In this document: positions 1 to 64,000 of the stretch, in pieces
How positions within the stretch are numbered: position 1 is the stretch's first letter
How the letters are laid out: each line of letters begins with the position of its first letter
Assembly (NCBI GenBank): GCA_021324795.1
Contig: JAJPIK010000044.1
Span: 1 to 64,000 of the forward strand
Direction: 5' to 3'
Length of the DNA stretch: 64,000 nucleotides
From: Chloroflexota bacterium
Lineage (GTDB): Bacteria; Chloroflexota; UBA6077; FW602-bin22; CADDYW01
Notes under the pieces: generated by a model
Database searches by the model: none
Seen by the model: only the letters and a program-made list of their open reading frames with translations
Told to the model about the DNA's origin: nothing
Program-made: the position numbers and the translations under genes

Positions 1-410
1 CGCACGCTCAGCACGGCAATCCCCGCGCGCTGAAGAACCTGTACGAGATCGCGGTCAGCCTTAAGGTCGTCGTCCCGGGTCACGAGGACGCTTGCTTGAC
101 CCACAGCAGCGGTTTCGATCACGAGGTTATCGTCGGGGTCACGACATAGACGCAATGTGCGAGTGATGGGTACTAGGACGGCCCGCCGTCGAAGACGACC
201 TGCGAGCTCAGAACCGGCGTCCGGGCGCAGGCCATATTTCCGAGCAATCCTTGGTCGTTGCAAAACCTCCTCTACTTCGCTGAGCATCGGCTCGCTTACG
301 ACCAGTTCGAATTGTCCCTCCTCTAATGCCTGGAGCACTCGGGCCGGTTGCCCGAGCGGATTGAGGAGGGCGGATATCCAGATGTTCGTGTCAACGACGG
401 CTCGGCTCAC
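1..410 (-). CDS. PIN-domain toxin (VapC-like), C-terminus outside window
   Basis: Translating the minus strand from a GTG at 410 gives 136 residues of a PIN-domain ribonuclease fold, and the frame is still open at base 1. The acidic positions are visible: VVDTN near the start, a Glu-rich helix after SEPMLSEVEE, CRDPDDNLV, and LVTRDDDL near the visible end. PIN toxins of this type cleave RNA using a Mg2+ site formed by these acids. The GTG start overlaps the end of the upstream ribbon-helix-helix gene by 20 bases, the usual translational coupling of toxin-antitoxin pairs. The motif spacing resembles the PilT N-terminal/PIN_3 type. Substrate unknown. Confidence 0.8.
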   Translation of the reverse strand, partial: MSRAVVDTNIWISALLNPLGQPARVLQALEEGQFELVVSEPMLSEVEEVLQRPRIARKYGLRPDAGSELAGRLRRRAVLVPITRTLRLCRDPDDNLVIETAAVGQASVLVTRDDDLKADRDLVQVLQRAGIAVLSV

Positions 411-675
411 GGTGGAGCTGTCGGACCTCCTCGCGGGCGGCAGTAATGTCTGCCTCGATTTCCTCTGGGGAAACGTCGCGAGGTAATCCTTCTCTCACCC
501 GGGCAAGAAACGCATCGAGGCGTTCGTGCCAGGTAGCATCGTCGCCCGCTCGGTTAGCGATGTACTGATCGATCGCCCTCCGAATGAGTTCGGCTAGACT
601 GCAGTTTTCTTCGGCAGCCAGATGCTTCAGCGCACGTACTTGCTCAGGATCCAGATAAATATTGGTGCGGTACAT
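391..675 (-). CDS. Ribbon-helix-helix antitoxin (CopG/VapB-like)
   Basis: This encodes a 94-residue protein starting MYRTNIYLDPEQV, the short beta strand and first helix of a ribbon-helix-helix DNA-binding domain, followed by LAAEENCSLAELIRRAIDQYI. The charged C-terminal half (about residues 50-94) would wrap and neutralise the PIN toxin encoded by the overlapping downstream gene. The ATG at 675 is preferred over the longer frame because AAGGAG lies about seven bases upstream. The pair is likely autoregulated through the inverted repeat over its promoter at 703-722. It could regulate other targets, but the overlap with a PIN gene makes an antitoxin role most likely. Confidence 0.8.
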   Translation of the reverse strand: MYRTNIYLDPEQVRALKHLAAEENCSLAELIRRAIDQYIANRAGDDATWHERLDAFLARVREGLPRDVSPEEIEADITAAREEVRQLHREPSRR

Positions 676-702
676 GAGATCTCTCCTTGATGAGAGGGTT
701 AA

Positions 703-722
703 CCCCATTATACACCATGGGG
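703..722 (-). promoter_or_regulatory. Promoter -10 inside an inverted-repeat operator of the toxin-antitoxin pair
   Basis: Reading the minus strand, a perfect TATAAT (707-712) lies about 30 bases upstream of the antitoxin start. It is framed by the inverted repeat CCCCAT (703-708) and ATGGGG (717-722). The -35 at 17-bp spacing is poor (TCCAAG). A small palindrome covering the -10 is the expected binding site for a ribbon-helix-helix antitoxin that represses its own operon. Confidence 0.5.
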
Positions 723-922
723 AACGTCACTTGGAGCGAGTGAAGTAGTTTGATAAGGAAGGCTATCTGGCGCCTCACCGTGATCAGGAAAGGCTCAACG
801 CGGACTGGCAGAGTGAAGACGGGGCTTGACCCGAGCTCCCATCTTCGGATCGCACATGCGACTCCGCCAGACCTCGTCCTCGAAGTCCAACGCCCAATTC
901 GGATGCATTCGCAACAGCCGCA

Positions 923-1096
923 TCAGACACTCACGCACCGGATCTTCCCGTTGGGATCACAGGAGTGATTCAAATAGCAGTCTGGCGGGAGCAGTACCGC
1001 GCTCGTTTTCCAGCCAAGCTCGCAGAGATGCCTCTGGTCCGCCTCGGTAAGCGCGAGGATCTCGTCATTTTGCCTGGCCGATCCAATCCAAGCCAT
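923..1096 (-). pseudogene. Decayed SET-domain protein fragment
   Basis: The minus strand encodes 57 residues with EILALTEADQRHLCEL followed by PPDCYLNHSCDPNG. The NHSCDPN block is the signature of SET-domain protein lysine methyltransferases (the AdoMet-binding and pseudoknot region), and the preceding LTEAxxxxL..PP pattern also fits bacterial SET proteins. The frame is closed by a TGA directly before its first ATG and by another TGA soon after the motif. A GRGFHAI-like stretch that could be the N-terminal GRG motif lies in a different frame near 1150-1200. The whole 723-1331 stretch holds no intact gene, so this looks like a frameshifted remnant. A short functional gene is unlikely because the C-terminal catalytic part is missing. 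Confidence 0.45.
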
Positions 1097-1331
1097 TCAC
1101 AGTGCTCATACGAGATTCCCCGAATCGGTCCGCAGACCGACCTGACATGCATCTGCGGACCGATGGCATGGAAGCCACGACCACGGATACTGCACGTAGA
1201 TAGCGCGGAATAATTAAAGGGAGACATCGCCATGATTTCCTGCACCAACCAGGAGAAGTCTATCCGCCAGCACTTGGCGTAAGTGTAACCGACACCAAAT
1301 GATCCGCCGAGAGCGGAGAAAGGAAACTGAA

Positions 1332-3122
1332 ATGGCAACAATCACAGAAACCCCTCGTACGACTGGCATTCCTCGGCGCTGGCGCGTCGCGGGTGCCGGC
1401 CTAGTCGTGGCCGGGTTGCTCGGCGTCGGACTGACGACAGGTACCCTCCGCGCCCTGGTCGGCCCAAGCGCGCCGGCTCTCCCGCCGACTGTCGCGGTGA
1501 CGCGCGGTGGGATCACCGCCAGCGTAGATGGGATCGGAACCGTCGCCGCGGCGAAGACGCTCGACCTGACCTTCTCGACGACCGGCACAGTGACCGACGT
1601 GCTCGTCCATGAAGGCGACATGGTGGCTGCAGGCCAACCGATAGCTCGTATTGACGATCGGATCCTACAGTCGCAGGTCGCCAGCGCCGAGGCGAACCTG
1701 GTCGCGGCGCAGGCACGGCTCGCTCAGGCCCAGAAGGGCAACGCCAACTCCGAGGATGTCGCGGCGGCCCGCGCCCAACTCGCTTCGGCCCAGGCCAGCT
1801 ACGACAAGCTCGCTGCCGGCCCGTCGGCCGCCGACGTGGCTAATGCCCAAGCCACTCTCCGAAGTGCCGAGGCAAACCTCAAGGATACCCTGGCTGGGCC
1901 GACCCCGAGCGACGTCGCCGCGGCAGAGGCGACTGTACGATCGGCAGAGTCTCAGCTCGCCTCGGCTCAGAAGGACCTCGCTGACCTGAAAGCACAGCCG
2001 AAACCGGAGGACGTCCAGAACGCCGAGCTCGCGCTGGAGCAGGCAAAGGATTCGCTGTGGTCGGCACAACTCAGCCGCGACGCGACCTGTGGCCCGTCGC
2101 GTGGCCAAGGCGGAGTCTGCCAGAGCGCGAACGCGACCGTCGCCGCGCAGGAGACGGCGGTGAACCAGGCGGCAGCGAAGCTAGCGCAGGTGAAAGAGCC
2201 GCCCACCGCGGCACAACTTGCGGCGGCTGAGCAAGCCGTCCGTAGCGCGCAGGCAGGGCTTGATAGTGCGCATGCCAAGCTAGCTCAGGTGAAAGCCGGA
2301 CCAACCGCGGCGAGCCGCCAGTCAGCGCAATCGCAGGTGGACGAGGCGAAGGCCAGCCTGGTCAAGGCCGAGACCTCGGTGACTCCGGAGGATCTCGCCG
2401 TAGTGAAGGCAAGTGTCGATCAAGCGAAGGCAAATCTGGCTAAGCTCACCGCGCCCGCGACGGACACGGATCTGGCTATCCAGCAAGCGAACGTTAGCCA
2501 AGCAGAACAATCCCTGAAGCAGGCCCGACTCAGTCTGGAGAACGCGATCTTGAAGGCACCTTTCGCCGGTATCGTCTCGGCGGTGAATGTCGTCCCAGGT
2601 AGCTCGGTGGGGGGTGGGACCGTCATCGCGACCCTGGTCGACCGCGGCACGGTGCACGTGGACTTGAAGCTGAGTGAGAACGACGTCGTGAAGGTCGCGG
2701 TAGGCCAGCCAGCAACTCTGACCAGCGATTCGCTCGCCGGGTGGAGCGCGAAGGGCACTGTGAGCTACATCGCGCCAGCCGCTCAAGTCACGAATGGCGT
2801 CGAGACCTTCCTCGTGCGGGTGAGCTTTCCCGGAGACGATCCCTCCCTGCGGGTCGGGATGACGGCAAATGTCGAGATCACGACCGCCCATCACGATAAC
2901 GTGATCCTCGTGCCCTCGACCGCGCTCCTGCCCAAGGGGGCCGGGCACATTGTGGAGCGGCCGAGCGTCGACGGCAAGGCGATACAGGATATCGAGGTGA
3001 CGACTGGCCTGACCGACGGGGCCATGACCGAGATCACCAGCGGCCTGACCGCGGGCGACCGGGTGATCGCCCTGCCTACCACGGGTGCCAGCCATTCCAG
3101 CAACAGCTTTTTCGGGCACTAG
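1332..3122 (+). CDS. Efflux adaptor protein, HlyD/MacA family
   Basis: A 596-residue membrane-fusion (adaptor) protein of an ABC efflux system. The N-terminus has a basic stretch and one membrane anchor (about residues 17-36, VAGAGLVVAGLLGVG). A lipoyl/barrel-sandwich half (DLTFSTTGTVTDVLVHEGD) is followed by a very long alpha-helical hairpin made of AAEATVRSAESQLASAQ-type repeats (roughly residues 100-390), then the second lipoyl half (APFAGIVSAVNVVPGSSV) and a beta-barrel domain. The hairpin is longer and more repetitive than in Escherichia coli MacA. The ATG at 1332 is chosen because AGAAAGGA lies just upstream; an in-frame ATG at 1299 lacks such a site. First gene of the transporter/two-component operon. 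Confidence 0.85.
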   Translation: MATITETPRTTGIPRRWRVAGAGLVVAGLLGVGLTTGTLRALVGPSAPALPPTVAVTRGGITASVDGIGTVAAAKTLDLTFSTTGTVTDVLVHEGDMVAAGQPIARIDDRILQSQVASAEANLVAAQARLAQAQKGNANSEDVAAARAQLASAQASYDKLAAGPSAADVANAQATLRSAEANLKDTLAGPTPSDVAAAEATVRSAESQLASAQKDLADLKAQPKPEDVQNAELALEQAKDSLWSAQLSRDATCGPSRGQGGVCQSANATVAAQETAVNQAAAKLAQVKEPPTAAQLAAAEQAVRSAQAGLDSAHAKLAQVKAGPTAASRQSAQSQVDEAKASLVKAETSVTPEDLAVVKASVDQAKANLAKLTAPATDTDLAIQQANVSQAEQSLKQARLSLENAILKAPFAGIVSAVNVVPGSSVGGGTVIATLVDRGTVHVDLKLSENDVVKVAVGQPATLTSDSLAGWSAKGTVSYIAPAAQVTNGVETFLVRVSFPGDDPSLRVGMTANVEITTAHHDNVILVPSTALLPKGAGHIVERPSVDGKAIQDIEVTTGLTDGAMTEITSGLTAGDRVIALPTTGASHSSNSFFGH

Positions 3123-3136
3123 TGCGGGGGTGAAGA

Positions 3137-3907
3137 ATGGATGCGATGATCGACGTTGAAAACCTGCGCAAGACCTATCACATCGGCGACGTGGAAGTCC
3201 GGGCGTTGAGGGGCGTGGCGTTCAGGATCGAAAGGGGTGAGTTCGTGGCGATCATGGGGCCGAGTGGCAGCGGCAAGAGCACGCTGATGAATCTGCTTGG
3301 TTGCTTGGATACGCCGACGTCCGGGCGGTACTGTCTGGATGGGGTCGAGGTCGAGCATCTCTCCGGCGCGGACCTCGCCCGCGTCCGCGCGGCGAAGCTC
3401 GGGTTCGTGTTCCAGCAATATAACCTCCTGCCCCGTCAGACGGCCCTTCGGAACGTGGAGCTGCCACTGATCTACCGAGGCGTCAATGCCGGGGAGCGCC
3501 ATCGGCGGGCAACGGTGGCGCTGCGGCAGGTTGGCATGGCCGAACGGATGAATCACCGTCCGAATGAGCTGAGCGGTGGGCAACAGCAACGTGTCGCCAT
3601 CGCCCGAGCCCTCGTCGGCAGCCCGGCGGTAATTCTCGCTGACGAGCCGACCGGCGCGCTGGATACAAAGACGAGTGAGGAGATTATGCAGATCCTGCGG
3701 CGGCTAAACCGCGCGGAGGGGCTGACGGTCGTCGTCGTCACCCACGAGCCGGACGTGGCGGCCTATGCCAATCGTGTCCTCACCGTTCGCGATGGCGAGC
3801 TGGTCGCCGACGGGACACCGACCAAGCCGCTGCGTGATCGAGTTGACGGTCCTCGGTTGGAGACGGCGCTCGGCTTGGCTCTCTCTGGCGTGCGCGGGCT
3901 AGAATGA
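3137..3907 (+). CDS. ABC transporter ATP-binding protein, MacB/LolD type
   Basis: A 256-residue nucleotide-binding subunit. Walker [11 protein letters not shown]-loop in [10 protein letters not shown], signature [15 protein letters not shown], Walker [13 protein letters not shown] and the switch His in VVVTHEP are all intact, so it should hydrolyse ATP. Length and sequence fit the MacB/LolD/FtsE group, which powers mechanotransmission through FtsX-type permeases rather than a conventional channel. It starts 14 bases after the adaptor stop, with GGGGGTG ahead of the ATG, and precedes the permease gene by 28 bases. The order adaptor-ATPase-permease is typical of macrolide or peptide exporters. 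The substrate cannot be read from sequence. Confidence 0.9.
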
Positions 3908-3935
3908 ACGCAGGATCGGTAAAAGGAGAATTTCC

Positions 3936-5261
3936 ATGCTGACGAATGAAGAACGACCAGTGACGATGGCCACCGTGGCGAGCGACGTCGACGGTCTCGC
4001 ACCGATCCCGGCGGTGGCTGGCACCCCCGCGCTCGGCGAGATCTTACGGGTGGCGTTTGAAAGCTTACTCGCGAATCGGATGCGCTCGCTCTTGACGATG
4101 CTCGGCGTGATCATCGGAGTGGCCTCGGTCGTGGCGCTGCTCGCGGTGGGAGGCGGCGCCAGTGCCTCGATCACCGGCCAGGTCCAGTCGCTGGGGACGA
4201 ATCTTCTCACGATCATACCCCAGGCCCCGACGGACGACGGGCCGAATCGCTCGGCGACGAGCGCGGGGTTGACGACCGCCGACATGAACGCCATCGCTGC
4301 GCTTCACCTTCCCTTAGCTGGAATTTCCCCGGAGTTCCAAGGGAACGCCGACCTGGTCGCGCCGTCTGCGGACAAAAACGCGGCCGTGGTCGGGGTCCTG
4401 GCAACGTATCCAGAGATCCAGGGTCTTAGGGTTGCTCAGGGCAGCTTCCTGACGAACGACCATGTGCAGGGAGACTCGCCAGTCATCGTCCTGGGGAGTA
4501 ACCTCGCCACGGCGCTCTTCGGGAAAGGCGCGGCGGTCGGCCAGCGGGTCCGGATTAATGGTCACGCTCTGCGGGTGGTCGGCGTCTTGGCGCCGAAGGG
4601 GGGCACCGCTTTCGGCTCGGTGGACGACCGCGCCCTAGTGCCGCTGGGTCTGGCTCAGAAGGTCCTCTTCGACGGGCGCAGCCCGGACAGCAACGGTTAT
4701 CGGGTGTCCTCGATCGCTCTCGCGGCGACCGATCGCACTGACCTACCGGCAATTACCGACCGCATCGACGCCCTCCTGCGCGAGCGGCACCATCTCAAGG
4801 CCGACGGATCCCAAGACGACTTCGGGGTGATAGATCAAGAGGCCTTCCTGAGCACGTTAAATACCGTCTCGACGGTATTCAGTCTATTTCTCGGCACCGT
4901 CGGGGGCGTCTCGCTCGTCGTTGGTGGAATCGGGATTATGAACATCATGCTCGTCAGCGTGACCGAGCGAACCCGCGAGATCGGCCTCCGCAAGGCGGTG
5001 GGAGCGCAACCGAGCGACATCCTGCTCCAGTTCGTCGCCGAGGCCATAGTGATCGGACTCCTTGGGGGCCTGATCGGCCTCGGCCTGGGGGCTGGCCTGG
5101 CGGGATTAGTCACCCTGAGCGGGGTCATCTCTGCTTCGGTCAGCCCGGGCACCGCGCTCATCGCTCTCGGCTTCGCGCTCGCCGTTGGCCTGTTCTTCGG
5201 CATCTACCCGGCCCAGCGCGCGGCTCGGCTCAACCCGATTGACGCCTTACGCTACGAGTGA
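3936..5261 (+). CDS. ABC transporter permease, MacB/FtsX family
   Basis: A 441-residue permease with one membrane helix near residues 45-65 (SLLTMLGVIIGVASVVALLAV), a large extracellular periplasmic-core domain (about 70-290) with the GxNxATALFG block, and three C-terminal helices in an FtsX domain (about 310-435, GIGIMNIMLVSVTERTREIG and NPIDALRYE). This is the standard MacB layout, except that here the ATPase is a separate gene. AAAAGGAGAA precedes the ATG. With the adaptor and ATPase it should form a tripartite-like exporter; in a monoderm cell the adaptor would act without an outer-membrane channel. Confidence 0.9.
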   Translation: MLTNEERPVTMATVASDVDGLAPIPAVAGTPALGEILRVAFESLLANRMRSLLTMLGVIIGVASVVALLAVGGGASASITGQVQSLGTNLLTIIPQAPTDDGPNRSATSAGLTTADMNAIAALHLPLAGISPEFQGNADLVAPSADKNAAVVGVLATYPEIQGLRVAQGSFLTNDHVQGDSPVIVLGSNLATALFGKGAAVGQRVRINGHALRVVGVLAPKGGTAFGSVDDRALVPLGLAQKVLFDGRSPDSNGYRVSSIALAATDRTDLPAITDRIDALLRERHHLKADGSQDDFGVIDQEAFLSTLNTVSTVFSLFLGTVGGVSLVVGGIGIMNIMLVSVTERTREIGLRKAVGAQPSDILLQFVAEAIVIGLLGGLIGLGLGAGLAGLVTLSGVISASVSPGTALIALGFALAVGLFFGIYPAQRAARLNPIDALRYE

Positions 5262-5335
5262 GATGAGATCCGGCCGCGCGTGGTATAGGATAAAGTGGAC
5301 ATGAGGACACGCGGTCGATGCAACGGGAGGACGGA

Positions 5336-6826
5336 ATGGGGCCATCGCTCGGGGCGATACGCCGGCTGCGCTGGCGACTTACCCTGTCCTACGCTCTGAT
5401 TACCGTCCTCACTGTCCTTGCCGTCGAGGTCGCTTTCTTCGCTCTCGTCCAGGCCTGGATTGGCTCGCCCGACTTTGCAGCGCTGCTTGGGAACGCCCTG
5501 GACGGCGTTGCCCCGGAGGCCGTGCCCTACCTTTCTCGCACGCCCCCGGATGTAGGTGGGCTCCAGAACTGGCTCGTCGGTCGAATGCGTCAGACCTATC
5601 TCCGGCTCCCGTTCGACGTGGATGTGACCAGCGGCGCGAGCCTGCTCCTCGTGGTCGTCGATCGAGATGGTCGGACGCTGGCCTCGGCGAACTCCGGTCG
5701 GGCAAAGGCGGGCGAGGATCTCGCCGGCCACCTTTCCCGATCAGCGCAATCCGTCGTCCGTGCGGCCCTCGCGGATGATCCCAATCCTGCCCATCGCGCG
5801 ATCCGTGGACCGGATGGCAGCGTCGCCGCTGCCGCTCCCATCACACGCGACGGGCAAATCCTGGGGGCCTTGGTCCTCCTCCCGGATCTGGCCGCGACAC
5901 GGAAGGAGTTCTTGAGCCACGGCGCGGGGGCGTTTCTCGCCAGTGCAATCGCCCTGACCGCGTTCTTTGGCTTTCTAGGCACGCTGTTCGGCTACGTTTG
6001 GGCGCGCTGGCTCACCCGACGCCTGCGGGTCCTCACCGACGCGGTCGAGGCCTGGAGCCGGGGCGACCTGGACGTCGTGGCTCGTGATACCTCCGCCGAC
6101 GAGCTCGGCCAGCATGCCCGCCAGTTGAACCGCATGGCCGAGGAGCTTCGCGCTCTTTTCCGGGCTCGCGAGTACGTCGCCGTGGTCGAAGAACGCCAGC
6201 GCCTGGCTCGTGATCTTCACGACGCGGTGAAGCAGCAAATCTTCGCCGTCGGCATGCAGGTCGGGGCGGCGCGTACACTGCTCGAGAGCGACCCCGCGAC
6301 CGCGCGTGAGTACCTGGTCGAGGCGGAGCGGCTCACCCGGCAGGCGCAGGGCGAGCTCACCGCCTTAATCCGGGAGCTGCGGCCGGCTGCGTTAGCCGAT
6401 CAGGACCTGGCGGCCGCGCTCGATACCTGGGTTCGGGAGTGGTCGCGTCGGACAGGCATCGTCGCCGAGGTCCGCGCGCAGGACGCGCGCGGCGTGCCGC
6501 CGGAGGTTGAGCAAGCCTTCTTTCGCGTCGCTCAGGAGGCGCTGGCCAACGTGGCGCGCCACAGCGGTGCGACCCGTGTTGACGTCGACATGGCGTGGGA
6601 CCGCGGCGCGCTATCCCTTGCCATCGTCGACAATGGACGAGGATTTGACGTTACGCGGGTGCTGGGCAAGGGGGTAGGTCTGACGAGCATGCGCGAGCGC
6701 GTCGAAGCGCTCGGCGGGACATTCCACCTGGCGAGCACGCCCGCGGGCACCCGACTCGAGGTGCGGGCGTGTCGGGTGCCGCCTGGTTCCCCAAGATCAA
6801 TTGCGGAGGCTGAAGGAGAGCTATGA
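5336..6826 (+). CDS. Sensor histidine kinase, NarL-type (HisKA_3)
   Basis: A 496-residue membrane kinase with a transmembrane helix near residues 16-38, an extracytoplasmic sensor domain (about 40-195), a second helix, a HAMP linker (TRRLRVLTDAVEAWSRGDL), a HisKA_3 dimerisation domain with the phospho-acceptor His at about residue 295 in RLARDLHDAVKQQ, and an HATPase domain with N-box EALANVARHS and G-box DNGRGFD. The ATG at 5336 has GGGAGGA immediately upstream and is preferred over an in-frame ATG at 5318. It follows the efflux genes on the same strand and overlaps its response regulator by four bases, so it probably senses the exported compound or envelope damage. The signal is unknown. 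Confidence 0.9.
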   Translation: MGPSLGAIRRLRWRLTLSYALITVLTVLAVEVAFFALVQAWIGSPDFAALLGNALDGVAPEAVPYLSRTPPDVGGLQNWLVGRMRQTYLRLPFDVDVTSGASLLLVVVDRDGRTLASANSGRAKAGEDLAGHLSRSAQSVVRAALADDPNPAHRAIRGPDGSVAAAAPITRDGQILGALVLLPDLAATRKEFLSHGAGAFLASAIALTAFFGFLGTLFGYVWARWLTRRLRVLTDAVEAWSRGDLDVVARDTSADELGQHARQLNRMAEELRALFRAREYVAVVEERQRLARDLHDAVKQQIFAVGMQVGAARTLLESDPATAREYLVEAERLTRQAQGELTALIRELRPAALADQDLAAALDTWVREWSRRTGIVAEVRAQDARGVPPEVEQAFFRVAQEALANVARHSGATRVDVDMAWDRGALSLAIVDNGRGFDVTRVLGKGVGLTSMRERVEALGGTFHLASTPAGTRLEVRACRVPPGSPRSIAEAEGEL

Positions 6827-7473
6827 GCGAGCGGATTACTGTCCTCGTTGTCGACGATCAGCCGGTCGTGCGCCAGGGGGTGCGTGCCTTTCTCGGAACT
6901 CAGTCGGACATAGCGGTGGTAGGCGCGGCCGCCTCGGGCGAGGAAGCACTGCACCTCGCCGCCGAGCACGCGCCGGACGTCGTCCTGGTAGACCTGGTGA
7001 TGCCAGGAATGGATGGCGTCGAGACGACTCGCCGCCTCCGCCAGCTTAGCCCCCGGAGCCAGGTGCTCGTCCTCACTTCCTACGATCAGGACGAGTACAT
7101 CTTTCCGGCCATCCGCGCCGGGGCGCTCTCGTACTTGCTTAAGGAGGTCGGGTCCGAGGAGCTGGTGGACGCCATCCGGAAGGCCGCGCATGGCGAGGCG
7201 GTGCTTCATCCGCGGGTGGCAGCACGGGTCGTCCAGGAGCTGCGCGGGACGCGCAATGATCAGCCCAACGCCTTCGCCGAGTTGAGCGAGCGCGAGTTGG
7301 AGGTGCTCCGGCTGATCGCGAGCGGCCTGACCAACGAGGAGATTGCCGCGCGACTGGTGATCAGCGAGAAGACAGTCAAGAGCCACGTCAGCAATATCTT
7401 GGCGAAGCTCCACGTTGCGGATCGCACGCAGGCCGCCGTATTCGCCTGGCGCCAGGGTGTCGTCCGCCCTTGA
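6823..7473 (+). CDS. Response regulator, NarL/LuxR family
   Basis: A 216-residue regulator. The receiver domain (1-120) has the acidic pair VVDDQ, the phospho-acceptor Asp57 in VVLVDLVMPGMDG and the conserved Lys in YLLKEV. The C-terminal LuxR-type helix-turn-helix is LSERELEVLRLIASGLTNEE through KTVKSHVSNILAKLHV. It overlaps the kinase gene by ATGA, so the two are a cognate pair. Lying last in the efflux operon, it most likely controls that operon, though no binding site could be identified. Confidence 0.92.
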   Translation: MSERITVLVVDDQPVVRQGVRAFLGTQSDIAVVGAAASGEEALHLAAEHAPDVVLVDLVMPGMDGVETTRRLRQLSPRSQVLVLTSYDQDEYIFPAIRAGALSYLLKEVGSEELVDAIRKAAHGEAVLHPRVAARVVQELRGTRNDQPNAFAELSERELEVLRLIASGLTNEEIAARLVISEKTVKSHVSNILAKLHVADRTQAAVFAWRQGVVRP

Positions 7474-7660
7474 TCCCTGAGAGATCCCTGCCGCACTGGC
7501 GCGGGAAGCTTCCGATACTACCCATTCGGTCCAATCCTCGGTCCGGCAAGTGTCGCCCCAATGACGTGTCTGCCCACGCTGCTAGCCCGGCACTTCGCGC
7601 GGGCGATGCTCGTTCGCAGGAAAGGTGAGCTACGTAGGACGTTAGAGCGTGTTATGAATC

Positions 7661-7950
7661 TTAAGCGAGCAAGGGCTCGGCTTGATGCAACATCAGGCAG
7701 ACGAAGGCAATGAAATGCATCCCGATCAAGGGTGGTCTACAGTCGCTCGTAGTCCCACGCCAGGCGGCGGGTCATTGGGCATCGCGCCACTCGGACCCCA
7801 AGCGGACGATCCAGCGCAGACCATGGAAGACCTCGCGCAAGGGGTGCTCTCGCTGGGATGCCTCCGCGCTCATCAGGGTCAGGTACGGCGCGATAAACGC
7901 CCACTCTCATCGCTCGAATACGCTTTACGGTTGGCTGGTGGCATCGTCAT
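7661..7950 (-). pseudogene. Internally deleted, frameshifted IS5-family transposase remnant
   Basis: Minus-strand pieces read MPPANRKAYSSDE, then after a frameshift EWAFIAPYLTLM, ASQREHPLREVFHG, LRWIVRLGSEWR, a TGA, and finally MHFIAFVCLMLHQ before a TAA. The first pieces are the N-terminus of IS5-type transposases and the last fits their C-terminus, so the DDE core is missing. Just beyond the stop, AGATTCATAACACGCTCT resembles an IS5-type terminal repeat; I could not find its partner on the other side. The element is dead. It fills most of the 7474-8070 gap. Confidence 0.6.
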
Positions 7951-8069
7951 GCCTCAAGCGTACCAGGATTCTCTCAAAGTGCATGGCAGATTCTCGGGGC
8001 ATTCAGTGTGGCCCATTAATTCAAAAGCTGCCTTGCCGAGATCATTACTGGGCAGTACAATGTATCTGA

Positions 8070-8341
8070 CCGACGGTGATGGAGACTCGTGCGAGGCCAG
8101 GGATTCCCCCAGAGAGCGGGCGGTTGGTGCGAGACCCGTAGTGACTGGCGTCGCGATTACCCTCCGGAGTCGCCGCCCGAACGCTCGTCTCTTGGCGAGC
8201 CAGTAGGCGCGGCCGGGCTGCGCCCGTTAGCGCGCTCTGAGGTCGGCTGGCCAGTCGGAAAGGTGGCTGCCCGTCGACGAATCGCGGTGGTACCGTGAAG
8301 GCAATGCGCCTCTCGCCCGGGTGGACGAGGGGCTTTTTTTG
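8070..8341 (+). promoter_or_regulatory. T-box leader, tyrosine specifier, upstream of tyrS
   Basis: Stem I elements are readable: GATGGAG (8078 region), the distal AGAGAG block at 8111-8116 followed by GGTTGGTGCGAGACC, and the specifier-loop strand GAT-TAC-C before CTCCGGAG. The specifier is TAC (8158-8160), a Tyr codon, matching the downstream tyrosyl-tRNA synthetase. The T-box sequence GGTGGTACCGTG is at 8286-8297. It is followed by a terminator hairpin GCCTCTCG/CGAGGGGC and a run of seven T ending at 8340. Uncharged tRNA-Tyr should favour the antiterminator and allow tyrS expression. Confidence 0.88.
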
Positions 8342-8365
8342 TGGGATTCGGGAGTGCATTTGAGC

Positions 8366-10339
8366 ATGACTGAACAAACGAGGACACATCAGCCCATGCG
8401 CTTCGGGATCGCACCCGAGGTGCTGGCGGCGTTTCCGAATTACTGCGTCGGCGTGGTCGTAGCCACCCAGGTCGACAACAAGAGGCCAGCGCCAGGTGCA
8501 GGCGAGGCGCTCGCCCATGCCGTGGGCAAGGTGCGACAGTTGCTCGACGGGCAGCCATTGGACGCCAATCCCCGCTTGAAAGCGTGGCTGGAAGCGTTCC
8601 GTCAGGCGGGGATCAATCCGAGTGAGTTTCCCCCCTCGATCGACGCGCTGATCAAGCGGGCGATCGAGGGGGAAGGGGTTGCTCGGATCAATCCCGCGGT
8701 CGATCTGGCCAACGCGACGAGTCTGGATAATCTCGTGCCGATCGGTGCCCACGATCTGGACCGATTGCGGGGTGACTTCTGGGTCCGCTACAGCCAGCCG
8801 GGCGATACCTTTACCCCACTCGGCCATACTGAGCCGGAGCCGGTGCCGCCGGGCGAGATCGTCTACGCCGACGATCTCGCGGTGCGCACCCGTCGCTGGG
8901 TCTGGCGGCTTGGCGAGCGGGGAAAGGTCATCGCGGCAAGCCGGCGCATTTTCTTCCCGATCGACGGCTTCCTCGGCACGACCGATCAGGCGGTACGCCA
9001 GGCGGCAACCGAGCTGGCCGAGGCCCTGGCGACGACGCTGGGCGCAACCGTCTGGACGGCGTTCGTCAGCCGAGAGCAGCCCACGGTTGAGCTGCCGGTG
9101 CCGCGCCAAACCGGGCCTGACCCGATCGAGCGGTTGCTGAATCGCGGGGTCGTCGAGGTGATTCCGCGTGAAGAACTGGAGAACCGGTTGCGCTTGGGGC
9201 AGAAGCTGCGCGTCTACTTCGGCGTTGACCCAACGAGTCCGGTGATCCATCTTGGGCACGCCGTCGCGCTGCGGAAGCTGCGTCAGTTTCAGGATCTGGG
9301 CCATAAGGTCGTCGTTCTGATCGGCGATTTCACCGGACGGATCGGCGATCCGACGGATAAGAGCGCGATGCGCGTCCAGCTTACCCATGCCGAGGTGCTC
9401 GATAACGCCCAGACTTACTTGCAGCAGGCGGCAAAGATTCTCGACGTCTGGTCGCCGACCAATCCGGTCGAGGTACGCTACAACGGTGAATGGTGGGACA
9501 AGCTCACCGCACGCGACATGATCGAGCTGGCGGCGAACTTCACTGCCCAGCAGATGCTCCAGCGCGAGATGTTCCAGCGACGATTGGACGAGAACAAGCC
9601 GATCGGCCTGCACGAGTTTCTCTACCCCTTGCTGCAGGGCTACGATAGTGTTGCTCTGGAAGTCGACGGCGAGATTGGCGGTACCGATCAGACCTTCAAC
9701 ATGCTGGCCGGGCGCACGCTGGTGCGAGTGCTCCAGGACCGGGAGAAGTTCGTTCTGACCACGCCGCTGCTCGAAGGCACCGACGGCCGGAAGATGAGCA
9801 AGAGCTACGGCAACGTGATCGGAGTGGCCGCGCCGCCCTACGACATGTATGGCAAGGTCATGTCGCTCAAAGATGACCTGATCGTCCGCTACTTCGAGCT
9901 GCTGACCGACGTGTCGGAGAAGCGGCTCCAGGAAATGGTCCGGCAGATGGCCGAGGGCACGGTGAATCCCATGGATCTGAAGAAGCAGCTTGCCTTCGAC
10001 CTGGTCAGCCAGTTCCATTCGGCCGAGGCGGCGAAGGAGGCGCAGGAGCGCTTCGAGCGCGAGGTCCAGCGCCACGAGCTACCAGTTGAGATCCCGGAGG
10101 TCAGCTTGCCGCGCGATGGCGACTGGTCGATCGTCGAGCTACTGGTCCAGCTCAAGCTGGCGACGAGCAAGAGCGACGCGAAGCGACTGATCGAGCAGGG
10201 TGGAGTCTGGATTGATGGTCAGAAGATCGACAACCCGCGGGCGGTCATCGCGGTGCATCCTGGCATGATTGTCCGGGGGCGTCGACGTCAATTCGCCAAG
10301 ATTGCTCTGCTCCAGACCGAGGAGGTTGGAGACCGATGA
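8366..10339 (+). CDS. tyrS: Tyrosyl-tRNA synthetase with N-terminal B3/4 domain
   Basis: A 657-residue fusion. Residues about 10-225 form a B3/4 domain, the fold of the PheRS beta-subunit editing domain (for example FPPSIDALIKRAIEGEG, LVPIGAHDLD, FFPIDGF). From about residue 255 it is a complete bacterial TyrRS: class I signature HLGH at about 295, KMSKS at about 476, and a C-terminal S4 RNA-binding domain (IVELLVQLKLATSKSDAKR). Ordinary bacterial TyrRS has about 400-430 residues, so the N-terminal 230 are extra. Control by a Tyr T-box directly upstream supports the aminoacylation role. The B3/4 part could trim mischarged tRNA or free substrate; that is inference. Start is uncertain: ATG 8366 or ATG 8396 (MRFGIAPEVL). 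An earlier in-frame GTG at 8321 lies inside the terminator and was rejected. Confidence 0.88.
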   Translation: MTEQTRTHQPMRFGIAPEVLAAFPNYCVGVVVATQVDNKRPAPGAGEALAHAVGKVRQLLDGQPLDANPRLKAWLEAFRQAGINPSEFPPSIDALIKRAIEGEGVARINPAVDLANATSLDNLVPIGAHDLDRLRGDFWVRYSQPGDTFTPLGHTEPEPVPPGEIVYADDLAVRTRRWVWRLGERGKVIAASRRIFFPIDGFLGTTDQAVRQAATELAEALATTLGATVWTAFVSREQPTVELPVPRQTGPDPIERLLNRGVVEVIPREELENRLRLGQKLRVYFGVDPTSPVIHLGHAVALRKLRQFQDLGHKVVVLIGDFTGRIGDPTDKSAMRVQLTHAEVLDNAQTYLQQAAKILDVWSPTNPVEVRYNGEWWDKLTARDMIELAANFTAQQMLQREMFQRRLDENKPIGLHEFLYPLLQGYDSVALEVDGEIGGTDQTFNMLAGRTLVRVLQDREKFVLTTPLLEGTDGRKMSKSYGNVIGVAAPPYDMYGKVMSLKDDLIVRYFELLTDVSEKRLQEMVRQMAEGTVNPMDLKKQLAFDLVSQFHSAEAAKEAQERFEREVQRHELPVEIPEVSLPRDGDWSIVELLVQLKLATSKSDAKRLIEQGGVWIDGQKIDNPRAVIAVHPGMIVRGRRRQFAKIALLQTEEVGDR

Positions 10340-11310
10340 GCCGACTTACCACGATGCTTGGCCTCGTGTTCGGCGCCTTGGCCGGGCTGGGGGCGTATAA
10401 CACCTGGCTGAGCTGGCAGGCCGGGCCGCTCGAAAGCTCTTTGCCGGGCACCAGCCGTTTCTTCCATTGGCTACGCGATAAGCAGGTTTTCAATGTCTTC
10501 TACAAATTTGACGGCGAAGGTACATCGGTTGTTCTGATCCACGGCATCGACGCCGGGGCGTCCAGCTACGAGATGCGCCGCCTTTTCGAGATGCTGCGCC
10601 AGGACCATCGGGTGTACGCGCTCGATCTGCTCGGCTTCGGCCTCTCGGACCGACCGGCGCGCTCCTACACCGCCAAAGATTACATCGATTTGATCGAGGC
10701 GTTCTTGCGCCAGATCGTCGAGCAGCCGGCCGCGATTGTCGCCAGCTCGCTGAGCGCGGCCTACGCCGTGGAAGTTGCGGCGCGAGCGCCGGATCTCGTC
10801 AGGTCGCTCGTTCTGATCTGCCCGACCGGTCTGGAGCGACTGGCAGATCCGCCAGCGGGCTGGCAAAAAGTGCTCGGGATAATTCTGCGCTTGCCGATCG
10901 TCGGTAGCGCGGTCTACAACGCACTCGTTTCACGGGCGAGTCTACGCTATTTCCTCGCCGAGCGTACCTACGCCGATCCCAAGCGGGTGACCAACGAGAT
11001 GATCGACGATTATTACCGGACGACCCACCAGGATGGCGCTCGCTACGCGCCGGCCGCTTTCGTCGCCGGTGCGCTGAACCAGAGCATTCGCGAAACCTAC
11101 CCAACCTTGACTCAGCCAGTCACGGTGGTCTGGGGGCGTAGCGCCAAGGTCACGCCGGTCAGCGATAGTAATCTGTTCCTGCATGTCAATCCCAATACCA
11201 AGCTCGAGATCCTCGGAAACGCTGGTCTGCTGCCTCACGACGAGCGACCGGAGGAGTTTGCGAAGATTGTCCGGCGAGCCTTGGGGGCAACCACATCCGA
11301 GAGTGCGTGA
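10336..11310 (+). CDS. Membrane-anchored alpha/beta hydrolase
   Basis: A 324-residue alpha/beta-hydrolase-fold protein. An N-terminal hydrophobic segment (about residues 6-26) could anchor it. The oxyanion region VVLIHGIDAG and strand-order motifs (VYALDLLGFGLSDRP) are typical. The nucleophile elbow reads ASSLSA rather than the usual GxSxG, so the Ser at the elbow is flanked by small residues but the motif is divergent. The C-terminal acid and His lie around WGRSAKVTPVSD and GLLPHDERPEEF. It overlaps tyrS by ATGA and probably shares its transcript. Similar proteins are annotated only as hydrolases; substrate unknown. Confidence 0.8.
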   Translation: MSRLTTMLGLVFGALAGLGAYNTWLSWQAGPLESSLPGTSRFFHWLRDKQVFNVFYKFDGEGTSVVLIHGIDAGASSYEMRRLFEMLRQDHRVYALDLLGFGLSDRPARSYTAKDYIDLIEAFLRQIVEQPAAIVASSLSAAYAVEVAARAPDLVRSLVLICPTGLERLADPPAGWQKVLGIILRLPIVGSAVYNALVSRASLRYFLAERTYADPKRVTNEMIDDYYRTTHQDGARYAPAAFVAGALNQSIRETYPTLTQPVTVVWGRSAKVTPVSDSNLFLHVNPNTKLEILGNAGLLPHDERPEEFAKIVRRALGATTSESA

Positions 11311-11523
11311 ACCAGAGAATTCCTTCTCCTCCGGGAAGCAGGATAGGATAAGGGTTGCCGGCTCGTTTCATCGCCGGCGGTGCAAAAGAAAAAAACCGTC
11401 TGCTCGCCCGCGCGTGGCGTTTTTGCGCCAAATTCGGTACAATTCCTAGGTCATAGGCGATCAAGCGGCCTTCACGATCGTCGAAAAGGCGGTCAGCTCA
11501 TGCTATCGAAGACGTTATCTTCA
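11311..11523. other. Intergenic stretch ahead of gyrA
   Basis: No gene is supported here. A degenerate hairpin-like sequence (ATTCCTTCTCCTCCGGGAAGCAGG) at about 11320-11345 resembles the small hairpins seen at 39480, 47251 and 59467. A TACAAT hexamer near 11439 could be a -10 box for gyrA, but no good -35 lies at the right distance. Confidence 0.4.
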
Positions 11524-11589
11524 CCCGAAGGGCACAGATCTGGAGACAAGTCAGAGAGATAGTTTGTCTCCAGATCTGTGCCCTTCGGG
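11524..11589. repeat. Perfect 26-bp inverted repeat (long hairpin) upstream of gyrA
   Basis: The left arm (11524-11549) and right arm (11564-11589) are exact reverse complements over 26 bases, beginning CCCGAAGGGCACAGATCTGG, with a 14-base loop. There is no T-tract on either side, so a simple terminator is unlikely. It lies about 90 bases before the gyrA start and would be in the 5' leader of gyrA RNA if transcription starts upstream of it. Confidence 0.9.
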
Positions 11590-11677
11590 GAAGGAAATCC
11601 GTGGCTAGACGACAGATCTCACCTCATGACTCGTTACTGGTCACTCGGAACTTTTTCTTAGACAGGCAGGACCACTC

Positions 11678-14452
11678 GTGGATATTGGAACGGTACGGCT
11701 AGTCAAAATCGAAGAAGAGATGCGAGGTGCCTACCTTGATTACGCCATGAGCGTGATCACGGCGCGGGCGCTGCCGGACGTGCGCGACGGATTGAAGCCC
11801 GTCCAACGACGAATTCTGTACGCGATGGACGAGCTTGGCCTCAGCCATACGGCCGCTTACAAGAAGAGCGCCCGTATCGTCGGCGAGGTTCTCGGAAAGT
11901 ACCATCCACACGGCGACGCGCCGGTCTACGACACGATGGTCCGTCTGGCTCAGCCGTTCTCGATGCGCTACCCACTGGTCGACGGACAAGGGAATTTCGG
12001 CAGCGTGGATGGGGATCCGCCTGCCGCGATGCGCTATACCGAAGCACGCTTGACTGCTCTCGCGGAAGAGATGCTGGTCGATATCGACAAGAATACCGTC
12101 GACTTCCAGCCCAACTTTGATGACACGCTGAAGGAGCCCAAGGTTCTGCCCGCCAAGCTGCCGAATCTGCTGGTCAACGGCTCGTCGGGCATCGCCGTCG
12201 GCATGGCGACGAACATTCCGCCCCACAACCTCAACGAGATTGCCGACGCGGCGATCTACATGATCGACCATTATGGCGCTTGCATTGGCAGGGGCATGCC
12301 GTTTGATCTGGTCTGGGCACGGGTCATGAACCTGCCGGTCGACGAAGCAACCGCGATCGCCGCGCTCGAGAAGCTGCCGAAGACGCTTCAGGCGCAGATT
12401 CGCGCGGCCGCGGCCAAGGCGAGCAAGACGCCGGGATCTGCCGAGCTTTCCCACGCACTACTCGAGTACGTGAATCAGGAGATCGACATTACTCCGGACC
12501 AGTTGCTCGAGTTCGTCAAGGGACCGGACTTCCCAACGGGGGGAATCATCCATGGCATGGAAGGGATCAAGCAAGCCTACACGACCGGCCACGGCCGAAT
12601 CGTCGTCGGCTCACGCGTCCAGATCGACGAGGTGCGTGCCGGTCGCTACCAGTTGGTCGTGCGCGAGCTGCCGTTCCAGGTTAACAAGGCGAGCTTGATT
12701 GAGCGGATTGCCGAGCTGGTGCGCGAGCGGAAAATTCCGGGGATCGACGGGATCAGTGATCTGCGTGACGAGTCCGATCGCGACGGTATGCGGATCGTCA
12801 TCGAGCTGAAGCGAGATGCCAACCCCCAACAGATCGTGAACATTCTGAACAAGCATACCGCGATGCGCAGCTCGTTCTCGGTGAACATGCTCGCGCTGGT
12901 CGATGGCCAGCCGCGCGTCTTGACCCTGAAAATGGCCCTCTTGCACTACCTGAACTATCGCAAGAGCGTGTTGACCCGGCGCACCGAGTTCGAGCTCGAA
13001 AAAGCCCGTCAGCGAGCGCATATCCTCGAAGGTCTCAAGATCGCGCTCGATCACCTCGACGCAGTCATTCAGACGATTCGCCAGGCGCGCGATGCCGACA
13101 CGGCGCGCAAGGCCCTGATGGTGAGCTTCAAGCTCAGCGAAGTTCAGGCCCAGGCGATTCTGGATCTGCAGCTCCGTCGGCTGGCCGCGCTCGAGCGTCA
13201 GAAAATCCTCCAAGAACTCAAAGATACCCTGGCGCTGATCGCCAAGCTGGAAGATCTCCTGGCGCACCCGCTGAAGATCCTCCATCTGGTTCGGGACGAT
13301 CTGAGAGAGCTGAAGGAAAAGTATGGCGATGCGCGTCGCACGCAGATTTCTGCTAAGGAAGCAGTTGATCTTACGTTGGACGATCTGATTCCCGAGCAAG
13401 AAGTCGTGATCATTGTCACCAAGCGTGATTACGTCAAGCGTTTGCCGAGCGACACCTACCGACCACGCGGCCGTGGTGGCAAGGGCTCGATGGCCACGGT
13501 CACCAAAGAAGACGATGGCGTGCAGCATCTGTTGGTGACCAGTACTCACCACGACGTGCTCTTCTTCACTAATCGTGGTCGGGTGTTCCAGACCAAGGCC
13601 CACGAACTGCCCGATGCCGGCCGCTCGGCGCGCGGCATGCCATTGATCAACTTCATCAAGATCGACCCGAAAGAGACGATCACAGCCGCGTGCGCGGTCT
13701 CGGACTTCGCCAAGGGAGGCTATTTCCTCTTGGCGACCCGTAAGGGCGATGTCAAGCGGGTGCGTCTCGAAGAGTTCTCCGCGGTCCGCTCGAACGGCTT
13801 GATCGCCATGCAGCTCGATGACGGTGATGAGCTCGTTGCCGCGCGCCGAACGAGTGGCAATCAGGACGTGATCCTCGTAAGCCGCTCTGGCCAGGCCGCG
13901 CGCTTCAGCGAGGTGGACGTCCGCGCTTCGAACCGAAACAGCGGTGGCGTGCGCGGTATGAAGCTCGCCAGGGGCGACGTGGTCGTTGCTGCCGAGGTCG
14001 TCGAATCGGGCGCCGATCTATTAGTGGTGACCGAGAACGGTTACGGAAAGCGCACCAGCTTGAGCGAGTTCGAGCCTCATGGCCGTGGCGGATCCGGGGT
14101 GCGGGCGATTGCCCAATCGAAGCGAAATGGTCTAGTGAGTACAGCGCGCGTGGTCCGCTCTGACGACGAGGTGATGGTGATCTCGGCGGATGGCCTGGTG
14201 CTCCGGACGTCGGTTGAAGGAATCTCACGGACGGGGCGCGCCGCTCAAGGCGTCATCTTAATGAACCTCAGCTCTCAGGACCGCGTCGCCGCGGTGGCTG
14301 TGCTGAAGGGGGCGAACGGCCCATCGAATGGCCACGTTAATGGTAGTGCGGCTAAGAAGAGGTCGAAGAAAGAGACTGCTGAGGAGGAGTCATCTGCCGC
14401 GGCTGACGAGACGCCAGCGAACGATGGACCGCCGACGATGCGGAGACAGTGA
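11678..14452 (+). CDS. gyrA: DNA gyrase subunit A
   Basis: A 924-residue type IIA topoisomerase A subunit. The N-terminal winged-helix domain has the catalytic Tyr at about residue 120 ([10 protein letters not shown]) and the quinolone-pocket helix [14 protein letters not shown]. The coiled-coil and tower region carries [14 protein letters not shown], and the C-terminal six-bladed wrapping domain begins near residue 570. A GyrA-box-like [10 protein letters not shown] in blade 1 argues for gyrase rather than topoisomerase IV. Relative to E. coli GyrA there is an insertion of roughly 70 residues (about 199-267) before [15 protein letters not shown]. The C-terminal 40 residues are low-complexity Lys/Glu/Ala. 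It starts at GTG 11678 after AGGCAGGA. No gyrB lies in the window. Confidence 0.95.
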
Positions 14453-14465
14453 GGAGAATGATCCC

Positions 14466-14783
14466 ATGCACATCTTGCTGGTCACCATTGAGATCAAACC
14501 AGAATATCGCGAGCGCTTCATCGCTGAGATGATTCTCAACGCCAAGGGCGCGGTCGAAGACGAGCCAGGCTGTTTCCAGTTCGACGTTATCCAGGATGAG
14601 AAGGATCCAAACAAGCTGTATCTCTACGAAGTGTATCGCGACCGAGCGGCCTTCGAGGCGCACCTTCAGGCTCCCCACTTCTTGCGTTGGCGTGACGCGG
14701 TGAAGGACTGGCGCGCGGCGCCCCAGCAATCGGTGACTGGGCACAACCTTTTCCCCGCGGATGGGGCATGGACCAAGTCGTAA
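14466..14783 (+). CDS. Antibiotic biosynthesis monooxygenase-fold protein
   Basis: A 105-residue ABM-domain protein (dimeric ferredoxin-like fold): MHILLVTIEIKPEYRERF, EPGCFQFDVIQDEKDPN and LYEVYRDRAAFEAHLQAPHF are the hallmark segments. Members act as small quinol or haem monooxygenases or as YgiN/LsrG-like enzymes; no specific substrate can be inferred. The ATG follows GTGAGGAGAATGATCCC, 13 bases after gyrA, so it may be co-transcribed. A longer in-frame upstream extension is only the shadow of the gyrA C-terminus. It overlaps the next gene by 16 bases. Confidence 0.85.
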   Translation: MHILLVTIEIKPEYRERFIAEMILNAKGAVEDEPGCFQFDVIQDEKDPNKLYLYEVYRDRAAFEAHLQAPHFLRWRDAVKDWRAAPQQSVTGHNLFPADGAWTKS

Positions 14784-15232
14784 GGACGGCGGGAATCGTC
14801 GTTGGCGTCGGGGCGATCATTGTCGAAGGCGAGCGAATCCTCCTCGTTCGCCGAGGTCACGCGCCAAGCCTGGGCGCCTGGAGCATTCCCGGTGGCCGAG
14901 TTGAGCTTGGCGAAACGCTCCAGCAGGCGGTGCGCCGTGAGATCATGGAAGAATGTGGCCTGGAGATTACGGTTGGCGACGTTGCGATTCTCCTCGACCG
15001 GGTCAACCGTGGCCCGGCTAACTCTGTCTCCTCCCATTACCTCATCGTCGACTTCTGGGCAACCTTGGCGAGTGGCGAAGCGCGCGCGGCGTCCGATGCC
15101 AGTGAGGTTGGCTGGTACACCTTAGACGAGATCCGCTTACTTTCTACTACTCCTCACCTCGCAACCTACCTCGCAGAAGCGCTGCGTCGTCGCCAGGCGG
15201 GCTCGGCGAGTTGTCTGGTAGTTGCAGATTAG
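14768..15232 (+). CDS. Nudix hydrolase
   Basis: A 154-residue Nudix protein with an intact Nudix box, GGRVELGETLQQAVRREI through MEECGLEI, matching GX5EX7REUXEEXGU. It should hydrolyse a nucleoside diphosphate linked to another group with Mg2+. The SIPGGRVE and LVRRGHAPSLGAWS context resembles ADP-ribose pyrophosphatase-like or MutT-like sanitising enzymes. It overlaps the ABM gene by 16 bases and is last in the gyrA-ABM-Nudix group. Confidence 0.9.
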   Translation: MDQVVRTAGIVVGVGAIIVEGERILLVRRGHAPSLGAWSIPGGRVELGETLQQAVRREIMEECGLEITVGDVAILLDRVNRGPANSVSSHYLIVDFWATLASGEARAASDASEVGWYTLDEIRLLSTTPHLATYLAEALRRRQAGSASCLVVAD

Positions 15233-15281
15233 TTAAGGTTAACACGTTTTTTACAAGACGGGCACCAGAGGACTTGCTCCA

Positions 15282-15716
15282 ATGCCAGTTTATGGGCTAT
15301 TATCGAAAGGTGATTCCCGGCTGGCCCTATTGTCCGCGGTTCGGTTCGCTGACGCCGAGCTAGTGGGGGGTGTGAGGTGGAGGGGGCGGATGGCTATCAG
15401 CGAGAGCATGGTACGCGAAGGGATCGAGTCGAGCGATGCTCTGGTCGTCGACGAGGTCCGGCTGATTGTTGGGCCATTCTGCACTTTCAGGGCGGTGCAC
15501 GAGTTCCGGGCCACGTTGGCTGGCGTGGCGGGAGTTCGGGCAGCCCGCGTCCGTCGCTTTTATCAAGGATGGCTGCACCTGCTCGTTCGCTATGAGGGGG
15601 CGACGCCGCTCCCGGAGCGTTTGGCCCGTTTAGATGGGTGGCCCGGGGGTGTGAGCGTCCCGTCGAGTGATACGATCCAATTCGAGCTGACCGGTTCGCC
15701 GACCGGGGTAGTCTGA
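15282..15716 (+). CDS. Conserved hypothetical protein, first gene of the polysaccharide cluster
   Basis: A 144-residue soluble protein I do not recognise. The C-terminal half (about residues 55-120) reads as a compact alpha-beta module: VRLIVGPFCTFRAVHEFRAT, GVAGVRAARVRRFYQGWLHL, VRYEGATPLPERLARL. That resembles a ferredoxin-like or SPOR-like small domain and may be a protein or ligand interaction module. Its TGA overlaps the next ATG, and the gene opens a run of six tightly spaced plus-strand genes ending in a GGDEF-like protein, so a role in exopolysaccharide synthesis or its control is inferred from position only. Confidence 0.6.
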   Translation: MPVYGLLSKGDSRLALLSAVRFADAELVGGVRWRGRMAISESMVREGIESSDALVVDEVRLIVGPFCTFRAVHEFRATLAGVAGVRAARVRRFYQGWLHLLVRYEGATPLPERLARLDGWPGGVSVPSSDTIQFELTGSPTGVV

Positions 15717-15910
15717 TGTTGCCGAGCTTCGAAGGTGGCTGGCAGGCTTTCCTTCGGTTGGGGACAATCCTGCGTATCTTCGTCAGCGTTGGTTTCTGGC
15801 TGGTGCTCTTCGTGGCTGTCTTTCTGATTTATATGATGGTTCCAATCGTCTACCTTGTCTTTGTGACTTTACTGGTTGGTGGGTACGCGCTGTTCCGTTG
15901 CCGAGGCTAA
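15716..15910 (+). CDS. Small two-helix membrane protein
   Basis: A 64-residue protein with a short N-terminal cytoplasmic stretch and two predicted membrane helices (LRIFVSVGFWLVLFVAVFLI and VPIVYLVFVTLLVGGYAL). The start codon overlaps the stop of the previous gene. It sits directly before the large glycosyltransferase. It could be an accessory subunit of the membrane polysaccharide synthase, but nothing in its sequence shows a function. Confidence 0.55.
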   Translation: MLPSFEGGWQAFLRLGTILRIFVSVGFWLVLFVAVFLIYMMVPIVYLVFVTLLVGGYALFRCRG

Positions 15911-15926
15911 CCGACCACGGGGGAGG

Positions 15927-18900
15927 ATGGTGATTCGGAGCCTCTGCCGCCTGACGAGGGAAACCCCCGGGAATGCCGAGATTGATCCACGGGTAATACG
16001 GTTCGTTCCGGAGGCTCTTGCCGAGGAGCTTCGCATCGTGCCGATTGGCTGGTCGGGCGAAGTGGTGCGCCTGGCGGTTGCCGACTGGAGTAGCGCCCGA
16101 GCGCAACAGGTCGAGGCGCGTCTGCGTCGGCCGGTCGATGCTCAGATTGTCGGGGAGCACCGCTGGCAGATCTACCGGGCGATGGTCTACGCACCGGAAA
16201 CTGTCTCGTCCGTTTTAGACGCGGCGGCCCGGGCGATCTGTGATCGCTTGCTGGATGGACTGACCGATGAGCTCGCGGTGACCGCTTGCGCGGCGATTCT
16301 CATGGGGCTCCCCTGGCTACGACAAGTTCCTCACCGCCCGTTGCTCTGGAGTCTGCTTCCCAAGAGCTTGCATCGACGGCGCGATCTTGCGCCGTTCGCG
16401 GTCGTCGGTGATCAATTGCTCATCGCGGTCGCAGGCTGGCTGCCGTCCGGTGAACGCGCGACGATTGCCGCGTGCAGTGGGCTTTCCCCCCGTTTGGTCC
16501 TTGCCCCGGTCAGCGAGGTGGCGGCCGCGGCGAGGGCTCCAGGAGATGTTCGCCGAGCCGATACGTTTCCCAATCTCGAAGCTCTGCTTAAGCAGAAAGG
16601 CCTGCTTTCGCCGATTCACCAGGCAAGTGCTGCCGAGCTGGCCTTAAGGAGCGGACGGGAATTCGGTGAGATTCTGCTCGAGTGCGGTTTGATCGAGCCG
16701 ACAACGCTCCTTCAGATCGAAGCGGAGCGTCAGGGAATTCGGGCCCTACCGCCAGGAAGCCTGCGGGCCAACTCCCAGATCTACCTATCGCCGACCTTGG
16801 CCCGGGCGCGTCGTTGGGTTCCGATCGAGCGCGTGCACGGACGACTTGTGCTCGCCGGACCGGGGCCGTGGGATGATTCCGAGCGCCGGCTGGCCGAAGT
16901 GGTCCTGGGGGACGCGATCGAGCCGGTCTTGGCGCTGGCCAGCGACCTCGATCGAGCGCTTGCTCAATGGTCGCCCGAAGTGGGGATGGCAAAGCGGCTT
17001 GGCGCCTATTTGGTCGCGGCTGGCCACCTCGGTCAAGCAAAGCTCCAGAGCGGGCTATTCCGACAGGGAGATAGCGGTCGGCTTATCGGCGAAACCCTCC
17101 AATCCATGGGGCACCTCGGACGGTTGGATCTGCTCGAGGGCTTATCTTTGCAGGCCGGGCTCCCGTGGCTGGACCTCGCATCGGTTTTCCCCGAAGCGAA
17201 AGCGGTCCACGCCGTGCCGGAAAGTCTCGGCGAAGAGCTCGAAGTGTTGGGGCTGATCCGCGATGGTGCGGTTCTCTACCTGGGAACACCATCGCCTTTG
17301 ACACCGGATTTGCGGGAACGACTCGATCAAGCCGGGATAAGCTTGGTGCAAGAGGTGTTAGTCGAGCGTGAAGCGCTGCGAGCGCGGAGTGACGTCGATC
17401 AGACCTCGGATCTGACCATTCTGGATCAAGGCCAGCGGGCTTTTTGCCGCTGGTTGACCGAGACCCAGGGAGTTCAGCGTGGACCGGCACTGCGCGTCCT
17501 CGCGGCACTTTCGACCGGCTCATCGACCGATCGAGCCTTGGTCAGCGTCTTGGGCTGGACCGAGGAACGGGCAGTGGAGGTACTGGCCAAGTATCGCCAC
17601 CTCGCTGTGCGGTCCCTCTGGCCGGAAGAGCGTCACCGACGCTACTTCGATCCCCTTGGCCGATTTCAAGAGCAGCGAACGTTAGTCGATCCGGTCGACG
17701 TGGCCGCGGCGCGGCTCTTCAATCAAGAAGAGCCGCGGCGTCTCTCGGCACTGCCGATTGCCTTCTCCGGCGAGACGATTGTCGTCGCGGTGGCAGATCC
17801 GCTCGTCGATGGTCTCAGAGAAGAGATTAGCCAGGTGCTGGGGCGACCGTTCGATCTGGTTGTCACCAGACGCAGCGAGTTGGAAGCCGCGGCGCGGCGT
17901 CACCTCGGGCAACGTTACCTCGGCGATTTTCTCATTGAGCGCGGACTGATCACGCCAGATGAACTCGAGAGAGCACTCGACCTTGCCCGACGAACCGGTG
18001 TCCGCTTGGGGTGCGCACTGCGTAGCCTCGGTTTTATCTCGGATGACCAGCTCACCTTCTATCTGGCCGAGCAGTTTCAGCTTCCGTACTTTGACCTGGC
18101 TGGCGTCCAGATCGACCCGTCGGTCGCTTATCTCTTGCCGGAGACCTGGGAGCGTGAGCATGGCATTCTTCCCCTGTCACGTTCGGGCGATTGGCTGACG
18201 GTCGCGATCACCGATCCTTTGGATCGTGAAGGCATCGCATTCGTTGGCCGGGAGACCGGCTTACAGGTCGAGCCGGTTCTGGCGACCGAAAGCGAGCTCG
18301 AAGCTGCCTTGGAAGGTCTTTACCGCGAATACTATTTGACGCGCAGCCGGGAAGAGCTACTCTCGCGCTCGCCGGATGATTCGGCGGTCCGAGTGGTGAC
18401 CACGCCACAAAAGATTGCTTTCGCGATTCTCGGCGTGCTCTTGGTCGTGGGGCTGGCTTGGCATCCGCTCTTGACTCTCCAGATCGTCATTGGATTTGGC
18501 ACGACTCTCAATTTGATCTTCTTTCTCTACAAGTTTTATTTGGTCTACCGAGCAATGACTCACACGTTGGAAGTCGACGTGAGCGCTGAGGAAATAGCGG
18601 CGCTCGACGAGAGCAGCCTGCCGGTCTACACGATCTTGGTGCCGCTCTATCGGGAAGCGGCCGTGATTCCGGTCTTGATCAAGGCGATCGCTCGGTTGGA
18701 TTATCCCCAGACTAAGCTCGACGTGCAGCTTCTCCTGGAAGAGGACGATCGAGAAACAGTCGAGGCGGCCCGAAGTGCGGATCTGCCCGCGCACGTTCGA
18801 ATCGTCGTCGTTCCGGATGGAAAGCCAAAAGGAAAGCCGAAGGCCTGCAATTACGGATTGCTCCATGCCCGTGGCGAGTACGTCGTGATCTTTGATGCCG

Positions 18901-19766
18901 AGGACGTGCCGGATCCTGACCAGCTCAAGAAAGCCATCGTTGCCTTTCAGAAAAGCTCGCCGGACCTCGTGTGCGTCCAGGCCAAGCTCAACTACTACAA
19001 TCAGGACCAGAATCTGCTCACGCGTTGGTTTACCGCCGAATATTCTCAGTGGTTCGACCTGTTCCTCCCGGGGCTAGACGCGACCGGGGCGCCGATTCCC
19101 TTGGGAGGTACCTCGAACCATTTCCGGACCGACCGTCTGCTCGAATTGAATGGCTGGGATCCCTACAACGTCACCGAGGACGCGGACCTGGGGGTCCGTC
19201 TGGTCAAGCTGGGTGGACGCACCGCGGTCATCGATTCGACGACCTACGAAGAAGCCAACTCACAACTGGGAAATTGGATCCGTCAGCGCTCGCGCTGGGT
19301 GAAGGGGTACGTCCTTACCTGGCTGGTCCACATGCGCCATCCGGTTCGCCTCTGGCGGGCGCTCGGGGCCGCCCGCTTCTTCGGTTTTCAACTGGTGGTT
19401 GGCGGCACATTCCTGGGAGTGCTCTTGAATCCGTTCTACTGGTTCCTAACCGCGGCATGGTTTCTCACCCACCTGGCGATTCTTCACGAACTCTTTCCCG
19501 CTATGGTCTATTATGTCGGAGCAGTTGGGCTCTACGTCGGCAACTTCGCCTTTACCTATCTGAATGCGCTGGGCTGTTTGCGCCGCGGCTATCACGGCCT
19601 CGTACGGTACGCATTGCTCAGTCCAATCTACTGGATGCTCATGAGCATCGCCGGCTGGAAGGGAGCGCTGCAGTTGATTTATAAGCCGTCCTACTGGGAA
19701 AAGACGACTCATGGGTTGTATCATGGCCCGGTCCCGCTCGCCGTGGATCATTGGGAGGGCGCTTGA
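15927..19766 (+). CDS. BcsA-like family 2 glycosyltransferase with N-terminal MshEN (c-di-GMP) domains
   Basis: About 1279 residues. The N-terminal 810 hold several MshE N-terminal-type modules. The best are RLGAYLVAAGHLGQAKLQSG at about 357, matching the cyclic-di-GMP consensus RLGxxLVxxGxLxxxxLxxxL, and YLGDFLIERGLITPDELERA at about 664 followed by LGFISDDQL. Two membrane helices (about 829-873) precede a processive GT-A domain: PVYTILVPLYREAAVIP, FDAEDVP (about 989), TEDADLG (about 1083) and the (Q/R)xxRW-type QRSRWVKGY (about 1120). More membrane helices follow. BcsA normally senses cyclic-di-GMP with a C-terminal PilZ domain, which is absent here. Start is uncertain: ATG 15927 right after GGGGGAGG, or TTG 15876. 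It likely polymerises and exports a beta-glycan. Confidence 0.82.
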   Translation: MVIRSLCRLTRETPGNAEIDPRVIRFVPEALAEELRIVPIGWSGEVVRLAVADWSSARAQQVEARLRRPVDAQIVGEHRWQIYRAMVYAPETVSSVLDAAARAICDRLLDGLTDELAVTACAAILMGLPWLRQVPHRPLLWSLLPKSLHRRRDLAPFAVVGDQLLIAVAGWLPSGERATIAACSGLSPRLVLAPVSEVAAAARAPGDVRRADTFPNLEALLKQKGLLSPIHQASAAELALRSGREFGEILLECGLIEPTTLLQIEAERQGIRALPPGSLRANSQIYLSPTLARARRWVPIERVHGRLVLAGPGPWDDSERRLAEVVLGDAIEPVLALASDLDRALAQWSPEVGMAKRLGAYLVAAGHLGQAKLQSGLFRQGDSGRLIGETLQSMGHLGRLDLLEGLSLQAGLPWLDLASVFPEAKAVHAVPESLGEELEVLGLIRDGAVLYLGTPSPLTPDLRERLDQAGISLVQEVLVEREALRARSDVDQTSDLTILDQGQRAFCRWLTETQGVQRGPALRVLAALSTGSSTDRALVSVLGWTEERAVEVLAKYRHLAVRSLWPEERHRRYFDPLGRFQEQRTLVDPVDVAAARLFNQEEPRRLSALPIAFSGETIVVAVADPLVDGLREEISQVLGRPFDLVVTRRSELEAAARRHLGQRYLGDFLIERGLITPDELERALDLARRTGVRLGCALRSLGFISDDQLTFYLAEQFQLPYFDLAGVQIDPSVAYLLPETWEREHGILPLSRSGDWLTVAITDPLDREGIAFVGRETGLQVEPVLATESELEAALEGLYREYYLTRSREELLSRSPDDSAVRVVTTPQKIAFAILGVLLVVGLAWHPLLTLQIVIGFGTTLNLIFFLYKFYLVYRAMTHTLEVDVSAEEIAALDESSLPVYTILVPLYREAAVIPVLIKAIARLDYPQTKLDVQLLLEEDDRETVEAARSADLPAHVRIVVVPDGKPKGKPKACNYGLLHARGEYVVIFDAEDVPDPDQLKKAIVAFQKSSPDLVCVQAKLNYYNQDQNLLTRWFTAEYSQWFDLFLPGLDATGAPIPLGGTSNHFRTDRLLELNGWDPYNVTEDADLGVRLVKLGGRTAVIDSTTYEEANSQLGNWIRQRSRWVKGYVLTWLVHMRHPVRLWRALGAARFFGFQLVVGGTFLGVLLNPFYWFLTAAWFLTHLAILHELFPAMVYYVGAVGLYVGNFAFTYLNALGCLRRGYHGLVRYALLSPIYWMLMSIAGWKGALQLIYKPSYWEKTTHGLYHGPVPLAVDHWEGA

Positions 19767-21385
19767 TGGCGACGCAAAACGTCACCCGTCCGGCAGGTGG
19801 GCGAAGTGCTGTGACGCCAGACCTGGCCGCGATCCGTCTCGGAAACTTGGCGGATGGTCAGCTTCTCATTGTTCTTTTCCTGGTGGTTTACGAGGTTACC
19901 GCCTACCTACTCACGATTCGGTTTGGCTTCTATTTTGGCGATGCGGTATCTCGTACTGCGCAAGCGACGATGGTGGTGGCGAGCCGGGATCCCCACCTGG
20001 GAGCGATTGGCCTCGTTTGGACACCGTTGCCGTCATTGCTTCAGTTGCCTTTGATTTGGGTCTTCGCTCGGTTGGCTTTGCCGCTTCAGTTCGCCGGGCC
20101 GGCCGTCACGGCGATTTTCGGAGCGCTTAACGTCAGTTTGGTTTACCAAATCGGTCAGGAGATGGGGGCCAGTGCTGACTTGCGCGTATTCGGTTCATTA
20201 ATCTACGCGATCCAGCCGATGGTCTGGCTCTACGCCAGCAATGGAATGAGCGAAGTTTTCTTCGCGACGTGCATCGCGCTACTCATCCTTTACCTCGTGC
20301 GCTGGCTGCATCAGCCAACGGTTGCCAACTTGGCAGGAGCGAGTCTGGCGCTTTCTGGAGCCTGGTGGACCCGTTACGAGGCGATTCCGATCGCCGCGGG
20401 ATTTGCCGTGGCCATTGCCCTGGTTGTGCTCGAGCGAAGCGGCGGAGTCGACCGTCTCGAAGGGATGCTCTTGAACGGACTGGCACCATTCGCTTACAGC
20501 GTTTTCCTCTGGCTCTTTTTCAACTGGCTGCTCGTCGGGAATCCGCTCTACTTCTGGAATGGGCCGTATTCGAATGTGACTCAAACGAGCATGCTACGAA
20601 GCTCAACCGGTCCCATGGCTGGCGTATATCATTCGTTCGCCGGTGCGCTTGCCTTTGACGGAGTACGAACGACCGCCATGTTCCTGGGTGTCTGGCCGAT
20701 CCTCTTCGGCTGCACCTGGCTCATTCTGCGACGACGTGACCTTGCTCTCCTCTGCTTGCTCGTTACCATGGTGTCATTGCAAGCGTTCTATCTCTACCAG
20801 CTCTACGCCGGCGAGTTATTCCCTTGGTATCGCTACTGGATCATGATCCCATTCTACGCGATTATCCTCGCGTTCTACCTGCGCGGTCATCCCCGATGTC
20901 CGTGTCTGCTGCGCCGTGATTGGGTAATCCGAGGACTATTCGCCGTCTCTTGGCTGGTCTCGGTCGCCAGCATGTTCGCACCGAGTATCGCGGTGAACGA
21001 ATATCCGTACTTGCTTCAGCTTACCGGTCGCGCGATGGCGGCCCAGATCGGGGTGTCTTTGGCCGACGATCGGATCGTCGCCGACTACGTGTCCTCCTTA
21101 CCCGCTGGATTGATTCTGATGGATAGTAGTGCAGGTGAGCGCATCTTTCTGCTGGCGAAGAATCACACCCGTTTTGTCCTGACGACCGATCGCGATTACG
21201 AGCAGATTCTGAACGATCCTACCCGCTACGTGCGTTACGTGTTGGTTGCCCGTCCGGGGACGGTCGAATACGATACTGTCCTTAATCGTTACCCCACGCT
21301 CTACGATCAAGGCATGAGCTGGGCCAGGTTACTCAAGACATTCCCGGGACCAGCCGGCTGGAAGCTGTACGAGGTGACCGGGTAA
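19766..21385 (+). CDS. Multi-pass GT-C-type glycosyltransferase-like membrane protein
   Basis: A 539-residue polytopic protein with about ten to twelve membrane helices. The first external loop carries FGDAVSRTAQA, an acidic plus Arg arrangement like the catalytic loop of GT-C enzymes (GT39/ArnT/PMT types). The final 130 residues form a soluble C-terminal domain (RDYEQILNDPTRYVRYVLVARP). GT-C enzymes use polyprenyl-phosphate sugars as donors on the outside of the membrane, so it could decorate the glycan made by the preceding synthase. The ATG overlaps the stop of that gene by one base. Family assignment rests on topology and the loop motif only. Confidence 0.65.
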   Translation: MATQNVTRPAGGRSAVTPDLAAIRLGNLADGQLLIVLFLVVYEVTAYLLTIRFGFYFGDAVSRTAQATMVVASRDPHLGAIGLVWTPLPSLLQLPLIWVFARLALPLQFAGPAVTAIFGALNVSLVYQIGQEMGASADLRVFGSLIYAIQPMVWLYASNGMSEVFFATCIALLILYLVRWLHQPTVANLAGASLALSGAWWTRYEAIPIAAGFAVAIALVVLERSGGVDRLEGMLLNGLAPFAYSVFLWLFFNWLLVGNPLYFWNGPYSNVTQTSMLRSSTGPMAGVYHSFAGALAFDGVRTTAMFLGVWPILFGCTWLILRRRDLALLCLLVTMVSLQAFYLYQLYAGELFPWYRYWIMIPFYAIILAFYLRGHPRCPCLLRRDWVIRGLFAVSWLVSVASMFAPSIAVNEYPYLLQLTGRAMAAQIGVSLADDRIVADYVSSLPAGLILMDSSAGERIFLLAKNHTRFVLTTDRDYEQILNDPTRYVRYVLVARPGTVEYDTVLNRYPTLYDQGMSWARLLKTFPGPAGWKLYEVTG

Positions 21386-21423
21386 ATAATGGGTGAGAGA
21401 GGTCTGAACGTGGAGGGAGCTTC

Positions 21424-23523
21424 GTGCGGCAGGGCGTAGCCTGGCTGCTGGCCCTGATCATCTTCCTCGCTATGCCGTTTGCTAAGCCATCAGGGCATTC
21501 GGTTGTCTTCGCTGCTGGTAGCACAACCGAGGTCACCCTCTCCGACGTGGGCGCCGGGGATCTCGTGTTCCAGCGTGGCTATTCGAGCACTGACGTCTGG
21601 CTGCCGGGGCCGGGGCCGGTCACTGTGACCGGTGGTATTTTCGAGCTCCGTTTCGATCACGTTGAACATCTCAATGCACAAGTTTCGAGCATGCTCGTCG
21701 CGCTCAATGGTCACCTCCTGAAGACAATCTTGCTGGGTGATGATAACAGCCGGGGAGCGATGATCTCGCTGGATCTGCCGGTCGAGGACCTGAATCCTGA
21801 CGTCAATCATTTCCTTTTCAACGTCTGGATGACGAGGACGACGGATCTCTGTGCCGGGGCCGATGATCAGTCGCTCTGGCTAACTGTTTCGTCAAAGAGT
21901 CGTCTTATCTATCAAACGGGTAGCCCACAGCAGATGAACTTTGACCTGAAGGATCTCCCCACGCCGTTTGTCGCGCCCTGGTTGCCCCAACCAAGTATGA
22001 TCCAGATGGCGGTGCCCAATGATAGCGATCCCTCGGTGTTGAGTGGGGCGCTGACCCTGGCTGGTGAGCTAGGCCAGATGTCGGGTGGACGGCCGGAGGA
22101 TCTCGAGATCGTCAACCTTGACCAGCTCGCGAGCAGCACTGCTAACGTCATTGTGGTTGGGCTACCCAGGGATCTCCAAGCGATCGCGCGGGTGACCGAC
22201 GATTGGGCCGATCACCTGACACGCAATGGCTGGGAAGCAAAGGACAGTGGGCAGTCGCTGCCGGCCGGGACCGGACTGATCGCTTTGGCCCCTTCGCCGT
22301 GGCAAGCCGGCAAAGCGCTGCTGGTTGTCAGTGGCAGCGATGCCGTTGGTTTGGCGAAGGCAATCGGTGTGCTTGGCACATCGGAAGGACGGGCAACCCT
22401 CACCGGAAATCTCGCGGTGATTGACAATTTCGTACCGGCCGGTGCCGAGCAATCGAACGGTAGTGTGAGTAGCTTCGCCGGGCTAGGCATGGCCGATGAG
22501 CAAGTCTCTGGTATTGGTAATCACGGCGTCGACGTACGCATTCCGTTGAATAGTCGCGACGTGGCGGGGCAGACGGTGATTCACCTGCACATGCTCGCCT
22601 CCCCTCTGCTCGACGGTGATCGTTCGTCGGTAACGGTTACGTTCAACGGTAAGACATTGACTGCCGAGCGCTTGCCAACTAATAACCCCAATCAGATTGA
22701 CATCGCGGTCATCGTGCCACCGGGGGGCGTGCGAACCGGATTCAATACCCTCGGCTTGACCTTCTCGTTGTACCTGCCCCACATGACTGCTTGTGGTGCA
22801 ATCCCCCAGGAACAAGCCTGGGCAACCGTGCTCGCGAGTAGTTCGATCGCGACGGTGCAAGGTGCGCTCAGTCACTCCTTCGATCTGTCGGCTTTGCCTT
22901 ATCCATTCGTCGGTGGAACGACGCCTACCTTGTTCGTTCTGCCGGATGATTCAACTCAATGGTCAACACCCCTGCAACTCGCCTATACGGTTGGTCGGAG
23001 CACCCGACAGCCCTTGAACTGGGTCGGGGTGACCGCCAGCCGGTTCTCCCCTGATCAGGCTTTGGATCACGAAGTCGTCTTGTACGGGACACCGCAGAGC
23101 AATCGCTGGATCGACGAGGTGGTCCCTCATTTGCCTGTCGGATTGGGGGCGCTTGGACGGCGCAGCGTCAGCGTGAGGGGAGTGAACTCGACCCAGGTGA
23201 CCGCGACCGGTCGCTGGGGCGTCGTCGAGATTACCGAGTCACCCTGGGCGAGTTCACAGGCTTTACTCCTGGTCGCCGGCTCGGACGCCACGGCGGCGGA
23301 TTGGGCGGCGGCGGTAGCGGGGCAAGGTGGGCTCAGCGGCCCTTCGGTCGCGGTGACCGGCCCGACGGCGGCGGTACCAATCCGGGCAAGCAACATGGCC
23401 GAGATGAGCGCTGCGTCGCCGAACATGCTGCGCCTCGCTTTGCTGGGCGCGTTCCCTCAGGTGCTGCTCACTTTGCTGGCTCTAGGTTGGCGCATCTGGG
23501 TGCGTTCGAGGCAAGCACCGTGA
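21424..23523 (+). CDS. BcsB-like cellulose synthase accessory protein
   Basis: About 699 residues with a signal peptide (residues 1-30), a long extracellular region with two repeated jelly-roll/flavodoxin-like halves typical of the BcsB family (VELRFDHVEHL-like strands, MQMAVPNDSDP, NVIVVGLPRDLQAIARV, then LFVLPDDSTQW and VVLYGTPQSNRWIDE), and a single C-terminal membrane helix followed by basic residues (LRLALLGAFPQVLLTLLALGW). In bacterial cellulose synthase BcsB pairs with BcsA and guides the polymer out. GTG start at 21424 with GGAGGGAGC before it. It overlaps the next gene by GTGA. Its presence is the best evidence that the neighbouring GT2 is a BcsA-type synthase. Confidence 0.8.
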   Translation: MRQGVAWLLALIIFLAMPFAKPSGHSVVFAAGSTTEVTLSDVGAGDLVFQRGYSSTDVWLPGPGPVTVTGGIFELRFDHVEHLNAQVSSMLVALNGHLLKTILLGDDNSRGAMISLDLPVEDLNPDVNHFLFNVWMTRTTDLCAGADDQSLWLTVSSKSRLIYQTGSPQQMNFDLKDLPTPFVAPWLPQPSMIQMAVPNDSDPSVLSGALTLAGELGQMSGGRPEDLEIVNLDQLASSTANVIVVGLPRDLQAIARVTDDWADHLTRNGWEAKDSGQSLPAGTGLIALAPSPWQAGKALLVVSGSDAVGLAKAIGVLGTSEGRATLTGNLAVIDNFVPAGAEQSNGSVSSFAGLGMADEQVSGIGNHGVDVRIPLNSRDVAGQTVIHLHMLASPLLDGDRSSVTVTFNGKTLTAERLPTNNPNQIDIAVIVPPGGVRTGFNTLGLTFSLYLPHMTACGAIPQEQAWATVLASSSIATVQGALSHSFDLSALPYPFVGGTTPTLFVLPDDSTQWSTPLQLAYTVGRSTRQPLNWVGVTASRFSPDQALDHEVVLYGTPQSNRWIDEVVPHLPVGLGALGRRSVSVRGVNSTQVTATGRWGVVEITESPWASSQALLLVAGSDATAADWAAAVAGQGGLSGPSVAVTGPTAAVPIRASNMAEMSAASPNMLRLALLGAFPQVLLTLLALGWRIWVRSRQAP

Positions 23524-24401
23524 GAGAACGGGTGCGTCGTGCCAATGGCCTGGAGATTCTCATTGGCTTCACCGCTGGCCTCCTCTTGCTCGCGGTCGGG
23601 AGTCTTTCTCTCTGGACGCCCTCTCCTTTGCCAGTCTGGACGGCAGCAGCCCTCTGGCTGGTCGTGGTTGGCGCACTACTTGGCTGGAACTGGCGCCTCC
23701 AGCTCATTCTCTGTATTGGGCTGACACTCGGGTTAACCGCCGGCTGGATTTCACTGGTCCGGAATGATCTAGTACCACCCGCCAGGTTGCAGGACGACGT
23801 TGCCTATGTCTGCGTCACGCTTGTCGTGATGATCCTGGCAAGCATCCTCGTCCGGCAGGCGAAGCAGCTCTGGGAAGCGGCGGAAGCAGATCTCCAGCGG
23901 CAGGTGGCACTGCTCAGCGAGATGACCGTACTGGATCCGGATACAGGTCTCTATAAACTCGACAAAGGCTTGGAAGTCTTGCGTCGAGAGATTCAGCGGC
24001 TCCGCCGAAATAATTTGCCGCTTACCGTGGTGCGCATGCGTCCGCGTGAGCCATCCTTGCTCGATCACTGGCGAACCGCAGTACGCTTGATCCCGCCAAC
24101 CCTGCGGACGATCGACGTCGTGATCGGCGCGAGCGATTGGGAGGTCGGGTTGATTCTGCCCGAAACGGATCTCGAAGGCGCTGAAACCGTCGTCGACCGA
24201 ACCAGGCATCAGCTCGAAGATGCTCTGAATCTCGACGTCCACACTGGGATGGCGATGTTCCCTTTCGACGCCGTGACCGCCGATGGACTCTGGCAGGAGG
24301 CGGGCTACGCTCTTGACCTGGCCCTGGAAGCGCACATTCCCGTCGTCAGCCGGCGCCTCATGGGGAGCGAGGCACCGATCAAGGATCAGATTTCTTCCTA
24401 G
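23520..24401 (+). CDS. Membrane protein with degenerate GGDEF domain
   Basis: A 293-residue protein with three or four membrane helices (residues about 10-115), a short coiled coil (LWEAAEADLQRQVALLSEMT) and a GGDEF-fold domain opening with VLDPDTGLYKLDKGLEVL. The catalytic GGDEF loop is replaced by ASDWEVGLILPETD, so diguanylate cyclase activity is not expected; it may bind nucleotide or act as a scaffold. The GTG start at 23520 overlaps the BcsB-like stop, so it belongs to the cluster. A longer in-frame extension upstream to 23301 only shadows the BcsB gene. Confidence 0.7.
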   Translation: MRERVRRANGLEILIGFTAGLLLLAVGSLSLWTPSPLPVWTAAALWLVVVGALLGWNWRLQLILCIGLTLGLTAGWISLVRNDLVPPARLQDDVAYVCVTLVVMILASILVRQAKQLWEAAEADLQRQVALLSEMTVLDPDTGLYKLDKGLEVLRREIQRLRRNNLPLTVVRMRPREPSLLDHWRTAVRLIPPTLRTIDVVIGASDWEVGLILPETDLEGAETVVDRTRHQLEDALNLDVHTGMAMFPFDAVTADGLWQEAGYALDLALEAHIPVVSRRLMGSEAPIKDQISS

Positions 24402-24483
24402 CCATGGCGAAACGCCGTCTCGTTGACGTATGATTGACCTCGGACGTTTACGACGGTTGGAGACGGCCGTCACTTGAGGAAGT

Positions 24484-26307
24484 ATGGCGATTCGTGGACT
24501 TGATCCGGCCGTGATTCAGAAGATCGCGGCTGGTGAAGTGATCGAGCGGCCGGCGTCCGCGGTGAAAGAGCTAGTCGAGAACGCACTCGATGCCAACGCC
24601 CGGTTGGTCCAGGTTGAAGTTCGCGCCGGGGGACTGGGGCTGATTCGGGTCGTCGACGACGGTCAGGGCATTCCGTCCGCGGAGGTGGACCTGGCTTTTG
24701 CGCCCCACGCCACGAGTAAGCTCAGTCGCGTCGAAGACCTGGCAGAGATTCAAACCCTTGGCTTTCGGGGCGAAGCACTGGCTAGCATCGCAGCAGTGTC
24801 ACAGATCATCTGCCACACCCATTATGCTGGCGAAGAGCTTGGAGTAGCGCTGACACTGGAAGCCGGGCAGGTCGTCGAGCGTAAGCCCTGGGCCGGACCG
24901 ATTGGGACGAGCATCCTCGTCCGCAATCTTTTTTTCAATGTGCCGGTGCGTTTGAAGTTCCTTCGATCGGCGAGCAGCGAGGCGGGGCAGATTGGTCATG
25001 TCATGGAACAATTCGCGCTTGGCCATCCCGGTGTCTGCTTTCGATTCCTGAATGAAGACCGCCGGGTGCTCGAGACGCCAGGCTCTGGTGAGCTGCGCGA
25101 CGCGGTACGTCAGGTTTACGGCTCGGCGATCGCCGATGCGATGATTGCGGTCGATGCGACTTCGGAAACGGCTCAGGTGCAAATTCGTGGACTGATCAGT
25201 CGGCCGGATCAAACCCGGGCAACCCGGACGGGTCTTTCGTTTTTTGTGAATCGTCGACGGATCAATAATCCATCGCTCAGTTATGCCGTCGAGGAAGCGT
25301 ACCAGCCTGAGCTATCGGCCGGGCGCCATCCGATCGTCGTGTTACATCTGGAGCTACCACCGGGAACGGTCGACTGCAACGTTCATCCGACCAAGGCGGA
25401 AGTGCGACTGGCGAACGACCGAGCTGTACACTCGGCAGTGTATAAAGCGGTGCGGGATGCCTTACTCGAAGTCGCACCATTGCCTTCTGTCGGGGCACTG
25501 CGGACTCCCTCGGCCTGGCCGTCGGGCGACGATTGGTTCGAGACAGCGCTTGCCGTTCCGCCTCCGGCCCCATCTGCTGTGCCGATCGTTTTCGGCCAGC
25601 ACGACTTGTCACCGCCCGGACCGTCGGCCGCGGCACCCGGCGCTGGCGTCACTTCGTCAGCCGTAGGTCCGATCCTCGCACGTAGCCAGCGGGCCGAGTC
25701 ACCGATCGATCAGACCGGTCAAGAGGGGCCATTTCGGCCAACGCTGCTCCGGGCAGTGGGGCAAGTGCAGAATACGTACATTGTTGCCGAGGGACCGAGC
25801 GGAGTTTACTTCATCGATCAACATACCGCCCATGAGCGAGTGCTTTACGAAGAGATCCTTGCCCTGCGTCAGCGGCCGGGTGCGCCTGCTCAAGCGCTGC
25901 TTACCCCGGTCGTCGTCCGGCTAAACGCCAAGCAACGTGGCATCCTGGCTGAGCGTGGCGAGTCGCTTCGCCAGCTCGGCTTTGAATTCGAAGAGTTTGG
26001 CCCGGATGCCTTCGTGCTGCGCGCGGTTCCTCCGACGCTGACACGCGCCGATCTCGATCAGATCCTCCGCGACGCCGCCGACGCGTTGACCGGCGACGCC
26101 GACGCGCCCGATGGGAGCGATCGTTTGGTCGCAACGCTCGCCTGTCACAGCGCGGTGCGCGCAGGTGATCCCCTCACCCCCGAGGAAATCGCCGTTCTGC
26201 TTGCCAAGCTGGAGCAGACCGACGTAAACCGTTACTGCCCGCACGGCCGTCCGGTCGTCGTTCATCTACCTACCGCCCAGCTCGAGCGAGATTTCAAGCG
26301 GCGCTAG
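24484..26307 (+). CDS. mutL: DNA mismatch repair protein MutL (endonuclease type)
   Basis: A 607-residue MutL. The GHKL ATPase domain shows IAAGEVIERPASAVKELVEN, DDGQGI, THHATSK-like APHATSKL and GFRGEALASI. After a Pro/Ala-rich linker (about 355-415) the dimerisation domain starts at AVGQVQNTYIVAEG. It holds DQHTAHERVLYEE, fitting the DQHAx2Ex4E metal-binding endonuclease motif with Thr for Ala, plus ACHSAVRAGD and CPHGRPVV. It therefore should nick DNA itself, as in organisms without MutH. Starts ATG 24484, about 80 bases after the GGDEF-like gene. Confidence 0.95.
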   Translation: MAIRGLDPAVIQKIAAGEVIERPASAVKELVENALDANARLVQVEVRAGGLGLIRVVDDGQGIPSAEVDLAFAPHATSKLSRVEDLAEIQTLGFRGEALASIAAVSQIICHTHYAGEELGVALTLEAGQVVERKPWAGPIGTSILVRNLFFNVPVRLKFLRSASSEAGQIGHVMEQFALGHPGVCFRFLNEDRRVLETPGSGELRDAVRQVYGSAIADAMIAVDATSETAQVQIRGLISRPDQTRATRTGLSFFVNRRRINNPSLSYAVEEAYQPELSAGRHPIVVLHLELPPGTVDCNVHPTKAEVRLANDRAVHSAVYKAVRDALLEVAPLPSVGALRTPSAWPSGDDWFETALAVPPPAPSAVPIVFGQHDLSPPGPSAAAPGAGVTSSAVGPILARSQRAESPIDQTGQEGPFRPTLLRAVGQVQNTYIVAEGPSGVYFIDQHTAHERVLYEEILALRQRPGAPAQALLTPVVVRLNAKQRGILAERGESLRQLGFEFEEFGPDAFVLRAVPPTLTRADLDQILRDAADALTGDADAPDGSDRLVATLACHSAVRAGDPLTPEEIAVLLAKLEQTDVNRYCPHGRPVVVHLPTAQLERDFKRR

Positions 26308-26343
26308 AAACTTATTCCACGCGGTGAGGCAACTCCGGACACC

Positions 26344-26373
26344 GAGTCTCTGTCGAATGAGTCTCTGTCGAAT
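26344..26373. repeat. Tandem 15-bp duplication
   Basis: GAGTCTCTGTCGAAT occurs twice back to back between the convergent mutL and BON genes. No terminator-like hairpin was seen in this gap. Confidence 0.8.
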
Positions 26374-26383
26374 GAGCTACCCG

Positions 26384-27049
26384 TTAAAACGAAACTCCTA
26401 ACTCATTCACGACATTGAGCACGCCCGCTACGCCCCAGGCGTCATTCGCGGCCTGCTGGACCTGGTAGTAGGTTGGCACGGTGCCGCGGAGATAGACCGT
26501 TCCATTGACCACGCTGAGGTTGATATTCGTGGCGTCGATCGCCGGATCACTGGCCAATGCCTGGCGAACGTCGGCTTCGATGTCGGCATCGCTGCGCGTG
26601 TAAGGCGGAACGACAGTGATGTTATTCACTACGTCGACCACACCGGGGGCTCTCCACGCGTCGTCTGCCGCGTCCGACTTCTCAGCATAGCTACCAACGG
26701 TACCAGTCAAAGTCACCACGCCATTGACGACCGAGACATTGATCTGACCCGGATTGGCAATACGAACGTCGCGCGCGAGGTTCGCGCGCACCGTGTTGGC
26801 AATCTCCTGATCGGTCCAGGGGGCGACGAGAGTTACGACCAGGTCGTTAGTAACGTCGCGCACACCCTTGAGGCGCTGGGCATCCTCACCTGCGATGATT
26901 TTCTGAAAGTAGGTGGGGACGGTGCCATACAGGTGCACAATGCCATTGTTGACGTCGACGGTAATGTTGGTCGAGTCAATTCGCACGTCGTGGCGGATTT
27001 CGTCGAGAACGTTTTGCCGGACCTGGGTATCGCTATACGTCGTCGCCAT
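26384..27049 (-). CDS. Triple BON-domain protein
   Basis: A 221-residue protein with three consecutive BON domains of about 70 residues each, marked by [30 protein letters not shown] and [17 protein letters not shown], each preceded by a helix with IR/VRxxLAxD-type residues. There is no signal peptide or LysM domain, so it appears cytoplasmic, unlike OsmY or Kbp. BON domains bind phospholipid or K+ in known cases. ATG 27049 ([10 protein letters not shown]) is preferred; a GTG at 27058 lies only two bases after AAGGAG. It is transcribed alone, convergent with mutL. Confidence 0.85.
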
Positions 27050-27231
27050 GTCCTTCACTTCTCCTTAGACAACAAGTTGTGGGAATGGCGCCCGGAGCAA
27101 CTTCCATGCCAGTGATGAAAGACGGTTGCTTGTCAGTTGGGCCTCTTCTGGCGATAAGCTGTGTTAAAATTGGGCAAGCATGGCTCCATCAAGGGCTAAA
27201 GACTATCTGGGGGACCAGGAGGACAATAAGG

Positions 27232-28920
27232 TTGGTCAGCTTTGACCCACGACATCAGAGTCGGATGATTACCGAGGGACGCGACCGAGCGCCCGCTCGG
27301 GCGATGTTGAAGGCAGTCGGTTTCACGGACGAGGACCTCTCACGTCCACTCGTCGGAGTTGCCCATAGCTGGATCGAATACGGTCCGTGTAACTACAACA
27401 TGCGTGACCTGGCGGTGCACATCAAGGAAGGCATCCGTCAGGCAGGGGGCACGCCGATCGAGATCAATACCGTCTCGATCAGCGATGGGATCACCATGGG
27501 AACCGAGGCAATGAAAGCCTCTTTGATCAGCCGTGAGGTGATCGCGGACTCGATCGAGCTCGTCGGCCGAGGGCAAGGGCTCGACGCGATCGTTATCCTG
27601 GTTGGCTGTGACAAGACGATTCCGGCCGGGGCGATGGCGCTGCTCCGATTGAATCTGCCTGGTCTGGTGCTCTATGGTGGGTCGATTATGCCAGGCCACC
27701 TACGCGGCCGTGACTTGACGATCATGGAAGTGTTCGAAGCGGTTGGTGCACACGCGGCTGGCAAGATCAGCGATGCCGAACTGACCGAAATCGAGAATTT
27801 TGCTTGTCCAGGAGCCGGGGCGTGTGGCGGACAGTATACCGCGAATACCATGGCCATGGCGTTGGAGTTTCTCGGCATCGCGCCGATGGGCAGCGGCAGT
27901 GTGCCAGCGGTCGACCACCGGAAAGCCGATGTAGCCGTTCGTTGCGGACGGCTGGTGATGGACCTATTGCGTCGGGGAGTGCGGCCACGTGATCTGGTCA
28001 CCCGTCAATCGCTCGAGAATGCTATTGCCGGGGTTGCTGCCTCGGGCGGCTCGACGAACGCGGTACTCCACTTGCTGGCGATTGCTCAGGAGGCCGGTAT
28101 TCCTCTGGCGATCGAGGATTTCGACACGGTGAATCAGCAGACGCCGATCCTGGTTGACCTTCGCCCCGGTGGTCGCTTTGTCGCGGTGGATCTCGATCGG
28201 GCCGGTGGGATTCCCTTGGTCGCCCAGCGTATGCTCGAAGGGGGCTACCTCGACGGCAGTCAGCAGACGGTGACCGGCCGAACGCTGGCTGAAGAGGCGG
28301 CCAAAGCGGTCGAAACACCGGGGCAAGAAGTGGTGCGACCCCTGACGTCACCGCTGAAGGCAGTTGGCGGACTGGCTATTCTCAAGGGCAATCTGGCGCC
28401 GGAAGGCTGTGTCGTCAAGCTGGCGGGCCACGAGCGGACCTATCATCGCGGTCCGGCGCGTGTCTTTGATCGCGAGGAAGACGCGATGGCCGCGGTGATT
28501 GGCCGGAAGATCAAGCCGGGAGATGTGGTGATCATCCGCTACGAGGGGCCGCGCGGAGGTCCAGGCATGCGCGAGATGCTGGGAGTCACCGGGGCGATTG
28601 TTGGCGCTGGGCTGGGTGAATCGGTGGCTTTGCTCACCGATGGCCGATTTAGCGGTGCTACCCACGGTCTGATGGTGGGACACATCGCACCGGAAGCGGC
28701 GCAAGGCGGGCCGATCGCCGTGGTCCAGGAGGGGGACGTCGTTGTCTTGGATGCTGAAAAGCGGCGACTCGACGTCGAGATCTCGGATGACGAGCTACGC
28801 CGGCGACTTGCGCGGTGGCAACGACCCCCATTGCGCTACACGAGTGGTGTCTTTGCGAAATACGCGGCGCTCGTTTCGTCGGCGTCGCGCGGGGCGGTGA
28901 TGGTGGCTCCTGAGCAATGA
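27232..28920 (+). CDS. ilvD: Dihydroxy-acid dehydratase
   Basis: A 562-residue IlvD/Edd family enzyme converting 2,3-dihydroxy-3-methylbutanoate (and the methylpentanoate homologue) to the 2-oxo acids of valine, leucine and isoleucine synthesis. Iron-sulfur cysteines are visible in [10 protein letters not shown] and [27 protein letters not shown]-like [15 protein letters not shown] and [16 protein letters not shown] are family hallmarks. The start is taken as TTG 27232 because AGGAGG lies eight bases upstream and gives a normal length; ATG 27265 is an alternative and the frame open to 27079 is too long. No other ilv gene is nearby. It overlaps the HD gene by ATGA. Confidence 0.93.
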
Positions 28921-29849
28921 CCGAGAACCGCCGAATTATGGATGAGCGCGATAGCCAAAATGGGGAGCTGACCGACGATCATCTCCTCGTACCGCCGTCG
29001 GGCAATTTTGCCGTGCCGGCGCCGGAAGCAATGCCGATCGAAGAGCCCGCCGCCGAGGCGCATCCGCGGGTTCCGATTCATCTGCCAACACGTCACAATC
29101 CGACACTCCGAGCGATTCTCGATCAGATCAATGCCGACGACGACCTCTATGCGATCTGGCGCTGTGCGAACGTCAACGCGATGGATCGGCTCGGCATGAG
29201 TGACCACGGGCCGGTGCACGTCCAAATCGTCGCCAACATCGGCTTGCGTCTCTTTCGGTTGCTGACCAGTCGACAAATTATGCCCAGCGCAGTCGAGCAT
29301 CACCAACTGACGGTCGACGACGCTGAGGTGATCGTCGCCTTGGCCTGTTTACTCCACGATGTCGGGATGTCCATTCACCGCGACGATCACGAGCGGTACA
29401 GTCTATTCATCGCCCACGACAAGCTGCGCGAGCTCTTGCCCGACTTCTATCCACGTGCGGCCTGCCGGGTGATGATCTCGGAGATTCTCCACGCGATCAT
29501 TGCCCATCGCGCCGGTGGCCATCCCCTGACCTTGGAAGCCGGCATCGTCCGGGTGGCCGATGCGCTCGACATGGCCAAAGGGCGCTCACGGATCCCCTTC
29601 GAGGCTGGTCAGTTGAACATTCACTCGGTGTCAGCGGCGGCAATCGATCGCGTCTCAATCGCCCCTGGTGAAACTCGACCGATTCGGATCGAGATTCACA
29701 TGAACAACTCGGCCGGAATCTTCCAAGTTGATGGATTGCTCAAAGAGAAACTCCTTGGCTCAGGGCTGGAGCAATACGTCGACGTGACCGCGATGATCGA
29801 CGGTGAAGCCGAGAAGCGGCTCATCACCCTGGCGCGGCTGAGTCCGTAG
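28917..29849 (+). CDS. HD-domain phosphohydrolase
   Basis: A 310-residue metal-dependent HD protein. After an acidic, Pro-rich N-terminus (about 1-55) the HD core shows [33 protein letters not shown], a helix with [21 protein letters not shown] and [14 protein letters not shown]. These supply the H..HD..H..D metal ligands. The C-terminal 70 residues form an extra alpha-beta domain. Similar proteins are found in archaea and thermophiles and are uncharacterised; nucleotide or cyclic-nucleotide phosphohydrolysis is the likely chemistry. It overlaps ilvD by four bases and its end overlaps the convergent diguanylate cyclase gene by 26. Confidence 0.82.
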
Positions 29850-31314
29850 CAATCCGGACACAATCACGACCGGCCGCTTTCGCCTGATAGAGGGCGGTGT
29901 CGGCCGCGTGAATCAAGAAGTCAGCGGTAACTTCGGAAGGATTAGCTGCAGCGCCGCCGACACTGACGCTGATTTTGATCCCCGAGATGATCGTGTTGTT
30001 CGCCTGCCAATCGTGAACTGCCTGGCGCATTTTTTCTCCGATTGCCGCGAGGCTTTCGACCGGCGCGCCGGGGAGAATAACTGCGAACTCTTCACCGCCA
30101 TAGCGTGCGACGACGTCGGTATGGCGTACCACCCGATTCAGAGCCTGACTGATCTCCCGGAGCACTTGATCGCCGATTTGATGGCCAAATTGATCGTTGA
30201 CGACCTTGAAATGGTCGATGTCGATCAAAAGGAGCCCGACTGGATAATTAAGCCGACGGGCGTGAATCAGTTCTTCGGCTAGCGCCTGATCGAAGCGTCG
30301 GCGGTTCGCGATGCCGGTGAGACTGTCGGTGATCATCAGACGGGCGGCCTCGGCGTACAGACGGACGTTTTCGAGGGCAATCCCGATCGTATCGACGAAG
30401 TCGCGCATCTGCTCGCGCTCGATCGGGATGATGCGATCGGCAGGCTTGGCCAAAATGAAGAGGAATGTGCCGATCAGTCTTCCCTGGACGTGCACCGGCA
30501 TGCAAACACCACCGTGCATGCCCAGAATGTGCTCGGCTTCGTCTGCAGTGGCCTTCGGCACGGTGGGCGAGATAAAATCCGCCAAGTGCTCGGCTTGGCG
30601 AGGTGTGCCGTGGAGAGCTACCTCGTGAATGAGATTTTGGGGCGGGTCGTAGGATGCCAGGTATTCGCGCAGCGGACGATCGAGAAATGAGAGAGCCGCG
30701 TGAATCAATGGGGTGTCAGTGACAGCGTAGGCTTGGACGATCTTCGCTACTGTGTCGACAGTCGAAAGGAGGCCAGCTAAAAACGAGGAATCGCTGCCAA
30801 AAACCGTTGGCACCGCATCGACGACGCGCTGGGCAAGATCGGACACTTCGACGGTATTGACGAGAATCGTGGTGAGGTGGCGTAAAGCGTTGAGACGCTG
30901 CGTGTGCTGACGAAGCGCCGTCTCAATCTGCCGAGTGTGGAGTAGGCCGCGAACCCGGGCAAGGAGCTCCTCGTTATCGAAGGGCTTCGGGAGGAAGTCG
31001 TCAGCGCCAGCATCAAGGCCAGCAATCCGATCCGGCGTTTGGCCGTGGGCGCTCAAGAGAATGATCGGATGCCGTGCTAAATGTGCGCTGGCCCGGGCTT
31101 GCTGACAAAGCTCTAAGCCAGATCCATCCGGGAGCATGACGTCGAGTACGGTGATATCGGCATCAGGCATGCGCTCGCGCGCGGCGGCGAGTGTGCTGGC
31201 GGTCAGCACCTGGTAGCCATCGCTTTCAAACAAATCGCGCAGTAAGCCAGCGACGGAATGATCATCCTCGACGATAAGGACGCGGTAGGGTTGACGCGGC
31301 TGATTCTCATCCAT
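29824..31314 (-). CDS. Response regulator-GAF-GGDEF diguanylate cyclase
   Basis: A 496-residue PleD/WspR-like enzyme. The receiver domain has VEDD, phospho-acceptor Asp in ADITVLDVMLPDGSG and the Lys in DFLPKPF. A GAF-type domain occupies about residues 150-320 (GTFLFILAKPADRIIP, IEREQMRDFVDTIGIALENV). The GGDEF domain is active-looking: DSLTGIANRRRFD, IDHFKVVNDQFGHQIGDQVL and YGGEEF, with an I-site RHTD five residues before GGEEF for product inhibition. It should make cyclic-di-GMP. ATG 31314 (MDENQPRQPYRVL) is chosen over the upstream frame start at 31359. It could supply the signal read by the MshEN-glycosyltransferase about 10 kb away. Confidence 0.9.
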   Translation of the reverse strand: MDENQPRQPYRVLIVEDDHSVAGLLRDLFESDGYQVLTASTLAAARERMPDADITVLDVMLPDGSGLELCQQARASAHLARHPIILLSAHGQTPDRIAGLDAGADDFLPKPFDNEELLARVRGLLHTRQIETALRQHTQRLNALRHLTTILVNTVEVSDLAQRVVDAVPTVFGSDSSFLAGLLSTVDTVAKIVQAYAVTDTPLIHAALSFLDRPLREYLASYDPPQNLIHEVALHGTPRQAEHLADFISPTVPKATADEAEHILGMHGGVCMPVHVQGRLIGTFLFILAKPADRIIPIEREQMRDFVDTIGIALENVRLYAEAARLMITDSLTGIANRRRFDQALAEELIHARRLNYPVGLLLIDIDHFKVVNDQFGHQIGDQVLREISQALNRVVRHTDVVARYGGEEFAVILPGAPVESLAAIGEKMRQAVHDWQANNTIISGIKISVSVGGAAANPSEVTADFLIHAADTALYQAKAAGRDCVRIATDSAAPG

Positions 31315-31388
31315 TTGCTCTAGTTTACCCCGTGCTCGATTGCTCTTGGGGGGATCCAATCTCCCATCTTCTGGGGGGGCCGAAAGTC

Positions 31389-32321
31389 CTATAGATGCAG
31401 AATCGCGTAGACGACGTAGACCATGAGTAAGAGTGCACCTTCAACTCGGCCAACTTTTCCCCGAGCCAGAAAGAGCGTCGCCAGCCAGGTAGCACCTACT
31501 AAGAAAGGCCAGTCGAGAGTGCGAATCTCGGCCGGTATCACGACGGGCGCGGCCAAAGCGATCAGTCCAAGATTGAACAAGAGAAAATAGAGTAGCGTTC
31601 CGACCAGATTGCCCGCGCTGATCTCCGGATGCCCTTCACGGCTTGGGATGGCCTGGCGAACGATCTCTTCGAGCTCGATAACCGCGGGTGTCACAACCAT
31701 GCCCATCAACAGGACCGGTATGCCGAGCGTGGCCACGACCCGCTGGGCGCCGCTTGCCACTAGCTCACCGCCGATGCCAATCGCTACCAGGCCGAAGATG
31801 GTTTTGCCCACTGCTTCAGGCCACTCTGCCTTTTCGGAGAGCGCTTCCCGTATCTCTTCGTTCTCCAGCAAGGAATGGGTGCGTGATGCAGCAATCAGGT
31901 AAGCCATCGCCACGGCGAAGGCGAGCAGTAGGATCACTCCGACCAGGCGATTTGTCGAGCTGCCAAAGATCTCCAGGCCGGGTAAGAGGGGAGTCAGGGC
32001 GAGGACGATCAGGAAACCGGGCGGAAGATGGACTCGGACCGGATAGAGGACGGCGCCCAAGCCAAGGGCGACGCAGATGAGGAAGATCGCTCCACCAAAA
32101 ACAGTGCCAAGGGCGATTGGAGCACTGCCACGAAAAGCCGCGATGACTCCGATTGCAATGTTCTCGGCTTCGAAGCCGGAAAGCGCCGCGCCAATCGCGA
32201 ACGTGGAAAGCGCGGTGAGACGCGCAAGGAGGACTAGACCTTCCAGCAGACGCTCAGTTGCCCAAATCGCCAGAATAGCGCCCAACAAGAACAGGGCTAA
32301 CGCGATCAGCTCGGCGGGCAC
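31389..32321 (-). CDS. Sodium/calcium exchanger family membrane protein
   Basis: A 310-residue CaCA-family antiporter with about ten membrane helices in two inverted halves. Alpha-repeat 1 reads GFEAENIAIGVIAAFRGSAP and alpha-repeat 2 VTPAVIELEEIVRQAIPS with PEISAGNLVGTLLYFLLFN, each holding the conserved acidic and polar residues. It should exchange a cation, likely Ca2+, for Na+ or H+. It lies 30 bases after mutS2 on the same strand and may be co-transcribed with it. Confidence 0.85.
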   Translation of the reverse strand: MPAELIALALFLLGAILAIWATERLLEGLVLLARLTALSTFAIGAALSGFEAENIAIGVIAAFRGSAPIALGTVFGGAIFLICVALGLGAVLYPVRVHLPPGFLIVLALTPLLPGLEIFGSSTNRLVGVILLLAFAVAMAYLIAASRTHSLLENEEIREALSEKAEWPEAVGKTIFGLVAIGIGGELVASGAQRVVATLGIPVLLMGMVVTPAVIELEEIVRQAIPSREGHPEISAGNLVGTLLYFLLFNLGLIALAAPVVIPAEIRTLDWPFLVGATWLATLFLARGKVGRVEGALLLMVYVVYAILHL

Positions 32322-32351
32322 TCCATCCTCTAGCAGACGTAATTGGGAGTC

Positions 32352-34745
32352 TCAGAGCGCCAGATGGGCGACGGTCGCTCCTTCCCCTCCCTCACGTTGA
32401 TCGGCGGTTTCGAATTGACTGACTAGCCCGGTGCTGGCAAGGTAATCGCGAACCACCTGACGGAGCACGCCGGTGCCTTTGCCGTGAACGATCCGGACGC
32501 TTGAAAGGCCAGCCATGTAGGCGTCGTTCAAGTAGCGCTCGAGCTCGGGAACGACCTGCTCGGCACGCCAGCCGCGAAGGTCGAGCTGACGCGGCGGCGC
32601 TTCCCGCCGCTCCAGATTCCAGACCGTTGGCCCGGTCGCGACGCGCGGGACGGTCACCTCCGCAGCGCGGCCCAAGCGCTCGACGTCGTCGGTGCCTACT
32701 TTCAGCTTGAAATTGCCGATGTGGACTTCCACTGCCGCGCCATCGTCGAGGATTGCCACGACCTCCCCATCGCGCTCGAGGCTGCGCACCCTCACTCGGT
32801 CCCCAACTGCCACCCGGCCCGCCCCGGCGGGCCGGGGGAGCGATGGGAGCCCGGGGAGACGGGATGGCATTGCGGCTGGACGCGCCATCTGCCGACTCGC
32901 TGCTTCGAGCGCTTGCGCCGCGGCGACCAGCTCGCCGCGGCTGCGCTCCGTACGTTGCAGCACGGCCGCGGCCTGGCGGAGCTGGGCCCGCAGGTCGGCT
33001 AACTCATTTTCCGCCTCCTGTCGGGCTCGTCGGAGCAGCTCGCGCCGCTCTTCTTCGATGTGATCCAGGCGACGGACGAGCTCGGCCCGAATCCGCGCGA
33101 TATCCTGACGTTCGGCCTCGAGCGCGGCCAGTGTCTGTTCGGCACGTCGCCGTTCGGCATGAATGCCTTCCAGCAGATTCTCTACCTGAATCTGGCCTGG
33201 GTCGAGCAACCGTTCTGCCTCATCTAAAATAGTTCGTTCCAGGCCTAGGCGAGCGGCAATCGCGAGCGCATTACTCCGACCGGGCAGACCGATCTGCAGG
33301 CGATAGGTTGGCGTCAGCGTTTCTGGATTGAACTCGACCGAGGCGTTGGTCATGCCCGGCGTGTCGTGGGCAAATGCTTTCAGTTCGCTGTAATGGGTCG
33401 TGGCGATGACCCAGGCGCCGCGGTTAAGCAGATAACGCAGGATCGCGCGCGCGAGCGCGGAACCCTCGGCCGGATCAGTGCCGGCCCCGACTTCGTCCAA
33501 CAGGACAAGAACGTTGGCCCTGGCGGCTTCGACAATCGCCACGACGTTGCGCAGGTGGGATGAAAAGGTCGACAGGCTCTGCTCGATGCTTTGCTCGTCG
33601 CCAATGTCGGCGCGAACGTCGTCGAAGATGTGAATCTGCGAGCCAGGATCGGCCGGAATGTGGAGACCCGCTTGCGCCATCAGCGTAAGCAGACCGGCTG
33701 TTTTGAGCGCAACCGTCTTACCGCCGGTGTTGGGTCCGGTGATCACCATAACCTGGAAGTCATCACCGAGCCAGAGATTGATTGGCACGGCACGGCCGTG
33801 CAACAGCGGATGGCGGGCGTTGATCAGCCGGAGGCCACGGCTGCCGACCGCACCAGGGTTGATCTCTAGAATCGGCTCAGTGGCTTGCTGCTCGGCGGCG
33901 AGTCGCGCCTTGGCAAGCGCAAAGTCGACGCTGGCGAGCGCGGTAACACTCGCCTCGATTGCCTCGGCGTGGCTGGCGACCTGATCGCTCAGTTCCCGCA
34001 TGATGCGCTCGATTTCATGCTGCTCTTCGAGCTGAAGCTCACGCCAGCGGTTGTTGAGATCAACCGTGGCCAGCGGCTCGACGTAGATCGTCTGACCACT
34101 CGACGACCTGTCGTGAATCAGGCCTCGCAACTGGCCGCGTGCGTCGGAGCGCACTGGGACGACGTAGCGTCCTTCGCGCATGGTAATGACTGGCTCTTGA
34201 AGGGCATGACGATAGGTGCCACCATAGACGATGTCGTGTAGACGATCTAGCAGGCGCTGATGGGCGATCCGGATCTCCGAGCGCAATCGGGCGAGCTCGG
34301 GGCTGGCCGAGTCCAGGACATCGCCGGCCTCGCCGAGGCAGCGGCCGATCGCGCGCTCGAGCGCGGGGCAGTCGACGATCTCGCTGGCTAGCTCGGCGAG
34401 CTTCGGCGCGAGGGAGGAAAGCGAAGTGACCGCAGCTCGCACGGCGCGAGCGCTGATGATCGTCGCCCGGATCGCGAGCAGCTCCTGCGCGTCAAGTAAA
34501 CCCCCGCGGCGAGCCCGGTCGGCGAACGGTCGGACGTCGGTCGCGGCACCAACCGTCAGGCCGGGCCGCTGATTAAGCACGCGAACTGCTTCGCTGGTAA
34601 GAGACTGGCGCTGGGCGACCAGGATTCCGTCTGTGCTCGGCTCGATGGCCAGGGCAAGGTCCTTGCTAGCAGAGAAGCCACAGAAGGATGCTAATTGGCC
34701 GCGAATCCGCGGAAATTCAAGTAGCTCGAGAGTTTTCTGATTCAC
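32352..34745 (-). CDS. mutS2: Endonuclease MutS2
   Basis: A 797-residue MutS2. It lacks the mismatch-recognition domain I. It has the clamp/lever coiled coils, Walker A ITGPNTGGKTVALKTAG, Walker B VLVLLDEVGAGTDP and ATTHYSELKAFA. A long Glu/Arg coiled coil (about 500-620) and a KOW-like segment (VGDRVRVRSLERDGEVVAIL) precede the C-terminal Smr nuclease domain (LDLRGWRAEQVVPELERYL, VRIVHGKGTGVLRQVV). MutS2 acts on recombination intermediates and on stalled or collided ribosomes in bacteria. GTG 34745 with AGAGGATC upstream starts MNQKTLELLEFPRI and is preferred over the longer frame from 34817. Confidence 0.93.
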   Translation of the reverse strand: MNQKTLELLEFPRIRGQLASFCGFSASKDLALAIEPSTDGILVAQRQSLTSEAVRVLNQRPGLTVGAATDVRPFADRARRGGLLDAQELLAIRATIISARAVRAAVTSLSSLAPKLAELASEIVDCPALERAIGRCLGEAGDVLDSASPELARLRSEIRIAHQRLLDRLHDIVYGGTYRHALQEPVITMREGRYVVPVRSDARGQLRGLIHDRSSSGQTIYVEPLATVDLNNRWRELQLEEQHEIERIMRELSDQVASHAEAIEASVTALASVDFALAKARLAAEQQATEPILEINPGAVGSRGLRLINARHPLLHGRAVPINLWLGDDFQVMVITGPNTGGKTVALKTAGLLTLMAQAGLHIPADPGSQIHIFDDVRADIGDEQSIEQSLSTFSSHLRNVVAIVEAARANVLVLLDEVGAGTDPAEGSALARAILRYLLNRGAWVIATTHYSELKAFAHDTPGMTNASVEFNPETLTPTYRLQIGLPGRSNALAIAARLGLERTILDEAERLLDPGQIQVENLLEGIHAERRRAEQTLAALEAERQDIARIRAELVRRLDHIEEERRELLRRARQEAENELADLRAQLRQAAAVLQRTERSRGELVAAAQALEAASRQMARPAAMPSRLPGLPSLPRPAGAGRVAVGDRVRVRSLERDGEVVAILDDGAAVEVHIGNFKLKVGTDDVERLGRAAEVTVPRVATGPTVWNLERREAPPRQLDLRGWRAEQVVPELERYLNDAYMAGLSSVRIVHGKGTGVLRQVVRDYLASTGLVSQFETADQREGGEGATVAHLAL

Positions 34746-34843
34746 GTTTTGATCCTCTAGCGCCGGTCGGATCGGTTGAGCTGGCACCCAGGCAGAGTCC
34801 TCACCCCCGCCGATCAAATCAGCGCCAGCGTGGACACAAAGAT

Positions 34844-34867
34844 CGGCGGGTCACCATCGACCCGCCG
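34844..34867. repeat. Short GC hairpin between divergent mutS2 and yihY genes
   Basis: CGGCGGGTC (34844-34852) and GACCCGCCG (34859-34867) pair perfectly around a six-base loop. No long T-run follows in either direction. It sits in the leader between two divergent genes, so an operator or an RNA structure at the 5' end of one transcript is more likely than a terminator. Confidence 0.6.
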
Positions 34868-34923
34868 AGGTTTTCGCAGGTTTAGAGTATACTTGACCAA
34901 TTATATCACAGAAGGAGGGGAAC

Positions 34924-35784
34924 ATGCGCGCGCTGGAGATTGCCCGGGAAACGGTTGCCGCGTTTCAGCGTGATCGTGGAACGACCTATGCCGCGGTCAT
35001 TGCCTATTATACCCTCTTGTCGGTTTTCCCGCTCATTCTTGGCATGATCGCGGTGTTGGGCATTGTCTTCAGCGATCCGAGTGTGCGCGCTCAGTTCATC
35101 TCGTCCGTTGCTGGGCTCTTTCCGGGTTCGGCTAGTTTCATCCAACAAACGGTGCAGCAGGTCATGCGGGGGCGGGAGACCGCGGGGATCATCGCGGTGA
35201 TTGGCCTAATCTGGTCGGCAAGTGGCGTTTTCGGGGCGATCACCCAAGCTCTCGACGTGATTTGGGCGGTTCCCCACGGTCGCGGGTTGATCCAGAGCAC
35301 GGCACTGGCGGTGGGGATGGTTCTCGGGGTGGGAATCATCTTCGTCGCTTCGCTTCTTCTAAGCACAGCCCTGTCAGTGGCCGTGAACTACCACCTGCCC
35401 TTGCTCGACTGGTCACTGACGAGTATTCCACTGTTCTTCCCATTGCTCTCCTTGGCGTTGCCCTGGCTGGTTACCTTTGGCATCTTCGTCGGGCTCTACT
35501 GGTTCGTGCCCAACACGCCGTTGACCTGGCCCGATGCCTGGCCAGGTGCAGTGCTGGCGAGTGCGTTGTTCGAGGTCAGCAAACAGGTGTTCGTTTGGTA
35601 TCTCGCGAATTTTACCCACTACACTGCCGTTTACGGCTCGATTGGCATCGTGATCGCCTTTCTGACCTGGGCGTACTACGTGGCAATCATCCTGCTGATC
35701 GGCGGCGAGCTGAATGCCACCCTTGCCCGCTGGCGGCGAGGGGAGCGTCGGTTACATCGTCACAGCTCTGGATCGTCAAAATAG
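34924..35784 (+). CDS. YihY/BrkB family inner-membrane protein
   Basis: A 286-residue protein with six membrane helices and the family hallmarks: TYAAVIAYYTLLSVFPLI near the start, GVFGAITQALDVIW in the middle, and PGAVLASALFEVSKQVFVWY plus YGSIGIVIAFLTWAYYVAIILLIGGELNA at the end. YihY-type proteins were once called RNase BN by mistake; their true function is not settled. The GAAGGAGGGG site sits ideally before ATG 34924. The last 25 bases overlap the convergent decarboxylase gene. Confidence 0.88.
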   Translation: MRALEIARETVAAFQRDRGTTYAAVIAYYTLLSVFPLILGMIAVLGIVFSDPSVRAQFISSVAGLFPGSASFIQQTVQQVMRGRETAGIIAVIGLIWSASGVFGAITQALDVIWAVPHGRGLIQSTALAVGMVLGVGIIFVASLLLSTALSVAVNYHLPLLDWSLTSIPLFFPLLSLALPWLVTFGIFVGLYWFVPNTPLTWPDAWPGAVLASALFEVSKQVFVWYLANFTHYTAVYGSIGIVIAFLTWAYYVAIILLIGGELNATLARWRRGERRLHRHSSGSSK

Positions 35785-36914
35785 TGGACAGTGGGTGGGG
35801 GCCAGCCGTTAAATGACGAGGCGTAGGCCAGAGTATAGGCCCCGGCGTTGGGAAAGTATACGCGCTCGCCGACCGCCAACTCTGGCAAAGCGATTGATTC
35901 GGCGATGATGTCTACGCTGTCGCAGCTCGGGCCAGCCAGGACTACCTTGGCGAGCGGGCCGTCGGCGGTCGTCGCGACCTGGTAAGAAAAGCCCTCGATT
36001 GCTTCCATAAGCGCGTTGAAAACACCGGCGTCGAGGTAGAGCCATTGCTGATCGCCACGCCGCGCTTTGCCGATGACCGTGGCGCCGAGGATGGCAGCAT
36101 CGCCGACGATCGCGCGCCCCGGCTCGAGGGCAAGCCGCGCCTCCTTGGGGAAGCGCGCGGTGACAGCTCGCTGAACTACCTTGCCAATCTCTTCGAGACA
36201 AGGGATTTCTCGAGTGTGCTGGACCGGGAAGCCCCCGCCAATGCTCAGGAAGCGGAGGTCGAGACCATGGCGCTCTGCCTCGTTCCATACGTCGGCAGTG
36301 CTAGCCAAGGCGGTGTCCCAGCTCTGGGACACGCGACATTGTGAGCCGACGTGGAAAGTCGTACCAACTGGATTCAAGCCATAGTCGCGGGAGCGATCGA
36401 GGAGGGCAACTGCTTCATCACCGGCGACGCCATATTTGCGCGCGAGTGGCCATTCGCTGCCGCTGTTGTCGACGAGCAAGCGCACGAAAACCGCGCTGCC
36501 CGGGGCGTGACGGGCGAGCTTGACCAACTCATCCGGGGAATCTACCGCGAAGGCCTCGATGCCAGCAGCAGCCGCTCGGCGGATGAAGCCGGGCGTTTTG
36601 ATTGGATTGCTGGAGAGCAAGCGCAAAGGCGAGTCAAAGTCCTGGAGCAGGTCAAGCTCACCTTCGGAGGAGATCTCAAACCCGGTTCCTTCGCTCGCCA
36701 ATACCGCTAAAACACCGGGATGAGCGTTCGCTTTCACCGCGTAGAACAGGTCAGCGCCGGGAAAGACCTCGCGGAAGCGACGGACGTTGGTCCGCAGCCG
36801 TTCTGTCGCGATCGCCAGGAAAGGCGTTTCCAATGATTGGGTCAACTCGATGAATCGTGCGATGGCAGCGTTGGCGGCGGGAGCCGCCGCCACGTGCAGG
36901 CGAAATGTGCTCAT
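35760..36914 (-). CDS. PLP-dependent ornithine/lysine decarboxylase family enzyme
   Basis: A 384-residue fold III (alanine-racemase-like) decarboxylase. The PLP lysine lies in FYAVKANAHPGVL, the glycine loop in LSIGGGFPVQH, the phosphate-binding EPGRAIVG, and the catalytic cysteine loop GPSCDSVDII, which matches ornithine decarboxylase rather than diaminopimelate decarboxylase (GPxCES). It therefore likely makes putrescine from ornithine. ATG 36914 overlaps the speE stop by ATGA; the upstream in-frame extension is discarded. Paired with speE it would provide the diamine acceptor for spermidine synthesis. Confidence 0.85.
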   Translation of the reverse strand: MSTFRLHVAAAPAANAAIARFIELTQSLETPFLAIATERLRTNVRRFREVFPGADLFYAVKANAHPGVLAVLASEGTGFEISSEGELDLLQDFDSPLRLLSSNPIKTPGFIRRAAAAGIEAFAVDSPDELVKLARHAPGSAVFVRLLVDNSGSEWPLARKYGVAGDEAVALLDRSRDYGLNPVGTTFHVGSQCRVSQSWDTALASTADVWNEAERHGLDLRFLSIGGGFPVQHTREIPCLEEIGKVVQRAVTARFPKEARLALEPGRAIVGDAAILGATVIGKARRGDQQWLYLDAGVFNALMEAIEGFSYQVATTADGPLAKVVLAGPSCDSVDIIAESIALPELAVGERVYFPNAGAYTLAYASSFNGWPPPTVHYFDDPEL

Positions 36915-37825
36915 TCGATGACGAGTGGATGGGCGTCGTCGATGAGGGAAGTGGCTCGACTCAGGGCGTCGCGATAATACCGGTCGGGAGAGAATAACGC
37001 CCGGTGGGTCAGGCCATCGTAGAAGCGCAAGCCGTTGATTCCGCGTTCCGCTAGGATCTGATTGATCTCGCACTCCGACAGATCCGTGGGCAGTCGCTCG
37101 AGGCCGGCCACCGCGAATCCCCAGGTCTCGCCAAACGACGGCACGTGGGCACGATAGCCGGTGGCTCGGGGGAAAACCGAGGCGAGGGTTTTGACGATTG
37201 CCACGTGGCCTTCGAGCACACCGTGGTCACCGCTCTCGGCCTGGACCGCGATGAGGCCGTTGGGGCGCAAGTGGGCGCGGACGAGTGCGTAAAACTCGCG
37301 GGTGAAGATCCGGTAAGACGGACCGCCGGCCAAAGGGTCAGTCACGTCAACGATCACGACGTCGAAATCTGTGTCGGAGCGCTCGATCGCGGCTCGGGCA
37401 TCGTCGTAGACAAGAGTGAGGCGCGGATCGGCGAAAGCGCCCTGGTGAAAGTCGGTCAGATAGGTTCGGCAGGCCCTAACAGCCGCTTCGTCGATGTCGA
37501 CCATAATAACCGACTCGACCGTGGGATGGCGCAAGACTTCGCGAGCGGTGGCACCCTCACCACCACCGGCAATGAAGACCCGTCTTGGTGCCGGATGAGC
37601 AACCATGGCTGGCTGAACGAGCGCTTCGTGATAAATGAACTCGTCGGCGATTGCCGACTGAATCTTCTCGTCGAGAAAGAGGCAACGTCCGTAGGAGACG
37701 GTGTCGACGATTTCCAACGCCTGAAATGCCGTCCGAATCAGCAAAGGGCTGGTATTCTCCACCAATTGGAGCGAGGTCCGCTCACCCCGTCGTTTGCTGA
37801 AAGTCTTCCACTGGTCCTGGGGCAC
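36911..37825 (-). CDS. speE: Spermidine synthase (aminopropyltransferase)
   Basis: A 304-residue SpeE-type enzyme transferring an aminopropyl group from decarboxylated AdoMet to putrescine or a related diamine. Motifs: SLQLVENT, the Tyr/His catalytic entrance DEFIYHEALVQPAMVAHP, the AdoMet loop VFIAGGGEGATAREVLRH, VDIDEAAVRACRTYL and DVVIVDVTDPL with the catalytic Asp. GTG 37825 has AGAGGAG about eight bases upstream. It is the first gene of a two-gene operon with the decarboxylase. No AdoMet decarboxylase gene is in the window. Confidence 0.92.
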   Translation of the reverse strand: MPQDQWKTFSKRRGERTSLQLVENTSPLLIRTAFQALEIVDTVSYGRCLFLDEKIQSAIADEFIYHEALVQPAMVAHPAPRRVFIAGGGEGATAREVLRHPTVESVIMVDIDEAAVRACRTYLTDFHQGAFADPRLTLVYDDARAAIERSDTDFDVVIVDVTDPLAGGPSYRIFTREFYALVRAHLRPNGLIAVQAESGDHGVLEGHVAIVKTLASVFPRATGYRAHVPSFGETWGFAVAGLERLPTDLSECEINQILAERGINGLRFYDGLTHRALFSPDRYYRDALSRATSLIDDAHPLVIE

Positions 37826-38095
37826 CCGGTTTTTCTCCTCTGTCTGAGCAATTCAGTTAATTTTACCTGGAAACAAGCAGTGGAGCAATTCAGGCTAACG
37901 AGCAGATGGAGTGTGGCCTGGCTTGAGTCAGGGGGCATTGACCAAACGTTCGTGGCTACGTATAGTGATCACGTTGAGTACCAGAATCCGTACCGAGAAT
38001 ATAGGCAGACAGTTCTCATCCTAGCCCACTCCCAGGTGGAGAGCGGGAATTTCACTGGAGCCAGCGTGGAGCAGCGAGAAGAAGGTGGCCTGGCG

Positions 38096-39460
38096 GTGCC
38101 CAGCGTTCCTTTGGGGCCCAGGCCGATGGTTAAACCGTTGTTGGGCAACGTCGACGCGCCGGACTATGAAAATGCTTTGGCGTGCGTGCGATGCGGACTT
38201 TGCCTCTCGGTTTGCCCGACCTATACTACCGAGCACACCGAAGTACAGTCGCCTCGCGGGCGGGTTGCCTTGATTCGAGCGGTCGATGAAGGGCGCCTGT
38301 CACTCGCCTCGCCCGGCTTCAAAGAGCATATGTATCATTGTCTCGATTGCCGGGCCTGTCAGACAATCTGCCCATCGGGGGTGAAGGTGGGCGAGCTGGT
38401 GCTAGCGGCGCGCAGCGAGATCGACCGACGGGAGCCAATGCCCTGGCTGGAAAGACTGCTCAAACGGCTGATCCTTCAATGGGTGCTCTTGCGGCCCGAG
38501 CGCGTCGAACTGGCGACGTTGCCGCTGCTCTGGTACCAGAAGCTCGGATTGCAGCGACTAGTGCGGGCAAGTGGGCTGCTACGGAAACTGCCCCGAGGAT
38601 TGAGTCGGCTTCGCGTCATGGAAGATCTGCTGCCCGAGCTGCCGGAGAGGCCGCTACGGGCCGAATTGGCTGAAGTGACGCCTGCGCGAGATGGCCGGCG
38701 CTACCGGGTTGGCTTTTTCCTTGGCTGCGTGATGAACGTTGTTTACGCCGAGGCGAGCCGGGCGACGGTAAACGTGCTGACCGAGAATGGCTGCGAAGTC
38801 GTTACTCCAAAGTCTCAGCGCTGCTGTGGTGCCCCCCACGCTGCGGAAGGCGATAGCCGCACGCTACGTGAACTGGCAAAACATAACGTCGACCTCTTTG
38901 AAAGCTGGCAGCTCGATTACGTTGTCGCCGATTGCGCTGCCTGCGCCGCGCAAACCAAAGAATACGCCCATCTGTTACGCGATGAACCGGCCTACCGTGA
39001 GCGTGCCGTGGCGTTTAGTCGGAAGGTCCGTGACATCAGCGAACTGCTCGCCGAGATCCCTTTCAAGCCGCCGGAGGGCGGGGTTCCGATTCGGGTGACC
39101 TACCACGAAGCCTGTCACCTTTGTCACGCCCAAGGGGTACGGCGCCAGCCGCGCATGGTCATTAATCGGATTCCCGGCGTCGAGCTCGTCGAGATGAAAG
39201 AGTCCGATTGGTGTTGCGGTAGCGCCGGGATTTATAACATCACCCACCCGGAGCGCGCGAAGCAGATCCTCGACCGCAAGGTCGCGAACATCGCCGCGAC
39301 CGATGCCGACGCTGTCCTCACTGGCAACCCCGGCTGCCTCCTTCAGCTCGCAGCGGGGGTGAGACAGGCCGGACTCAAAACAAAGGTGCTGCACCCAACC
39401 CAGGTGCTGGACGCGGCTTACCGGGCAGAGCGGAAGAAGAGAGAGGAGAAAGGACCGTAG
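38096..39460 (+). CDS. GlcF-like iron-sulfur oxidoreductase subunit
   Basis: About 454 residues. Two 4Fe-4S ferredoxin motifs lie near the N-terminus (CVRCGLCLSVCPTY and CLDCRACQTICPSG), followed by two CCG domains: GCVMNVVYAEASRATVN with QRCCGAPHAAEGD, and YHEACHLCHAQGVR with SDWCCGSAGIYNI. This is the architecture of glycolate oxidase subunit GlcF and of LutA/HdrD-like proteins, which pass electrons from an FAD-linked dehydrogenase to the quinone pool. No GlcD or GlcE lies next to it. The start is uncertain: GTG 38096 (after AAGGTGG) or ATG 38126; the frame reaches back to 37145 only as antisense to speE. Confidence 0.85.
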   Translation: MPSVPLGPRPMVKPLLGNVDAPDYENALACVRCGLCLSVCPTYTTEHTEVQSPRGRVALIRAVDEGRLSLASPGFKEHMYHCLDCRACQTICPSGVKVGELVLAARSEIDRREPMPWLERLLKRLILQWVLLRPERVELATLPLLWYQKLGLQRLVRASGLLRKLPRGLSRLRVMEDLLPELPERPLRAELAEVTPARDGRRYRVGFFLGCVMNVVYAEASRATVNVLTENGCEVVTPKSQRCCGAPHAAEGDSRTLRELAKHNVDLFESWQLDYVVADCAACAAQTKEYAHLLRDEPAYRERAVAFSRKVRDISELLAEIPFKPPEGGVPIRVTYHEACHLCHAQGVRRQPRMVINRIPGVELVEMKESDWCCGSAGIYNITHPERAKQILDRKVANIAATDADAVLTGNPGCLLQLAAGVRQAGLKTKVLHPTQVLDAAYRAERKKREEKGP

Positions 39461-39479
39461 GGCGCTACCCCGGACGACG

Positions 39480-39512
39480 GCCATTCCTTCTCTCCAATAG
39501 AGAAGGAATGGC
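39480..39512. terminator. Hairpin between glcF-like and USP-ParB genes
   Basis: A 14-bp stem (GCCATTCCTTCTCT and its reverse complement) encloses a five-base loop. It lies 20 bases after the glcF-like stop and before a convergent gene, so it probably ends transcription from both sides, although there is no T-run. Similar hairpins occur at 47251 and 59467. Confidence 0.55.
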
Positions 39513-39561
39513 TGAGGGCTATCTGGCTACTAGGTTGGATGGTTGCTTCGCGCGCCGTTGC

Positions 39562-40692
39562 TCACTTCTTCTTTTGCTCGGCACAAGCAAGCAAGGCGTC
39601 TTCCCAGTCGAGTAACTTACCGTCGGGCCCCGGGTGATCTGTGCGCCACTGGGCAACACGGACGAAGACGTCGGCGGTGCGCTCACCGGGGAACTGTTGG
39701 GTAAGGCGCAGAGCGCGGATCTGGCGAGCCACCGGGCGGTAGACGTCACTTTCCCAGCGTCGGGCGGCTTCCCGAAGGTCGTCAATGCCCTGCTCCGCGG
39801 CGAAGTCGCGGATGAGCTCTTCAAGACGTGGATATTGGCCGGGCAACGCCGCGCCGATTCGGGTGAGGCCAGTGGTGCGCTCGAAAGCGCGGCGCTCGGC
39901 GAAGACGCGCTGGGCTTGTGGATCTCCTAAGGTGACGAACTCGGTCACGAGGGCGTCTATTTCGAGCTGGCCCAAGCGCTTGGCAGCGGCGACCCGATGA
40001 TTACCGTCGAGGACATAATAGCCGTAGCCGAGCTTGTAAAGGACGACCGGGGGCAAGCTGACCCCTTCCTCCATCGCCTTGAGGACTCGCTGGAAGCGCT
40101 GGTCTTCTTCCCGACGCCGGCTGTTGATCCGGAAATTCTCGTCGAGCTCGGCGGCCCGGCCAACGCTGCCGATGATGCGGGCGACTTCGACTGTCCGCAA
40201 GCCCAGGGAACGGGGCGCAACCGGGCCCGCCCGAGCGGCATCCTCGGCGAAGCTACGAACGGCCGGGGGGCGCTCGGCTTCAGCGACGTTTGGTCGGACG
40301 AGGAGCACTGGACAGGGAGCCTTGGCAACGATCTCCTCGGCCACGGATCCGAGAATGATTTTCGACAAGCCGTGGCGAACGTTGCTGCCCAGGACGAGGA
40401 GGTCAACGTTCTGGGCAGCGGCTTCGTGGAGGATCGTTTCGGCGACGGGGCCATAGCGGATGAGCGGACGAGCCTTGATCCCTTCAGTATGTAAGCGCGC
40501 GGTAATGGCATCGAGGTACGCATGAGCCTGGGCCTCGGCGGGAGAAACGCCCTCACTGTTGGAAGGCTGAGATGGCAGGACGTGCAGCAGAATGATCTCG
40601 GCGTCGAAAGCCTTGGCTTGGGCTTCGGCAATCGGAATCTTGGCTTCACTGAGGCGATTCAAATCGAGTGGTACTAGAATGCGATCGATCAT
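39562..40692 (-). CDS. Universal stress protein fused to a ParB-like domain
   Basis: A 376-residue fusion. Residues 1-142 are a UspA domain: MIDRILVPLDLNRLSEAKIP, IILLHVLP, VDLLVLGSNVRHGLSK and IILGSVAEEIVAKAPCPVLL. Residues about 180-260 form a ParB/sulfiredoxin-like module with VLDGNHRVAAAKRLGQLEID (the GNHR motif corresponds to the nucleotide-binding GxxR of the fold). The C-terminal 115 residues are helical. GNHR-type modules bind or hydrolyse nucleotides. ATG 40692 has GGGAGGA upstream; the longer frame to 40806 is not supported. It lies 61 bases after the rhodanese gene on the same strand and may share its transcript. Confidence 0.78.
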   Translation of the reverse strand: MIDRILVPLDLNRLSEAKIPIAEAQAKAFDAEIILLHVLPSQPSNSEGVSPAEAQAHAYLDAITARLHTEGIKARPLIRYGPVAETILHEAAAQNVDLLVLGSNVRHGLSKIILGSVAEEIVAKAPCPVLLVRPNVAEAERPPAVRSFAEDAARAGPVAPRSLGLRTVEVARIIGSVGRAAELDENFRINSRRREEDQRFQRVLKAMEEGVSLPPVVLYKLGYGYYVLDGNHRVAAAKRLGQLEIDALVTEFVTLGDPQAQRVFAERRAFERTTGLTRIGAALPGQYPRLEELIRDFAAEQGIDDLREAARRWESDVYRPVARQIRALRLTQQFPGERTADVFVRVAQWRTDHPGPDGKLLDWEDALLACAEQKKK

Positions 40693-40753
40693 TGGTCGCC
40701 GGTCCTCCCGTCCACGGAGCTCATCTCCAGTGTACTGGAGAACCAGCGAACGG

Positions 40754-41101
40754 TCAAAGGCCGACCGCGATGGGATAGCCGGCTGCTTCCCAGGCCTGGA
40801 GGCCACCGATCAAAGCGGCGCCCTTGAAACCGCGGGCGTTGACGATCTGCGCCGCACGGGCGCTGGAATGTTCCGCCGGTCAGGTTCAGTAGAAGATCAG
40901 TTTCTTATCTGGAGGAAGACGCGAGATTGCCGCGCCGAGCTGACGGATCGGAATTGACCACGCCCCGGGGATGTGACCAGCGGCAAAAAGATCAGTCGGA
41001 CGCACGTCGATCGCGACAGCTTTGCCGCTCTCGAGGAGTTCGTAGGCTTCGACCGGACCGATACGTGGGGCCGGGGCTAGCGAAGGTTTGGCTGCTGCCA
41101 T
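40754..41101 (-). CDS. Rhodanese-like protein with two in-frame UGA codons (candidate selenoprotein)
   Basis: Ignoring two TGA codons (40886-40888 and 40880-40882), the frame encodes 115 residues of a complete single-domain rhodanese: AIDVRPTDLFAAGHIPGAWS, LPPDKKLIFY, then X-T-X, PAEHSSARAAQIVNARGF, LIGGLQAWEAAGYPIAVGL. Rhodaneses of this kind have Cys-Thr-Cys or similar at this active-site loop, so both TGAs fall where cysteine or selenocysteine belongs, and the frame is intact on both sides. A small hairpin (40849-40863) with a loop CGTGC follows at 22-28 bases, as bacterial SECIS elements require. The other reading is a pseudogene with two nonsense mutations. ATG 41101 follows AGGAGGTG. 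Confidence 0.6.
40849..40863 (-). promoter_or_regulatory. Candidate bacterial SECIS hairpin
   Basis: On the minus strand GCGCC and GGCGC pair around the loop CGTGC. The loop begins 28 bases after the first TGA and 22 after the second, inside the 16-37 base window known for bacterial SECIS elements, and has a G in its second position. The five-bp stem is short and is also ordinary coding sequence, so the evidence is modest. Confidence 0.3.
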
Positions 41102-41222
41102 GGCACCTCCTGAATTCGGTGAAACAGGAGAGCGCTGCAAGCTGAATGCCGGAGTGTTAGTACCGGATTATTCGCCGGGAGTGTCAACGGCAGAGTTCCA
41201 GCGGGACCAAAGCGCGTTGCGC

Positions 41223-41271
41223 TTTCCCACCCGTCTGTGCAGGGCGCAGCCCTGCACAGACGGGTGGGAAA
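41223..41271. repeat. Perfect 23-bp inverted repeat between rhodanese and VOC genes
   Basis: Left arm 41223-41245 (beginning TTTCCCACCCGTCTGTGCAG) and right arm 41249-41271 are exact reverse complements around the three-base loop GCA. It lies 12 bases from the end of the minus-strand VOC gene, so it may act as its terminator. It is much longer and more perfect than usual and resembles a palindromic insertion. Confidence 0.85.
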
Positions 41272-41282
41272 TGGCGAGACCT

Positions 41283-41678
41283 TTAGCCTTGCCAGGAAAG
41301 CTGCGTGAGCTGGATCAGGTTGCCGCAGGTGTCGTTCAGCATGGCGATGGTCGAGCCGGTCACCTGGGTTGGCGGCATGGTGAACTCAGCCCCGCGAGCT
41401 TTGATGCGCTCGTAATCGCCCCGGACGTCGTCCGTGTAGAACATCGCGGCCGGCTGGCCCTGCTGGAACAGCGCTTGCTGATAGGCCTTGGCCGTGGGAT
41501 TGTCGTTGAGCGCTAGCTGCAGCTCCGTGCCTTGCGGCTCCTCGGCTGAGGCGACCGTCAGCCAGCGATATGGCCCCTGGCTGAAGTCGGCCTTCTTGAC
41601 GAAGCCTAGGACCTCGGTGTAGAAGTGTAGGGCCTTGTCCTGATCGTCCACGTAGATGCTGGTCAGCTTGATCTTCAT
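41283..41678 (-). CDS. VOC (glyoxalase/bleomycin-resistance) family protein
   Basis: A 131-residue vicinal-oxygen-chelate protein: MKIKLTSIYVDDQDKALHFY, TEVLGFVKKADF, GTELQLALND, AAMFYTDDVRGDYERIKARG and DTCGNLIQLTQ follow the paired beta-alpha-beta-beta-beta plan. Metal-ligand positions are not all clear, so it may be a binding protein rather than a glyoxalase. It is transcribed divergently from an ECF41 sigma-factor gene and has an ECF41-type promoter of its own, so it is a likely regulon member. AGGAGATTC precedes the ATG. Confidence 0.88.
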   Translation of the reverse strand: MKIKLTSIYVDDQDKALHFYTEVLGFVKKADFSQGPYRWLTVASAEEPQGTELQLALNDNPTAKAYQQALFQQGQPAAMFYTDDVRGDYERIKARGAEFTMPPTQVTGSTIAMLNDTCGNLIQLTQLSWQG

Positions 41679-41692
41679 TTGAATCTCCTTTC

Positions 41693-41719
41693 TGTCACAC
41701 GAGCTCTGTCCGGCTCGTC
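41693..41719 (+). promoter_or_regulatory. ECF41-type promoter driving the sigma factor gene
   Basis: TGTCACA (41693-41699), a 16-base spacer and CGTC (41716-41719) match exactly the known ECF41 target promoter TGTCACA-N16-CGTC. It points at the ECF41 gene starting at 41756, so the sigma factor likely activates itself. Confidence 0.7.
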
Positions 41720-41727
41720 AATAGTAT

Positions 41728-41754
41728 GACGGAACAACGCAGGAGAATGTGACC
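41728..41754 (-). promoter_or_regulatory. ECF41-type promoter driving the VOC gene
   Basis: On the minus strand GGTCACA (41754-41748), a 16-base spacer and CGTC (41731-41728) match the ECF41 consensus with one mismatch at the first base. It points at the VOC gene starting at 41678, and its -35 element ends just before the sigma-factor ATG. Confidence 0.6.
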
Positions 41755-41755
41755 G

Positions 41756-42637
41756 ATGGATGGCAAGTGGTTGGCGGAGCAGTTCGAAACGGATCGCACG
41801 CGGCTTCAGGCGGTGGCGTACCGGATGCTGGGCTCGGCCAGCGAGGCCGACGATGCCGTACAGGAAGCCTGGCTGCGGCTCAGCCGGACTGATGCCACGG
41901 AAGTCGAGAACCTCAGCGGCTGGCTGACGACGGTCGTCGCCCGCGTGTGTTTGGACATGCTGCGCTCGCGCAAATGGCGCCGCGAGGAGCCGCTGACTGC
42001 GGAGGGCGAGTTCCTGCCGGACGCGGCCGACCCGGAGCACGAAGCGTTGCTGGCGGAGTCCGTCGGCTCGGCGCTGCTGGTCGTGCTCCAGCGCCTGGCG
42101 CCGGCCGAGCGCGTGGCCTTCGTGCTGCACGACCTGTTCGGCGTGTCGTTCGAAGAGATCGCCGGGATCGTCGGTCGCTCGCCGGTGGCGGCCCGGCAGT
42201 TGGCCAGCCGCGCCCGCCGGCGAGTTCAGGGCGCGGCCGACGACGATCACGTGGCAGATCTGACTCGCCACCAGGCCATCGTCGAGGCGTTCTTCCGGGC
42301 GTCGCGCGGCGGCGACCTTCAGGGGCTCCTCGCCGTGCTTGACCCGGACGTGGTCGTGTACAGCGACAAAGCGCTGGTTCGCATGGCCGCCGCTCGCGGC
42401 GTGGTGCGCGGCATCCGAGAGGTCCGCGGCGCAAAGGCGGTGGCCGGGAAGTTCGCCGGCCTCGCGCAGGCGGCGCAGTTGGCGCTGATCGACGGCGTGC
42501 CCGGGGCAGTGTGGGCGCCGAAAGGCCGCCCGCGCGTCGTGTTTGGCTTCACGATCGAGGACGGCAGGATTACCGGCATCGAGCTGGCGGCCGAGCCGGA
42601 GCGCATCAGCCGGCTGAACATCGAGATTCTCGCGTAG
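41756..42637 (+). CDS. ECF41-family RNA polymerase sigma factor with SnoaL-like C-terminus
   Basis: A 293-residue sigma factor. Region 2 reads FETDRTRLQAVAYRMLGSAS and EADDAVQEAWLRLSR; region 4 reads VLLHDLF-like FVLHDLFGVSFEEIAGIVGR with SPVAARQLASRARRRVQ. After about residue 170 it continues into a SnoaL/NTF2-like domain (FFRASRGGDLQGLLAVLDPDV and IDGVPGAVW, the NGxPG-like motif). This fused C-terminal domain controls activity in ECF41/SigJ proteins in place of a separate anti-sigma factor. AGGAGAATGTGACCG precedes the ATG. The adjacent divergent VOC gene and the two ECF41-type promoters support the assignment. Confidence 0.92.
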   Translation: MDGKWLAEQFETDRTRLQAVAYRMLGSASEADDAVQEAWLRLSRTDATEVENLSGWLTTVVARVCLDMLRSRKWRREEPLTAEGEFLPDAADPEHEALLAESVGSALLVVLQRLAPAERVAFVLHDLFGVSFEEIAGIVGRSPVAARQLASRARRRVQGAADDDHVADLTRHQAIVEAFFRASRGGDLQGLLAVLDPDVVVYSDKALVRMAAARGVVRGIREVRGAKAVAGKFAGLAQAAQLALIDGVPGAVWAPKGRPRVVFGFTIEDGRITGIELAAEPERISRLNIEILA

Positions 42638-42758
42638 CGGTGGCCGCTGGCCACCCGTTGATCGGTACGTGGCCAAGAAGCTGGCGGTGGCGTTGCGCGA
42701 TGGAGATCTCACGCGCCAGCGAGGCGACGGCTACGGTGGGTCGGGCGGTCGCCCACAA

Positions 42759-42796
42759 AAAGCGAAGCGCCCAGCCATCGCCGGGCGCTTCGCTTT
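42759..42796 (-). terminator. Bidirectional terminator after the FtsH-like gene
   Basis: AAAGCGAAGCGCCC (42759-42772) pairs with GGGCGCTTCGCTTT (42783-42796) around a ten-base loop. On the minus strand it is followed by TT after the TTT of the arm, giving a five-T tract, 20 bases after the protease stop. It also faces the end of the sigma-factor gene. The 42638-42758 stretch before it holds no gene. Confidence 0.8.
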
Positions 42797-42816
42797 GGCA
42801 AATCCGATCCGAAAGC

Positions 42817-44640
42817 TTAGGTCGTGCTTTCCGTGGACTCTTCGTAAGCAGCCGAGGTTGCCGCGGCCGCCGCTTCGGTCGGAAGGAGATCCAGCACGCT
42901 GACGGGGGCGTTCTTGTCCGGTAGATCCGGCAGCGCTTCACCTTGGATCTTGCGCCGCTCGACTTCTTCCATGATCCGGTAGAGGTCATCGCCGTTGAGC
43001 TCCAGACGTTGGAGCAAGGTCTCGGCGACGGCGACGACGAGTTCGCGATGCTCGTCGAGCAGATGCTTGACCTTGAGGAATTGCTCGCGGAGCAGTCGGT
43101 CGATCTCTTTCTTCATGCCGCTATCAGGCATGCCTTCGCCGAAGGCGGCTACCGAGTAGAGACTGCCGTTCATCCCGAGATAGCCGATGTAAGCCGCCGC
43201 GGCGCGAGTGGCCTGCTGGAGATCGGAGAATACGCCGCTCAACTTGGTGCCGAGGAAGAGCTCCTCAGAGGCGCGGGCGGCGAGTGCAACCTGGATGTGA
43301 GCGAGCAGCTCGGTGGAGTCAGTCGTGTAGGTTTCTTGGACTGGTTTCGGCATAGCGAAGCCGAGGACGCCCCCTTCGTGGCGAATGATCGTCACCCGAG
43401 TGACCCGCATGCGCTTGTAGAGCTTGAGCATGGCGACGGCGTGACCAGCTTCGTGGTAGGCCAGGGCCCGCTTCTCTTCCATGAGCATATTGCGAATCGG
43501 GTGGCGCAAGCCGACCTCGTGGTTGTCCAAGGCCGTGGTGAAGTCTTCATAGTTGATCTTCTTACGGCCATTGAAGTGGGCGTTGATCACCGCTTCGTTG
43601 ATGATGAACTTGATCGCGGCCGGGCTCTGGCCGATCGTTTCCGATGCCAGACGGTCGAGGTCGAGATCCTCGTGAGCAACCTTTTCCAGGTAATACTTGA
43701 TGATCTCTTTGCGGCCATCGTAGTCTGGATAGTCGACAAAGATCTTGCGATCGAAGCGGCCCGGGCGAAGCAGCGCGGGATCGAGCCCTTGAGCCATATT
43801 GGTCGCGCCCATGGTTAGGACGAGAGGAATCTCGGCCCGGCCGACTTTGAATCCGAGCTTGCGCTTCAGCTTGGCTTTCCAGCTATCGTCGCGGGGCAAA
43901 GGGTCCATTTCGGTAAGAAGCTGGTTAAGGGCACCGCCACCACCTCCAAATAACCCGCCCATCGCTCCCATGCCCGTACCGGCGAGGCCACTACGGGCAC
44001 GACCAATCGCGTCGATTTCGTCGATAAAGAGGATGCAGGCGCCGTATTTGCGGGCAAGTTTCCGTGCTTTGTTGTACAGGCCCCAGATCCGCATCACGTC
44101 CATGCCCCAGAACATGCCTTGGATCGACGGTGCCGAGAGGTAACCGAAGGGTACCCCGGCTTCGGTCGAGATACAATGGCCGAGATACGACTTGCCAGTC
44201 CCTGGGGGCCCCACGAGGAGAATACCTCGTGTGACCTGCCCGCCCATGCTCTTAAATTCCTTGACGCCTTTGAGCAAGGTAACGACCCGGCTCGCCGTCT
44301 CGAGAACTTCGGGATTGCCGCGGTAATCTTTGAAGCCAACACCCGTTTCGCCCGGCAGAATCCAGTACATGCGTGGCCGGCCAAGGAACCAGAACAGCGC
44401 GACAAACTGGACAATCATGAACAGGACGGCAAAGAGGAGCTGGAAGAGCATAAAGGCGCCGTAAAGGATGTACTGAAGCCAGTCGCCGATGTGGGGGGCG
44501 ACGACAAACCAGAGGATCCCGAAAAGAACCGCGATAATGAGAATGGTCTTCCAGCTTCGTCCTAATCGGGCGAAGAACGAGTCGATCGAGCTTTCGATCT
44601 CTTCGACTTGTGGCCGCTGGCTCTGGGTCGCTGTACTCAT
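42817..44640 (-). CDS. FtsH-like membrane AAA+ metalloprotease
   Basis: A 607-residue protein with three N-terminal membrane helices (about residues 28-100), an AAA+ domain with Walker A GPPGTGKS, Walker B ILFIDEIDAIG, Arg-finger region RPGRFDRKIF, and a peptidase domain with the zinc motif HEAGH (ALAYHEAGHAVAML) and the third-ligand Asp in LSGVFSDLQQAT. Unlike canonical FtsH it has a cytoplasm-proximal hydrophobic hairpin rather than a large periplasmic domain, a pore loop reading MFWGM in place of FVGVG, and a Gly-rich insert after IDAIGRARSGLAG. It should extract and degrade membrane or misfolded proteins. ATG 44640 is used. Confidence 0.88.
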   Translation of the reverse strand: MSTATQSQRPQVEEIESSIDSFFARLGRSWKTILIIAVLFGILWFVVAPHIGDWLQYILYGAFMLFQLLFAVLFMIVQFVALFWFLGRPRMYWILPGETGVGFKDYRGNPEVLETASRVVTLLKGVKEFKSMGGQVTRGILLVGPPGTGKSYLGHCISTEAGVPFGYLSAPSIQGMFWGMDVMRIWGLYNKARKLARKYGACILFIDEIDAIGRARSGLAGTGMGAMGGLFGGGGGALNQLLTEMDPLPRDDSWKAKLKRKLGFKVGRAEIPLVLTMGATNMAQGLDPALLRPGRFDRKIFVDYPDYDGRKEIIKYYLEKVAHEDLDLDRLASETIGQSPAAIKFIINEAVINAHFNGRKKINYEDFTTALDNHEVGLRHPIRNMLMEEKRALAYHEAGHAVAMLKLYKRMRVTRVTIIRHEGGVLGFAMPKPVQETYTTDSTELLAHIQVALAARASEELFLGTKLSGVFSDLQQATRAAAAYIGYLGMNGSLYSVAAFGEGMPDSGMKKEIDRLLREQFLKVKHLLDEHRELVVAVAETLLQRLELNGDDLYRIMEEVERRKIQGEALPDLPDKNAPVSVLDLLPTEAAAAATSAAYEESTESTT

Positions 44641-44705
44641 CAATCTACCTCGCTCACACTCTACTCACGGCACGCGCCGGCTTGGCGGTTCTTCACCGGG
44701 AAAGG

Positions 44706-45263
44706 TTAATCGATGCGAAGGATTTTCCCATTCGGTCCCACGGTGAAGACAAAGAACACTTGGTCGAAGACGTCACGACCGGCGAAGCCACGGCGTGACA
44801 CGACGTAGAAAAGGTAGCGGTCGCCATTCTGAAGGGGATAGCCCCCCACGTAAGCAACACCTTCGTAGTGGGCACCGTTCTGCTTAGCGTCGTCAAGGCG
44901 CTGCTGCAAGGCTTGCTCACTGCCACCTTGACTGGTCATGGCCTGAATTGCGCCAGGGTCCAGGGCATCCCACATGAGCTGGGCGTTAAACGTGGTCATG
45001 CCTTTGATGTATTCGTCGACGGCTGGAACTGGCGTGACGGTTGGTGCGGGCTGAACGGCCAAAGGCGTTGGGGCGGTCGTCGGAGACGTTGACGCAACCG
45101 CTGACGACGTCGCGCCCGGGACCGGCAGCGCACCCGTCGACCCGCCGAGGGCGAGGCCAACCGCACCGAGGGCAATCACGATTACCGAGAGACTCACGAC
45201 CGGGCGCCAGATCAGCAATCGGATCGTCATAGCAAGCAGGCGACGGATAATACGCCACGCCAT
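44706..45263 (-). CDS. Membrane-anchored hypothetical protein
   Basis: A 185-residue protein: a membrane anchor (about residues 20-42), a Pro/Thr/Ala-rich linker (about 43-80, PTTAPTPLAVQPAPTVTPVP) and a C-terminal domain of about 100 residues (FNAQLMWDALDPGAIQAMTS, YVGGYPLQNGDRYLFYVVS, FFVFTVGPNGKILRID) that looks like an NTF2-like or DUF4878-like extracellular fold. It precedes the FtsH-like gene on the same strand with a 65-base gap and is likely co-transcribed. Function unknown. Confidence 0.7.
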   Translation of the reverse strand: MAWRIIRRLLAMTIRLLIWRPVVSLSVIVIALGAVGLALGGSTGALPVPGATSSAVASTSPTTAPTPLAVQPAPTVTPVPAVDEYIKGMTTFNAQLMWDALDPGAIQAMTSQGGSEQALQQRLDDAKQNGAHYEGVAYVGGYPLQNGDRYLFYVVSRRGFAGRDVFDQVFFVFTVGPNGKILRID

Positions 45264-45409
45264 CGTGTTCCCTCCTCACCCGCAAAAGAGTACCTTTATG
45301 GAAAGATTCTAACACCAGCCAAGAGAAGGGTCAATTTCAATGCCACCAGAAACTATTAAATCAATGCTAATTAATAGCAGTGAAAATGTCTAGTAGGGAA
45401 AAATCGTGC

Positions 45410-45415
45410 TATACT
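45410..45415 (+). promoter_or_regulatory. Possible extended -10 promoter for the small membrane-protein operon
   Basis: TATACT (45410-45415) is preceded by TGC, an extended -10 pattern, with a weak TGTCTA 17 bases upstream. It lies about 40 bases before the GTG at 45458 in an AT-rich 190-base gap between divergent genes. Confidence 0.4.
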
Positions 45416-45457
45416 TCTGCCGCCATTAAATCTTGATCCGGATCGATTGGAGACACG

Positions 45458-45691
45458 GTGAAACGTCCAACTCGCCGCGTGATCTGGTATGCGCTTTACA
45501 TCGTCATTTGGCTGATTGGGAGCCTCGTGATCGGGATCCCAACGCTGGCGGGATTGGGCGTTGTGCTCAATCAATTGAACTGGAGCACACGGATTATCTT
45601 CTATTTAATGCCGCCGGTTCTTTCGGCCATGCTCGTGCTAGGCGTTCTGCAAATCGTTGCCATGTATCGGTACTGGTTTGGTCCCCGTTAG
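45458..45691 (+). CDS. Small two-helix membrane protein
   Basis: A 77-residue protein with two membrane helices (VIWYALYIVIWLIGSLVIGI and FYLMPPVLSAMLVLGVLQIV) and basic ends. The GTG start has GGAGA five bases upstream. I do not recognise it; it opens a plus-strand group with another membrane protein and the ACT-domain gene. Confidence 0.6.
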   Translation: MKRPTRRVIWYALYIVIWLIGSLVIGIPTLAGLGVVLNQLNWSTRIIFYLMPPVLSAMLVLGVLQIVAMYRYWFGPR

Positions 45692-45762
45692 TCTGGCCTT
45701 TGGCCGCCGGCATTCGCTATTTTTGAGCTTGCAGCTACCTCGCAGCTCTGAAGGGGTCTGTC

Positions 45763-46191
45763 GTGCAATTCTCGAAGCTCTTGGATGTCGGACGCTGGTT
45801 CGACGCATTTCCTGGCCCGCCGGGGCCGCTCTATCTCGTCGCGGTCGCTTTCTTTCTGATCTGGACACTGGCAAGCGTCTATTTGTATTTCTTCCGTCGG
45901 AAGGTCTTCGCAGGTAATGGTGCCCTCATTGGGATGATGACCCGGTTTGGGGGGTACGCGATCGCGATCGGCTTGGTGGGCTTATTCCTTCTCGCGATGC
46001 GATACGCCGGTATTCCGTATCTTTCGATCCGGTTTTTGCTCTATGTGACCATCCTTGCGGCAATTGGCTATCTGGGCTTTATCGTCTACTATTTGCGGAT
46101 GCGCTATCCAGCTCGGCTGGCTGAAGTGCGTGCGTTCGAAATGCGCCGTCGGTACAGTACCGAGCGCAAGCGAGGTAAGCGACGTCGGTAG
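45763..46191 (+). CDS. Four-helix membrane protein, uncharacterised
   Basis: A 142-residue protein with three or four membrane helices (PLYLVAVAFFLIWTLASVYL, FGGYAIAIGLVGLFLLAMRY, LLYVTILAAIGYLGFIVYYL) and a strongly basic C-terminal tail (RRRYSTERKRGKRRR) that probably faces the cytoplasm or binds nucleic acid. GTG 45763 has AAGGGG upstream. Function unknown. Confidence 0.65.
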   Translation: MQFSKLLDVGRWFDAFPGPPGPLYLVAVAFFLIWTLASVYLYFFRRKVFAGNGALIGMMTRFGGYAIAIGLVGLFLLAMRYAGIPYLSIRFLLYVTILAAIGYLGFIVYYLRMRYPARLAEVRAFEMRRRYSTERKRGKRRR

Positions 46192-46202
46192 GAGGTGGAG
46201 AA

Positions 46203-46862
46203 ACGGCTGAGAGTGAGCTGGCGATCCTGGTGCAGGTGCGCGATCAGCCGGGATCGCTCTATCAATTGACGCGCGTGATCTGGGAGCATCGCGCGAACAT
46301 CGGCTACGCCGACGTCGCCCCGGACGCCGAGGGATACGCCCGAATCTACCTTGAGCTCGAAAGAGTCGCGGAGCCGGCCGCGCTGATTGCCGAGGTCTCC
46401 GCGCTCGACGTCGTCGAGCGTGTCGAGCAGACGCCAACGTTCGGCAAGATCTATGGTAAGCGAGTCATTGTGATCGGCGGTGGTGCCCAGGTCGGCCAAG
46501 TAGCGCTGGGCGCGATTAGCGAGGCTGATCGCCACAACATTCGGGGTGAGCGTATTTCGGTCGATACGATTCCTTTGGTAGGCGAGGCAAACCTGGCAGC
46601 GGCAGTGCGCGCGGTCATCCGTCTGCCACGAGCCCGGATCCTCGTCTTGGCGGGGTCGATCATGGGGGGCGACATCACTCAAGCCGTGCGAGAAGTGCGT
46701 CAGCATGGCATCTACGTGATCTCGCTGAACATGGCGGGAAGCGTCCCCGAAGCGGCCGATCTCGTCGTCTCGGATCCCGTCCAAGCCGGTGTCATGGCGG
46801 TGATGGCCATCGCCGACACGGCAGCCTTCGACATCCGTCGGCAGCAGGGACGCCGGTATTGA
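46203..46862 (+). CDS. ACT-domain protein with DUF5612-like C-terminal domain
   Basis: About 219 residues. Residues 1-75 form an ACT amino-acid-binding domain (ELAILVQVRDQPGSLYQLTR, RIYLELERV). The rest matches the DUF5612-type module known next to ACT domains in methanogens: KRVIVIGGGAQVGQVALGAI, RGERISVDTIPLVGEANLAA, LAGSIMGGDITQAVREVR, ISLNMAGSVPEAADLVVSDP. No ATG, GTG or TTG stands behind the strong AGGAGGTG at 46190-46197; the codon at the right spacing is ACG at 46203, giving AESELAILVQ. GTG 46230 is the first canonical start but would remove the first strand of the ACT domain. It may sense an amino acid. Confidence 0.75.
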   Translation, partial: TAESELAILVQVRDQPGSLYQLTRVIWEHRANIGYADVAPDAEGYARIYLELERVAEPAALIAEVSALDVVERVEQTPTFGKIYGKRVIVIGGGAQVGQVALGAISEADRHNIRGERISVDTIPLVGEANLAAAVRAVIRLPRARILVLAGSIMGGDITQAVREVRQHGIYVISLNMAGSVPEAADLVVSDPVQAGVMAVMAIADTAAFDIRRQQGRRY

Positions 46863-46951
46863 AAGGGAATCGGAGAACCGGGAGTGCCGACATCTTGCCT
46901 GCGCTCCCGGTCCCTCGCCTCCAGACCCTCGAACCCTAACTCCCCGTCCGT

Positions 46952-47227
46952 TTACCCACCCGACGCCGCGGGAACAATCGAGACGTCGTCGCCATCTTTC
47001 AGTTGGGTGGTGAGACCAGCACCAAAGCGAATGTCTTCACCGCGAACGTAGATGTTCACGAAACGCCGAACCGAGCCATCTTCTTCGCAGATGCGATCTT
47101 TCAGGCCGGGAAATTGCTGACCGAGTAATTCGAGGCACTCGGCAACGGTGGTGGCGCTGGTGGTAACCTCACGCTGGCCGTCGGTCAAGCGCCGCAGGGG
47201 CGCGGGAATCTTCACAGTGACTGCCAT
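46952..47227 (-). CDS. ThiS/MoaD-family sulfur-carrier protein
   Basis: A 91-residue beta-grasp protein: MAVTVKIPAPLRRLTDGQRE, VAECLELLGQQFPGLKDRIC, FVNIYVRGEDIRF, LKDGDDVSIVPAASGG. The C-terminal Gly-Gly is exactly at the end, as required for adenylation and conversion to a thiocarboxylate sulfur donor. GGAGGAAG precedes the ATG. It is the third gene of the thrC-like/NIL/ThiS operon controlled by a SAM-I riboswitch and a Met T-box, so a role as sulfur donor for homocysteine or methionine synthesis is more likely than molybdopterin or thiamine. No E1-like or JAMM gene is in the window. Confidence 0.9.
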   Translation of the reverse strand: MAVTVKIPAPLRRLTDGQREVTTSATTVAECLELLGQQFPGLKDRICEEDGSVRRFVNIYVRGEDIRFGAGLTTQLKDGDDVSIVPAASGG

Positions 47228-47250
47228 GATACGCACTTCCTCCACGGAAA

Positions 47251-47281
47251 TTCTCTCTCTGGGAGAGGGTTAGGGTGAGGG
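47251..47281. repeat. Dispersed GC-rich repeat with small hairpin
   Basis: TTCTCTCTCTGGGAGAGGG followed by TTAGGGTGAGGG is a commonly dispersed intergenic repeat type in many bacterial genomes, including Chloroflexota. It lies between the ThiS-like and NIL genes inside one operon. Confidence 0.5.
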
Positions 47282-47329
47282 CGGCCTGTCAATTTCATCT
47301 GTTGACGTGTTCCGTGGCCGGCCTCCTGA

Positions 47330-47572
47330 TTAGCCGGCGATCAGATCTCCCTCGACCGGATCGACCCGGACGCCGAGGTTGCTGACCCAATCTAAGGCCT
47401 GGCGAATGTCGTCCTCGTTTCCCTCGAGCTCTAAGACCACCCAACCGTAGGTCGCAGTGACGTCGGCGCGACGGATGTTCGTGACGACCGGAAATTGATG
47501 ACCAAGCTGATAGATCAGCGGGTCCTTGATGAGCTCGCCGGGAAAGGTGAGCTTAACCCGACGGATAGCCAT
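47330..47572 (-). CDS. NIL-domain protein
   Basis: An 80-residue single NIL (ferredoxin-like) domain: VKLTFPGELIKDPLIYQLGH, NIRRADVTATYGWVVLELEG, IRQALDWVSNLGVRVDPVEG. NIL domains occur at the C-terminus of the methionine importer ATPase MetN, where they bind methionine, and in NIL-ferredoxin proteins needed for homocysteine synthesis in methanogens. Here it is a stand-alone protein 12 bases after the thrC-like gene. It may be a methionine sensor or a partner in sulfur transfer. Confidence 0.85.
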   Translation of the reverse strand: MAIRRVKLTFPGELIKDPLIYQLGHQFPVVTNIRRADVTATYGWVVLELEGNEDDIRQALDWVSNLGVRVDPVEGDLIAG

Positions 47573-47584
47573 GTGGTTCTCCCC

Positions 47585-48826
47585 TCAGACGAGTGCCAGC
47601 TCTCGCTCACGCAGAGCTGCTTCGAACGATTCGATGGTCGGGGCGACCTGGAGCGGCCGGACCAGGTGGTCAACGACTGCTTCCTGCGTTTTGAGCCCAT
47701 TACCGGTGATGTAAGCTACGGTGACTTCGTCGGGATCGATCTTACCGTCCTCGACGAGCTTCTTCAAGCAGGCAATCGTGACACCTCCTGCCGTTTCAGT
47801 GAAGATGCCCTCGGTGCGCGCGAGTAACTTGATTCCTTCGATGATTTCAGGATCACTCGCCGCCGCGCAGCCGCCTTCGGATTCTTGGATGATCCGCAGG
47901 CAGTAGTAGCCGTCGGCGGGATTGCCAATCGCGACCGATTTGGCAATCGTATCTGGACGAACCGGCCGGACGTTTTCCGTACCGTTCACGTAGGAGGTGT
48001 AGACCGGCGCGCAGCCCAGCGGCTGGGCTGCACTCATCCGAGGCGGCGAGGAGTCGATCAAGCCGACCTTTTTCAGCTCATTGAAGCCCTTCCAGATCTT
48101 AGTGAAGAGCGAGCCCGAGCCAATCGGTGCGACGATGTGATCCGGGGCGCGCCAGCCGAGCTGCTCGGCAACTTCGAAGGCGAGGGTCTTGCTGCCTTCC
48201 GAGTAATACGGACGGACGTTAATATTGACGAAGGCCCAGTTGTACTGATCCGCCAGCTCCGAGCAGAGGCGGTTGACATCATCATAGTTTCCGTCGACGG
48301 CGACGAGAGTGGGCTCGTAGATCGCTGCGCCAATGATTTTGCCCTGTTCGAGGTTAGCCGGAATGAAGACGCAGGCGCGCAAGCCAGCACGAGCCGCGTG
48401 AGCGGCGACGGAACAAGCGAGATTGCCGGTCGAGGCGCAGGCGAGGGTGTCGAAGCCCAATTCAAGGGCTTTTGAACTGGCGACCGAGACTGGGCGGTCT
48501 TTGAATGAGTACGAAGGGTTGACCGAGTCATTCTTGAGGTAGAGCTCGCGGATTCCAAGCTCGCGTGCCAGATTATCCGCGCGGACGAGTGGCGTGCAGC
48601 CGGCGCCGATGTCGATGACGCGATCGCCGTTCACCGGTAGCAGATCACGATAACGCCAGATCGTGCGGGGGCCGGCCGCGATCTTTTCACGTGAAACGTT
48701 CGCCCGAATGGCGTCGTAATCGTAATCCGCCTCGAGGGGGCCGAAGCAATACTCGCAGACGTGGATTGCTTCGGTGGGATAGAGGCGGCCGCACTCCCGA
48801 CATTTGAGACCACGAATGTATGCCAC
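47585..48826 (-). CDS. thrC: Threonine-synthase-like PLP enzyme under methionine control
   Basis: A 413-residue fold II PLP enzyme. It begins with a zinc-ribbon-like segment (CRECGRLYPTEA, VCEYCFGPLEADYDY) followed by the core: PLP lysine at about residue 109 in SYSFKDRPV, ASTGNLACSVAAHAARAG, the phosphate-binding loop APIGSGSLFTKIW and TAGGVTIACLK. By sequence it is a threonine synthase acting on O-phosphohomoserine. However, its leader carries a SAM-I riboswitch and a T-box with a Met specifier, and it is followed by NIL and ThiS-like genes. I infer it may replace phosphate with sulfur to give homocysteine. GTG 48826 follows CGGAGGAATTAC. An internal parS-like site lies at 48685-48697. Confidence 0.85.
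   Translation of the reverse strand: MAYIRGLKCRECGRLYPTEAIHVCEYCFGPLEADYDYDAIRANVSREKIAAGPRTIWRYRDLLPVNGDRVIDIGAGCTPLVRADNLARELGIRELYLKNDSVNPSYSFKDRPVSVASSKALELGFDTLACASTGNLACSVAAHAARAGLRACVFIPANLEQGKIIGAAIYEPTLVAVDGNYDDVNRLCSELADQYNWAFVNINVRPYYSEGSKTLAFEVAEQLGWRAPDHIVAPIGSGSLFTKIWKGFNELKKVGLIDSSPPRMSAAQPLGCAPVYTSYVNGTENVRPVRPDTIAKSVAIGNPADGYYCLRIIQESEGGCAAASDPEIIEGIKLLARTEGIFTETAGGVTIACLKKLVEDGKIDPDEVTVAYITGNGLKTQEAVVDHLVRPLQVAPTIESFEAALRERELALV
48685..48697. promoter_or_regulatory. parS-like site inside the thrC-like gene
   Basis: TTTCACGTGAAAC is the perfect 13-base core of the bacterial ParB-binding site TGTTTCACGTGAAACA. It lies within coding sequence, as chromosomal parS sites often do, about 1.7 kb from parB. 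Confidence 0.65.
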
Positions 48827-48841
48827 GTAATTCCTCCGACA

Positions 48842-49206
48842 CAAAAAAACTCTCGCCCTACGAGGGACGAGAGGCTTATTCTCGTGGTACCACCCTTTTT
48901 TGCCAACGTCTCACGACGCTGACCTCGTCGAGTACGGGGCTTCGAGCCTTCGCTCAAACCCGATACCCCAGCCGCGCTAACGGGCGCTCTTGCCCCCTTG
49001 GGGCCCCGGCTGATCCTACTGAAGCAATCGCCCGAATCCGCGCGGGCTAAGAAGAAAATTCTTCGCTCTCTCGTCCGGTAGCGATTGCTCGTTCAGTCAG
49101 CAGCTCAGAGGTCATTTTCGGCCAGGGCGCTGACACCGCATCTCAGCTCACGCGGCTCTCTGTGGTCAGTCCCCTGGCGTACTCGTCCTCATCGTCGCCG
49201 ATGACT
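48842..49206 (-). promoter_or_regulatory. T-box leader with methionine (AUG) specifier
   Basis: Read on the minus strand, stem I begins GACGATGAGGACGAGTA (K-turn and AGTA loop), followed by ACAGAGAGCC and GCGTGAGCTGAG. The GAGG/CCTC helix fixes the specifier-loop strand as GAAA-ATG-A before CCTCTGAG. The triplet ATG aligns exactly with TAC in the tyrS T-box at 8158, so the specifier is Met. The T-box sequence GGGTGGTACCACGAG is at 48881-48895. A terminator (48850-48873) with a seven-T tract follows just before the thrC-like start. Confidence 0.85.
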
Positions 49207-49248
49207 TATTCAATTGTGCGACGCGCTCTCCTTCTTGCGATCTGTCAT

Positions 49249-49276
49249 CCGCACCCGGTCGCGCGACCGGGTGCGG
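49249..49276. repeat. Perfect 28-bp palindrome between the two riboregulators
   Basis: CCGCACCCGGTCGC is directly followed by its reverse complement with no loop. It sits in the transcribed leader between the SAM-I terminator and the T-box. It could separate the folding of the two RNAs or bind a dimeric protein. Confidence 0.85.
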
Positions 49277-49292
49277 AGCGTAACGCCCGATA

Positions 49293-49443
49293 ACAAAATC
49301 GCCCCGGCGATTGCAGGGGCGTCTTATCTACCGCTCCCCTTATCTCGCAGATCAACTCTGCCGGAGTTGGCACCATACACTTTGACGCGCTGGTTGCCGG
49401 GCTTCGTCGGGCCGTTTCCCTCTGCCACTCTGGATAAGAGCGC
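49293..49443 (-). promoter_or_regulatory. SAM-I (S-box) riboswitch with terminator
   Basis: The minus strand reads CTCTTATCCAGAGTGGCAGA, GGGAAACGGCCCGACGAAG, CCCGGCAACC, GGTGCCAACTCC and GAGATAAGGGGAGCG: all core SAM-I elements in order. P1 pairs CGCTCTTATC with GATAAGGGGAGCG. Right after the aptamer a hairpin CGCCCC/GGGGCG (49300-49321) and ATTTTGTT form an intrinsic terminator. SAM binding should stop transcription of the thrC-like/NIL/ThiS operon. Confidence 0.93.
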
Positions 49444-49463
49444 GAACTATTCAATTGATTGGC

Positions 49464-49492
49464 ACTGTACCATGCTCTCGCATGGTTGTCAA
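49464..49492 (-). promoter_or_regulatory. Sigma70-type promoter of the riboswitch operon, palindromic spacer
   Basis: A perfect TTGACA (49487-49492) and TACAGT (49464-49469) are separated by exactly 17 bases, about 20 bases before the SAM-I aptamer. The spacer contains CCATGC-GAGA-GCATGG, an inverted repeat that could be a repressor operator. Confidence 0.75.
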
Positions 49493-49667
49493 CGGAATTT
49501 TGCGTTGAGAATTTGTCGTTTTTCGAGTCGGATGGGGCAAGGCCGTGGGTCAGATGCTATACTCGCAGCGGCGTCCAAGAATCGAGACGAATGGCGACGC
49601 TAGAGTGGTTGCTGGCGCGCTTGCTGGAGGTTCGTAACTTCGGTGAATGAAGTGACTGGGAGGAGTC

Positions 49668-50327
49668 GTGAGACGTGTCGTTGACTTGAGTGTGCCAATG
49701 CGCGTGGAGGATCCGCGGGGGACCCTGCGTTTGGAGCCCTATCGTACTTTGGCCAAGGATCGAGCCAACATCACCTTGGTAACGTTTGATAGTCACTTTT
49801 CGACCCATCTTGACGCGCCTTCGCATCAGCTCGCCAATGCTCCGACCCTTGAGACGGTGGATTTGAAGACATGTGTGGGAAAGGCCACGGTGCTGAATCT
49901 ATCCGAGAAAAAGGCCGGCTCTCAGATCGATCGAGCGGATCTAGAGCGATTCACGGCACTGGTGATCCCCGGCGCTCGTCTTCTTTTGCGGACGGATTGG
50001 AACGAGTGCTACGGCAAGCCAGACCATAACGAAGGTTATCCAGCTTTGACCGTGGCGGCGGCGGCCTGGCTTGCCGAGCGGGGAGTGAGCCTCGTTGGTG
50101 TCGATACGCCGTCGGTCGCGCCGGTCTACGAGGGTATGGAGATCACCAACGCGGTTCATGCTCCACTGCTGAAAGCAGGTGTCGTCCTCGTCGAGAATCT
50201 TTGCCGACTGAAGGAGGTGCCGGCCGGCCCTTTCACGTTCATCGCCTTACCTTTGCATCTGATAGGGCTAGACGGCTGCCCGGTACGGGCGGTAGCGGTG
50301 ATCGACGATGAACGAACAGCCCGTTGA
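49668..50327 (+). CDS. Cyclase family (kynurenine formamidase-like) metal hydrolase
   Basis: A 219-residue cyclase-family protein (PF04199). The metal-binding signature appears as HFSTHLDAPSHQL (HxGTHxDxPxH with Ser for Gly), and VIPGARLLLRTDWNE, YPALTVAAAAWLAERG, VGVDTPSVAP and HAPLLKAGVVLVENLCRL follow the family. It should hydrolyse an amide or lactam such as N-formylkynurenine, though the substrate cannot be fixed. GTG 49668 has GGGAGGAG just upstream. It is 45 bases ahead of parB on the same strand. Confidence 0.88.
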   Translation: MRRVVDLSVPMRVEDPRGTLRLEPYRTLAKDRANITLVTFDSHFSTHLDAPSHQLANAPTLETVDLKTCVGKATVLNLSEKKAGSQIDRADLERFTALVIPGARLLLRTDWNECYGKPDHNEGYPALTVAAAAWLAERGVSLVGVDTPSVAPVYEGMEITNAVHAPLLKAGVVLVENLCRLKEVPAGPFTFIALPLHLIGLDGCPVRAVAVIDDERTAR

Positions 50328-50372
50328 ACTCAGTAGGGGTCGGTCCCCTTGATCCAGTGTGAGGAGGAGCAA

Positions 50373-51257
50373 ATGGCAGCGGGGCGTGGTGGCCTGGGGC
50401 GCGGATTGGGTTCCTTGATTCCGTCTGTTGAAAGCGACACGGTCCGAGAGACAGGGATTGCCGAGCTGCCGGTCCAGGAGATTCGGCCGAATCCGCGCCA
50501 GCCACGACACCGGGTGGATCCGGAGGAATTGAGCGAGCTGATGGCATCGATTCGAGAACACGGAGTCATTCAGCCGGTCGTCGTGACTCGAAGCCCTGAC
50601 GGCTCAGGCTATGTATTGATTGCTGGCGAGCGGCGTTGGACGGCGGCGACTCGGGCGGGCTTGGAGCGGATCCCGGCGGTGATCAAAGAAGCGACGCCAG
50701 AGGAGATGCTCGAGCTAGCGTTGGTCGAGAACGTTCAGCGCGCCGATTTAAATCCGCTTGAAGAGGCGGCAGCATACCAACAGCTTGTCAACGAGTTTGG
50801 GCTGACCCAGGAGCAGGTCGCGCAGCGGGTAGGCCGGAATCGCTCGACCGTGGCAAACAGTATTCGCCTCCTCGGCTTGCCGGAGCGGGTGCAGGAAGCG
50901 TTGGCGAAGGGAGAGATCAGCGAAGGACACGCGCGGGCCTTGCTTGGCGCACGGGATCCGGCCGAAGTCCTCGGTCTTTTTGAATACGTCCTGCGCCGGC
51001 AGTTGTCGGTGCGGCAAACCGAGGAATTGGTGCGCCGTCAGCGTCAAGGCCTGATCGACGGTCCCGCGCCGGCTCACCCCATCGAGGATCCGGAGGCGCG
51101 TCGGATCGAGGAACTATTCCGCCGGGCGCTGGGAACGCGCGTCGAAGTCGTGCGGGGTGGGAGTGGTGGTCGGTTGATTATCCACTACTACAATGAGGAA
51201 CAGCTTCAGGCGATTTACGAGAGCCTTGCGCGATCAGAAGGTGCCAGTAGCGAGTAG
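50373..51257 (+). CDS. parB: Chromosome partitioning protein ParB
   Basis: A 294-residue ParB/Spo0J protein. The N-terminus (GRGGLGRGLGSLIPSVES) carries the ParA-interacting peptide; the CTPase/nuclease-fold domain has QEIRPNPRQPRHRVDPEE, IQPVVVTRSP, IAGERRWTAATRAGL and ENVQRADLNPLEEA. The helix-turn-helix is LTQEQVAQRVGRNRSTVANS and the dimerisation domain is C-terminal. The usual GERRxRA CTP motif reads GERRWTA. ATG 50373 follows GTGAGGAGGAGCAA. ParA, usually immediately upstream, is absent; a cyclase gene is there instead. parS-like sites flank it. Confidence 0.93.
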   Translation: MAAGRGGLGRGLGSLIPSVESDTVRETGIAELPVQEIRPNPRQPRHRVDPEELSELMASIREHGVIQPVVVTRSPDGSGYVLIAGERRWTAATRAGLERIPAVIKEATPEEMLELALVENVQRADLNPLEEAAAYQQLVNEFGLTQEQVAQRVGRNRSTVANSIRLLGLPERVQEALAKGEISEGHARALLGARDPAEVLGLFEYVLRRQLSVRQTEELVRRQRQGLIDGPAPAHPIEDPEARRIEELFRRALGTRVEVVRGGSGGRLIIHYYNEEQLQAIYESLARSEGASSE

Positions 51258-51308
51258 AAGGGGCGATTCTCGCGCCGCGGTGATGGACAGTTGTAAGGCG
51301 GTGGGGGG

Positions 51309-51324
51309 TGTTGCACGTGAAACG
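51309..51324. promoter_or_regulatory. parS-like site downstream of parB
   Basis: TGTTGCACGTGAAACG matches the 16-base parS consensus TGTTTCACGTGAAACA at 14 positions. It lies 52 bases after parB. Confidence 0.6.
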
Positions 51325-51364
51325 TCCGGGCTGGCCCGCAGGGGTGTGCCGCCGCGTAAAGAAA

Positions 51365-52741
51365 ATGGCGAGTGCAGTGCGATCTTGGCCAGCACTATCG
51401 CCCGGTCAGCGGCGCTGGCTTGCCCTGGCGCTCGGCCTGTTTATTGCTATCGGTACGGTGCTGCTTCCCGTGGCTCAGACCGGCCGCGCCGCGCCGTCGC
51501 GCACGCCCGCGGTACCGTTGCATTTTGCTTCTGGAATCGTCCTGGTTCATCGGAAGCCCGGCGTGGGCGCGGCAAGCTTGGCGAGCTTTGCTATCGATCA
51601 CACGACGCCAGTTCCGAGCGGTTTCGCTGGTGTTGACCTCCTCCACGTTCCGCCAGGTCAGGAAGAAGCTGTCGCCGAACGACTTCGCCTGAGCGGTCGG
51701 GTCGACTTTGCCGAGCCGGACTATCGACGCTCGATTACGCTGACGCCAAATGATCCCCTCTATCCCGACCAGTGGGCCTTGCCCAAGATCAAGGCGCCTC
51801 TGGCTTGGCAGACGACCCTTGGCAGCACGAAAGTGACCATCGCGGTGATTGATACCGGCTACGACCTCAATCATCCGGACCGGCCGGTCAATCTGATTGC
51901 TGGACCAACTTTCGTCAGTCAGCCGGATCCTAGCTGCGGCCCGGAAGGCATCAACGGCCCGGACGACGACGACGGACACGGCACCCACGTTGGCGGAATC
52001 ATCGCCGCGGCCTTCAATAATGGCGTGGGCGTGGCTGGCCTGGCTCCGGGGGTTAGCTTACTCGTAATCAAGGCTGGCGATTGCATTGGCAGTTTTCTCG
52101 ATAGCGACATCGCCGCCGCGATCCAATATGCGACTAATCATGGTGCCCGTGTGATCAATATGAGCTTTGGTGGTATCGACGTTTCCAATACTCTTCAGCA
52201 GGCAGTGCAGTACGCTGCCAGCCGAGGTGTGATCTTGGTCGCCGCGGCCGGTAATGACGGCAAGAATGAGCAGTTCTATCCGGCCTCGTACCCCCAGGTC
52301 GTCGCGGTCGCGGCGAGCGATGCTACCGATCAAGTTGCCGCGTTTTCTAACTATGGGCCGCAAATCGCGGTCGCCGCGCCAGGCGTCTCGATTCTCAGCA
52401 CAATCGCCCCGGTTGGCCAATTCGCCGGGCTGTCCCAGCCATACTACTACCTCTCCGGAACTTCGATGGCCGCACCCCACGTCGCGGCCATCGCCGGGTT
52501 GATTCTCTCCGCCTATCCGAATTTGACTAGCAGTCAGGTCATCCAGGCGATCGAGCAGGGTGCGATTCCCCTTGGGACGAGCTGCCCCGATCCTCACTAC
52601 GGCTACGGCCGCGTCGACGCTTACAATGCGCTCACCGCAGCCCAAAATCTCGCGGCTGCCCAGCCGACTACCACTACTTATTACCTTTTCCAGATCTTTC
52701 TGCCGCTGGTCGCTAATAACGCTTGTCGGTTGACCAGCTAG
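51365..52741 (+). CDS. Secreted subtilisin-like serine protease (S8)
   Basis: About 458 residues. A signal peptide (WLALALGLFIAIGTVLLPVA) leads to an I9-like propeptide (IVLVHRKPGVGAASLAS, GRVDFAEPDYRR) and a subtilase domain with the full triad: Asp in IAVIDTGYDLNHPD, His in DGHGTHVGGIIAAAF, Ser in SGTSMAAPHVAAIAGL. PNDPLYPDQWALPKIKAPLAW is the typical fervidolysin/thermitase-like start. The protein ends YYLFQIFLPLVANNACRLTS, a hydrophobic-Pro tail also seen on the neighbouring propeller protein. ATG 51365 is a conservative start; in-frame GTG codons at 51308 and 51320 are possible. Confidence 0.92.
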   Translation: MASAVRSWPALSPGQRRWLALALGLFIAIGTVLLPVAQTGRAAPSRTPAVPLHFASGIVLVHRKPGVGAASLASFAIDHTTPVPSGFAGVDLLHVPPGQEEAVAERLRLSGRVDFAEPDYRRSITLTPNDPLYPDQWALPKIKAPLAWQTTLGSTKVTIAVIDTGYDLNHPDRPVNLIAGPTFVSQPDPSCGPEGINGPDDDDGHGTHVGGIIAAAFNNGVGVAGLAPGVSLLVIKAGDCIGSFLDSDIAAAIQYATNHGARVINMSFGGIDVSNTLQQAVQYAASRGVILVAAAGNDGKNEQFYPASYPQVVAVAASDATDQVAAFSNYGPQIAVAAPGVSILSTIAPVGQFAGLSQPYYYLSGTSMAAPHVAAIAGLILSAYPNLTSSQVIQAIEQGAIPLGTSCPDPHYGYGRVDAYNALTAAQNLAAAQPTTTTYYLFQIFLPLVANNACRLTS

Positions 52742-52878
52742 CCCGGCGGTCAGCCTTGGCCGATCGGGGCCAGCGGATCCATTTCTTCTACATCACGTAC
52801 GATAAGCGTACAATCCATGATCTGTACGATTGTCATTTATTGCTTGGTTGATTATTCCTTTTCTTCCAGGAATTTTCC

Positions 52879-52907
52879 TTGCTTCCAAGCCACTGATCCG
52901 ATAAGAT
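52879..52907 (+). promoter_or_regulatory. Possible promoter for the propeller protein
   Basis: TTGCTT (52879-52884) and TAAGAT (52902-52907) are spaced by 17 bases, about 65 bases before ATG 52973. The preceding 52742-52878 stretch is AT-richer and contains repeated GTACGAT-like words (52800-52840) but no gene. Confidence 0.35.
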
Positions 52908-52972
52908 GGCCGCTACGGTCGTACTCGACGGAATTGCTCTAATCCCTCTCCCCACGTTGAAAAAGGAAACGG

Positions 52973-55900
52973 ATGAGACGAGGCTGGCCGCGCCTGGCAC
53001 TTTTCACGATGGTCGTGATTCTGATCCTGGCTTTTTGGTCCTTCGGATCGGTCGCGGCCGCGCCACCACCTCTCCAGGCACCGACTCCAACCAATACTCC
53101 GACGTCGCTGGTGCGTCGTCCCTCTCACCCCGCGACCGCGGCCAACCCGGGATCGCTCCCGTCACCGACACCCGAGCGGGAAGGCGATCCCCGTGCGCGT
53201 GACGATTGGTTCTACAGTCTGCGGACGGCCGGCGACCCCTCCCAGGGATTTACGGTGGCGGTGGCCGCGGCCAAGCGGTTCCAGGCGGCCCAGAGCGTCA
53301 TTGTCCAGAAGAAGCAACCCGCTAGCAGGCGCGCCTCCGACCTCAATACGACCTGGACGCCCGATGGGCCGAACCCGGCCATTCAAGAAGCCTACGGGAG
53401 TGGACAATTGCGGCCAGTCTCTGGCCGTGTCTCCGCTCTGGCGATCAGTTCGACGTCTCCTTATACGATCTATCTGGGCGCTGCCCAGGGCGGGGTCTGG
53501 GAGTCGACGGATAGCGGCAAGACGTGGATCCCGAAGACCGACCAGCTTGCCTCACTGGCGATCGGGGCGATCGCCCTGGCGCCAAATCACGAGAACTACG
53601 TCTACGTCGGCACCGGCGAAGGCAATCTCTCCGGCGATAGCTACTATGGCAACGGCGTTTTCCGCTCGACTGATGCCGGCGCCAGTTTTAGTTTGGTCAG
53701 TACAGGCGCCTTCACCCAAACCTCGATCGCCAAGCTCGCGGTAGATCCGACCAATCCCCAGCACCTGTATGCCGCGACGGTCCGTGGCGTGGCTGGCAAC
53801 GTCGACGTCCAGGGACCTACTCCCGCCCCGCAGGGAATCTTTGAATCGAAGGACGCCGGAGTGACTTGGACTCAAGTTTATACCCCAACCTCATCTGGCC
53901 AAGGGGTTACCGATCTTGCCATTGATCCCCAATCTCCCGCCGTTCTCTATGCCGCTGTTCTTGGCCAAGGAATCATCAAATCGACGAATGGTGGCCAAAG
54001 CTGGACGCCGAGCATGAACGGCTTACCGACCATAAATCCCGCTTACAACGCGTTTACCCGGTTCGCCATCGGTATCTCACATCCAAGCTCGGCGATCAGC
54101 GCTACCCTCTACGTCGGTTTTGACTACTATGATACGAACGCTACCTTCCAGCCAGCGGCCATCTGGAAGTCGACCGACGGTGGCATGACCTGGATTCCAA
54201 CGAGTGCGGCCACCGTCGGCGGCTACTGCGGCTCGTCGATCAACGCGGACCAATGCTGGTACGACAATGTCATCGCCGTCGATCCGACTGATCCGAACAC
54301 GGTTTATGTGCTCGGCCTCTTCAATTACGATACGGGGACTGGTGGCATCTACCGCTCGACCGACGGCGGGGGCAATTGGACCGATCTCGGCGCTGGCCTC
54401 CATCCCGACTTTCACGCGATTGCGATTCGTAGTAGCGCGACAAACAATATCGTCATTGGCAATGACGGTGGGGTTTGGGGATCGTCCGATCAAGGAAACG
54501 ATTGGACTGATCTTAATGGATCCTACAATGCCTTCACCGGTCAGGTGACCGCCTCCGGACTCCAGATTGGCCAGTTCCAGAGCATCGCTCAAAATCCGAG
54601 CATTTCTGGTCGTTCCTATGGTGGTCTCCAGGACAATGGCGGCGAGGCCAAGGATACCACGAGTACCACTTGGTACGATCGGGCTGGCGGCGATGGTGGT
54701 CAGTACCTGATCGATCCAACGAATGCCCAATACGTCTACGGCGAATACTTCGACGTTTACCCCTATCGTTTCAGCGATGGCATGACCCAGTACTCCACCA
54801 ATCAAGAGATCACCAATGGCCTGGACACCGACGACCGTTCACTCTTCTACGTTCCCATGGCGATGGATCCGGCCAATCCGAGCCGTCTCTACCTCGGAAC
54901 CTACCGGCTTTACCGTACCGATAGCCGCGGCAATCTCTGGGTATCGATCAGCGGGGATCTCACTTCCGGATGCCAGGGACAAGCTCCAAACGGCGCGAAA
55001 GGCTGCGTGATCAGTGCGATCGGGGTCACAGCCGGAGCACCGACGGTCTACGTTGGCACTACTGATGGCCTGGTCCAGCTCAGCACGAATGCTGATGCCA
55101 GTTCGCCAACCTGGACGGAGATTGATAAGCTGCCCTTGCCCAACCGTCCAGTCGCCTCGATTGCCGTCGATCGCTCGGACGATCGGATTGCCTACGTTGC
55201 CTATTCCGGCTTCAATGTGGCTACTCCTTCGACGCCTGGCCACGTGTTCAAAACGACCGACGCCGGCCAAACCTGGACCGACGTCAGCGGTAACCTGCCC
55301 GACGCACCTGTCAATGCGATCGTCCTCGATCCAAGCGATCCCAATACGCTTTACGTCGGCACCGACGTGGGTCCGCTCTACACGACGACCGGTGGCGCCC
55401 AGTGGAGTCCGCTTGGCACGAATTTCCCCATCGACAGCGTCTTTCAGCTCGATCTGAATCCTTACACCGGCATTCTCCGCGCGGCTACCCATGGTCGAGG
55501 TGTGTGGGAGATCAGTACGACTATCCATGCTCCGGTGCTCCAGCTTCGGACCCGAAGCGACGTACTGCCGACTGGTCCGGGTGATCTGATCACCTATACC
55601 GTGATGCTTCAAAACGTTGGCAGCACTGCTGCGACCGGCGTCGTGATCACCGCGCCGATTCCAGCGAATACGACGTTTGCCTCAGCGGCGAATGGCGGAT
55701 CACCGAACGGCAACAGTGTCGTCTGGAATAACCTGAGCCTAGCCCAAGCCACGGTGACCGACTCGATCTACGGCAGTGTGACGCCAAGTAGTCTGACCGT
55801 CAGTTACAGTGTCTGGGTCAATAACAATAACAATGCCAGCCAGGGCGTGACGATCACTAACAATAGCCCAATCGCGACAACGAGCCAGGGAGCCAGTGTC

Positions 55901-56089
55901 ACTGGGAGTCCAATGACCCTGATGATCCTGGCTGGTTCGAGTGCGACCGCGACGCCGACCACGACCGATACGGCGACAGCAACGGCGACCGCGACGCCCA
56001 CGTCAACGTCCACACCGCGCCGGACCGGAATAGTATCGTTGATTTACTTCCCCATTGCCTTCAACGGCGCCCCATCCGGCGGCTGGTGA
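52973..56089 (+). CDS. Large secreted BNR/Asp-box beta-propeller protein with DUF11 domain
   Basis: A 1038-residue secreted protein. After a signal peptide (LALFTMVVILILAFWSFGSV) come many Asp-box repeats of the form STDGGxTW (ESTDSGKTWIP, RSTDAGASFS, ESKDAGVTWTQ, KSTNGGQSWTP, KTTDAGQTWTD), as in sortilin/Vps10-type and sialidase-like propellers. A DUF11-like domain (about 865-985, TYTVMLQNVGSTAATGVVIT) and a Thr/Ala linker follow, and it ends LIYFPIAFNGAPSGGW. No catalytic residues are obvious, so carbohydrate or protein binding is likely. AAAAAGGAAACGG precedes the ATG. It lies next to the secreted protease, so they may work together outside the cell. Confidence 0.85.
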   Translation: MRRGWPRLALFTMVVILILAFWSFGSVAAAPPPLQAPTPTNTPTSLVRRPSHPATAANPGSLPSPTPEREGDPRARDDWFYSLRTAGDPSQGFTVAVAAAKRFQAAQSVIVQKKQPASRRASDLNTTWTPDGPNPAIQEAYGSGQLRPVSGRVSALAISSTSPYTIYLGAAQGGVWESTDSGKTWIPKTDQLASLAIGAIALAPNHENYVYVGTGEGNLSGDSYYGNGVFRSTDAGASFSLVSTGAFTQTSIAKLAVDPTNPQHLYAATVRGVAGNVDVQGPTPAPQGIFESKDAGVTWTQVYTPTSSGQGVTDLAIDPQSPAVLYAAVLGQGIIKSTNGGQSWTPSMNGLPTINPAYNAFTRFAIGISHPSSAISATLYVGFDYYDTNATFQPAAIWKSTDGGMTWIPTSAATVGGYCGSSINADQCWYDNVIAVDPTDPNTVYVLGLFNYDTGTGGIYRSTDGGGNWTDLGAGLHPDFHAIAIRSSATNNIVIGNDGGVWGSSDQGNDWTDLNGSYNAFTGQVTASGLQIGQFQSIAQNPSISGRSYGGLQDNGGEAKDTTSTTWYDRAGGDGGQYLIDPTNAQYVYGEYFDVYPYRFSDGMTQYSTNQEITNGLDTDDRSLFYVPMAMDPANPSRLYLGTYRLYRTDSRGNLWVSISGDLTSGCQGQAPNGAKGCVISAIGVTAGAPTVYVGTTDGLVQLSTNADASSPTWTEIDKLPLPNRPVASIAVDRSDDRIAYVAYSGFNVATPSTPGHVFKTTDAGQTWTDVSGNLPDAPVNAIVLDPSDPNTLYVGTDVGPLYTTTGGAQWSPLGTNFPIDSVFQLDLNPYTGILRAATHGRGVWEISTTIHAPVLQLRTRSDVLPTGPGDLITYTVMLQNVGSTAATGVVITAPIPANTTFASAANGGSPNGNSVVWNNLSLAQATVTDSIYGSVTPSSLTVSYSVWVNNNNNASQGVTITNNSPIATTSQGASVTGSPMTLMILAGSSATATPTTTDTATATATATPTSTSTPRRTGIVSLIYFPIAFNGAPSGGW

Positions 56090-56216
56090 CGAACGGGCTC
56101 TAGGAGTACAGCCATCTTGCCTGCCCCGGAGCGACCGTGTTCCCGGTCTCAACTTGGCGCGAAACCCGGCGATACCGTATACTTGCCGCGATACGTTCCT
56201 GGTAAGGATACCTGCG

Positions 56217-56912
56217 ATGGACCTCGCTGATATTCAGAAGATCGCTGAGCAAACAATCGTCATTCGCGCGCCGACCCAGCCGTTAGCGACTTTTGGCATC
56301 ACCACGGTGACCTATCACCTGGTCACCGCGACGGCCCTGGCGGAAGACGAGATATCCTCGACCGATGCGGTGATTCGCACCGGCGTTGTTACTGCCAACC
56401 GTCCCCAGATCGTCACGCCTAATTACCTCCTCAACCTGTTCGATGGCTTCGAACACGGTCAGGAGTTCGCCCAGTATCTCTTAGAGAGCTATGGCCCCAA
56501 TGCTCCCGGACTGCTTTACACCTACCGAAACGAGCTGAAGGAGACGAATGTTGTCTCCGAGCCACCGGACTCGGTCGCGCATCGGTTGGCCGATCAGTTT
56601 GATCGCGAGGGACAGGTGCACACCGCGGTGATTCGTGGCAACGATCACTATTGGGACATTTCGCTGATGAAGTTCATCCACGATCTGACGATCGGCTCGC
56701 TGCGTCAAACGATCGGTGACCTGGGCGAGCGGCGTTTGCTAGGCATGGACAAGGGCGTGCCGCGTGCCGCGCGGGCTCGGATTGACGAGATGTTCGCCGC
56801 GGTTGCCGCGGGAGAGATGGAGCCGATCCAGCTCAAGCGCGAGCTGGATCGCTGGGGTTTGTTCACCGAATACGAAGATCGTTTCCTCGGCATGTTTCGC
56901 CGAAAGGAGTAA
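56217..56912 (+). CDS. Hypothetical protein preceding the HpaI-type aldolase
   Basis: A 231-residue soluble protein I do not recognise. It looks alpha/beta, with segments DLADIQKIAEQTIVIRAPTQ, VTPNYLLNLFDGFEHGQEFA, HRLADQFDREGQVHTAVIRG and DHYWDISLMKFIHDLT, and a helical C-terminus ending in RRKE. There is no signal peptide, membrane helix or cofactor motif that I can see. ATG 56217 has AAGGA upstream. It lies four bases before the aldolase gene, so the two are translationally close and likely share a pathway. Confidence 0.65.
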   Translation: MDLADIQKIAEQTIVIRAPTQPLATFGITTVTYHLVTATALAEDEISSTDAVIRTGVVTANRPQIVTPNYLLNLFDGFEHGQEFAQYLLESYGPNAPGLLYTYRNELKETNVVSEPPDSVAHRLADQFDREGQVHTAVIRGNDHYWDISLMKFIHDLTIGSLRQTIGDLGERRLLGMDKGVPRAARARIDEMFAAVAAGEMEPIQLKRELDRWGLFTEYEDRFLGMFRRKE

Positions 56913-56916
56913 ATCT

Positions 56917-57681
56917 ATGCGCATCAGTAATCCCGTCGCGACCCGCTTACGTGAAGGCAAGATCTCGATCGGTTCCTGGCTGAATCTCGGCTCACCGCTG
57001 GCTGCCGAAGTGCTGGCGACCGAGGGCTTCGAGTGGCTCACTGTCGACATGGAGCATACGGCTTGGGGTATCTCCGACGCGGCACATGCCTTTCGGGCGA
57101 TCGAGGCGCGCGGTGCCGTGCCCCTGGCTCGGAGCTGGTCCCACGAACCGGAAGTGATCGCGCGCATTCTCGACGCCGGTGCGCTTGGCGTCGTCGTTCC
57201 TCACGTCAGCACGGCGGAGCAGGCCCGCGAGCTCGTCCAGGCCGTCCGTTATCCACCCCTTGGCAAGCGTTCCTCCGGGACCGGTCGAGGGCGCACCTTT
57301 GTTGATTACTTCAACGATGCCAACGACAATATTCTCCTGATTCCTCAGATCGAAGACCCAGAAGGAATCGAAAACGCACCGGAGATCATGGCGATACCGG
57401 GCGTGGACGTCGGCTTCCTTGGCCCTAACGACCTCGGCTTGGCCATGGGACTAAAGCCCAGTGAGATCGCTGCCGGCAATCCCGAGCATGAGCGGATGCT
57501 CGTGCGCTTATTGGAAGCCTGCCAGCAAGCTGGTAAGCCGGCCGGCATCTCGGTCAGTGACGTCGCGGGCGCGATCAAATGGATTAAGCAGGGATTCCGG
57601 ATGATTGATCTATCAAACGATTTAACTATCTTGCAAACGACCGTACGCGGTCAGCTTGCTAGTTTGCGAAGCTCCCTCTAA
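56917..57681 (+). CDS. HpcH/HpaI-family class II aldolase
   Basis: A 254-residue enzyme with the HpcH/HpaI fold: GSWLNLGSPLAAEVLATEGF, WLTVDMEHTAWG (metal ligand Glu), the base region in PLARSWSHEPEVIARILDAG, and VGFLGPNDLGLAMG holding the second metal-ligand Asp. These enzymes cleave 2-keto-3-deoxy sugar acids or 4-hydroxy-2-oxo acids to pyruvate and an aldehyde. AAAGGAGTAAATCT precedes the ATG. It is followed by an Ldh-type dehydrogenase and an RraA protein, indicating a sugar-acid or hydroxy-acid breakdown set. Confidence 0.9.
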   Translation: MRISNPVATRLREGKISIGSWLNLGSPLAAEVLATEGFEWLTVDMEHTAWGISDAAHAFRAIEARGAVPLARSWSHEPEVIARILDAGALGVVVPHVSTAEQARELVQAVRYPPLGKRSSGTGRGRTFVDYFNDANDNILLIPQIEDPEGIENAPEIMAIPGVDVGFLGPNDLGLAMGLKPSEIAAGNPEHERMLVRLLEACQQAGKPAGISVSDVAGAIKWIKQGFRMIDLSNDLTILQTTVRGQLASLRSSL

Positions 57682-57793
57682 CGAGGCCAGGGCGGGACGA
57701 GAGGGAGCAGGAGCGCGGCCGTCTCGGCTGTCCCTATCGTCAGGGTCCCCAATTCTGCTAAAATCGGCGCACACTAACCAGGAGGAATAAGCC

Positions 57794-58819
57794 ATGCTGA
57801 CCTTCACAGCCCAGCGCTTGCACGATGTGACTCGGCGTATCTTCGAAGGGGCCGGCACCCCCCCCGATCTGGCGGCCCAAATGGCGGACGTCCTCGTGGA
57901 AGCCAACCTGGCTGGCCATGACTCACACGGGGTCATTCGGATCCCGGCCTACGTCGACGCGATTCACCAGGGATCTCTCGTCCCGGCCGCGCGGCCGGAG
58001 GTGATTCAGGAAACGCCCGGGAGTGCGTTGGTCGATGGCAAATATGGCTTTGGCCACATCGCCGCGGCCTTCGGGACTGACGTCGCGGTGCGCAAGGCCA
58101 AGGAGTCCAAGGCCGTTGTCGTGTCGATTGTGCGTTGCAACCATATCGGTCGCGTGGGCGAATGGGGCAGCCGGGCTGCCGCCCAGGGGGTGATTGCTAT
58201 TGTCACGGTTGGTGGAGGTGGCGGGCCCGGAGCCGCGGCTCCATTCGGTGGCGCCGCGCGTGCGCTTGGCACGAACCCAATCAGCATCGGCATTCCCGCC
58301 GGAGAGCAGCCCGATATGCTGGTCGACTTCGCCACGACTGCAGTCGCCGAGGGGAAGATCCAGGTCGCCCGGGCGAAGAAGGCGCCACTGCCCCCGGGCT
58401 GTATTCTCGATAAGGATGGCAATCCGAGCACTAATCCCGAGGACTTTTACGCGGGTGGCATGCTGCTGCCCTTCGGTGGCCACAAAGGCTACGCCTTGTC
58501 GATGGTTGTCGAAATGCTTGGCAGCGCGCTGAGCCCGGGGCAGCATTACAATCGAGAAGGGCGCGGAGGTGCCGCGGTAATCATCGCCGTCGACGCGACG
58601 ACCTTCCGACCGCGCGACGACTATGACAAAGCCGCTGACAGTACCCTCAGCCGGATCAAGAGTATTCCGCCGGCTCGCGGATTTTCGGAAGTCCTCTTAC
58701 CCGGTGAGCCGGAGCTTCGGAGCAAGGCCGAGCGCCTGGAGACAGGCATTCCGGTCGCCGAGGCTACCTGGGAAGCTATTATCAAAGCCAGCCAGAGCGT
58801 TGGAGTCACGATCGAGTAA
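57794..58819 (+). CDS. Malate/L-lactate-type (Ldh family) NAD(P)-dependent dehydrogenase
   Basis: A 341-residue member of the LDH2/MDH2 family (malate, ureidoglycolate, 2,3-diketogulonate, delta1-piperideine-2-carboxylate oxidoreductases), with a fold unrelated to classical lactate dehydrogenase. Signatures: ANLAGHDSHGVIRIPAYV, VDGKYGFGHIAAAFG, IVRCNHIGRVGEWG, ALGTNPISIGIP, VDFATTAVAEGKI and LLPFGGHKGYALSMVVE. The substrate is a 2-hydroxy acid or its 2-oxo partner. TAACCAGGAGGAATAAGCC precedes the ATG. It follows the aldolase by 112 bases. Confidence 0.92.
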   Translation: MLTFTAQRLHDVTRRIFEGAGTPPDLAAQMADVLVEANLAGHDSHGVIRIPAYVDAIHQGSLVPAARPEVIQETPGSALVDGKYGFGHIAAAFGTDVAVRKAKESKAVVVSIVRCNHIGRVGEWGSRAAAQGVIAIVTVGGGGGPGAAAPFGGAARALGTNPISIGIPAGEQPDMLVDFATTAVAEGKIQVARAKKAPLPPGCILDKDGNPSTNPEDFYAGGMLLPFGGHKGYALSMVVEMLGSALSPGQHYNREGRGGAAVIIAVDATTFRPRDDYDKAADSTLSRIKSIPPARGFSEVLLPGEPELRSKAERLETGIPVAEATWEAIIKASQSVGVTIE

Positions 58820-58844
58820 CGGACCATCCCGAGGAGGACCACCA

Positions 58845-59423
58845 ATGATTGAGTTGCCGGGCTGGCTCAACGCGACCCTCGCTTCCGATGCGGCCGAGGG
58901 CCGCAACGTGCTTTCGCCGGGGATAATCCGTCCACTCGATCCTACCTGGCGAGTCGTCGGACCGGCGTTCGTCGTTCTCGGAAGTCAGGATGATAACCTT
59001 GCAGTAAACCAGGCGGTTATGGTGCCACCACCCGCGGGCTGTGTCATGGTCGTCGGTGGCCAGGCCGGCTCACGCACCGCGACGGTCGGCGATCTGATGG
59101 CGCTGGAGATCAAAAATCTGGGCGTCCTTGGCCTGGTAACCGATGGGCTAGTCCGGGACGCGCAAGAGATCCGTCGATTGGAGTTCCCGGTGTGGTGCCG
59201 CGGCACGACCCCAATTGCCTCTGCCAAGCGGGGTCCCGGTGCCGTTGGTGGCACCGTCCTGATCGGCGGCGCGGTGGTGCGCGACGGCGACCTTGTCATC
59301 GCCGACGATGACGGAGTCGTGGTCTGGCCGCGGGAGAGCGTCCCGGAGCTCCTGACCCGCGCCCGGGCAAAGCTCGATGCCGATAACGCGCGAGCCGCGC
59401 GTTTGCAGGCCGAACGGCGGTGA
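58845..59423 (+). CDS. RraA-family protein (4-hydroxy-4-methyl-2-oxoglutarate aldolase-like)
   Basis: A 192-residue RraA/DlpA-fold protein. GLVTDGLVRDAQEIRRLEFP contains the family G-x-x-x-D-G-x-x-R-D signature that binds metal and pyruvate enolate, and GGTVLIGGAVVRDGDLVIAD, DDDGVVVWPRE complete the fold. In this gene context it more likely acts as a class II pyruvate aldolase or decarboxylase than as an RNase E inhibitor. GAGGAGGACCACCA precedes the ATG, 26 bases after the dehydrogenase. Confidence 0.88.
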   Translation: MIELPGWLNATLASDAAEGRNVLSPGIIRPLDPTWRVVGPAFVVLGSQDDNLAVNQAVMVPPPAGCVMVVGGQAGSRTATVGDLMALEIKNLGVLGLVTDGLVRDAQEIRRLEFPVWCRGTTPIASAKRGPGAVGGTVLIGGAVVRDGDLVIADDDGVVVWPRESVPELLTRARAKLDADNARAARLQAERR

Positions 59424-59466
59424 CTGACAAGCAATTTTCACGAGCATGGCACGAGTGAGCATGCTA

Positions 59467-59499
59467 GCCATTCTCTCTCCCCCAGAGAGAGGGGATGGC
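59467..59499. terminator. Hairpin between convergent RraA and kinase genes
   Basis: GCCATTCTCTCTC pairs imperfectly with GAGAGAGGGGATGGC around a short C/A loop. It lies 44 bases after rraA-like and six bases before the end of the minus-strand kinase, and may terminate both. It is a relative of the hairpins at 39480 and 47251. Confidence 0.55.
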
Positions 59500-59504
59500 C
59501 GTCC

Positions 59505-60386
59505 TTACTTGATCCCGGCTTTGCGCTTCCAGAAATCCGTCCATTTGTGCATCCGATCGAGGTCTTGACCGTCAAGCCAGATGCCAGGTCGACCGACTCT
59601 GGGAGAGAGGTCGCGTAGCATCACTGCGCCGGCCCAGGCGTAGAAAGGTGCAAGGTCAGCGAGGGGGCCGGTGCTCTGCTGGTAGCCATGGCGCCAGGCC
59701 CACTCAACGAGGCGCAGCGCGAGGGTGAGAAACGGTCGTCGCGGGCCAGGTGGACCGGCTCCGACGAGGCGCAGGATCGTTGTCGTACGAGCGAAGTCGG
59801 CGCGCGGATCGCCGGCCAGAGCGTTCGCCCAGTCAAGGATCCCGGTGACTCGAGGACCTTCGACCAACACGTTGAGCGGGTGATAATCGAGGTGAAGCAG
59901 TCGGTCCGGGCGATCAGTCTCGGCACGTAGGCGAGCGGCAAGAGCCATTTCGTCCGGCCCGGCCCGGGTGATCCAACGCTCGGGGTCACTCCAGAGTATC
60001 GCTGGCGCCGGGACGGCATTGAGCTTCGCCTGGGCCCGGCCGAAGGCAACCCCCAGGGCAAGCAGCTCCCAGGGGTGGTTCAGTGCTGCTTGCGCCAGTG
60101 TGTGTCCCGCGCACCAGGTGAGCAAAAGAGCGGCGTGACCGTTCCAGATGCCTTCAGCGTCGATCTTTGGGACCGGCACCCCGGCAGCGAGTGCGGAGCG
60201 CATCACCGCCGCCTCACGCTCGGCGTTGCGCTCTCGTCCCGTTGGAAATACCCGCAGCGCGTAAATGCTGCCTGGTCGCTCGATCCGCCAGAGCGTGGTA
60301 TCCCAGCCGCCGGTCACCGAGGTGATCTTAACAACATCGGTAATGCCGAGAGTTTGGAGAATGGCGATGGGATCCAATGTATCCAT
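59505..60386 (-). CDS. Aminoglycoside phosphotransferase (APH)-family kinase-like protein
   Basis: A 293-residue kinase-like protein. The catalytic loop reads LLHLDYHPLNVLVEG (HxDxxxxN) and the Mg-binding region ILDWANALAGDPRADFA, with an N-lobe starting VVKITSVTGGWDTTLWRI. Members phosphorylate aminoglycosides, homoserine, choline or fructosamine and similar small molecules; the substrate here is unknown, so drug resistance should not be assumed. ATG 60386 follows GAGGAAGCGGGC. It is transcribed alone. Confidence 0.85.
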   Translation of the reverse strand: MDTLDPIAILQTLGITDVVKITSVTGGWDTTLWRIERPGSIYALRVFPTGRERNAEREAAVMRSALAAGVPVPKIDAEGIWNGHAALLLTWCAGHTLAQAALNHPWELLALGVAFGRAQAKLNAVPAPAILWSDPERWITRAGPDEMALAARLRAETDRPDRLLHLDYHPLNVLVEGPRVTGILDWANALAGDPRADFARTTTILRLVGAGPPGPRRPFLTLALRLVEWAWRHGYQQSTGPLADLAPFYAWAGAVMLRDLSPRVGRPGIWLDGQDLDRMHKWTDFWKRKAGIK

Positions 60387-60624
60387 GCCCGCTTCCTCGA
60401 TCTGACTGCTGCTATTTCATCTTCATTCTACCCGCTTCGGCCATCGAGAGGTCAAAAGGCACCAGGTTAGATCGCACGAGCTAAGAGGGGCTTTTGCTAT
60501 GTATACAAGCTAGCCATATCGAGTTAAAATACCATTAGAAGTCTGGTGGAGAGAACCCGGAGAGGCGGTTCAGTAGGGTTTGGGGGCAATGGTGCACCAT
60601 TCCCGGAGCTCTCAGTGGCGAGGC

Positions 60625-61080
60625 ATGACAACCAGCGTTGGGCATGGTTGGTCGGTCGGAACGGCCCGACTGATTGGCCGCTGGTTGCTGGTACTCGGAG
60701 CGATCGTCGCCTCTTCCCTGGCAATTGGTGTTTCGGCCGATCTCGTCAAGTCCCCCGCGCCTCCTCCATTGCCCCCGTCCTCACCGGTTGCTCAGGTCCT
60801 GAGCTATGCCACGACCTGGCAGGGCGCTCAGGCTGATCCCCTAATCACCTTACCCTCGGGTATCCAGGTAAAATCCAGTAACTACCAGGGCGTTCGGATT
60901 GGCAATACAATCTATTATTATGACCTGAGTCCTTACCCTAGTTTCGATCCTCTCAGCCGTGGTGTCCTCGACGAGCAACAGATCCACGTCGTGGCAATCG
61001 TTGGCGATTCCCCCCGACGGGTCATGATCTATACGGCTAATTCCACCGCGTTAGAACAGGCGAGCCAAAGCGCGCCTTAA
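60625..61080 (+). CDS. Small secreted or membrane-anchored hypothetical protein
   Basis: About 151 residues with one N-terminal hydrophobic segment (LIGRWLLVLGAIVASSLAIG), a Pro-rich spacer (APPPLPPSSP) and an extracellular domain (SSNYQGVRIGNTIYYYDLSP, HVVAIVGDSPRRVMIYTANS). I do not recognise it. The start is uncertain (ATG 60589 or 60625). The upstream 60387-60588 gap contains a TAAAAT hexamer (60530) but no convincing promoter. Confidence 0.5.
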   Translation: MTTSVGHGWSVGTARLIGRWLLVLGAIVASSLAIGVSADLVKSPAPPPLPPSSPVAQVLSYATTWQGAQADPLITLPSGIQVKSSNYQGVRIGNTIYYYDLSPYPSFDPLSRGVLDEQQIHVVAIVGDSPRRVMIYTANSTALEQASQSAP

Positions 61081-61133
61081 AACACGAACTTCTGTATTAT
61101 AAGCCCAAGACTTATAGTGCGAAGTCTCGTATA

Positions 61134-61163
61134 TTGACACATTTTTACCATCAGTGCTACTAT
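61134..61163 (+). promoter_or_regulatory. Promoter of the sugar transporter operon
   Basis: A perfect TTGACA (61134-61139), an 18-base spacer and TACTAT (61158-61163) preceded by TGC (extended -10) lie about 60 bases before the first permease start. Confidence 0.6.
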
Positions 61164-61226
61164 GCCCCTAACCGTTAGCACACCGTGTTGTATACTCGTG
61201 CTCGGTCAGGATGGCAAAACTCTTTG

Positions 61227-62159
61227 ATGGTGGCAGTGACCGGTGATCATCTCGTCAGGGTTACGGCGACTTCGGCGCGCGCCCAGCGAGCACCGCGTCG
61301 TTCTTCCTGGCAACGCCACCTCATCGCCTACGTACTGATTGCTCCAGCGGTCCTGCTCGTTCCGGGGATGATCGCGTTCCCATTGGTAGTCGAGCTAGGC
61401 CAGAGCCTGACCGACGTGACCGTGTCGTCGCCCGGACATTTCGTCGGCCTTGGCGAATATGCGCTCGTCCTGCACAGTCCGGTATTCTGGAATGCCGTCT
61501 GGAACACCTTCTGGCTCGCCGCGGTCAGTACCTTCCTCCAGCTTATCCTTGGATTTCTCATGGCGTGTCTTCTCTTTGGTCAGCTACCGGGACGGAGCGT
61601 GGCGCTCATCCTTTTTCTCCTGCCCTGGCTCTTGCCAGCGGTGCTCAGCGCCATTGCTTTGCACCTGATGCTCAACCCTGAAGTCTATGTAACCGACTGG
61701 CTCTGGCTCAATCGCTTGAGCTCCGGGCTTGCAAATACCTTGCTTGCGGTCTGGCCGATGCTGCGCATGATTCTCATCTCGGTTTGGCGAGGGACTAGTT
61801 TCTTCGGCATCTTTTTGCTCGCCGGACTGAACCGGATCCCGTCAGCTTTGCTGGATTTCGCCGATCTGGAAGGCGTCGACGGCTGGAACCGATTCCGCCT
61901 CGTCTATCTTCCCTTGCTTCGTCCGACGATTGTGCTGGCGCTCGTTCTCTCGCTAACCTCGACGCTGTCCGATTTCACGAATCAATGGCTGCTGAGTGGA
62001 GGCCGTGAGGTAACGAACATCGTTGGGACTCTCGCGTTTGAGGTTGGCTTGACCCTTGGCCAGTACGGCCAAGCGGCAGCAACCTCTTTGACGATGCTGC
62101 CAGTGACCGTGGTGCTCGTGCTGATCCTTCTCAGGCATTTGGAAGGTGAGGCATGGTGA
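61227..62159 (+). CDS. ABC sugar transporter permease, MalF/UgpA type
   Basis: A 310-residue permease with six membrane helices and the cytoplasmic EAA-type loop EGVDGWNRFRLVYLPLLRP that docks to the ATPase. The first helix LIAYVLIAPAVLLVPGMIAF follows a basic N-terminus, and RGTSFFGIFLLAGLNRIPSA is typical of the carbohydrate CUT1 family. The start is uncertain (ATG 61227, GTG 61230, TTG 61185). It overlaps the second permease by seven bases. A binding protein follows; the ATPase is not in the window and may be the shared MsmX-like subunit. Confidence 0.9.
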   Translation: MVAVTGDHLVRVTATSARAQRAPRRSSWQRHLIAYVLIAPAVLLVPGMIAFPLVVELGQSLTDVTVSSPGHFVGLGEYALVLHSPVFWNAVWNTFWLAAVSTFLQLILGFLMACLLFGQLPGRSVALILFLLPWLLPAVLSAIALHLMLNPEVYVTDWLWLNRLSSGLANTLLAVWPMLRMILISVWRGTSFFGIFLLAGLNRIPSALLDFADLEGVDGWNRFRLVYLPLLRPTIVLALVLSLTSTLSDFTNQWLLSGGREVTNIVGTLAFEVGLTLGQYGQAAATSLTMLPVTVVLVLILLRHLEGEAW

Positions 62160-63004
62160 ACGCCTTACTTGATCGATTGCTCGACCGAAGGGGGCATCTG
62201 GCTTCGCGATCGCTACTTGCCTTGCTACTGCTTGGGTTGCTCCTTCTCCCGATCTATTGGCTCATCTTGCAGTCATTCAAAACGGTAAAAGATCAAATGC
62301 TTGGCCACGCTTTCTGGCTGACCGAGCCGACCCTTGACTGGTATGGGTCGGCTCTGACCGATACGGACTTCTGGCGCTGGTCGGGGAATACCGCCATCGT
62401 TACTATTCTTGTTTTGTCTTTGACGCTTGTTAGTAGCCTCCTGGCTGGTTATGCCCTGTCCCGCCTCCGGCCACCGGGTTATCGTTGGATCGCTCGGCTT
62501 CTGCTCGTCAGCTACGTTGTGCCGCAGTCACTCCTCTTCTTACCGTTGTTCCAACAAGTTACCTTCTTGCATTTGAGCGATACCTATTGGTCACTCGTCT
62601 TGACCTATCCGATGCAGACGATTCCGTTCTGCTCCTGGCTATTCCTCGGTTATTTCAATGAACTGGGAGCCGATTTCGAGGGTGCCGCTGCGGTCGATGG
62701 CGCATCGCCGGCCCAGGCTTTCTTGCGCGTCCTGGTTCCCATGGCTGGCCCGGTCATCGTTGCCGCGACTGTCTTCACGATTGGCGTGGTCGCCAGCGAG
62801 TTTCTCTACGCCAGTGTCTTCATCACTCACGGGGTGAATCAGACGTTGGCGGCGGGCATGGGACTGGCCGGGGTGGACCCTGATGAGGTGGGAGGCATCA
62901 TGGCGGGTGTCGTCCTCGCCGCGCTTCCCGTAGTCGCCTTGACAGTTGCCTTAGCACCAGCTTACGTTCGCGGTCTCACCGCGGCAATGCTGGAAGGGGC
63001 TTGA
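62153..63004 (+). CDS. ABC sugar transporter permease, MalG/UgpE type
   Basis: A 283-residue CUT1 permease with six membrane helices. The EAA loop is EGAAAVDGASPAQAFLRVLV followed by PMAGPVIVAA; TLDWYGSALTDTDFWRWSGN and LLAGYALSRLRPPGYRW are family hallmarks. It forms a heterodimer with the preceding permease. Substrate is a sugar, oligosaccharide or glycerol-phosphate, not determined. Confidence 0.92.
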   Translation: MVNALLDRLLDRRGHLASRSLLALLLLGLLLLPIYWLILQSFKTVKDQMLGHAFWLTEPTLDWYGSALTDTDFWRWSGNTAIVTILVLSLTLVSSLLAGYALSRLRPPGYRWIARLLLVSYVVPQSLLFLPLFQQVTFLHLSDTYWSLVLTYPMQTIPFCSWLFLGYFNELGADFEGAAAVDGASPAQAFLRVLVPMAGPVIVAATVFTIGVVASEFLYASVFITHGVNQTLAAGMGLAGVDPDEVGGIMAGVVLAALPVVALTVALAPAYVRGLTAAMLEGA

Positions 63005-63099
63005 TACCCGGCTGAGAACAGAACGGAGAGGAGGTGGTTATTGTCGGATCGATGTGGTCACTGTCCTCATCTCCAAAATGGCCAAAGGGTAAGGAAAAT

Positions 63100-63771
63100 A
63101 TGCGATGGTTCTCACTCGTTTTAGCATTCGTTTTTCCCCTCTTGAGCGTGGCGATCGTCGCTGCGCAAGGTGAAACGGTGACGATCGCGTTGCCAGCGGT
63201 AAATGGATCGGGCGAGTCTGGTACCGTGGCCTTGACCCCATCGGGATCAAATCTCACCGAGGTCGTCATCACTCTGAACAATCAACCGCTTCTCCAAACG
63301 AAGTACAACACGATCAATGGACAGCAGGTCATCGACCCATCAACCTACGGTGGCGCGGTGCCACAACTGGCCGGTATTTACAGTGGAACTTGCTCGAATC
63401 TCCAGGTAACTAATCCACCGAATCTTGGCGCGACCACTCCTAATGGTCCCAACGTGACCGGCAATGGATGGTTCGTCGTGAGTAAGCCGGTCGCCGACAT
63501 CTTAGCCGGCCACTACGTGCTAGCTGTTCACAAAGATGCCACCGACAAGTCACCGCTGGTCGCCTGTACCGAGCTCATCGCCACCAGGGAGATCCCCGCC
63601 ACGACCCTTCCGAAGACGGGAACACCGCGAGCCGCGCTCGTCGTGCTAGCGGGAACTGGTCTGCTTCTCATCGGTTGCGGCGGCTGGCTGCGCCGGCGCA
63701 CGTCTTCAGCTCGCAGGCCTCTCATACCCGGGGTTTTCCGCGAGGGGACAAGTAACGAGGAGTTGAAATGA
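63100..63771 (+). CDS. Surface protein with LPKTG cell-wall sorting signal
   Basis: A 223-residue secreted protein. A signal peptide (WFSLVLAFVFPLLSVAIVAA) leads to a beta-rich domain (TVTIALPAVNGSGESGTVAL, TPSGSNLTEVVITLNNQP) similar in pattern to CHRD-like or Cu/Zn-SOD-like domains. At about residue 170 LPKTG is followed by a hydrophobic segment and RRR, a sortase sorting signal, with an unusually long tail of about 20 residues after the basic stretch. AAGGAAAAT precedes ATG 63100. It overlaps the lipoprotein gene by ATGA and sits inside the sugar transporter operon. Confidence 0.75.
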   Translation: MRWFSLVLAFVFPLLSVAIVAAQGETVTIALPAVNGSGESGTVALTPSGSNLTEVVITLNNQPLLQTKYNTINGQQVIDPSTYGGAVPQLAGIYSGTCSNLQVTNPPNLGATTPNGPNVTGNGWFVVSKPVADILAGHYVLAVHKDATDKSPLVACTELIATREIPATTLPKTGTPRAALVVLAGTGLLLIGCGGWLRRRTSSARRPLIPGVFREGTSNEELK

Positions 63772-64000
63772 AAGCGCGATCTCGAGAGTTCTCAGTGATG
63801 CTAAGCCGTCGAAAGCTGCTCGGGGGCGTTCTGTTCGGGGCGATGCTTGGTCCACTTGCCGCTTGTAGCTCATCTCCCGCCGCCTCGCCAACGGCCGCCC
63901 CGGCCGCCACGACGAGCGCGCCGTCCGTGCCCACCGCGGCGCCAACTTCCACGGCAGTCCCGACGGCGGCAGCCACGGCAGCTCCAACCGCTGCCACGAC
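63768..64000 (+). CDS. ABC transporter substrate-binding lipoprotein, C-terminus outside window
   Basis: The 77 visible residues begin MKARSREFSVMLSRRKLLGG, with a twin-arginine-like SRRKLLG, a hydrophobic core, and the lipobox LAAC, giving a lipid-anchored Cys at about residue 33. A Pro/Ala/Thr linker (PTAAPAATTSAPSVPTAAP) follows and the frame is open at base 64000. Following two sugar permeases it is most likely the solute-binding protein. AACGAGGAGTTGAA precedes the ATG. Confidence 0.75.
   Translation, partial: MKARSREFSVMLSRRKLLGGVLFGAMLGPLAACSSSPAASPTAAPAATTSAPSVPTAAPTSTAVPTAAATAAPTAAT

Follow-up and report, generated by a model that had tools for sequence, protein, structure and literature searches.

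Known MshEN-glycosyltransferase systems and the locus

Fusions of MshEN domains to glycosyltransferases have been noted before (PMC5013675). For NfrB of E. coli, an MshEN-fused processive GT2, both c-di-GMP binding and the requirement for it have been proven (PMC8669469), and an MshEN domain can thus control a GT2. In the stalk cluster of Mariprofundus, sfz1 encodes a BcsB-like protein, sfz2 an EpsE-like N-terminal domain (IPR007831) joined to a GT2, and sfz3 a protein of unknown function (PMC8250860). An rpfG mutant of Xanthomonas needs XagB for its raised biofilm (PMC3609779). Judged by sequence, the published xag and sfz clusters (PMC8250860; PMC4643136) belong to the MshEN-GT2 family; the authors of the sfz study read the N-terminal domain as EpsE-like, not as MshEN. 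The initial annotation of the DNA studied here had suggested MshEN control of a GT2, for which NfrB (PMC8669469), the fusions in PMC5013675 and sfz1/sfz2 (PMC8250860) are precedents.

The locus lies in a window of 64,000 nucleotides from a Chloroflexota bacterium and encodes a GT2 synthase with six MshEN modules (Table 1). It resembles Sfz1-Sfz3 and XagBCD in that a GspE-N/MshEN-type domain is N-terminal to a GT2, beside a BcsB-like protein and a membrane protein in the place of the GT-C protein. In Mariprofundus (locus L141) the genes for BcsB, GT2 and the third protein, P3, are adjacent in that order, with a weak match for P3 (49 bits). However, the Sfz and Xag proteins carry one MshEN module versus six here, and no pseudo-GGDEF partner was found near their clusters. 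NfrB differs in that its MshEN domain is single and C-terminal, its partner is the outer-membrane protein NfrA, and BcsB is absent. Tandem MshEN modules, some binding and some not, are also found in PilF of Thermus thermophilus (GSPII-A, GSPII-B and GSPII-C), but there three modules are carried by an ATPase, against six on a synthase here. The locus has the GT2 motifs and the BcsB partner in common with BcsA-BcsB, but PilZ is missing and the NCBIfam CelA score of the GT2 protein (71.4 bits) is far under the cut-off of 699. These scores give no support to cellulose as the product.

Table 1. Features of the synthase locus. Residues are numbered from the ORF start at 15876. In the array, PF05157 matches the sequence slices 31-107, 147-220, 303-366, 428-503, 606-680 and 734-817.
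Feature	Position	Strand	Remarks
P5, short protein	15282..15716	+	C-terminal domain (~80 aa) found again at other loci of the clade, ahead of the array gene
Small hydrophobic ORF, putative gene	15716..15910	+	about 64 aa, one or two TM helices (sequence reading)
GT2 synthase with six MshEN modules	15876..19766	+	ORF of 1296 codons, start probably ATG 15927
MshEN module 1	15966..16196	+	C-half only; residues 31-107, PF05157 E=2.6e-8
MshEN module 2	16314..16535	+	C-half and reduced N-half; residues 147-220, PF05157 E=0.0026 (alone under the Pfam cut-off; fold visible in the AlphaFold model)
MshEN module 3	16575..16973	+	four-helix N-half and C-half; residues ~234-366, PF05157 E=5e-8, model; site degenerate
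MshEN module 4	16995..17384	+	residues 374-503; C-half alone PF05157 E=1.4e-4
MshEN module 5	17427..17915	+	residues ~518-680, PF05157 E=2.6e-13, model; site degenerate
MshEN module 6, membrane-proximal	17916..18326	+	residues 681-817, PF05157 E=3.7e-20
GT2 membrane domain	18393..19763	+	TM helices and DxxD, TED, QRSRW; PF13641 E=4e-30
P3, GT-C fold membrane glycosyltransferase	19766..21385	+	same place as Sfz3/XagC; ATG overlaps the GT2 stop
BcsB-like protein	21424..23523	+	two BcsB modules and a C-terminal TM helix; PF03170 E=1.5e-47
P4, membrane-anchored dead GGDEF	23520..24401	+	intact RxxD I-site (LRTID); GTG start overlaps the BcsB stop

The six-module synthase, its operon and its relatives

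The GT2 has about 840 residues ahead of its first TM helix, in line with the extension of some 810 residues that had been proposed for a BcsA-like glycosyltransferase. At least two MshEN motifs had been claimed in it, with profile and structure comparison suggested as a check, and six modules were found. PF05157 matched the protein in six stretches (Pfam, E=3e-55), and in an AlphaFold model of the array, built on 12 sequences with a mean pLDDT of 83, the C-half fold is repeated six times. Four-helix N-halves are seen in modules 3 to 6, that of module 2 is shortened and that of module 1 is absent. The best Foldseek match of the model is MshE with bound c-di-GMP (5htl; TM 0.85 on the target). 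The motifs of a processive GT2 (D957/D958, D1007..D1010, T1100-E-D and Q1137xxRW) are present and invariant among homologues. The BcsB-like protein named in the initial annotation is there as well, both its halves matching PF03170 (E=5e-29 and E=1.5e-18).

The absence of PilZ, also part of that annotation, holds for the GT2 protein (PF07238, Pfam scan) and extends to the host assembly (124 contigs, about 94% complete), in which profile searches found no PilZ domain and no second MshEN protein. PilZ-based control of the synthase was therefore rejected. Four GGDEF domains and one EAL domain are present. Since c-di-GMP enzymes of both types occur with no PilZ and no other MshEN protein, the MshEN-GT2 appears from sequence to be the best candidate c-di-GMP receptor among the two families searched (MshEN and PilZ). 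PilZ is present in the genomes of four of nine relatives, so that its absence is not a trait of the clade.

In TGATG the stop codon of the GT2 overlaps the start codon of P3, and in GTGA that of BcsB overlaps the start codon of P4, which argues for one operon. An alternative P4 start at 23301 was discarded for the GTG at 23520, which fits the lengths of the orthologues besides overlapping the BcsB stop. PDB sequence searches with the BcsB-like and GT-C proteins gave no match, and it was the fold search that identified P3 as a GT-C protein: its AlphaFold model (pLDDT 87.5) matches ALG12 (E=5e-6), DPY19, OST and ArnT (TM 0.55) in Foldseek. PMT_2 is recognised in 8 of 17 members of the P3 family. 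Neither P5 nor the small hydrophobic ORF has a Pfam match; at locus L052, the N-terminus of a P5 homologue matches a receiver domain, weakly and in degenerate form. The GT-C and dead GGDEF genes lie within the interval of the initial annotation, which did not mention them. A c-di-GMP riboswitch was looked for ahead of the operon and none was found; the only riboswitch seen, elsewhere, is a SAM riboswitch.

Of 400 genomes sampled from the phylum, 57 proved in whole-genome searches to have GT2 homologues. A scan of species genomes showed that many other phyla have them too, for the most part with a single MshEN domain at the N-terminus. P3 and BcsB genes commonly adjoin them. Thirteen GT2 loci form one clade (FastTree support 0.984), whose records, where named, are from Chloroflexota, Dehalococcoidia or Thermoflexus. 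Each of the nine full-length members has six MshEN stretches, no more and no fewer, at 40-45% identity and with frames of about 1300 codons; in two cut or shorter ones the numbers are three and four. Five of nine carriers have all six MshEN matches of their assembly in this one protein. Wider class searches of other array carriers gave no new members. The order array-GT2, GT-C (one or two genes), BcsB and P4 recurs in the clade with some rearrangement; at L055, neither BcsB nor P4 was seen in the 20 kb around the gene. It could be imagined that this GT2 has no nucleotide regulation, the modules being relics and control passing through transcription or through the upstream P5/receiver-like protein. 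Most modules are indeed degenerate, and the P5-like gene is conserved upstream, once with the degenerate receiver. However, relics would hardly be kept at exactly six in nine proteins of such divergence, with their long frames open, and we regard this reading as very unlikely.

Candidate sites for c-di-GMP in the array and in P4

The c-di-GMP site of MshEN domains consists of two 24-residue motifs with a 5-residue spacer. Module 4 fits the extended form of its consensus, (R/K/L)LG...Q, and modules 1, 2, 3, 5 and 6 do not; in module 5, the position of motif II expected to carry Gly is an invariant Asp (D552). The module 4 site (residues 374-426) reads RLGAYLVAAGHLGQAKLQSGLFRQ, five residues, LIGETLQSMGHLGRLDLLEGLSLQ. 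It scores 14/14, whereas the maximum among 2000 composition shuffles of the region was 10/14. This is the site which the initial annotation, counting from the ATG at 15927, had placed at residue 357 and had matched to the known consensus. Its motif II has Leu at position 1 and Ile in place of Leu at position 2. GSPII-B of PilF accepts Leu for Arg at the first position of motif II, where it is even favourable (PMC11731258). The L057 protein scores 13/14 at the same place, and its module 4 is identical to that of the window protein at 11/14 site positions versus 9/39 others (P=0.0008), a conservation which is supportive and not proof, because Gly and core Leu residues are also conserved for folding. 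The other clade members have lost the site, which cannot therefore be the common mechanism of the clade. Even a perfect motif may fail to bind in its native context, as reported for GSPII-A of PilF (PMC12002112). By its sequence, module 4 carries a candidate c-di-GMP site and is the only module that still looks binding-competent.

In homologues with a recognisable site, the MshEN domain nearest the membrane starts 157-169 residues before the GT2 domain. Canonical single sites occupy this same -160 position, including those of Xanthomonas (L139) and Mariprofundus (L141), and Gln is found in motif I in 43 of the 47 single-module homologues with a recognisable site. Module 6 has this position in the array clade, with half of the site gone: Arg and Gln of half-site I are both at 0/12 (His, Ala or Ser replacing Gln), while those of half-site II are both at 12/12, counts that come from kindred sequences and are not twelve independent events. 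One could propose from this split that module 6 binds a nucleotide asymmetrically, half-site II holding guanine and half-site I taking for example 3',3'-cGAMP, which MshEN binds weakly (PMC5013675), or that two protomers share c-di-GMP. In PilF, however, two of three modules bind, and the non-binder, GSPII-A, has His for Gln at the end of motif I together with a degenerate motif II (PMC12002112). Moreover, in chain B of MshE, R38 is able to form a pair with an Asp from the C-half (PMC11731258), which gives a structural reason for keeping R38. Asymmetric binding is for us a highly doubtful proposal. A broader version, in which the six modules are a fixed regulatory assembly, module 6 using a single guanine half-site for a non-c-di-GMP or shared ligand and c-di-GMP acting through the remote module and P4, so that two inputs meet on one glycosyltransferase, is also improbable, if less so.

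The profile of the P4 family matches solved GGDEF domains (best E=1.3e-21), whereas P4 of the window alone reaches E=0.004. All eight orthologues have RxxD at the I-site and a basic residue 31 positions after its Arg, and none has GG[DE]EF, which rules out P4 as an active cyclase. Since active GGDEF domains often have RxxD as well, its retention in P4 is suggestive only. Among the loci searched, P4 was found only beside array synthases. A dead GGDEF domain with RxxD serving as the c-di-GMP receptor of a synthase is comparable to PelD, where the Arg and Asp and a further Arg are required (PMC7112168), and to BcsE, which shows the same receptor pattern (PMC7439463). P4 differs from them in that neither a GAF domain between TM and GGDEF nor a receiver domain was recognised in it; GAF was also without a match in the orthologues scanned. 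By sequence and by analogy with these proteins, P4 is likely a second c-di-GMP input and a candidate receptor.

It could then be asked whether the array still senses c-di-GMP, or is a structural or docking scaffold with all control coming from the RxxD of P4, in the manner of PelD and BcsE. The decay of the module sites in most clade members and the restriction of P4, with its invariant RxxD and lost GGDEF, to the array clade speak for such a division of labour. On the other hand, the window protein and L057 share more residues in the module 4 site than the background would give, and the ligand contacts of half-site II in module 6, kept in 12/12, would be odd for a pure scaffold. We consider a pure scaffold possible but rather unlikely.

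Proposed control of the synthase and meaning for the family

From the computed architecture, conservation, operon and folds, we infer c-di-GMP binding, allostery, the direction of the effect and the product. Our preferred explanation, which sequence, models and analogy together make fairly probable, is a c-di-GMP-controlled EPS synthase of the Xag/Sfz kind in which module 4 and P4 have taken over sensing from the membrane-proximal module. The GT2 would elongate the polymer and move it across the membrane, the BcsB-like protein would receive it outside, and the GT-C protein may add or transfer a sugar from a polyprenyl carrier at the outer face. Regulation would act through the array of six modules on the N-terminal side of the GT2. 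Where homologues have a single module, its canonical site ~160 residues before the membrane probably switches the glycosyltransferase directly. In the clade, module 6 has kept its fold and place with half of its site lost, and is probably a coupling element. c-di-GMP would probably be sensed by module 4 (site 374-426) and the I-site of P4 and relayed through module 6, a change in the packing of the array then releasing or activating the GT2.

Direct allosteric control of the GT2 by MshEN domains, as proposed in the initial annotation, is retained in part. Within the synthase no c-di-GMP module other than MshEN can be recognised, and the BcsB partner is there. However, a simple switch fits poorly, because module 6 lacks two ligand contacts clade-wide, four of the other five modules of the window protein are degenerate, and its sole complete site is ~470 residues from the membrane.

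The MshEN-GT2 kind itself is known; the six-module form with a decayed membrane-proximal site and a pseudo-GGDEF partner is new, and no description of a six-module form with such a partner was found in the open-access literature. The scattered annotations xag, sfz and NfrB are joined here into one family of MshEN-controlled synthases with constant geometry. The sequences suggest an MshEN c-di-GMP module in the stalk synthase, where its authors saw an EpsE-like domain, and the XagC/Sfz3-type protein, reported without a function for the stalk cluster, can now be given a GT-C fold. At one end of the natural series that the family offers stands a single module whose site is intact, at the other an array of six, with sites decayed and a pseudo-GGDEF added; such a series is useful for studying how c-di-GMP comes to control a glycosyltransferase and how that control can shift from one place to another.

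P5 and a candidate c-di-GMP source

The conserved domain of P5, a short protein, lies upstream of the array gene (a GT2 with six N-terminal MshEN modules) within the clade and has no Pfam match. The N-terminal parts joined to this domain vary, with a degenerate receiver in one case. The response regulator, whose gene lies about 5 kb beyond the downstream end of the operon, carries one of the four GGDEF domains in the assembly and is a possible source of c-di-GMP. Apart from the SAM riboswitch, the window has no Rfam match.

Additional features of the window
Feature	Position	Strand	Remarks
P5, with ~80-aa conserved domain	15282-15716	+	homologues at loci L052, L054, L055, L057, L058, L060
Small hydrophobic ORF, ~64 codons	15716-15910	+	between P5 and array gene
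Response regulator with GGDEF domain	29824-31359	-	intact GGEEF and RxxD
SAM riboswitch (RF00162)	49337-49440	-	Rfam, 78 bits

GT2 homologues at other loci

Tandem extra c-di-GMP half-motif (MshEN_N) repeats on the GT2s of L132, L104, L118 and L122, from Oscillospiraceae, Paenibacillus and Clostridium, are a different type of expansion from the six-module array. In other Chloroflexota families (L070-L076), GT2 and GT-C (PMT_2) appear to form a single protein of ~1130-1250 aa without MshEN. This apparent fusion supports the idea that the two transferases act jointly.

Follow-up and report, generated by a model that had tools for sequence, protein, structure and literature searches.

We describe a small rhodanese gene of a Chloroflexota bacterium in which two in-frame UGA codons, separated by a single codon, fall in the active-site loop. 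The gene very probably encodes a functional single-domain selenoprotein, with selenocysteine (Sec) at residues 72 and 74, a single shared SECIS hairpin and an origin from the single-Sec C-x-U form of rhodanese. The original prediction had proposed such a U-x-U selenoprotein from the window (the whole 64,000-nucleotide stretch that was analyzed), and, as far as sequence comparison can tell, the proposal is supported by Sec machinery in the genome, by exchange of Cys and Sec among relatives, by the hairpin and by recurrence of the motif in ten genomes.

Results and Discussion

Gene and reading frame

The gene sits exactly at the coordinates first proposed for it, to which we add the strand (minus). 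The features of the locus are as follows.

40754..41101, minus strand: U-x-U rhodanese gene of 115 codons, with ATG start and TGA stop (from sequence, profile match and orthologues)
41106..41111, minus strand: AGGAGG ribosome binding site, 4 nt 5' of the ATG (from sequence)
40886..40888, minus strand: codon 72, first UGA of the loop (C-x-U and C-x-C relatives have Cys here)
40880..40882, minus strand: codon 74, second UGA of the loop (Sec in the C-x-U form as well as in U-x-U; the C-x-C relatives have Cys)
40849..40863, minus strand: SECIS hairpin core GCGCC-CGUGC-GGCGC (conserved, co-varying 5-bp stem)
39562..40692, minus strand: downstream gene, universal stress protein (Usp) domain followed by a long C-terminal part (also the neighbour in sister genomes)
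42817..44643, minus strand: upstream gene, FtsH-like AAA / M41 peptidase (three sister genomes have the same neighbour)

Between the start ATG at 41101 and the stop TGA at 40756-40754, the rhodanese frame is interrupted only by the two UGAs at codons 72 and 74, and the loop around them reads FY-U-T-U-PAEHSSARAA. With TGA read as a residue the protein is MAAAKPSLAPAPRIGPVEAYELLESGKAVAIDVRPTDLFAAGHIPGAWSIPIRQLGAAISRLPPDKKLIFY-U-T-U-PAEHSSARAAQIVNARGFKGAALIGGLQAWEAAGYPIAVGL, while the standard code gives an 84-aa ORF ending at FY. Membership of the rhodanese family is clear from the PF00581 profile, which matches residues 17-107 with both UGAs inside the match (E=1.6e-15; 57.8 bits vs. a gathering score of 22.2). 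The third TGA (40754-40756) was also considered as a Sec codon and rejected, as the ends of homologues differ there and the sequence beyond is not conserved.

The AAA/M41 protease and Usp neighbours are kept within the family of the genome under study (G000), and no common neighbour of the rhodanese gene was found outside this family. The M41 protease and rhodanese genes are separated here by a glyoxalase gene and by an ECF sigma factor that ends in a SnoaL-like part (41283-42637); in G001-G003 the protease and rhodanese genes are closer together than in the window. Between the rhodanese and glyoxalase genes there is also a long near-perfect inverted repeat at 41224-41271 (TTTCCCACCCGTCTGTGCAGGGC...). 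The C-terminal ~240 residues of the Usp-domain protein (39562-40692) are without a Pfam match and include a ParB-like stretch, YYVLDGNHRVAAAKRLG. Further away, a SAM riboswitch (RF00162, 78.3 bits) is found at 49337-49440 on the minus strand.

Conservation of the U-x-U loop

Searches with tblastn and profiles recovered the U-x-U loop in ten genomes: G000 itself, three of the same family (G001, G002, G003), two of the same order (G004, G012), one of the same class (G019), one of the same phylum (G269), and G400 and G604, which both come from one 291-genome sample. The locus in G400 (L060) belongs to a MAG labelled Armatimonadetes, and the U-x-U genes are drawn from two phylum-level samples. Identity to the window protein was 37-66% in a comparison of nine proteins, the window protein among them. 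TGA stands at both positions in all ten assemblies, which makes a sequencing error an unreasonable explanation, and the argument that two UGAs in the active-site loop are not a product of chance is borne out.

In nucleotide comparisons, most pairs had pN < pS on the 5' as well as the 3' side of the UGAs, in agreement with the earlier view that the open frame is conserved on either side. For G000 and G002, pN was 0.31 vs. pS 0.69 before the UGAs, and 0.07 vs. 0.98 after them; the values after the UGAs come from small samples with pS near saturation, and pairs with the divergent G019 are uninformative there. Judged by its sequence, with the loop in ten genomes and the protein constrained on both sides of the UGAs, the gene appears undamaged.

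C-x-U and C-x-C relatives

Across the phylum we collected 43 distinct sequences of single-Sec C-x-U relatives. One of them is a paralogue in the same genome (L012, contig C67:4787-5107) with the loop FCTUPHEATSARVA and the same hairpin. Cys-only (C-x-C) relatives also exist, with the loops AYCACPND (L240) and VVYCSCPNE (L281), so that the expectation of cysteines in the loop of related rhodaneses holds true, and the nearest relatives are mostly C-x-U selenoproteins. In the alignment of homologues, which had been suggested as a check, Cys and Sec exchange at both UGA positions.

Other rhodanese-like frames with in-frame TGAs were observed. L014 of the same genome (contig C123, 72810-73085) has one such TGA in YCHDYE-U-DMSARAA (C-x4-U), and the sequence 3' of this TGA fails the generic SECIS rule; the C-x4-U spacing recurs in L171, L192, L077 and L068. 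A TGA at only the first loop position is present in L191 (G001), L173 (G020) and L279 (G374), with the loops YUNMQHRG in L191 and YUNMRHRG in L173. L190/L010 of the genome under study has Cys at that first position (YCMMRHRGS), which gives a Sec/Cys pair within another group of rhodaneses.

A conserved hairpin downstream of the UGAs

A short hairpin with G in its loop had been noted at SECIS distance, and it is indeed present. Its 15-nt core begins 16 nt past UGA-74, and the apical loop follows UGA-74 at 21 nt and UGA-72 at 27 nt. Published rules for bacterial SECIS elements call for a loop of 3-9 nt, a stem of 4-16 bp, G in the first two loop positions, a spacing of 16-37 nt and an MFE at or below -7.5 (PMC13188914). 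The window hairpin, with its loop CGUGC and 5-bp upper stem, conforms to these rules for both UGAs. The folding energy is -15.9 kcal/mol for the extended hairpin and -7.9 for the 15-nt core alone (from G002, which has the same core). The generic rule is weak in this GC-rich DNA and was rejected as a stand-alone test, as 36 of 150 random TGAs pass it, and the weight of the argument therefore rests on conservation and covariation of the hairpin.

The arrangement of a 5-bp stem and a 5-nt loop with G at position 2, placed 21 nt past the second UGA, was found in all ten U-x-U genes and in 41 of 43 C-x-U genes; it was absent from both C-x-C relatives checked. In the window, only 2 of 1894 TGA triplets are followed by a 5-bp stem at the family distance with the loop NG[G/T]NN, the form shared by those ten U-x-U and 41 C-x-U genes. 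Among 39 sequences, pairing was retained in 99% of cells and four of the five pairs showed two-sided changes, compared with 0.2 expected from shuffles (0 of 500 shuffles as high). Sliding the pairing partner abolished the covariation signal in the same 39 sequences, and RNAalifold found the same hairpin independently, without prior input. This was further supported by codon usage, as the codons within the hairpin are frozen: Ser AGC in 37/39 (34% elsewhere in these genes), Ala GCC in 35/35 (44%), Arg CGT in 35/38 (34/236, 14%), and Ala GCG at two positions in 33/33 and 34/37 (31% each).

A covariance model of 48 positions picked out two genes in the genome under study, the U-x-U gene at 64.1 bits and the C-x-U paralogue at 57.0 bits, with the next-best match at 16.3 bits (E=0.15); both genes belong to the training alignment, so these scores speak for specificity and not for independent discovery. 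An Rfam search of five loci returned no SECIS family, only sub-threshold microRNA noise.

Selenocysteine machinery

The search for selA, selB, selC and selD called for by the original prediction found all four in the same assembly: tRNA-Sec at 72.9 bits (above the Rfam cut-off), SelB at 352 bits (cut-off 242), SelA at 566 (cut-off 268) and SelD at 387 (cut-off 125). The SelD gene has an in-frame TGA of its own at SHGAG-U-ACK, the usual Sec site of SelD. The assembly is a draft (124 contigs, 93.7% complete, 6% contamination), in which Sec genes on other contigs do not prove co-residence beyond doubt, and this point is addressed by the other genomes. Nine U-x-U genomes were tested, with G604 outside the test, and all nine contain SelA or tRNA-Sec. 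SelA was above cut-off in eight (G000, G001, G002, G003, G004, G012, G019 and G400) and tRNA-Sec in six (G000, G001, G002, G019, G269 and G400). G003, G004 and G012 all have SelA, and in them no tRNA-Sec passed the gathering score. Conversely, SelA was not found in G269 (U-x-U, L165) or in G008 (C-x-U, L177), both of which have a good tRNA-Sec; missing contigs or a divergent SelA may explain this.

Relation to known selenoprotein families

A 2026 catalogue lists 119 prokaryotic selenoprotein families and subfamilies (PMC13188914, Table 1). It confirms that Sec-containing rhodaneses are known, in five forms (UxxS, UxxG, CxU, UxxG and UxxxxU), and it includes some double-Sec families (PMC13188914). 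A U-x-U rhodanese is absent from Table 1 of the catalogue (PMC13188914). A literature search for the U-x-U motif with 'selenoprotein', in open-licence papers, returned only mammalian SELENOP; an earlier mention elsewhere is possible.

The closest known type is the third catalogued form, the C-x-U rhodanese NF041203 (rhodanese_LYCAU), which is the best NCBIfam match and has the same loop and the same second Sec position; the C-x-U genes we studied also have the same SECIS hairpin as the window gene. NF041203 has one Sec, however, whereas the window protein has two, and at 60.7 bits the latter is below the cut-off of 115. Because it reaches neither this cut-off nor the single-Sec motif, we do not file it as NF041203. 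The cut-off is likewise reached by none of 14 U-x-U or C-x-U relatives (54-108 bits, best 107.5). The U-x-U rhodanese is accordingly an unlisted variant of the known, NF041203-like C-x-U rhodanese.

The fifth form, TsoB (NF045694, UxxxxU), is also rhodanese-like with two Sec (PMC13188914), but resembles a rhodanese/DsbD fusion, unlike the single domain of 115 aa with U-x-U described here, which scores 17 bits against the TsoB cut-off of 805. Bacterial precedent for a pair of close UGAs in a single redox or metal-binding protein is given by the UxxU families (Prx-like, and metal-binding NF041115; PMC13188914), which are other families and have their UGAs 9 nt apart instead of 6 nt. GlpE, PspE, YgaP and BH2092 (3nhv) share the fold and active-site region of the window protein, but have Cys instead of Sec and most have a shorter loop; the C-x4-C loop of BH2092 aligns gap-free, with its first Cys under position 72.

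Fold and active-site loop

An AlphaFold2 model built with 30 relatives showed a rhodanese fold (pLDDT 90.3, pTM 0.82), in which residues 72 and 74 lie in the loop between strand 67-71 and helix 78-89. The best PDB matches of the model in Foldseek are the single-domain rhodaneses 3nhv (E 1.6e-9), 3tp9, YgaP and GlpE. The classical rhodanese Cys aligns to position 72 in profile alignments with 3nhv and 3tp9, and to position 74 with the second domains of 6mxv and 1yt8. This conflicting placement arises because the loop is longer here.

Probable repeated origin of the second Sec codon

In a tree of 73 rows and 105 columns, where few columns leave the deep order unresolved, the U-x-U state needs four changes, and at least three of these are forced by well-supported branches. 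G012 (U-x-U) and G008 (C-x-U) are sisters with a support of 100/100, and G269 (U-x-U) lies inside a clade (97/95) whose other members are C-x-U. The simplest reading of these sequences is that U-x-U is a recurrent derivative of the known C-x-U type, through repeated change of TGC/TGT to TGA beside an existing SECIS. Some reversals of U-x-U are possible.

Proposed double Sec insertion from one SECIS

The frame, its conservation, the hairpin and the Sec machinery are computational findings; we infer Sec insertion at both UGAs, the joint use of one SECIS, the direction of evolution and the reaction. In a C-x-U ancestor, a single-base change of TGC/TGT would have created a TGA six nucleotides 5' of the existing Sec codon, and because of this position the old SECIS would have come to serve two UGAs. 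SelB and Sec-tRNA-Sec on the hairpin would decode UGA-72 and then, six nucleotides on, UGA-74; as the core starts 16 nt past UGA-74, the ribosome can decode either codon while the hairpin still lies in front of it. In the active site, one selenol might take a sulfane sulfur or an oxidising equivalent and the other resolve it, via a diselenide intermediate. That one SECIS directs Sec insertion at a pair of UGAs with a spacing of only six nucleotides, that this evolved repeatedly from a single-Sec ancestor and that the active site is capable of forming a diselenide is, as a whole, an account we consider probable.

Recoding of the UGA in E. coli fdhF has an efficiency of 30-40% (PMC4513850), and two independent recodings at this level would leave only about 10-16% full-length product. 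The double UGA would be costly yet is kept, which suggests a benefit, most likely a redox pair (diselenide) in the rhodanese loop that reacts faster or better withstands oxidation. For a redox-active two-centre rhodanese in persulfide or peroxide chemistry under stress we see about an even chance; the remaining share goes to faster ordinary sulfur transfer or something else. One such alternative, a rival on function only, is a double-Sec but classical thiosulfate sulfurtransferase in which Sec speeds the ordinary chemistry and no redox pair is formed. The rhodanese fold and the ordinary single-domain rhodaneses among the best PDB relatives, GlpE and YgaP included, are in favour of it, but the loop exceeds the C-x-x-G-x-R type in length, and its two redox residues, one apart, are each Cys or Sec throughout the family. 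We regard it as a possibility of some substance, if a tentative one.

Insertion of Sec at UGA-74 only is improbable. UGA-72 would then be read by a near-cognate tRNA as Cys, Trp or another residue, or act as a regulated stop with a truncated 71-residue main product. In its favour, the SECIS keeps a constant distance from UGA-74, the codon common to the C-x-U form, and the 27 nt from the first UGA to the loop is above the 21 nt kept throughout the family, although it falls within the published 16-37 nt. Against this reading, a change of TGC/TGT to TGA would bring cost alone, and still all four members of the family retain it; the U-x-U state also changes repeatedly on the tree, and the paralogues L191 and L173 have TGA at the first loop position alone. 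A pseudogene, derived from a C-x-C or C-x-U rhodanese through two nonsense mutations, would account for the frame broken under the standard code, but hardly for an identical pair of TGAs across ten genomes of two phylum-level samples, for pN < pS on both sides of them or for a co-varying hairpin with frozen codons, and is very unlikely. An alternative code, with UGA as a sense codon genome-wide and neither SECIS nor Sec involved, has nothing in its favour beyond the in-frame TGAs and can be dismissed almost entirely, since this gene ends at a TGA with non-conserved sequence after it, the Sec machinery is complete and the hairpin is conserved.

Standard annotation would tend to shorten U-x-U genes or to label them as pseudogenes. 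Natural pairs of the G012/G008 type have a SECIS in common and differ by one Sec codon. U-x-U/C-x-U pairs thereby open the question of how a bacterial SECIS reaches over more than one UGA, and that of the benefit from a second selenium atom in one active site.

Follow-up and report, generated by a model that had tools for sequence, protein, structure and literature searches.

The window analyzed here, a 64,000-nt stretch of DNA from a Chloroflexota bacterium, carries on its minus strand a three-gene operon (metM-like, NIL, and metO-like) preceded by a leader with two RNA regulators. An earlier note, made from the letters alone, had placed a SAM-I riboswitch and a Met T-box in series upstream of a thrC-like gene, within positions 48842 to 49443. 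Both elements were recovered in that order, SAM-I at 49440-49337 and then the T-box at 49204-48860 (minus), and the interval proved correct to within a few bases. The locus comprises the following features:

49464..49492, minus: sigma-70 type promoter, TTGACA-17 nt-TACAGT with TGG before the -10 (sequence and conservation)
49337..49440, minus: SAM-I aptamer (RF00162, 78.3 bits; P1 strands CTCTTATC and GATAAGGG)
49315..49341, minus: predicted SAM-I antiterminator, AAGGGGAGCG with CGCCCCT (folding and reading of the sequence)
49290..49321, minus: SAM-I intrinsic terminator with T-rich tail (folding; equivalents in other tandem leaders)
48860..49204, minus: T-box leader with Stem I, Stem II, Stem III, and antiterminator (RF00230, 85.2 bits, full length)
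49113..49115, minus: ATG (Met) specifier codon in the Stem I specifier loop (covariance and multiple alignment)
49021..49090, minus: helical insertion in the Stem II region, GAGCAATCGC / GCGATTGCTTC, unaligned to RF00230
48886..48892, minus: T-box bulge TGGTACC, whose UGGU is predicted to pair with the ACCA 3′ end of tRNA-Met
48843..48873, minus: T-box intrinsic terminator with T7 run (folding and sequence)
47585..48826, minus: metM-like gene (threonine synthase family, PLP enzyme), GTG start after GGAGG
47330..47572, minus: second gene of the operon, NIL-domain protein (PF09383)
46952..47245, minus: metO-like ThiS/MoaD sulfur carrier with Gly-Gly end (PF02597, NF041918)

A single promoter (49492-49464, minus) lies upstream of both RNAs, and its TTGACA-17-TA layout is kept in the related loci L002, L003, L004, L016, and L017. 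A search of the leader sequence revealed no promoter-like site between the SAM-I riboswitch and the T-box. The promoter spacer contains an inverted repeat, CCATGC/GCATGG, which was considered as an operator and rejected because it is not conserved. Likewise, a perfect G+C-rich hairpin at 49275-49250 (minus) was discarded as a third terminator or regulator, since it is without a T run and absent from relatives; its weak match to CRISPR-DR9 fell below the cut-off and is spurious.

Scanning of the whole window with Rfam models in Infernal returned the SAM-I riboswitch as the sole match exceeding the gathering scores. RF00162 aligned over its full length (model positions 1 to 108) to 49440-49337 (minus), with 78.3 bits against a gathering score of 44.4 and an E value of 1e-16, which bears out the riboswitch assigned by the earlier note. 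The 3′ strand of P1 (GATAAGGG, 49344-49337, minus) overlaps AAGGGGAGCG, which pairs in the antiterminator with CGCCCCT, i.e., the 5′ arm of the terminator. Folding and sequence geometry thus predict an antiterminator that excludes P1 plus terminator and vice versa, so that the aptamer is followed by a SAM-I expression platform in which a P1 strand is common to an antiterminator competing with a terminator. The terminator hairpin itself (CGCCCCTGCAATCGCCGGGGCG, 49321-49300, minus) is followed by ATTTTGTTAT. Elsewhere in the genome of the window, a single further SAM-I riboswitch was found (G000:C109:143786-143924, L039); it precedes a gene for a PfkB-family sugar kinase.

The T-box emerged from a search of 1 kb around the SAM-I riboswitch with permissive filters, which yielded a full-length RF00230 match at 49204-48860 (minus; 85.2 bits, E 7.8e-19). 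This score falls below the Rfam gathering score for the family, 93, so a default scan misses the leader. Only three of the eight T-boxes identified in the genome with RF00230 exceed 93, and the cut-off is therefore strict for this lineage: the valS and thrS leaders scored 90.6 and 90.1 bits, and the Tyr leader 40.8. The cut-off is a database threshold rather than a biological feature, and the biological features of a T-box are present. The antiterminator consists of GGG/CCC and CGAG/CTCG pairings with the TGGTACC bulge and competes with a terminator hairpin (CTCTCGTCCCTCGTAGGGCGAGAG, 48873-48850, minus) that runs into TTTTTTT at 48849-48843. Each RNA accordingly possesses a terminator of its own, as originally proposed, with hairpins and T-rich tails at 49321-49300 and 48873-48850. 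The Stem II extension (49090-49021, minus), of about 70 nt, varies in length among relatives.

The specifier had been read as ATG by comparison with a Tyr T-box around position 8158 of the window. That reference is real; it spans 8067-8315 and precedes a TyrRS-domain gene. In the RF00230 alignment, the metM leader reads GAA-A-ATG-A-CC, i.e., codon, one purine, and helix, with ATG at 49115-49113 (minus) followed by A and by the CCTC strand of the helix. To calibrate the specifier column, Stem I of the metM leaders was aligned with nine T-boxes from other loci, whose gene names (trpE, ileS, valS, thrS, and ilvB) were assigned by reading translations. The column holds TGG at trpE, ATC at ileS, GTC at valS, ACC at thrS, CTC and GTC before two acetolactate synthase genes, and TAC before the TyrRS-domain gene. 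ATG occupies it in 7/7 aligned metM leaders and is also the specifier of the eighth (L020), a Stem I codon that fits the methionine pathway. The gene after the Tyr T-box (L038:1701-3248) is an unusual fusion: a single open frame encodes a B3/4 domain (PheRS-beta type) together with a tyrosyl/tryptophanyl-tRNA synthetase domain.

An ACC triplet shares one base with the specifier (ATGACC), and NCBIfam scores the downstream gene as a threonine synthase; a T-box reading threonine, and thus SAM-I plus Thr T-box control of a threonine synthase gene, could be envisaged on these grounds. We regard this as very improbable. The alignment column reads ATG, ACC would fall partly within the helix, and relatives change ACC to GCC (L003) or ATC (L017 and L020) while retaining ATG. 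The bulge provides a second, independent check, because its fourth base pairs with the discriminator base of the tRNA. All three CAT-anticodon tRNA genes of the genome, one of which may encode a tRNA-Ile carrying a modified C, have A73, whereas the three tRNA-Thr genes have U73. UGGU, found in the metM leaders, is complementary to A73 plus CCA of tRNA-Met and mismatched to U73 of tRNA-Thr; the genome's own thrS T-box combines ACC with UGGA, and the trpE leader has UGGC. SAM control and the neighboring sulfur carrier gene also indicate methionine. The Thr specifier was therefore rejected and the Met assignment stands, as does the SAM-I model.

We then scanned 30 orthologous loci from Chloroflexota genomes for both elements. 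SAM-I was found in 24/30, the T-box in 8/30, and the two together in 7/30 (L001 to L004, L016, L017, and L020), always with SAM-I first; SAM-I alone is commoner than the tandem, and L021 has a T-box without SAM-I. A T-tailed terminator follows SAM-I in all tandem leaders examined. The arrangement is uncommon, made of known parts, and found in several lineages. On a maximum-likelihood tree of MetM, the tandem leaders are scattered and imply three changes, at least two of which are forced by well-supported branches, so that gain or loss of the SAM-I/T-box pair occurred at least twice. Of 80 named metM loci, drawn from several phyla, 24 have SAM-I; no further tandem appeared, and T-boxes were confined to genomes already counted. 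The SAM-I of L062, on the same contig as L010, is truncated at the contig edge, upstream of metF and metM. The leader of L030 (G049) matched no Rfam model; about 300 bases upstream of its metM, a SAM-riboswitch-like sequence can be recognized by eye (GGGGAGAGCCGGCCC...AAGCCGGGCAACCC), possibly a divergent relative. Finally, a MoaD-like gene lies shortly downstream of metM-like genes on archaeal contigs (L094, L100, L104, and L120) and in cyanobacteria (L081 and L090), loci in which neither SAM-I nor a T-box was detected.

The predominance of loci with SAM-I alone, and the one with a T-box alone, would fit a situation in which the two elements do not work in series, one being active in vivo and the other a degenerate remnant or reserved for other conditions. 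This is improbable given that both elements have preserved their core sequence, the specifier, the bulge, and the T-tailed terminators despite divergence of the leaders elsewhere, and that no promoter-like site separates the RNAs.

The controlled gene probably starts with the GTG at 48826; the start of the mechanical ORF, at 48844, adjoins the T run of the T-box terminator and is less likely. The protein matches threonine synthase models (TIGR00260, 303.6 bits versus 167.1; PRK08197, 309.4 versus 303), and none of the matches listed is to a separate MetM model, so that a thrC model match cannot decide between ThrC and MetM. The original label thrC-like is refined to a candidate MetM-like homocysteine synthase encoded beside a sulfur carrier gene. 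Members of the metM-like subfamily are 56 to 85% identical to the protein of the window; for the remaining threonine-synthase-like genes of these genomes, the identity is at most about 43%. The sulfur carrier gene is found downstream of metM in 29/29 loci with a visible flank and in 69/77 of the wider named set, and a NIL-domain gene is downstream in 14 of the 29 and in 60/80, respectively. The product of thrB makes O-phosphohomoserine, and thrB lies just downstream of metM-metO in G006 and G007; metF is upstream of metM in L010, and in G003 metM and metH are divergent. An ACT-domain plus DUF5612 protein is encoded convergently with the operon of the window, at 46230-46862 on the plus strand.

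These neighborhoods suggest that the target is probably a MetM-like homocysteine synthase candidate, not the ordinary threonine synthase of the genome, and that the operon probably makes homocysteine for methionine. A Met T-box is expected on a gene of this kind with a sulfur carrier gene alongside. MetM function would account for both the SAM sensor and the Met T-box, and the apparent mismatch between a threonine gene and a Met specifier would vanish.

Consistently with such a role, the genome of the window has MetH, and no full-length match was found in it to MetX, MetA, the PF01053 enzymes (MetB, MetC, and MetY), or HcyBio/DUF39. This genome is 94% complete, so a missing gene may reflect an assembly gap; yet the same genes are missing from 14 further metM genomes, which brings to 15 the metM genomes without any other detected homocysteine route. 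G008 (88% complete) is the only genome without all of these routes and without metM. The presence of metM was associated with the absence of PF01053 enzymes (15/18 against 18/43; Fisher P = 0.004, only indicative because the genomes are related). Nine genomes have metM and MetX together. In the metM-bearing G020, adjacent metX- and PF01053-like genes (C73:447497-450034) are split into several frames, a state suggestive of decay of the other route or of assembly errors.

With the RNAs as described, the gene might still encode a true second threonine synthase, or a bifunctional synthase/deaminase, with methionine control dividing O-phosphohomoserine between pathways. Curated threonine synthase models do match above cut-off, and a cyanobacterial relative, 51.6% identical to MetM, displayed threonine synthase and deaminase activity in vitro with no clear homocysteine synthesis (PMC12172450), which makes enzyme function in this clade less than certain. 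We nonetheless consider this unlikely, if slightly less so than only one element being active. Another thrC, 35% identical to the metM-like protein, adjoins thrB on contig C27 of the same genome, directly before it; a competitor for O-phosphohomoserine should not be turned on by methionine shortage; the sulfur carrier neighbor is near-universal; and no other homocysteine route was detected in the 15 metM genomes. With the target as a candidate homocysteine synthase in a genome without another detected route, both switches would report on methionine.

The anatomy of the leader leads us to infer the following course of events. A transcript initiated at the 49492-49464 promoter would meet the SAM-I riboswitch first. 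Bound SAM would allow P1 to form and block the antiterminator, and transcription would end at around 49300, whereas at low SAM the polymerase would arrive at the Met T-box. There, the second terminator (48873-48850) would form unless uncharged tRNA-Met paired with ATG and UGGU and stabilized the antiterminator. Expression of metM-NIL-metO would hence require low SAM and uncharged tRNA-Met jointly, and the threonine-synthase homologue would convert O-phosphohomoserine to homocysteine, with sulfur delivered via the carrier protein. We assign a probability of roughly 85% to this explanation as a whole, i.e., serial SAM-I/Met T-box control of a homocysteine operon. The more general proposal is one that we favor with less assurance: that in Chloroflexota, on separate branches of the metM tree, a SAM-I off-switch and a Met T-box on-switch in series form an RNA coincidence gate with two inputs for methionine and govern a carrier-protein homocysteine route, the only one detectable in several of these lineages.

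A leader in which a metabolite sensor and an unrelated tRNA sensor, both of RNA, stand in series would offer a clean natural case of reading the two fates of a single amino acid, and it would be well suited to measuring the combined effect of tandem terminators. In addition, the regulators supply an independent line of evidence for placing a large family with the annotation threonine synthase in methionine synthesis, in lineages that yielded no known homocysteine route. In 2018, at least one homocysteine pathway was stated to be still undiscovered (Price et al., PMC5764234); MetM, which was published in 2024, could account for part of this gap. Tandem riboswitches, metM, and the SAM riboswitch of metM are already published; a metM leader in which a Met T-box comes after SAM-I appears to be undescribed, in that the freely accessible literature searched contained no description of this order or of such a leader on metM.

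Several known systems resemble parts of this arrangement. The metE gene of Bacillus clausii, in work by Sudarsan from 2006, reportedly carries tandem SAM and adenosylcobalamin riboswitches, either ligand alone switching the gene off. Like the metM leader, it places two switches, each terminating independently, one after the other on a methionine gene, but its second input is coenzyme B12 instead of a tRNA. In the ubiG operon of Clostridium acetobutylicum, Andre is said to have reported in 2008 an S-box that controls an antisense RNA and a Cys-specific T-box; both classes act on one sulfur operon, whereas in the metM case they occupy the same sense leader. Contiguous T-box and SAM riboswitches occur in Bacillota, with ssuABC entries listed as 'T-box SAM' (8%) (PMC12452182). 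These also combine the two classes in one leader, but with the T-box listed first and on transporter genes, and the main text of that paper contains no SAM-then-T-box order; here, SAM-I comes first, the T-box is Met specific, and the leader belongs to metM in Chloroflexota. The MetM/MetO pair of Streptomyces albulus makes homocysteine from O-phosphohomoserine, and metM has an upstream SAM riboswitch (Hasebe 2024, Appl Environ Microbiol 90:e01247-24, as reported in PMC12172450). A threonine-synthase-like homocysteine synthase under a SAM riboswitch, with metO named alongside, is common to both cases; the account in PMC12172450 mentions no T-box, whereas the operon described here has a Met T-box with its own terminator and a NIL gene between metM and metO. 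Finally, the SAM-I riboswitch of Xanthomonas campestris makes one methionine-pathway leader sense both SAM and uncharged tRNA-Met (PMC7270179). It responds to uncharged initiator tRNA through a single aptamer and expression platform, mainly at the translational level and without a specifier or T-box motif, whereas the metM leader consists of two complete transcriptional elements in series.
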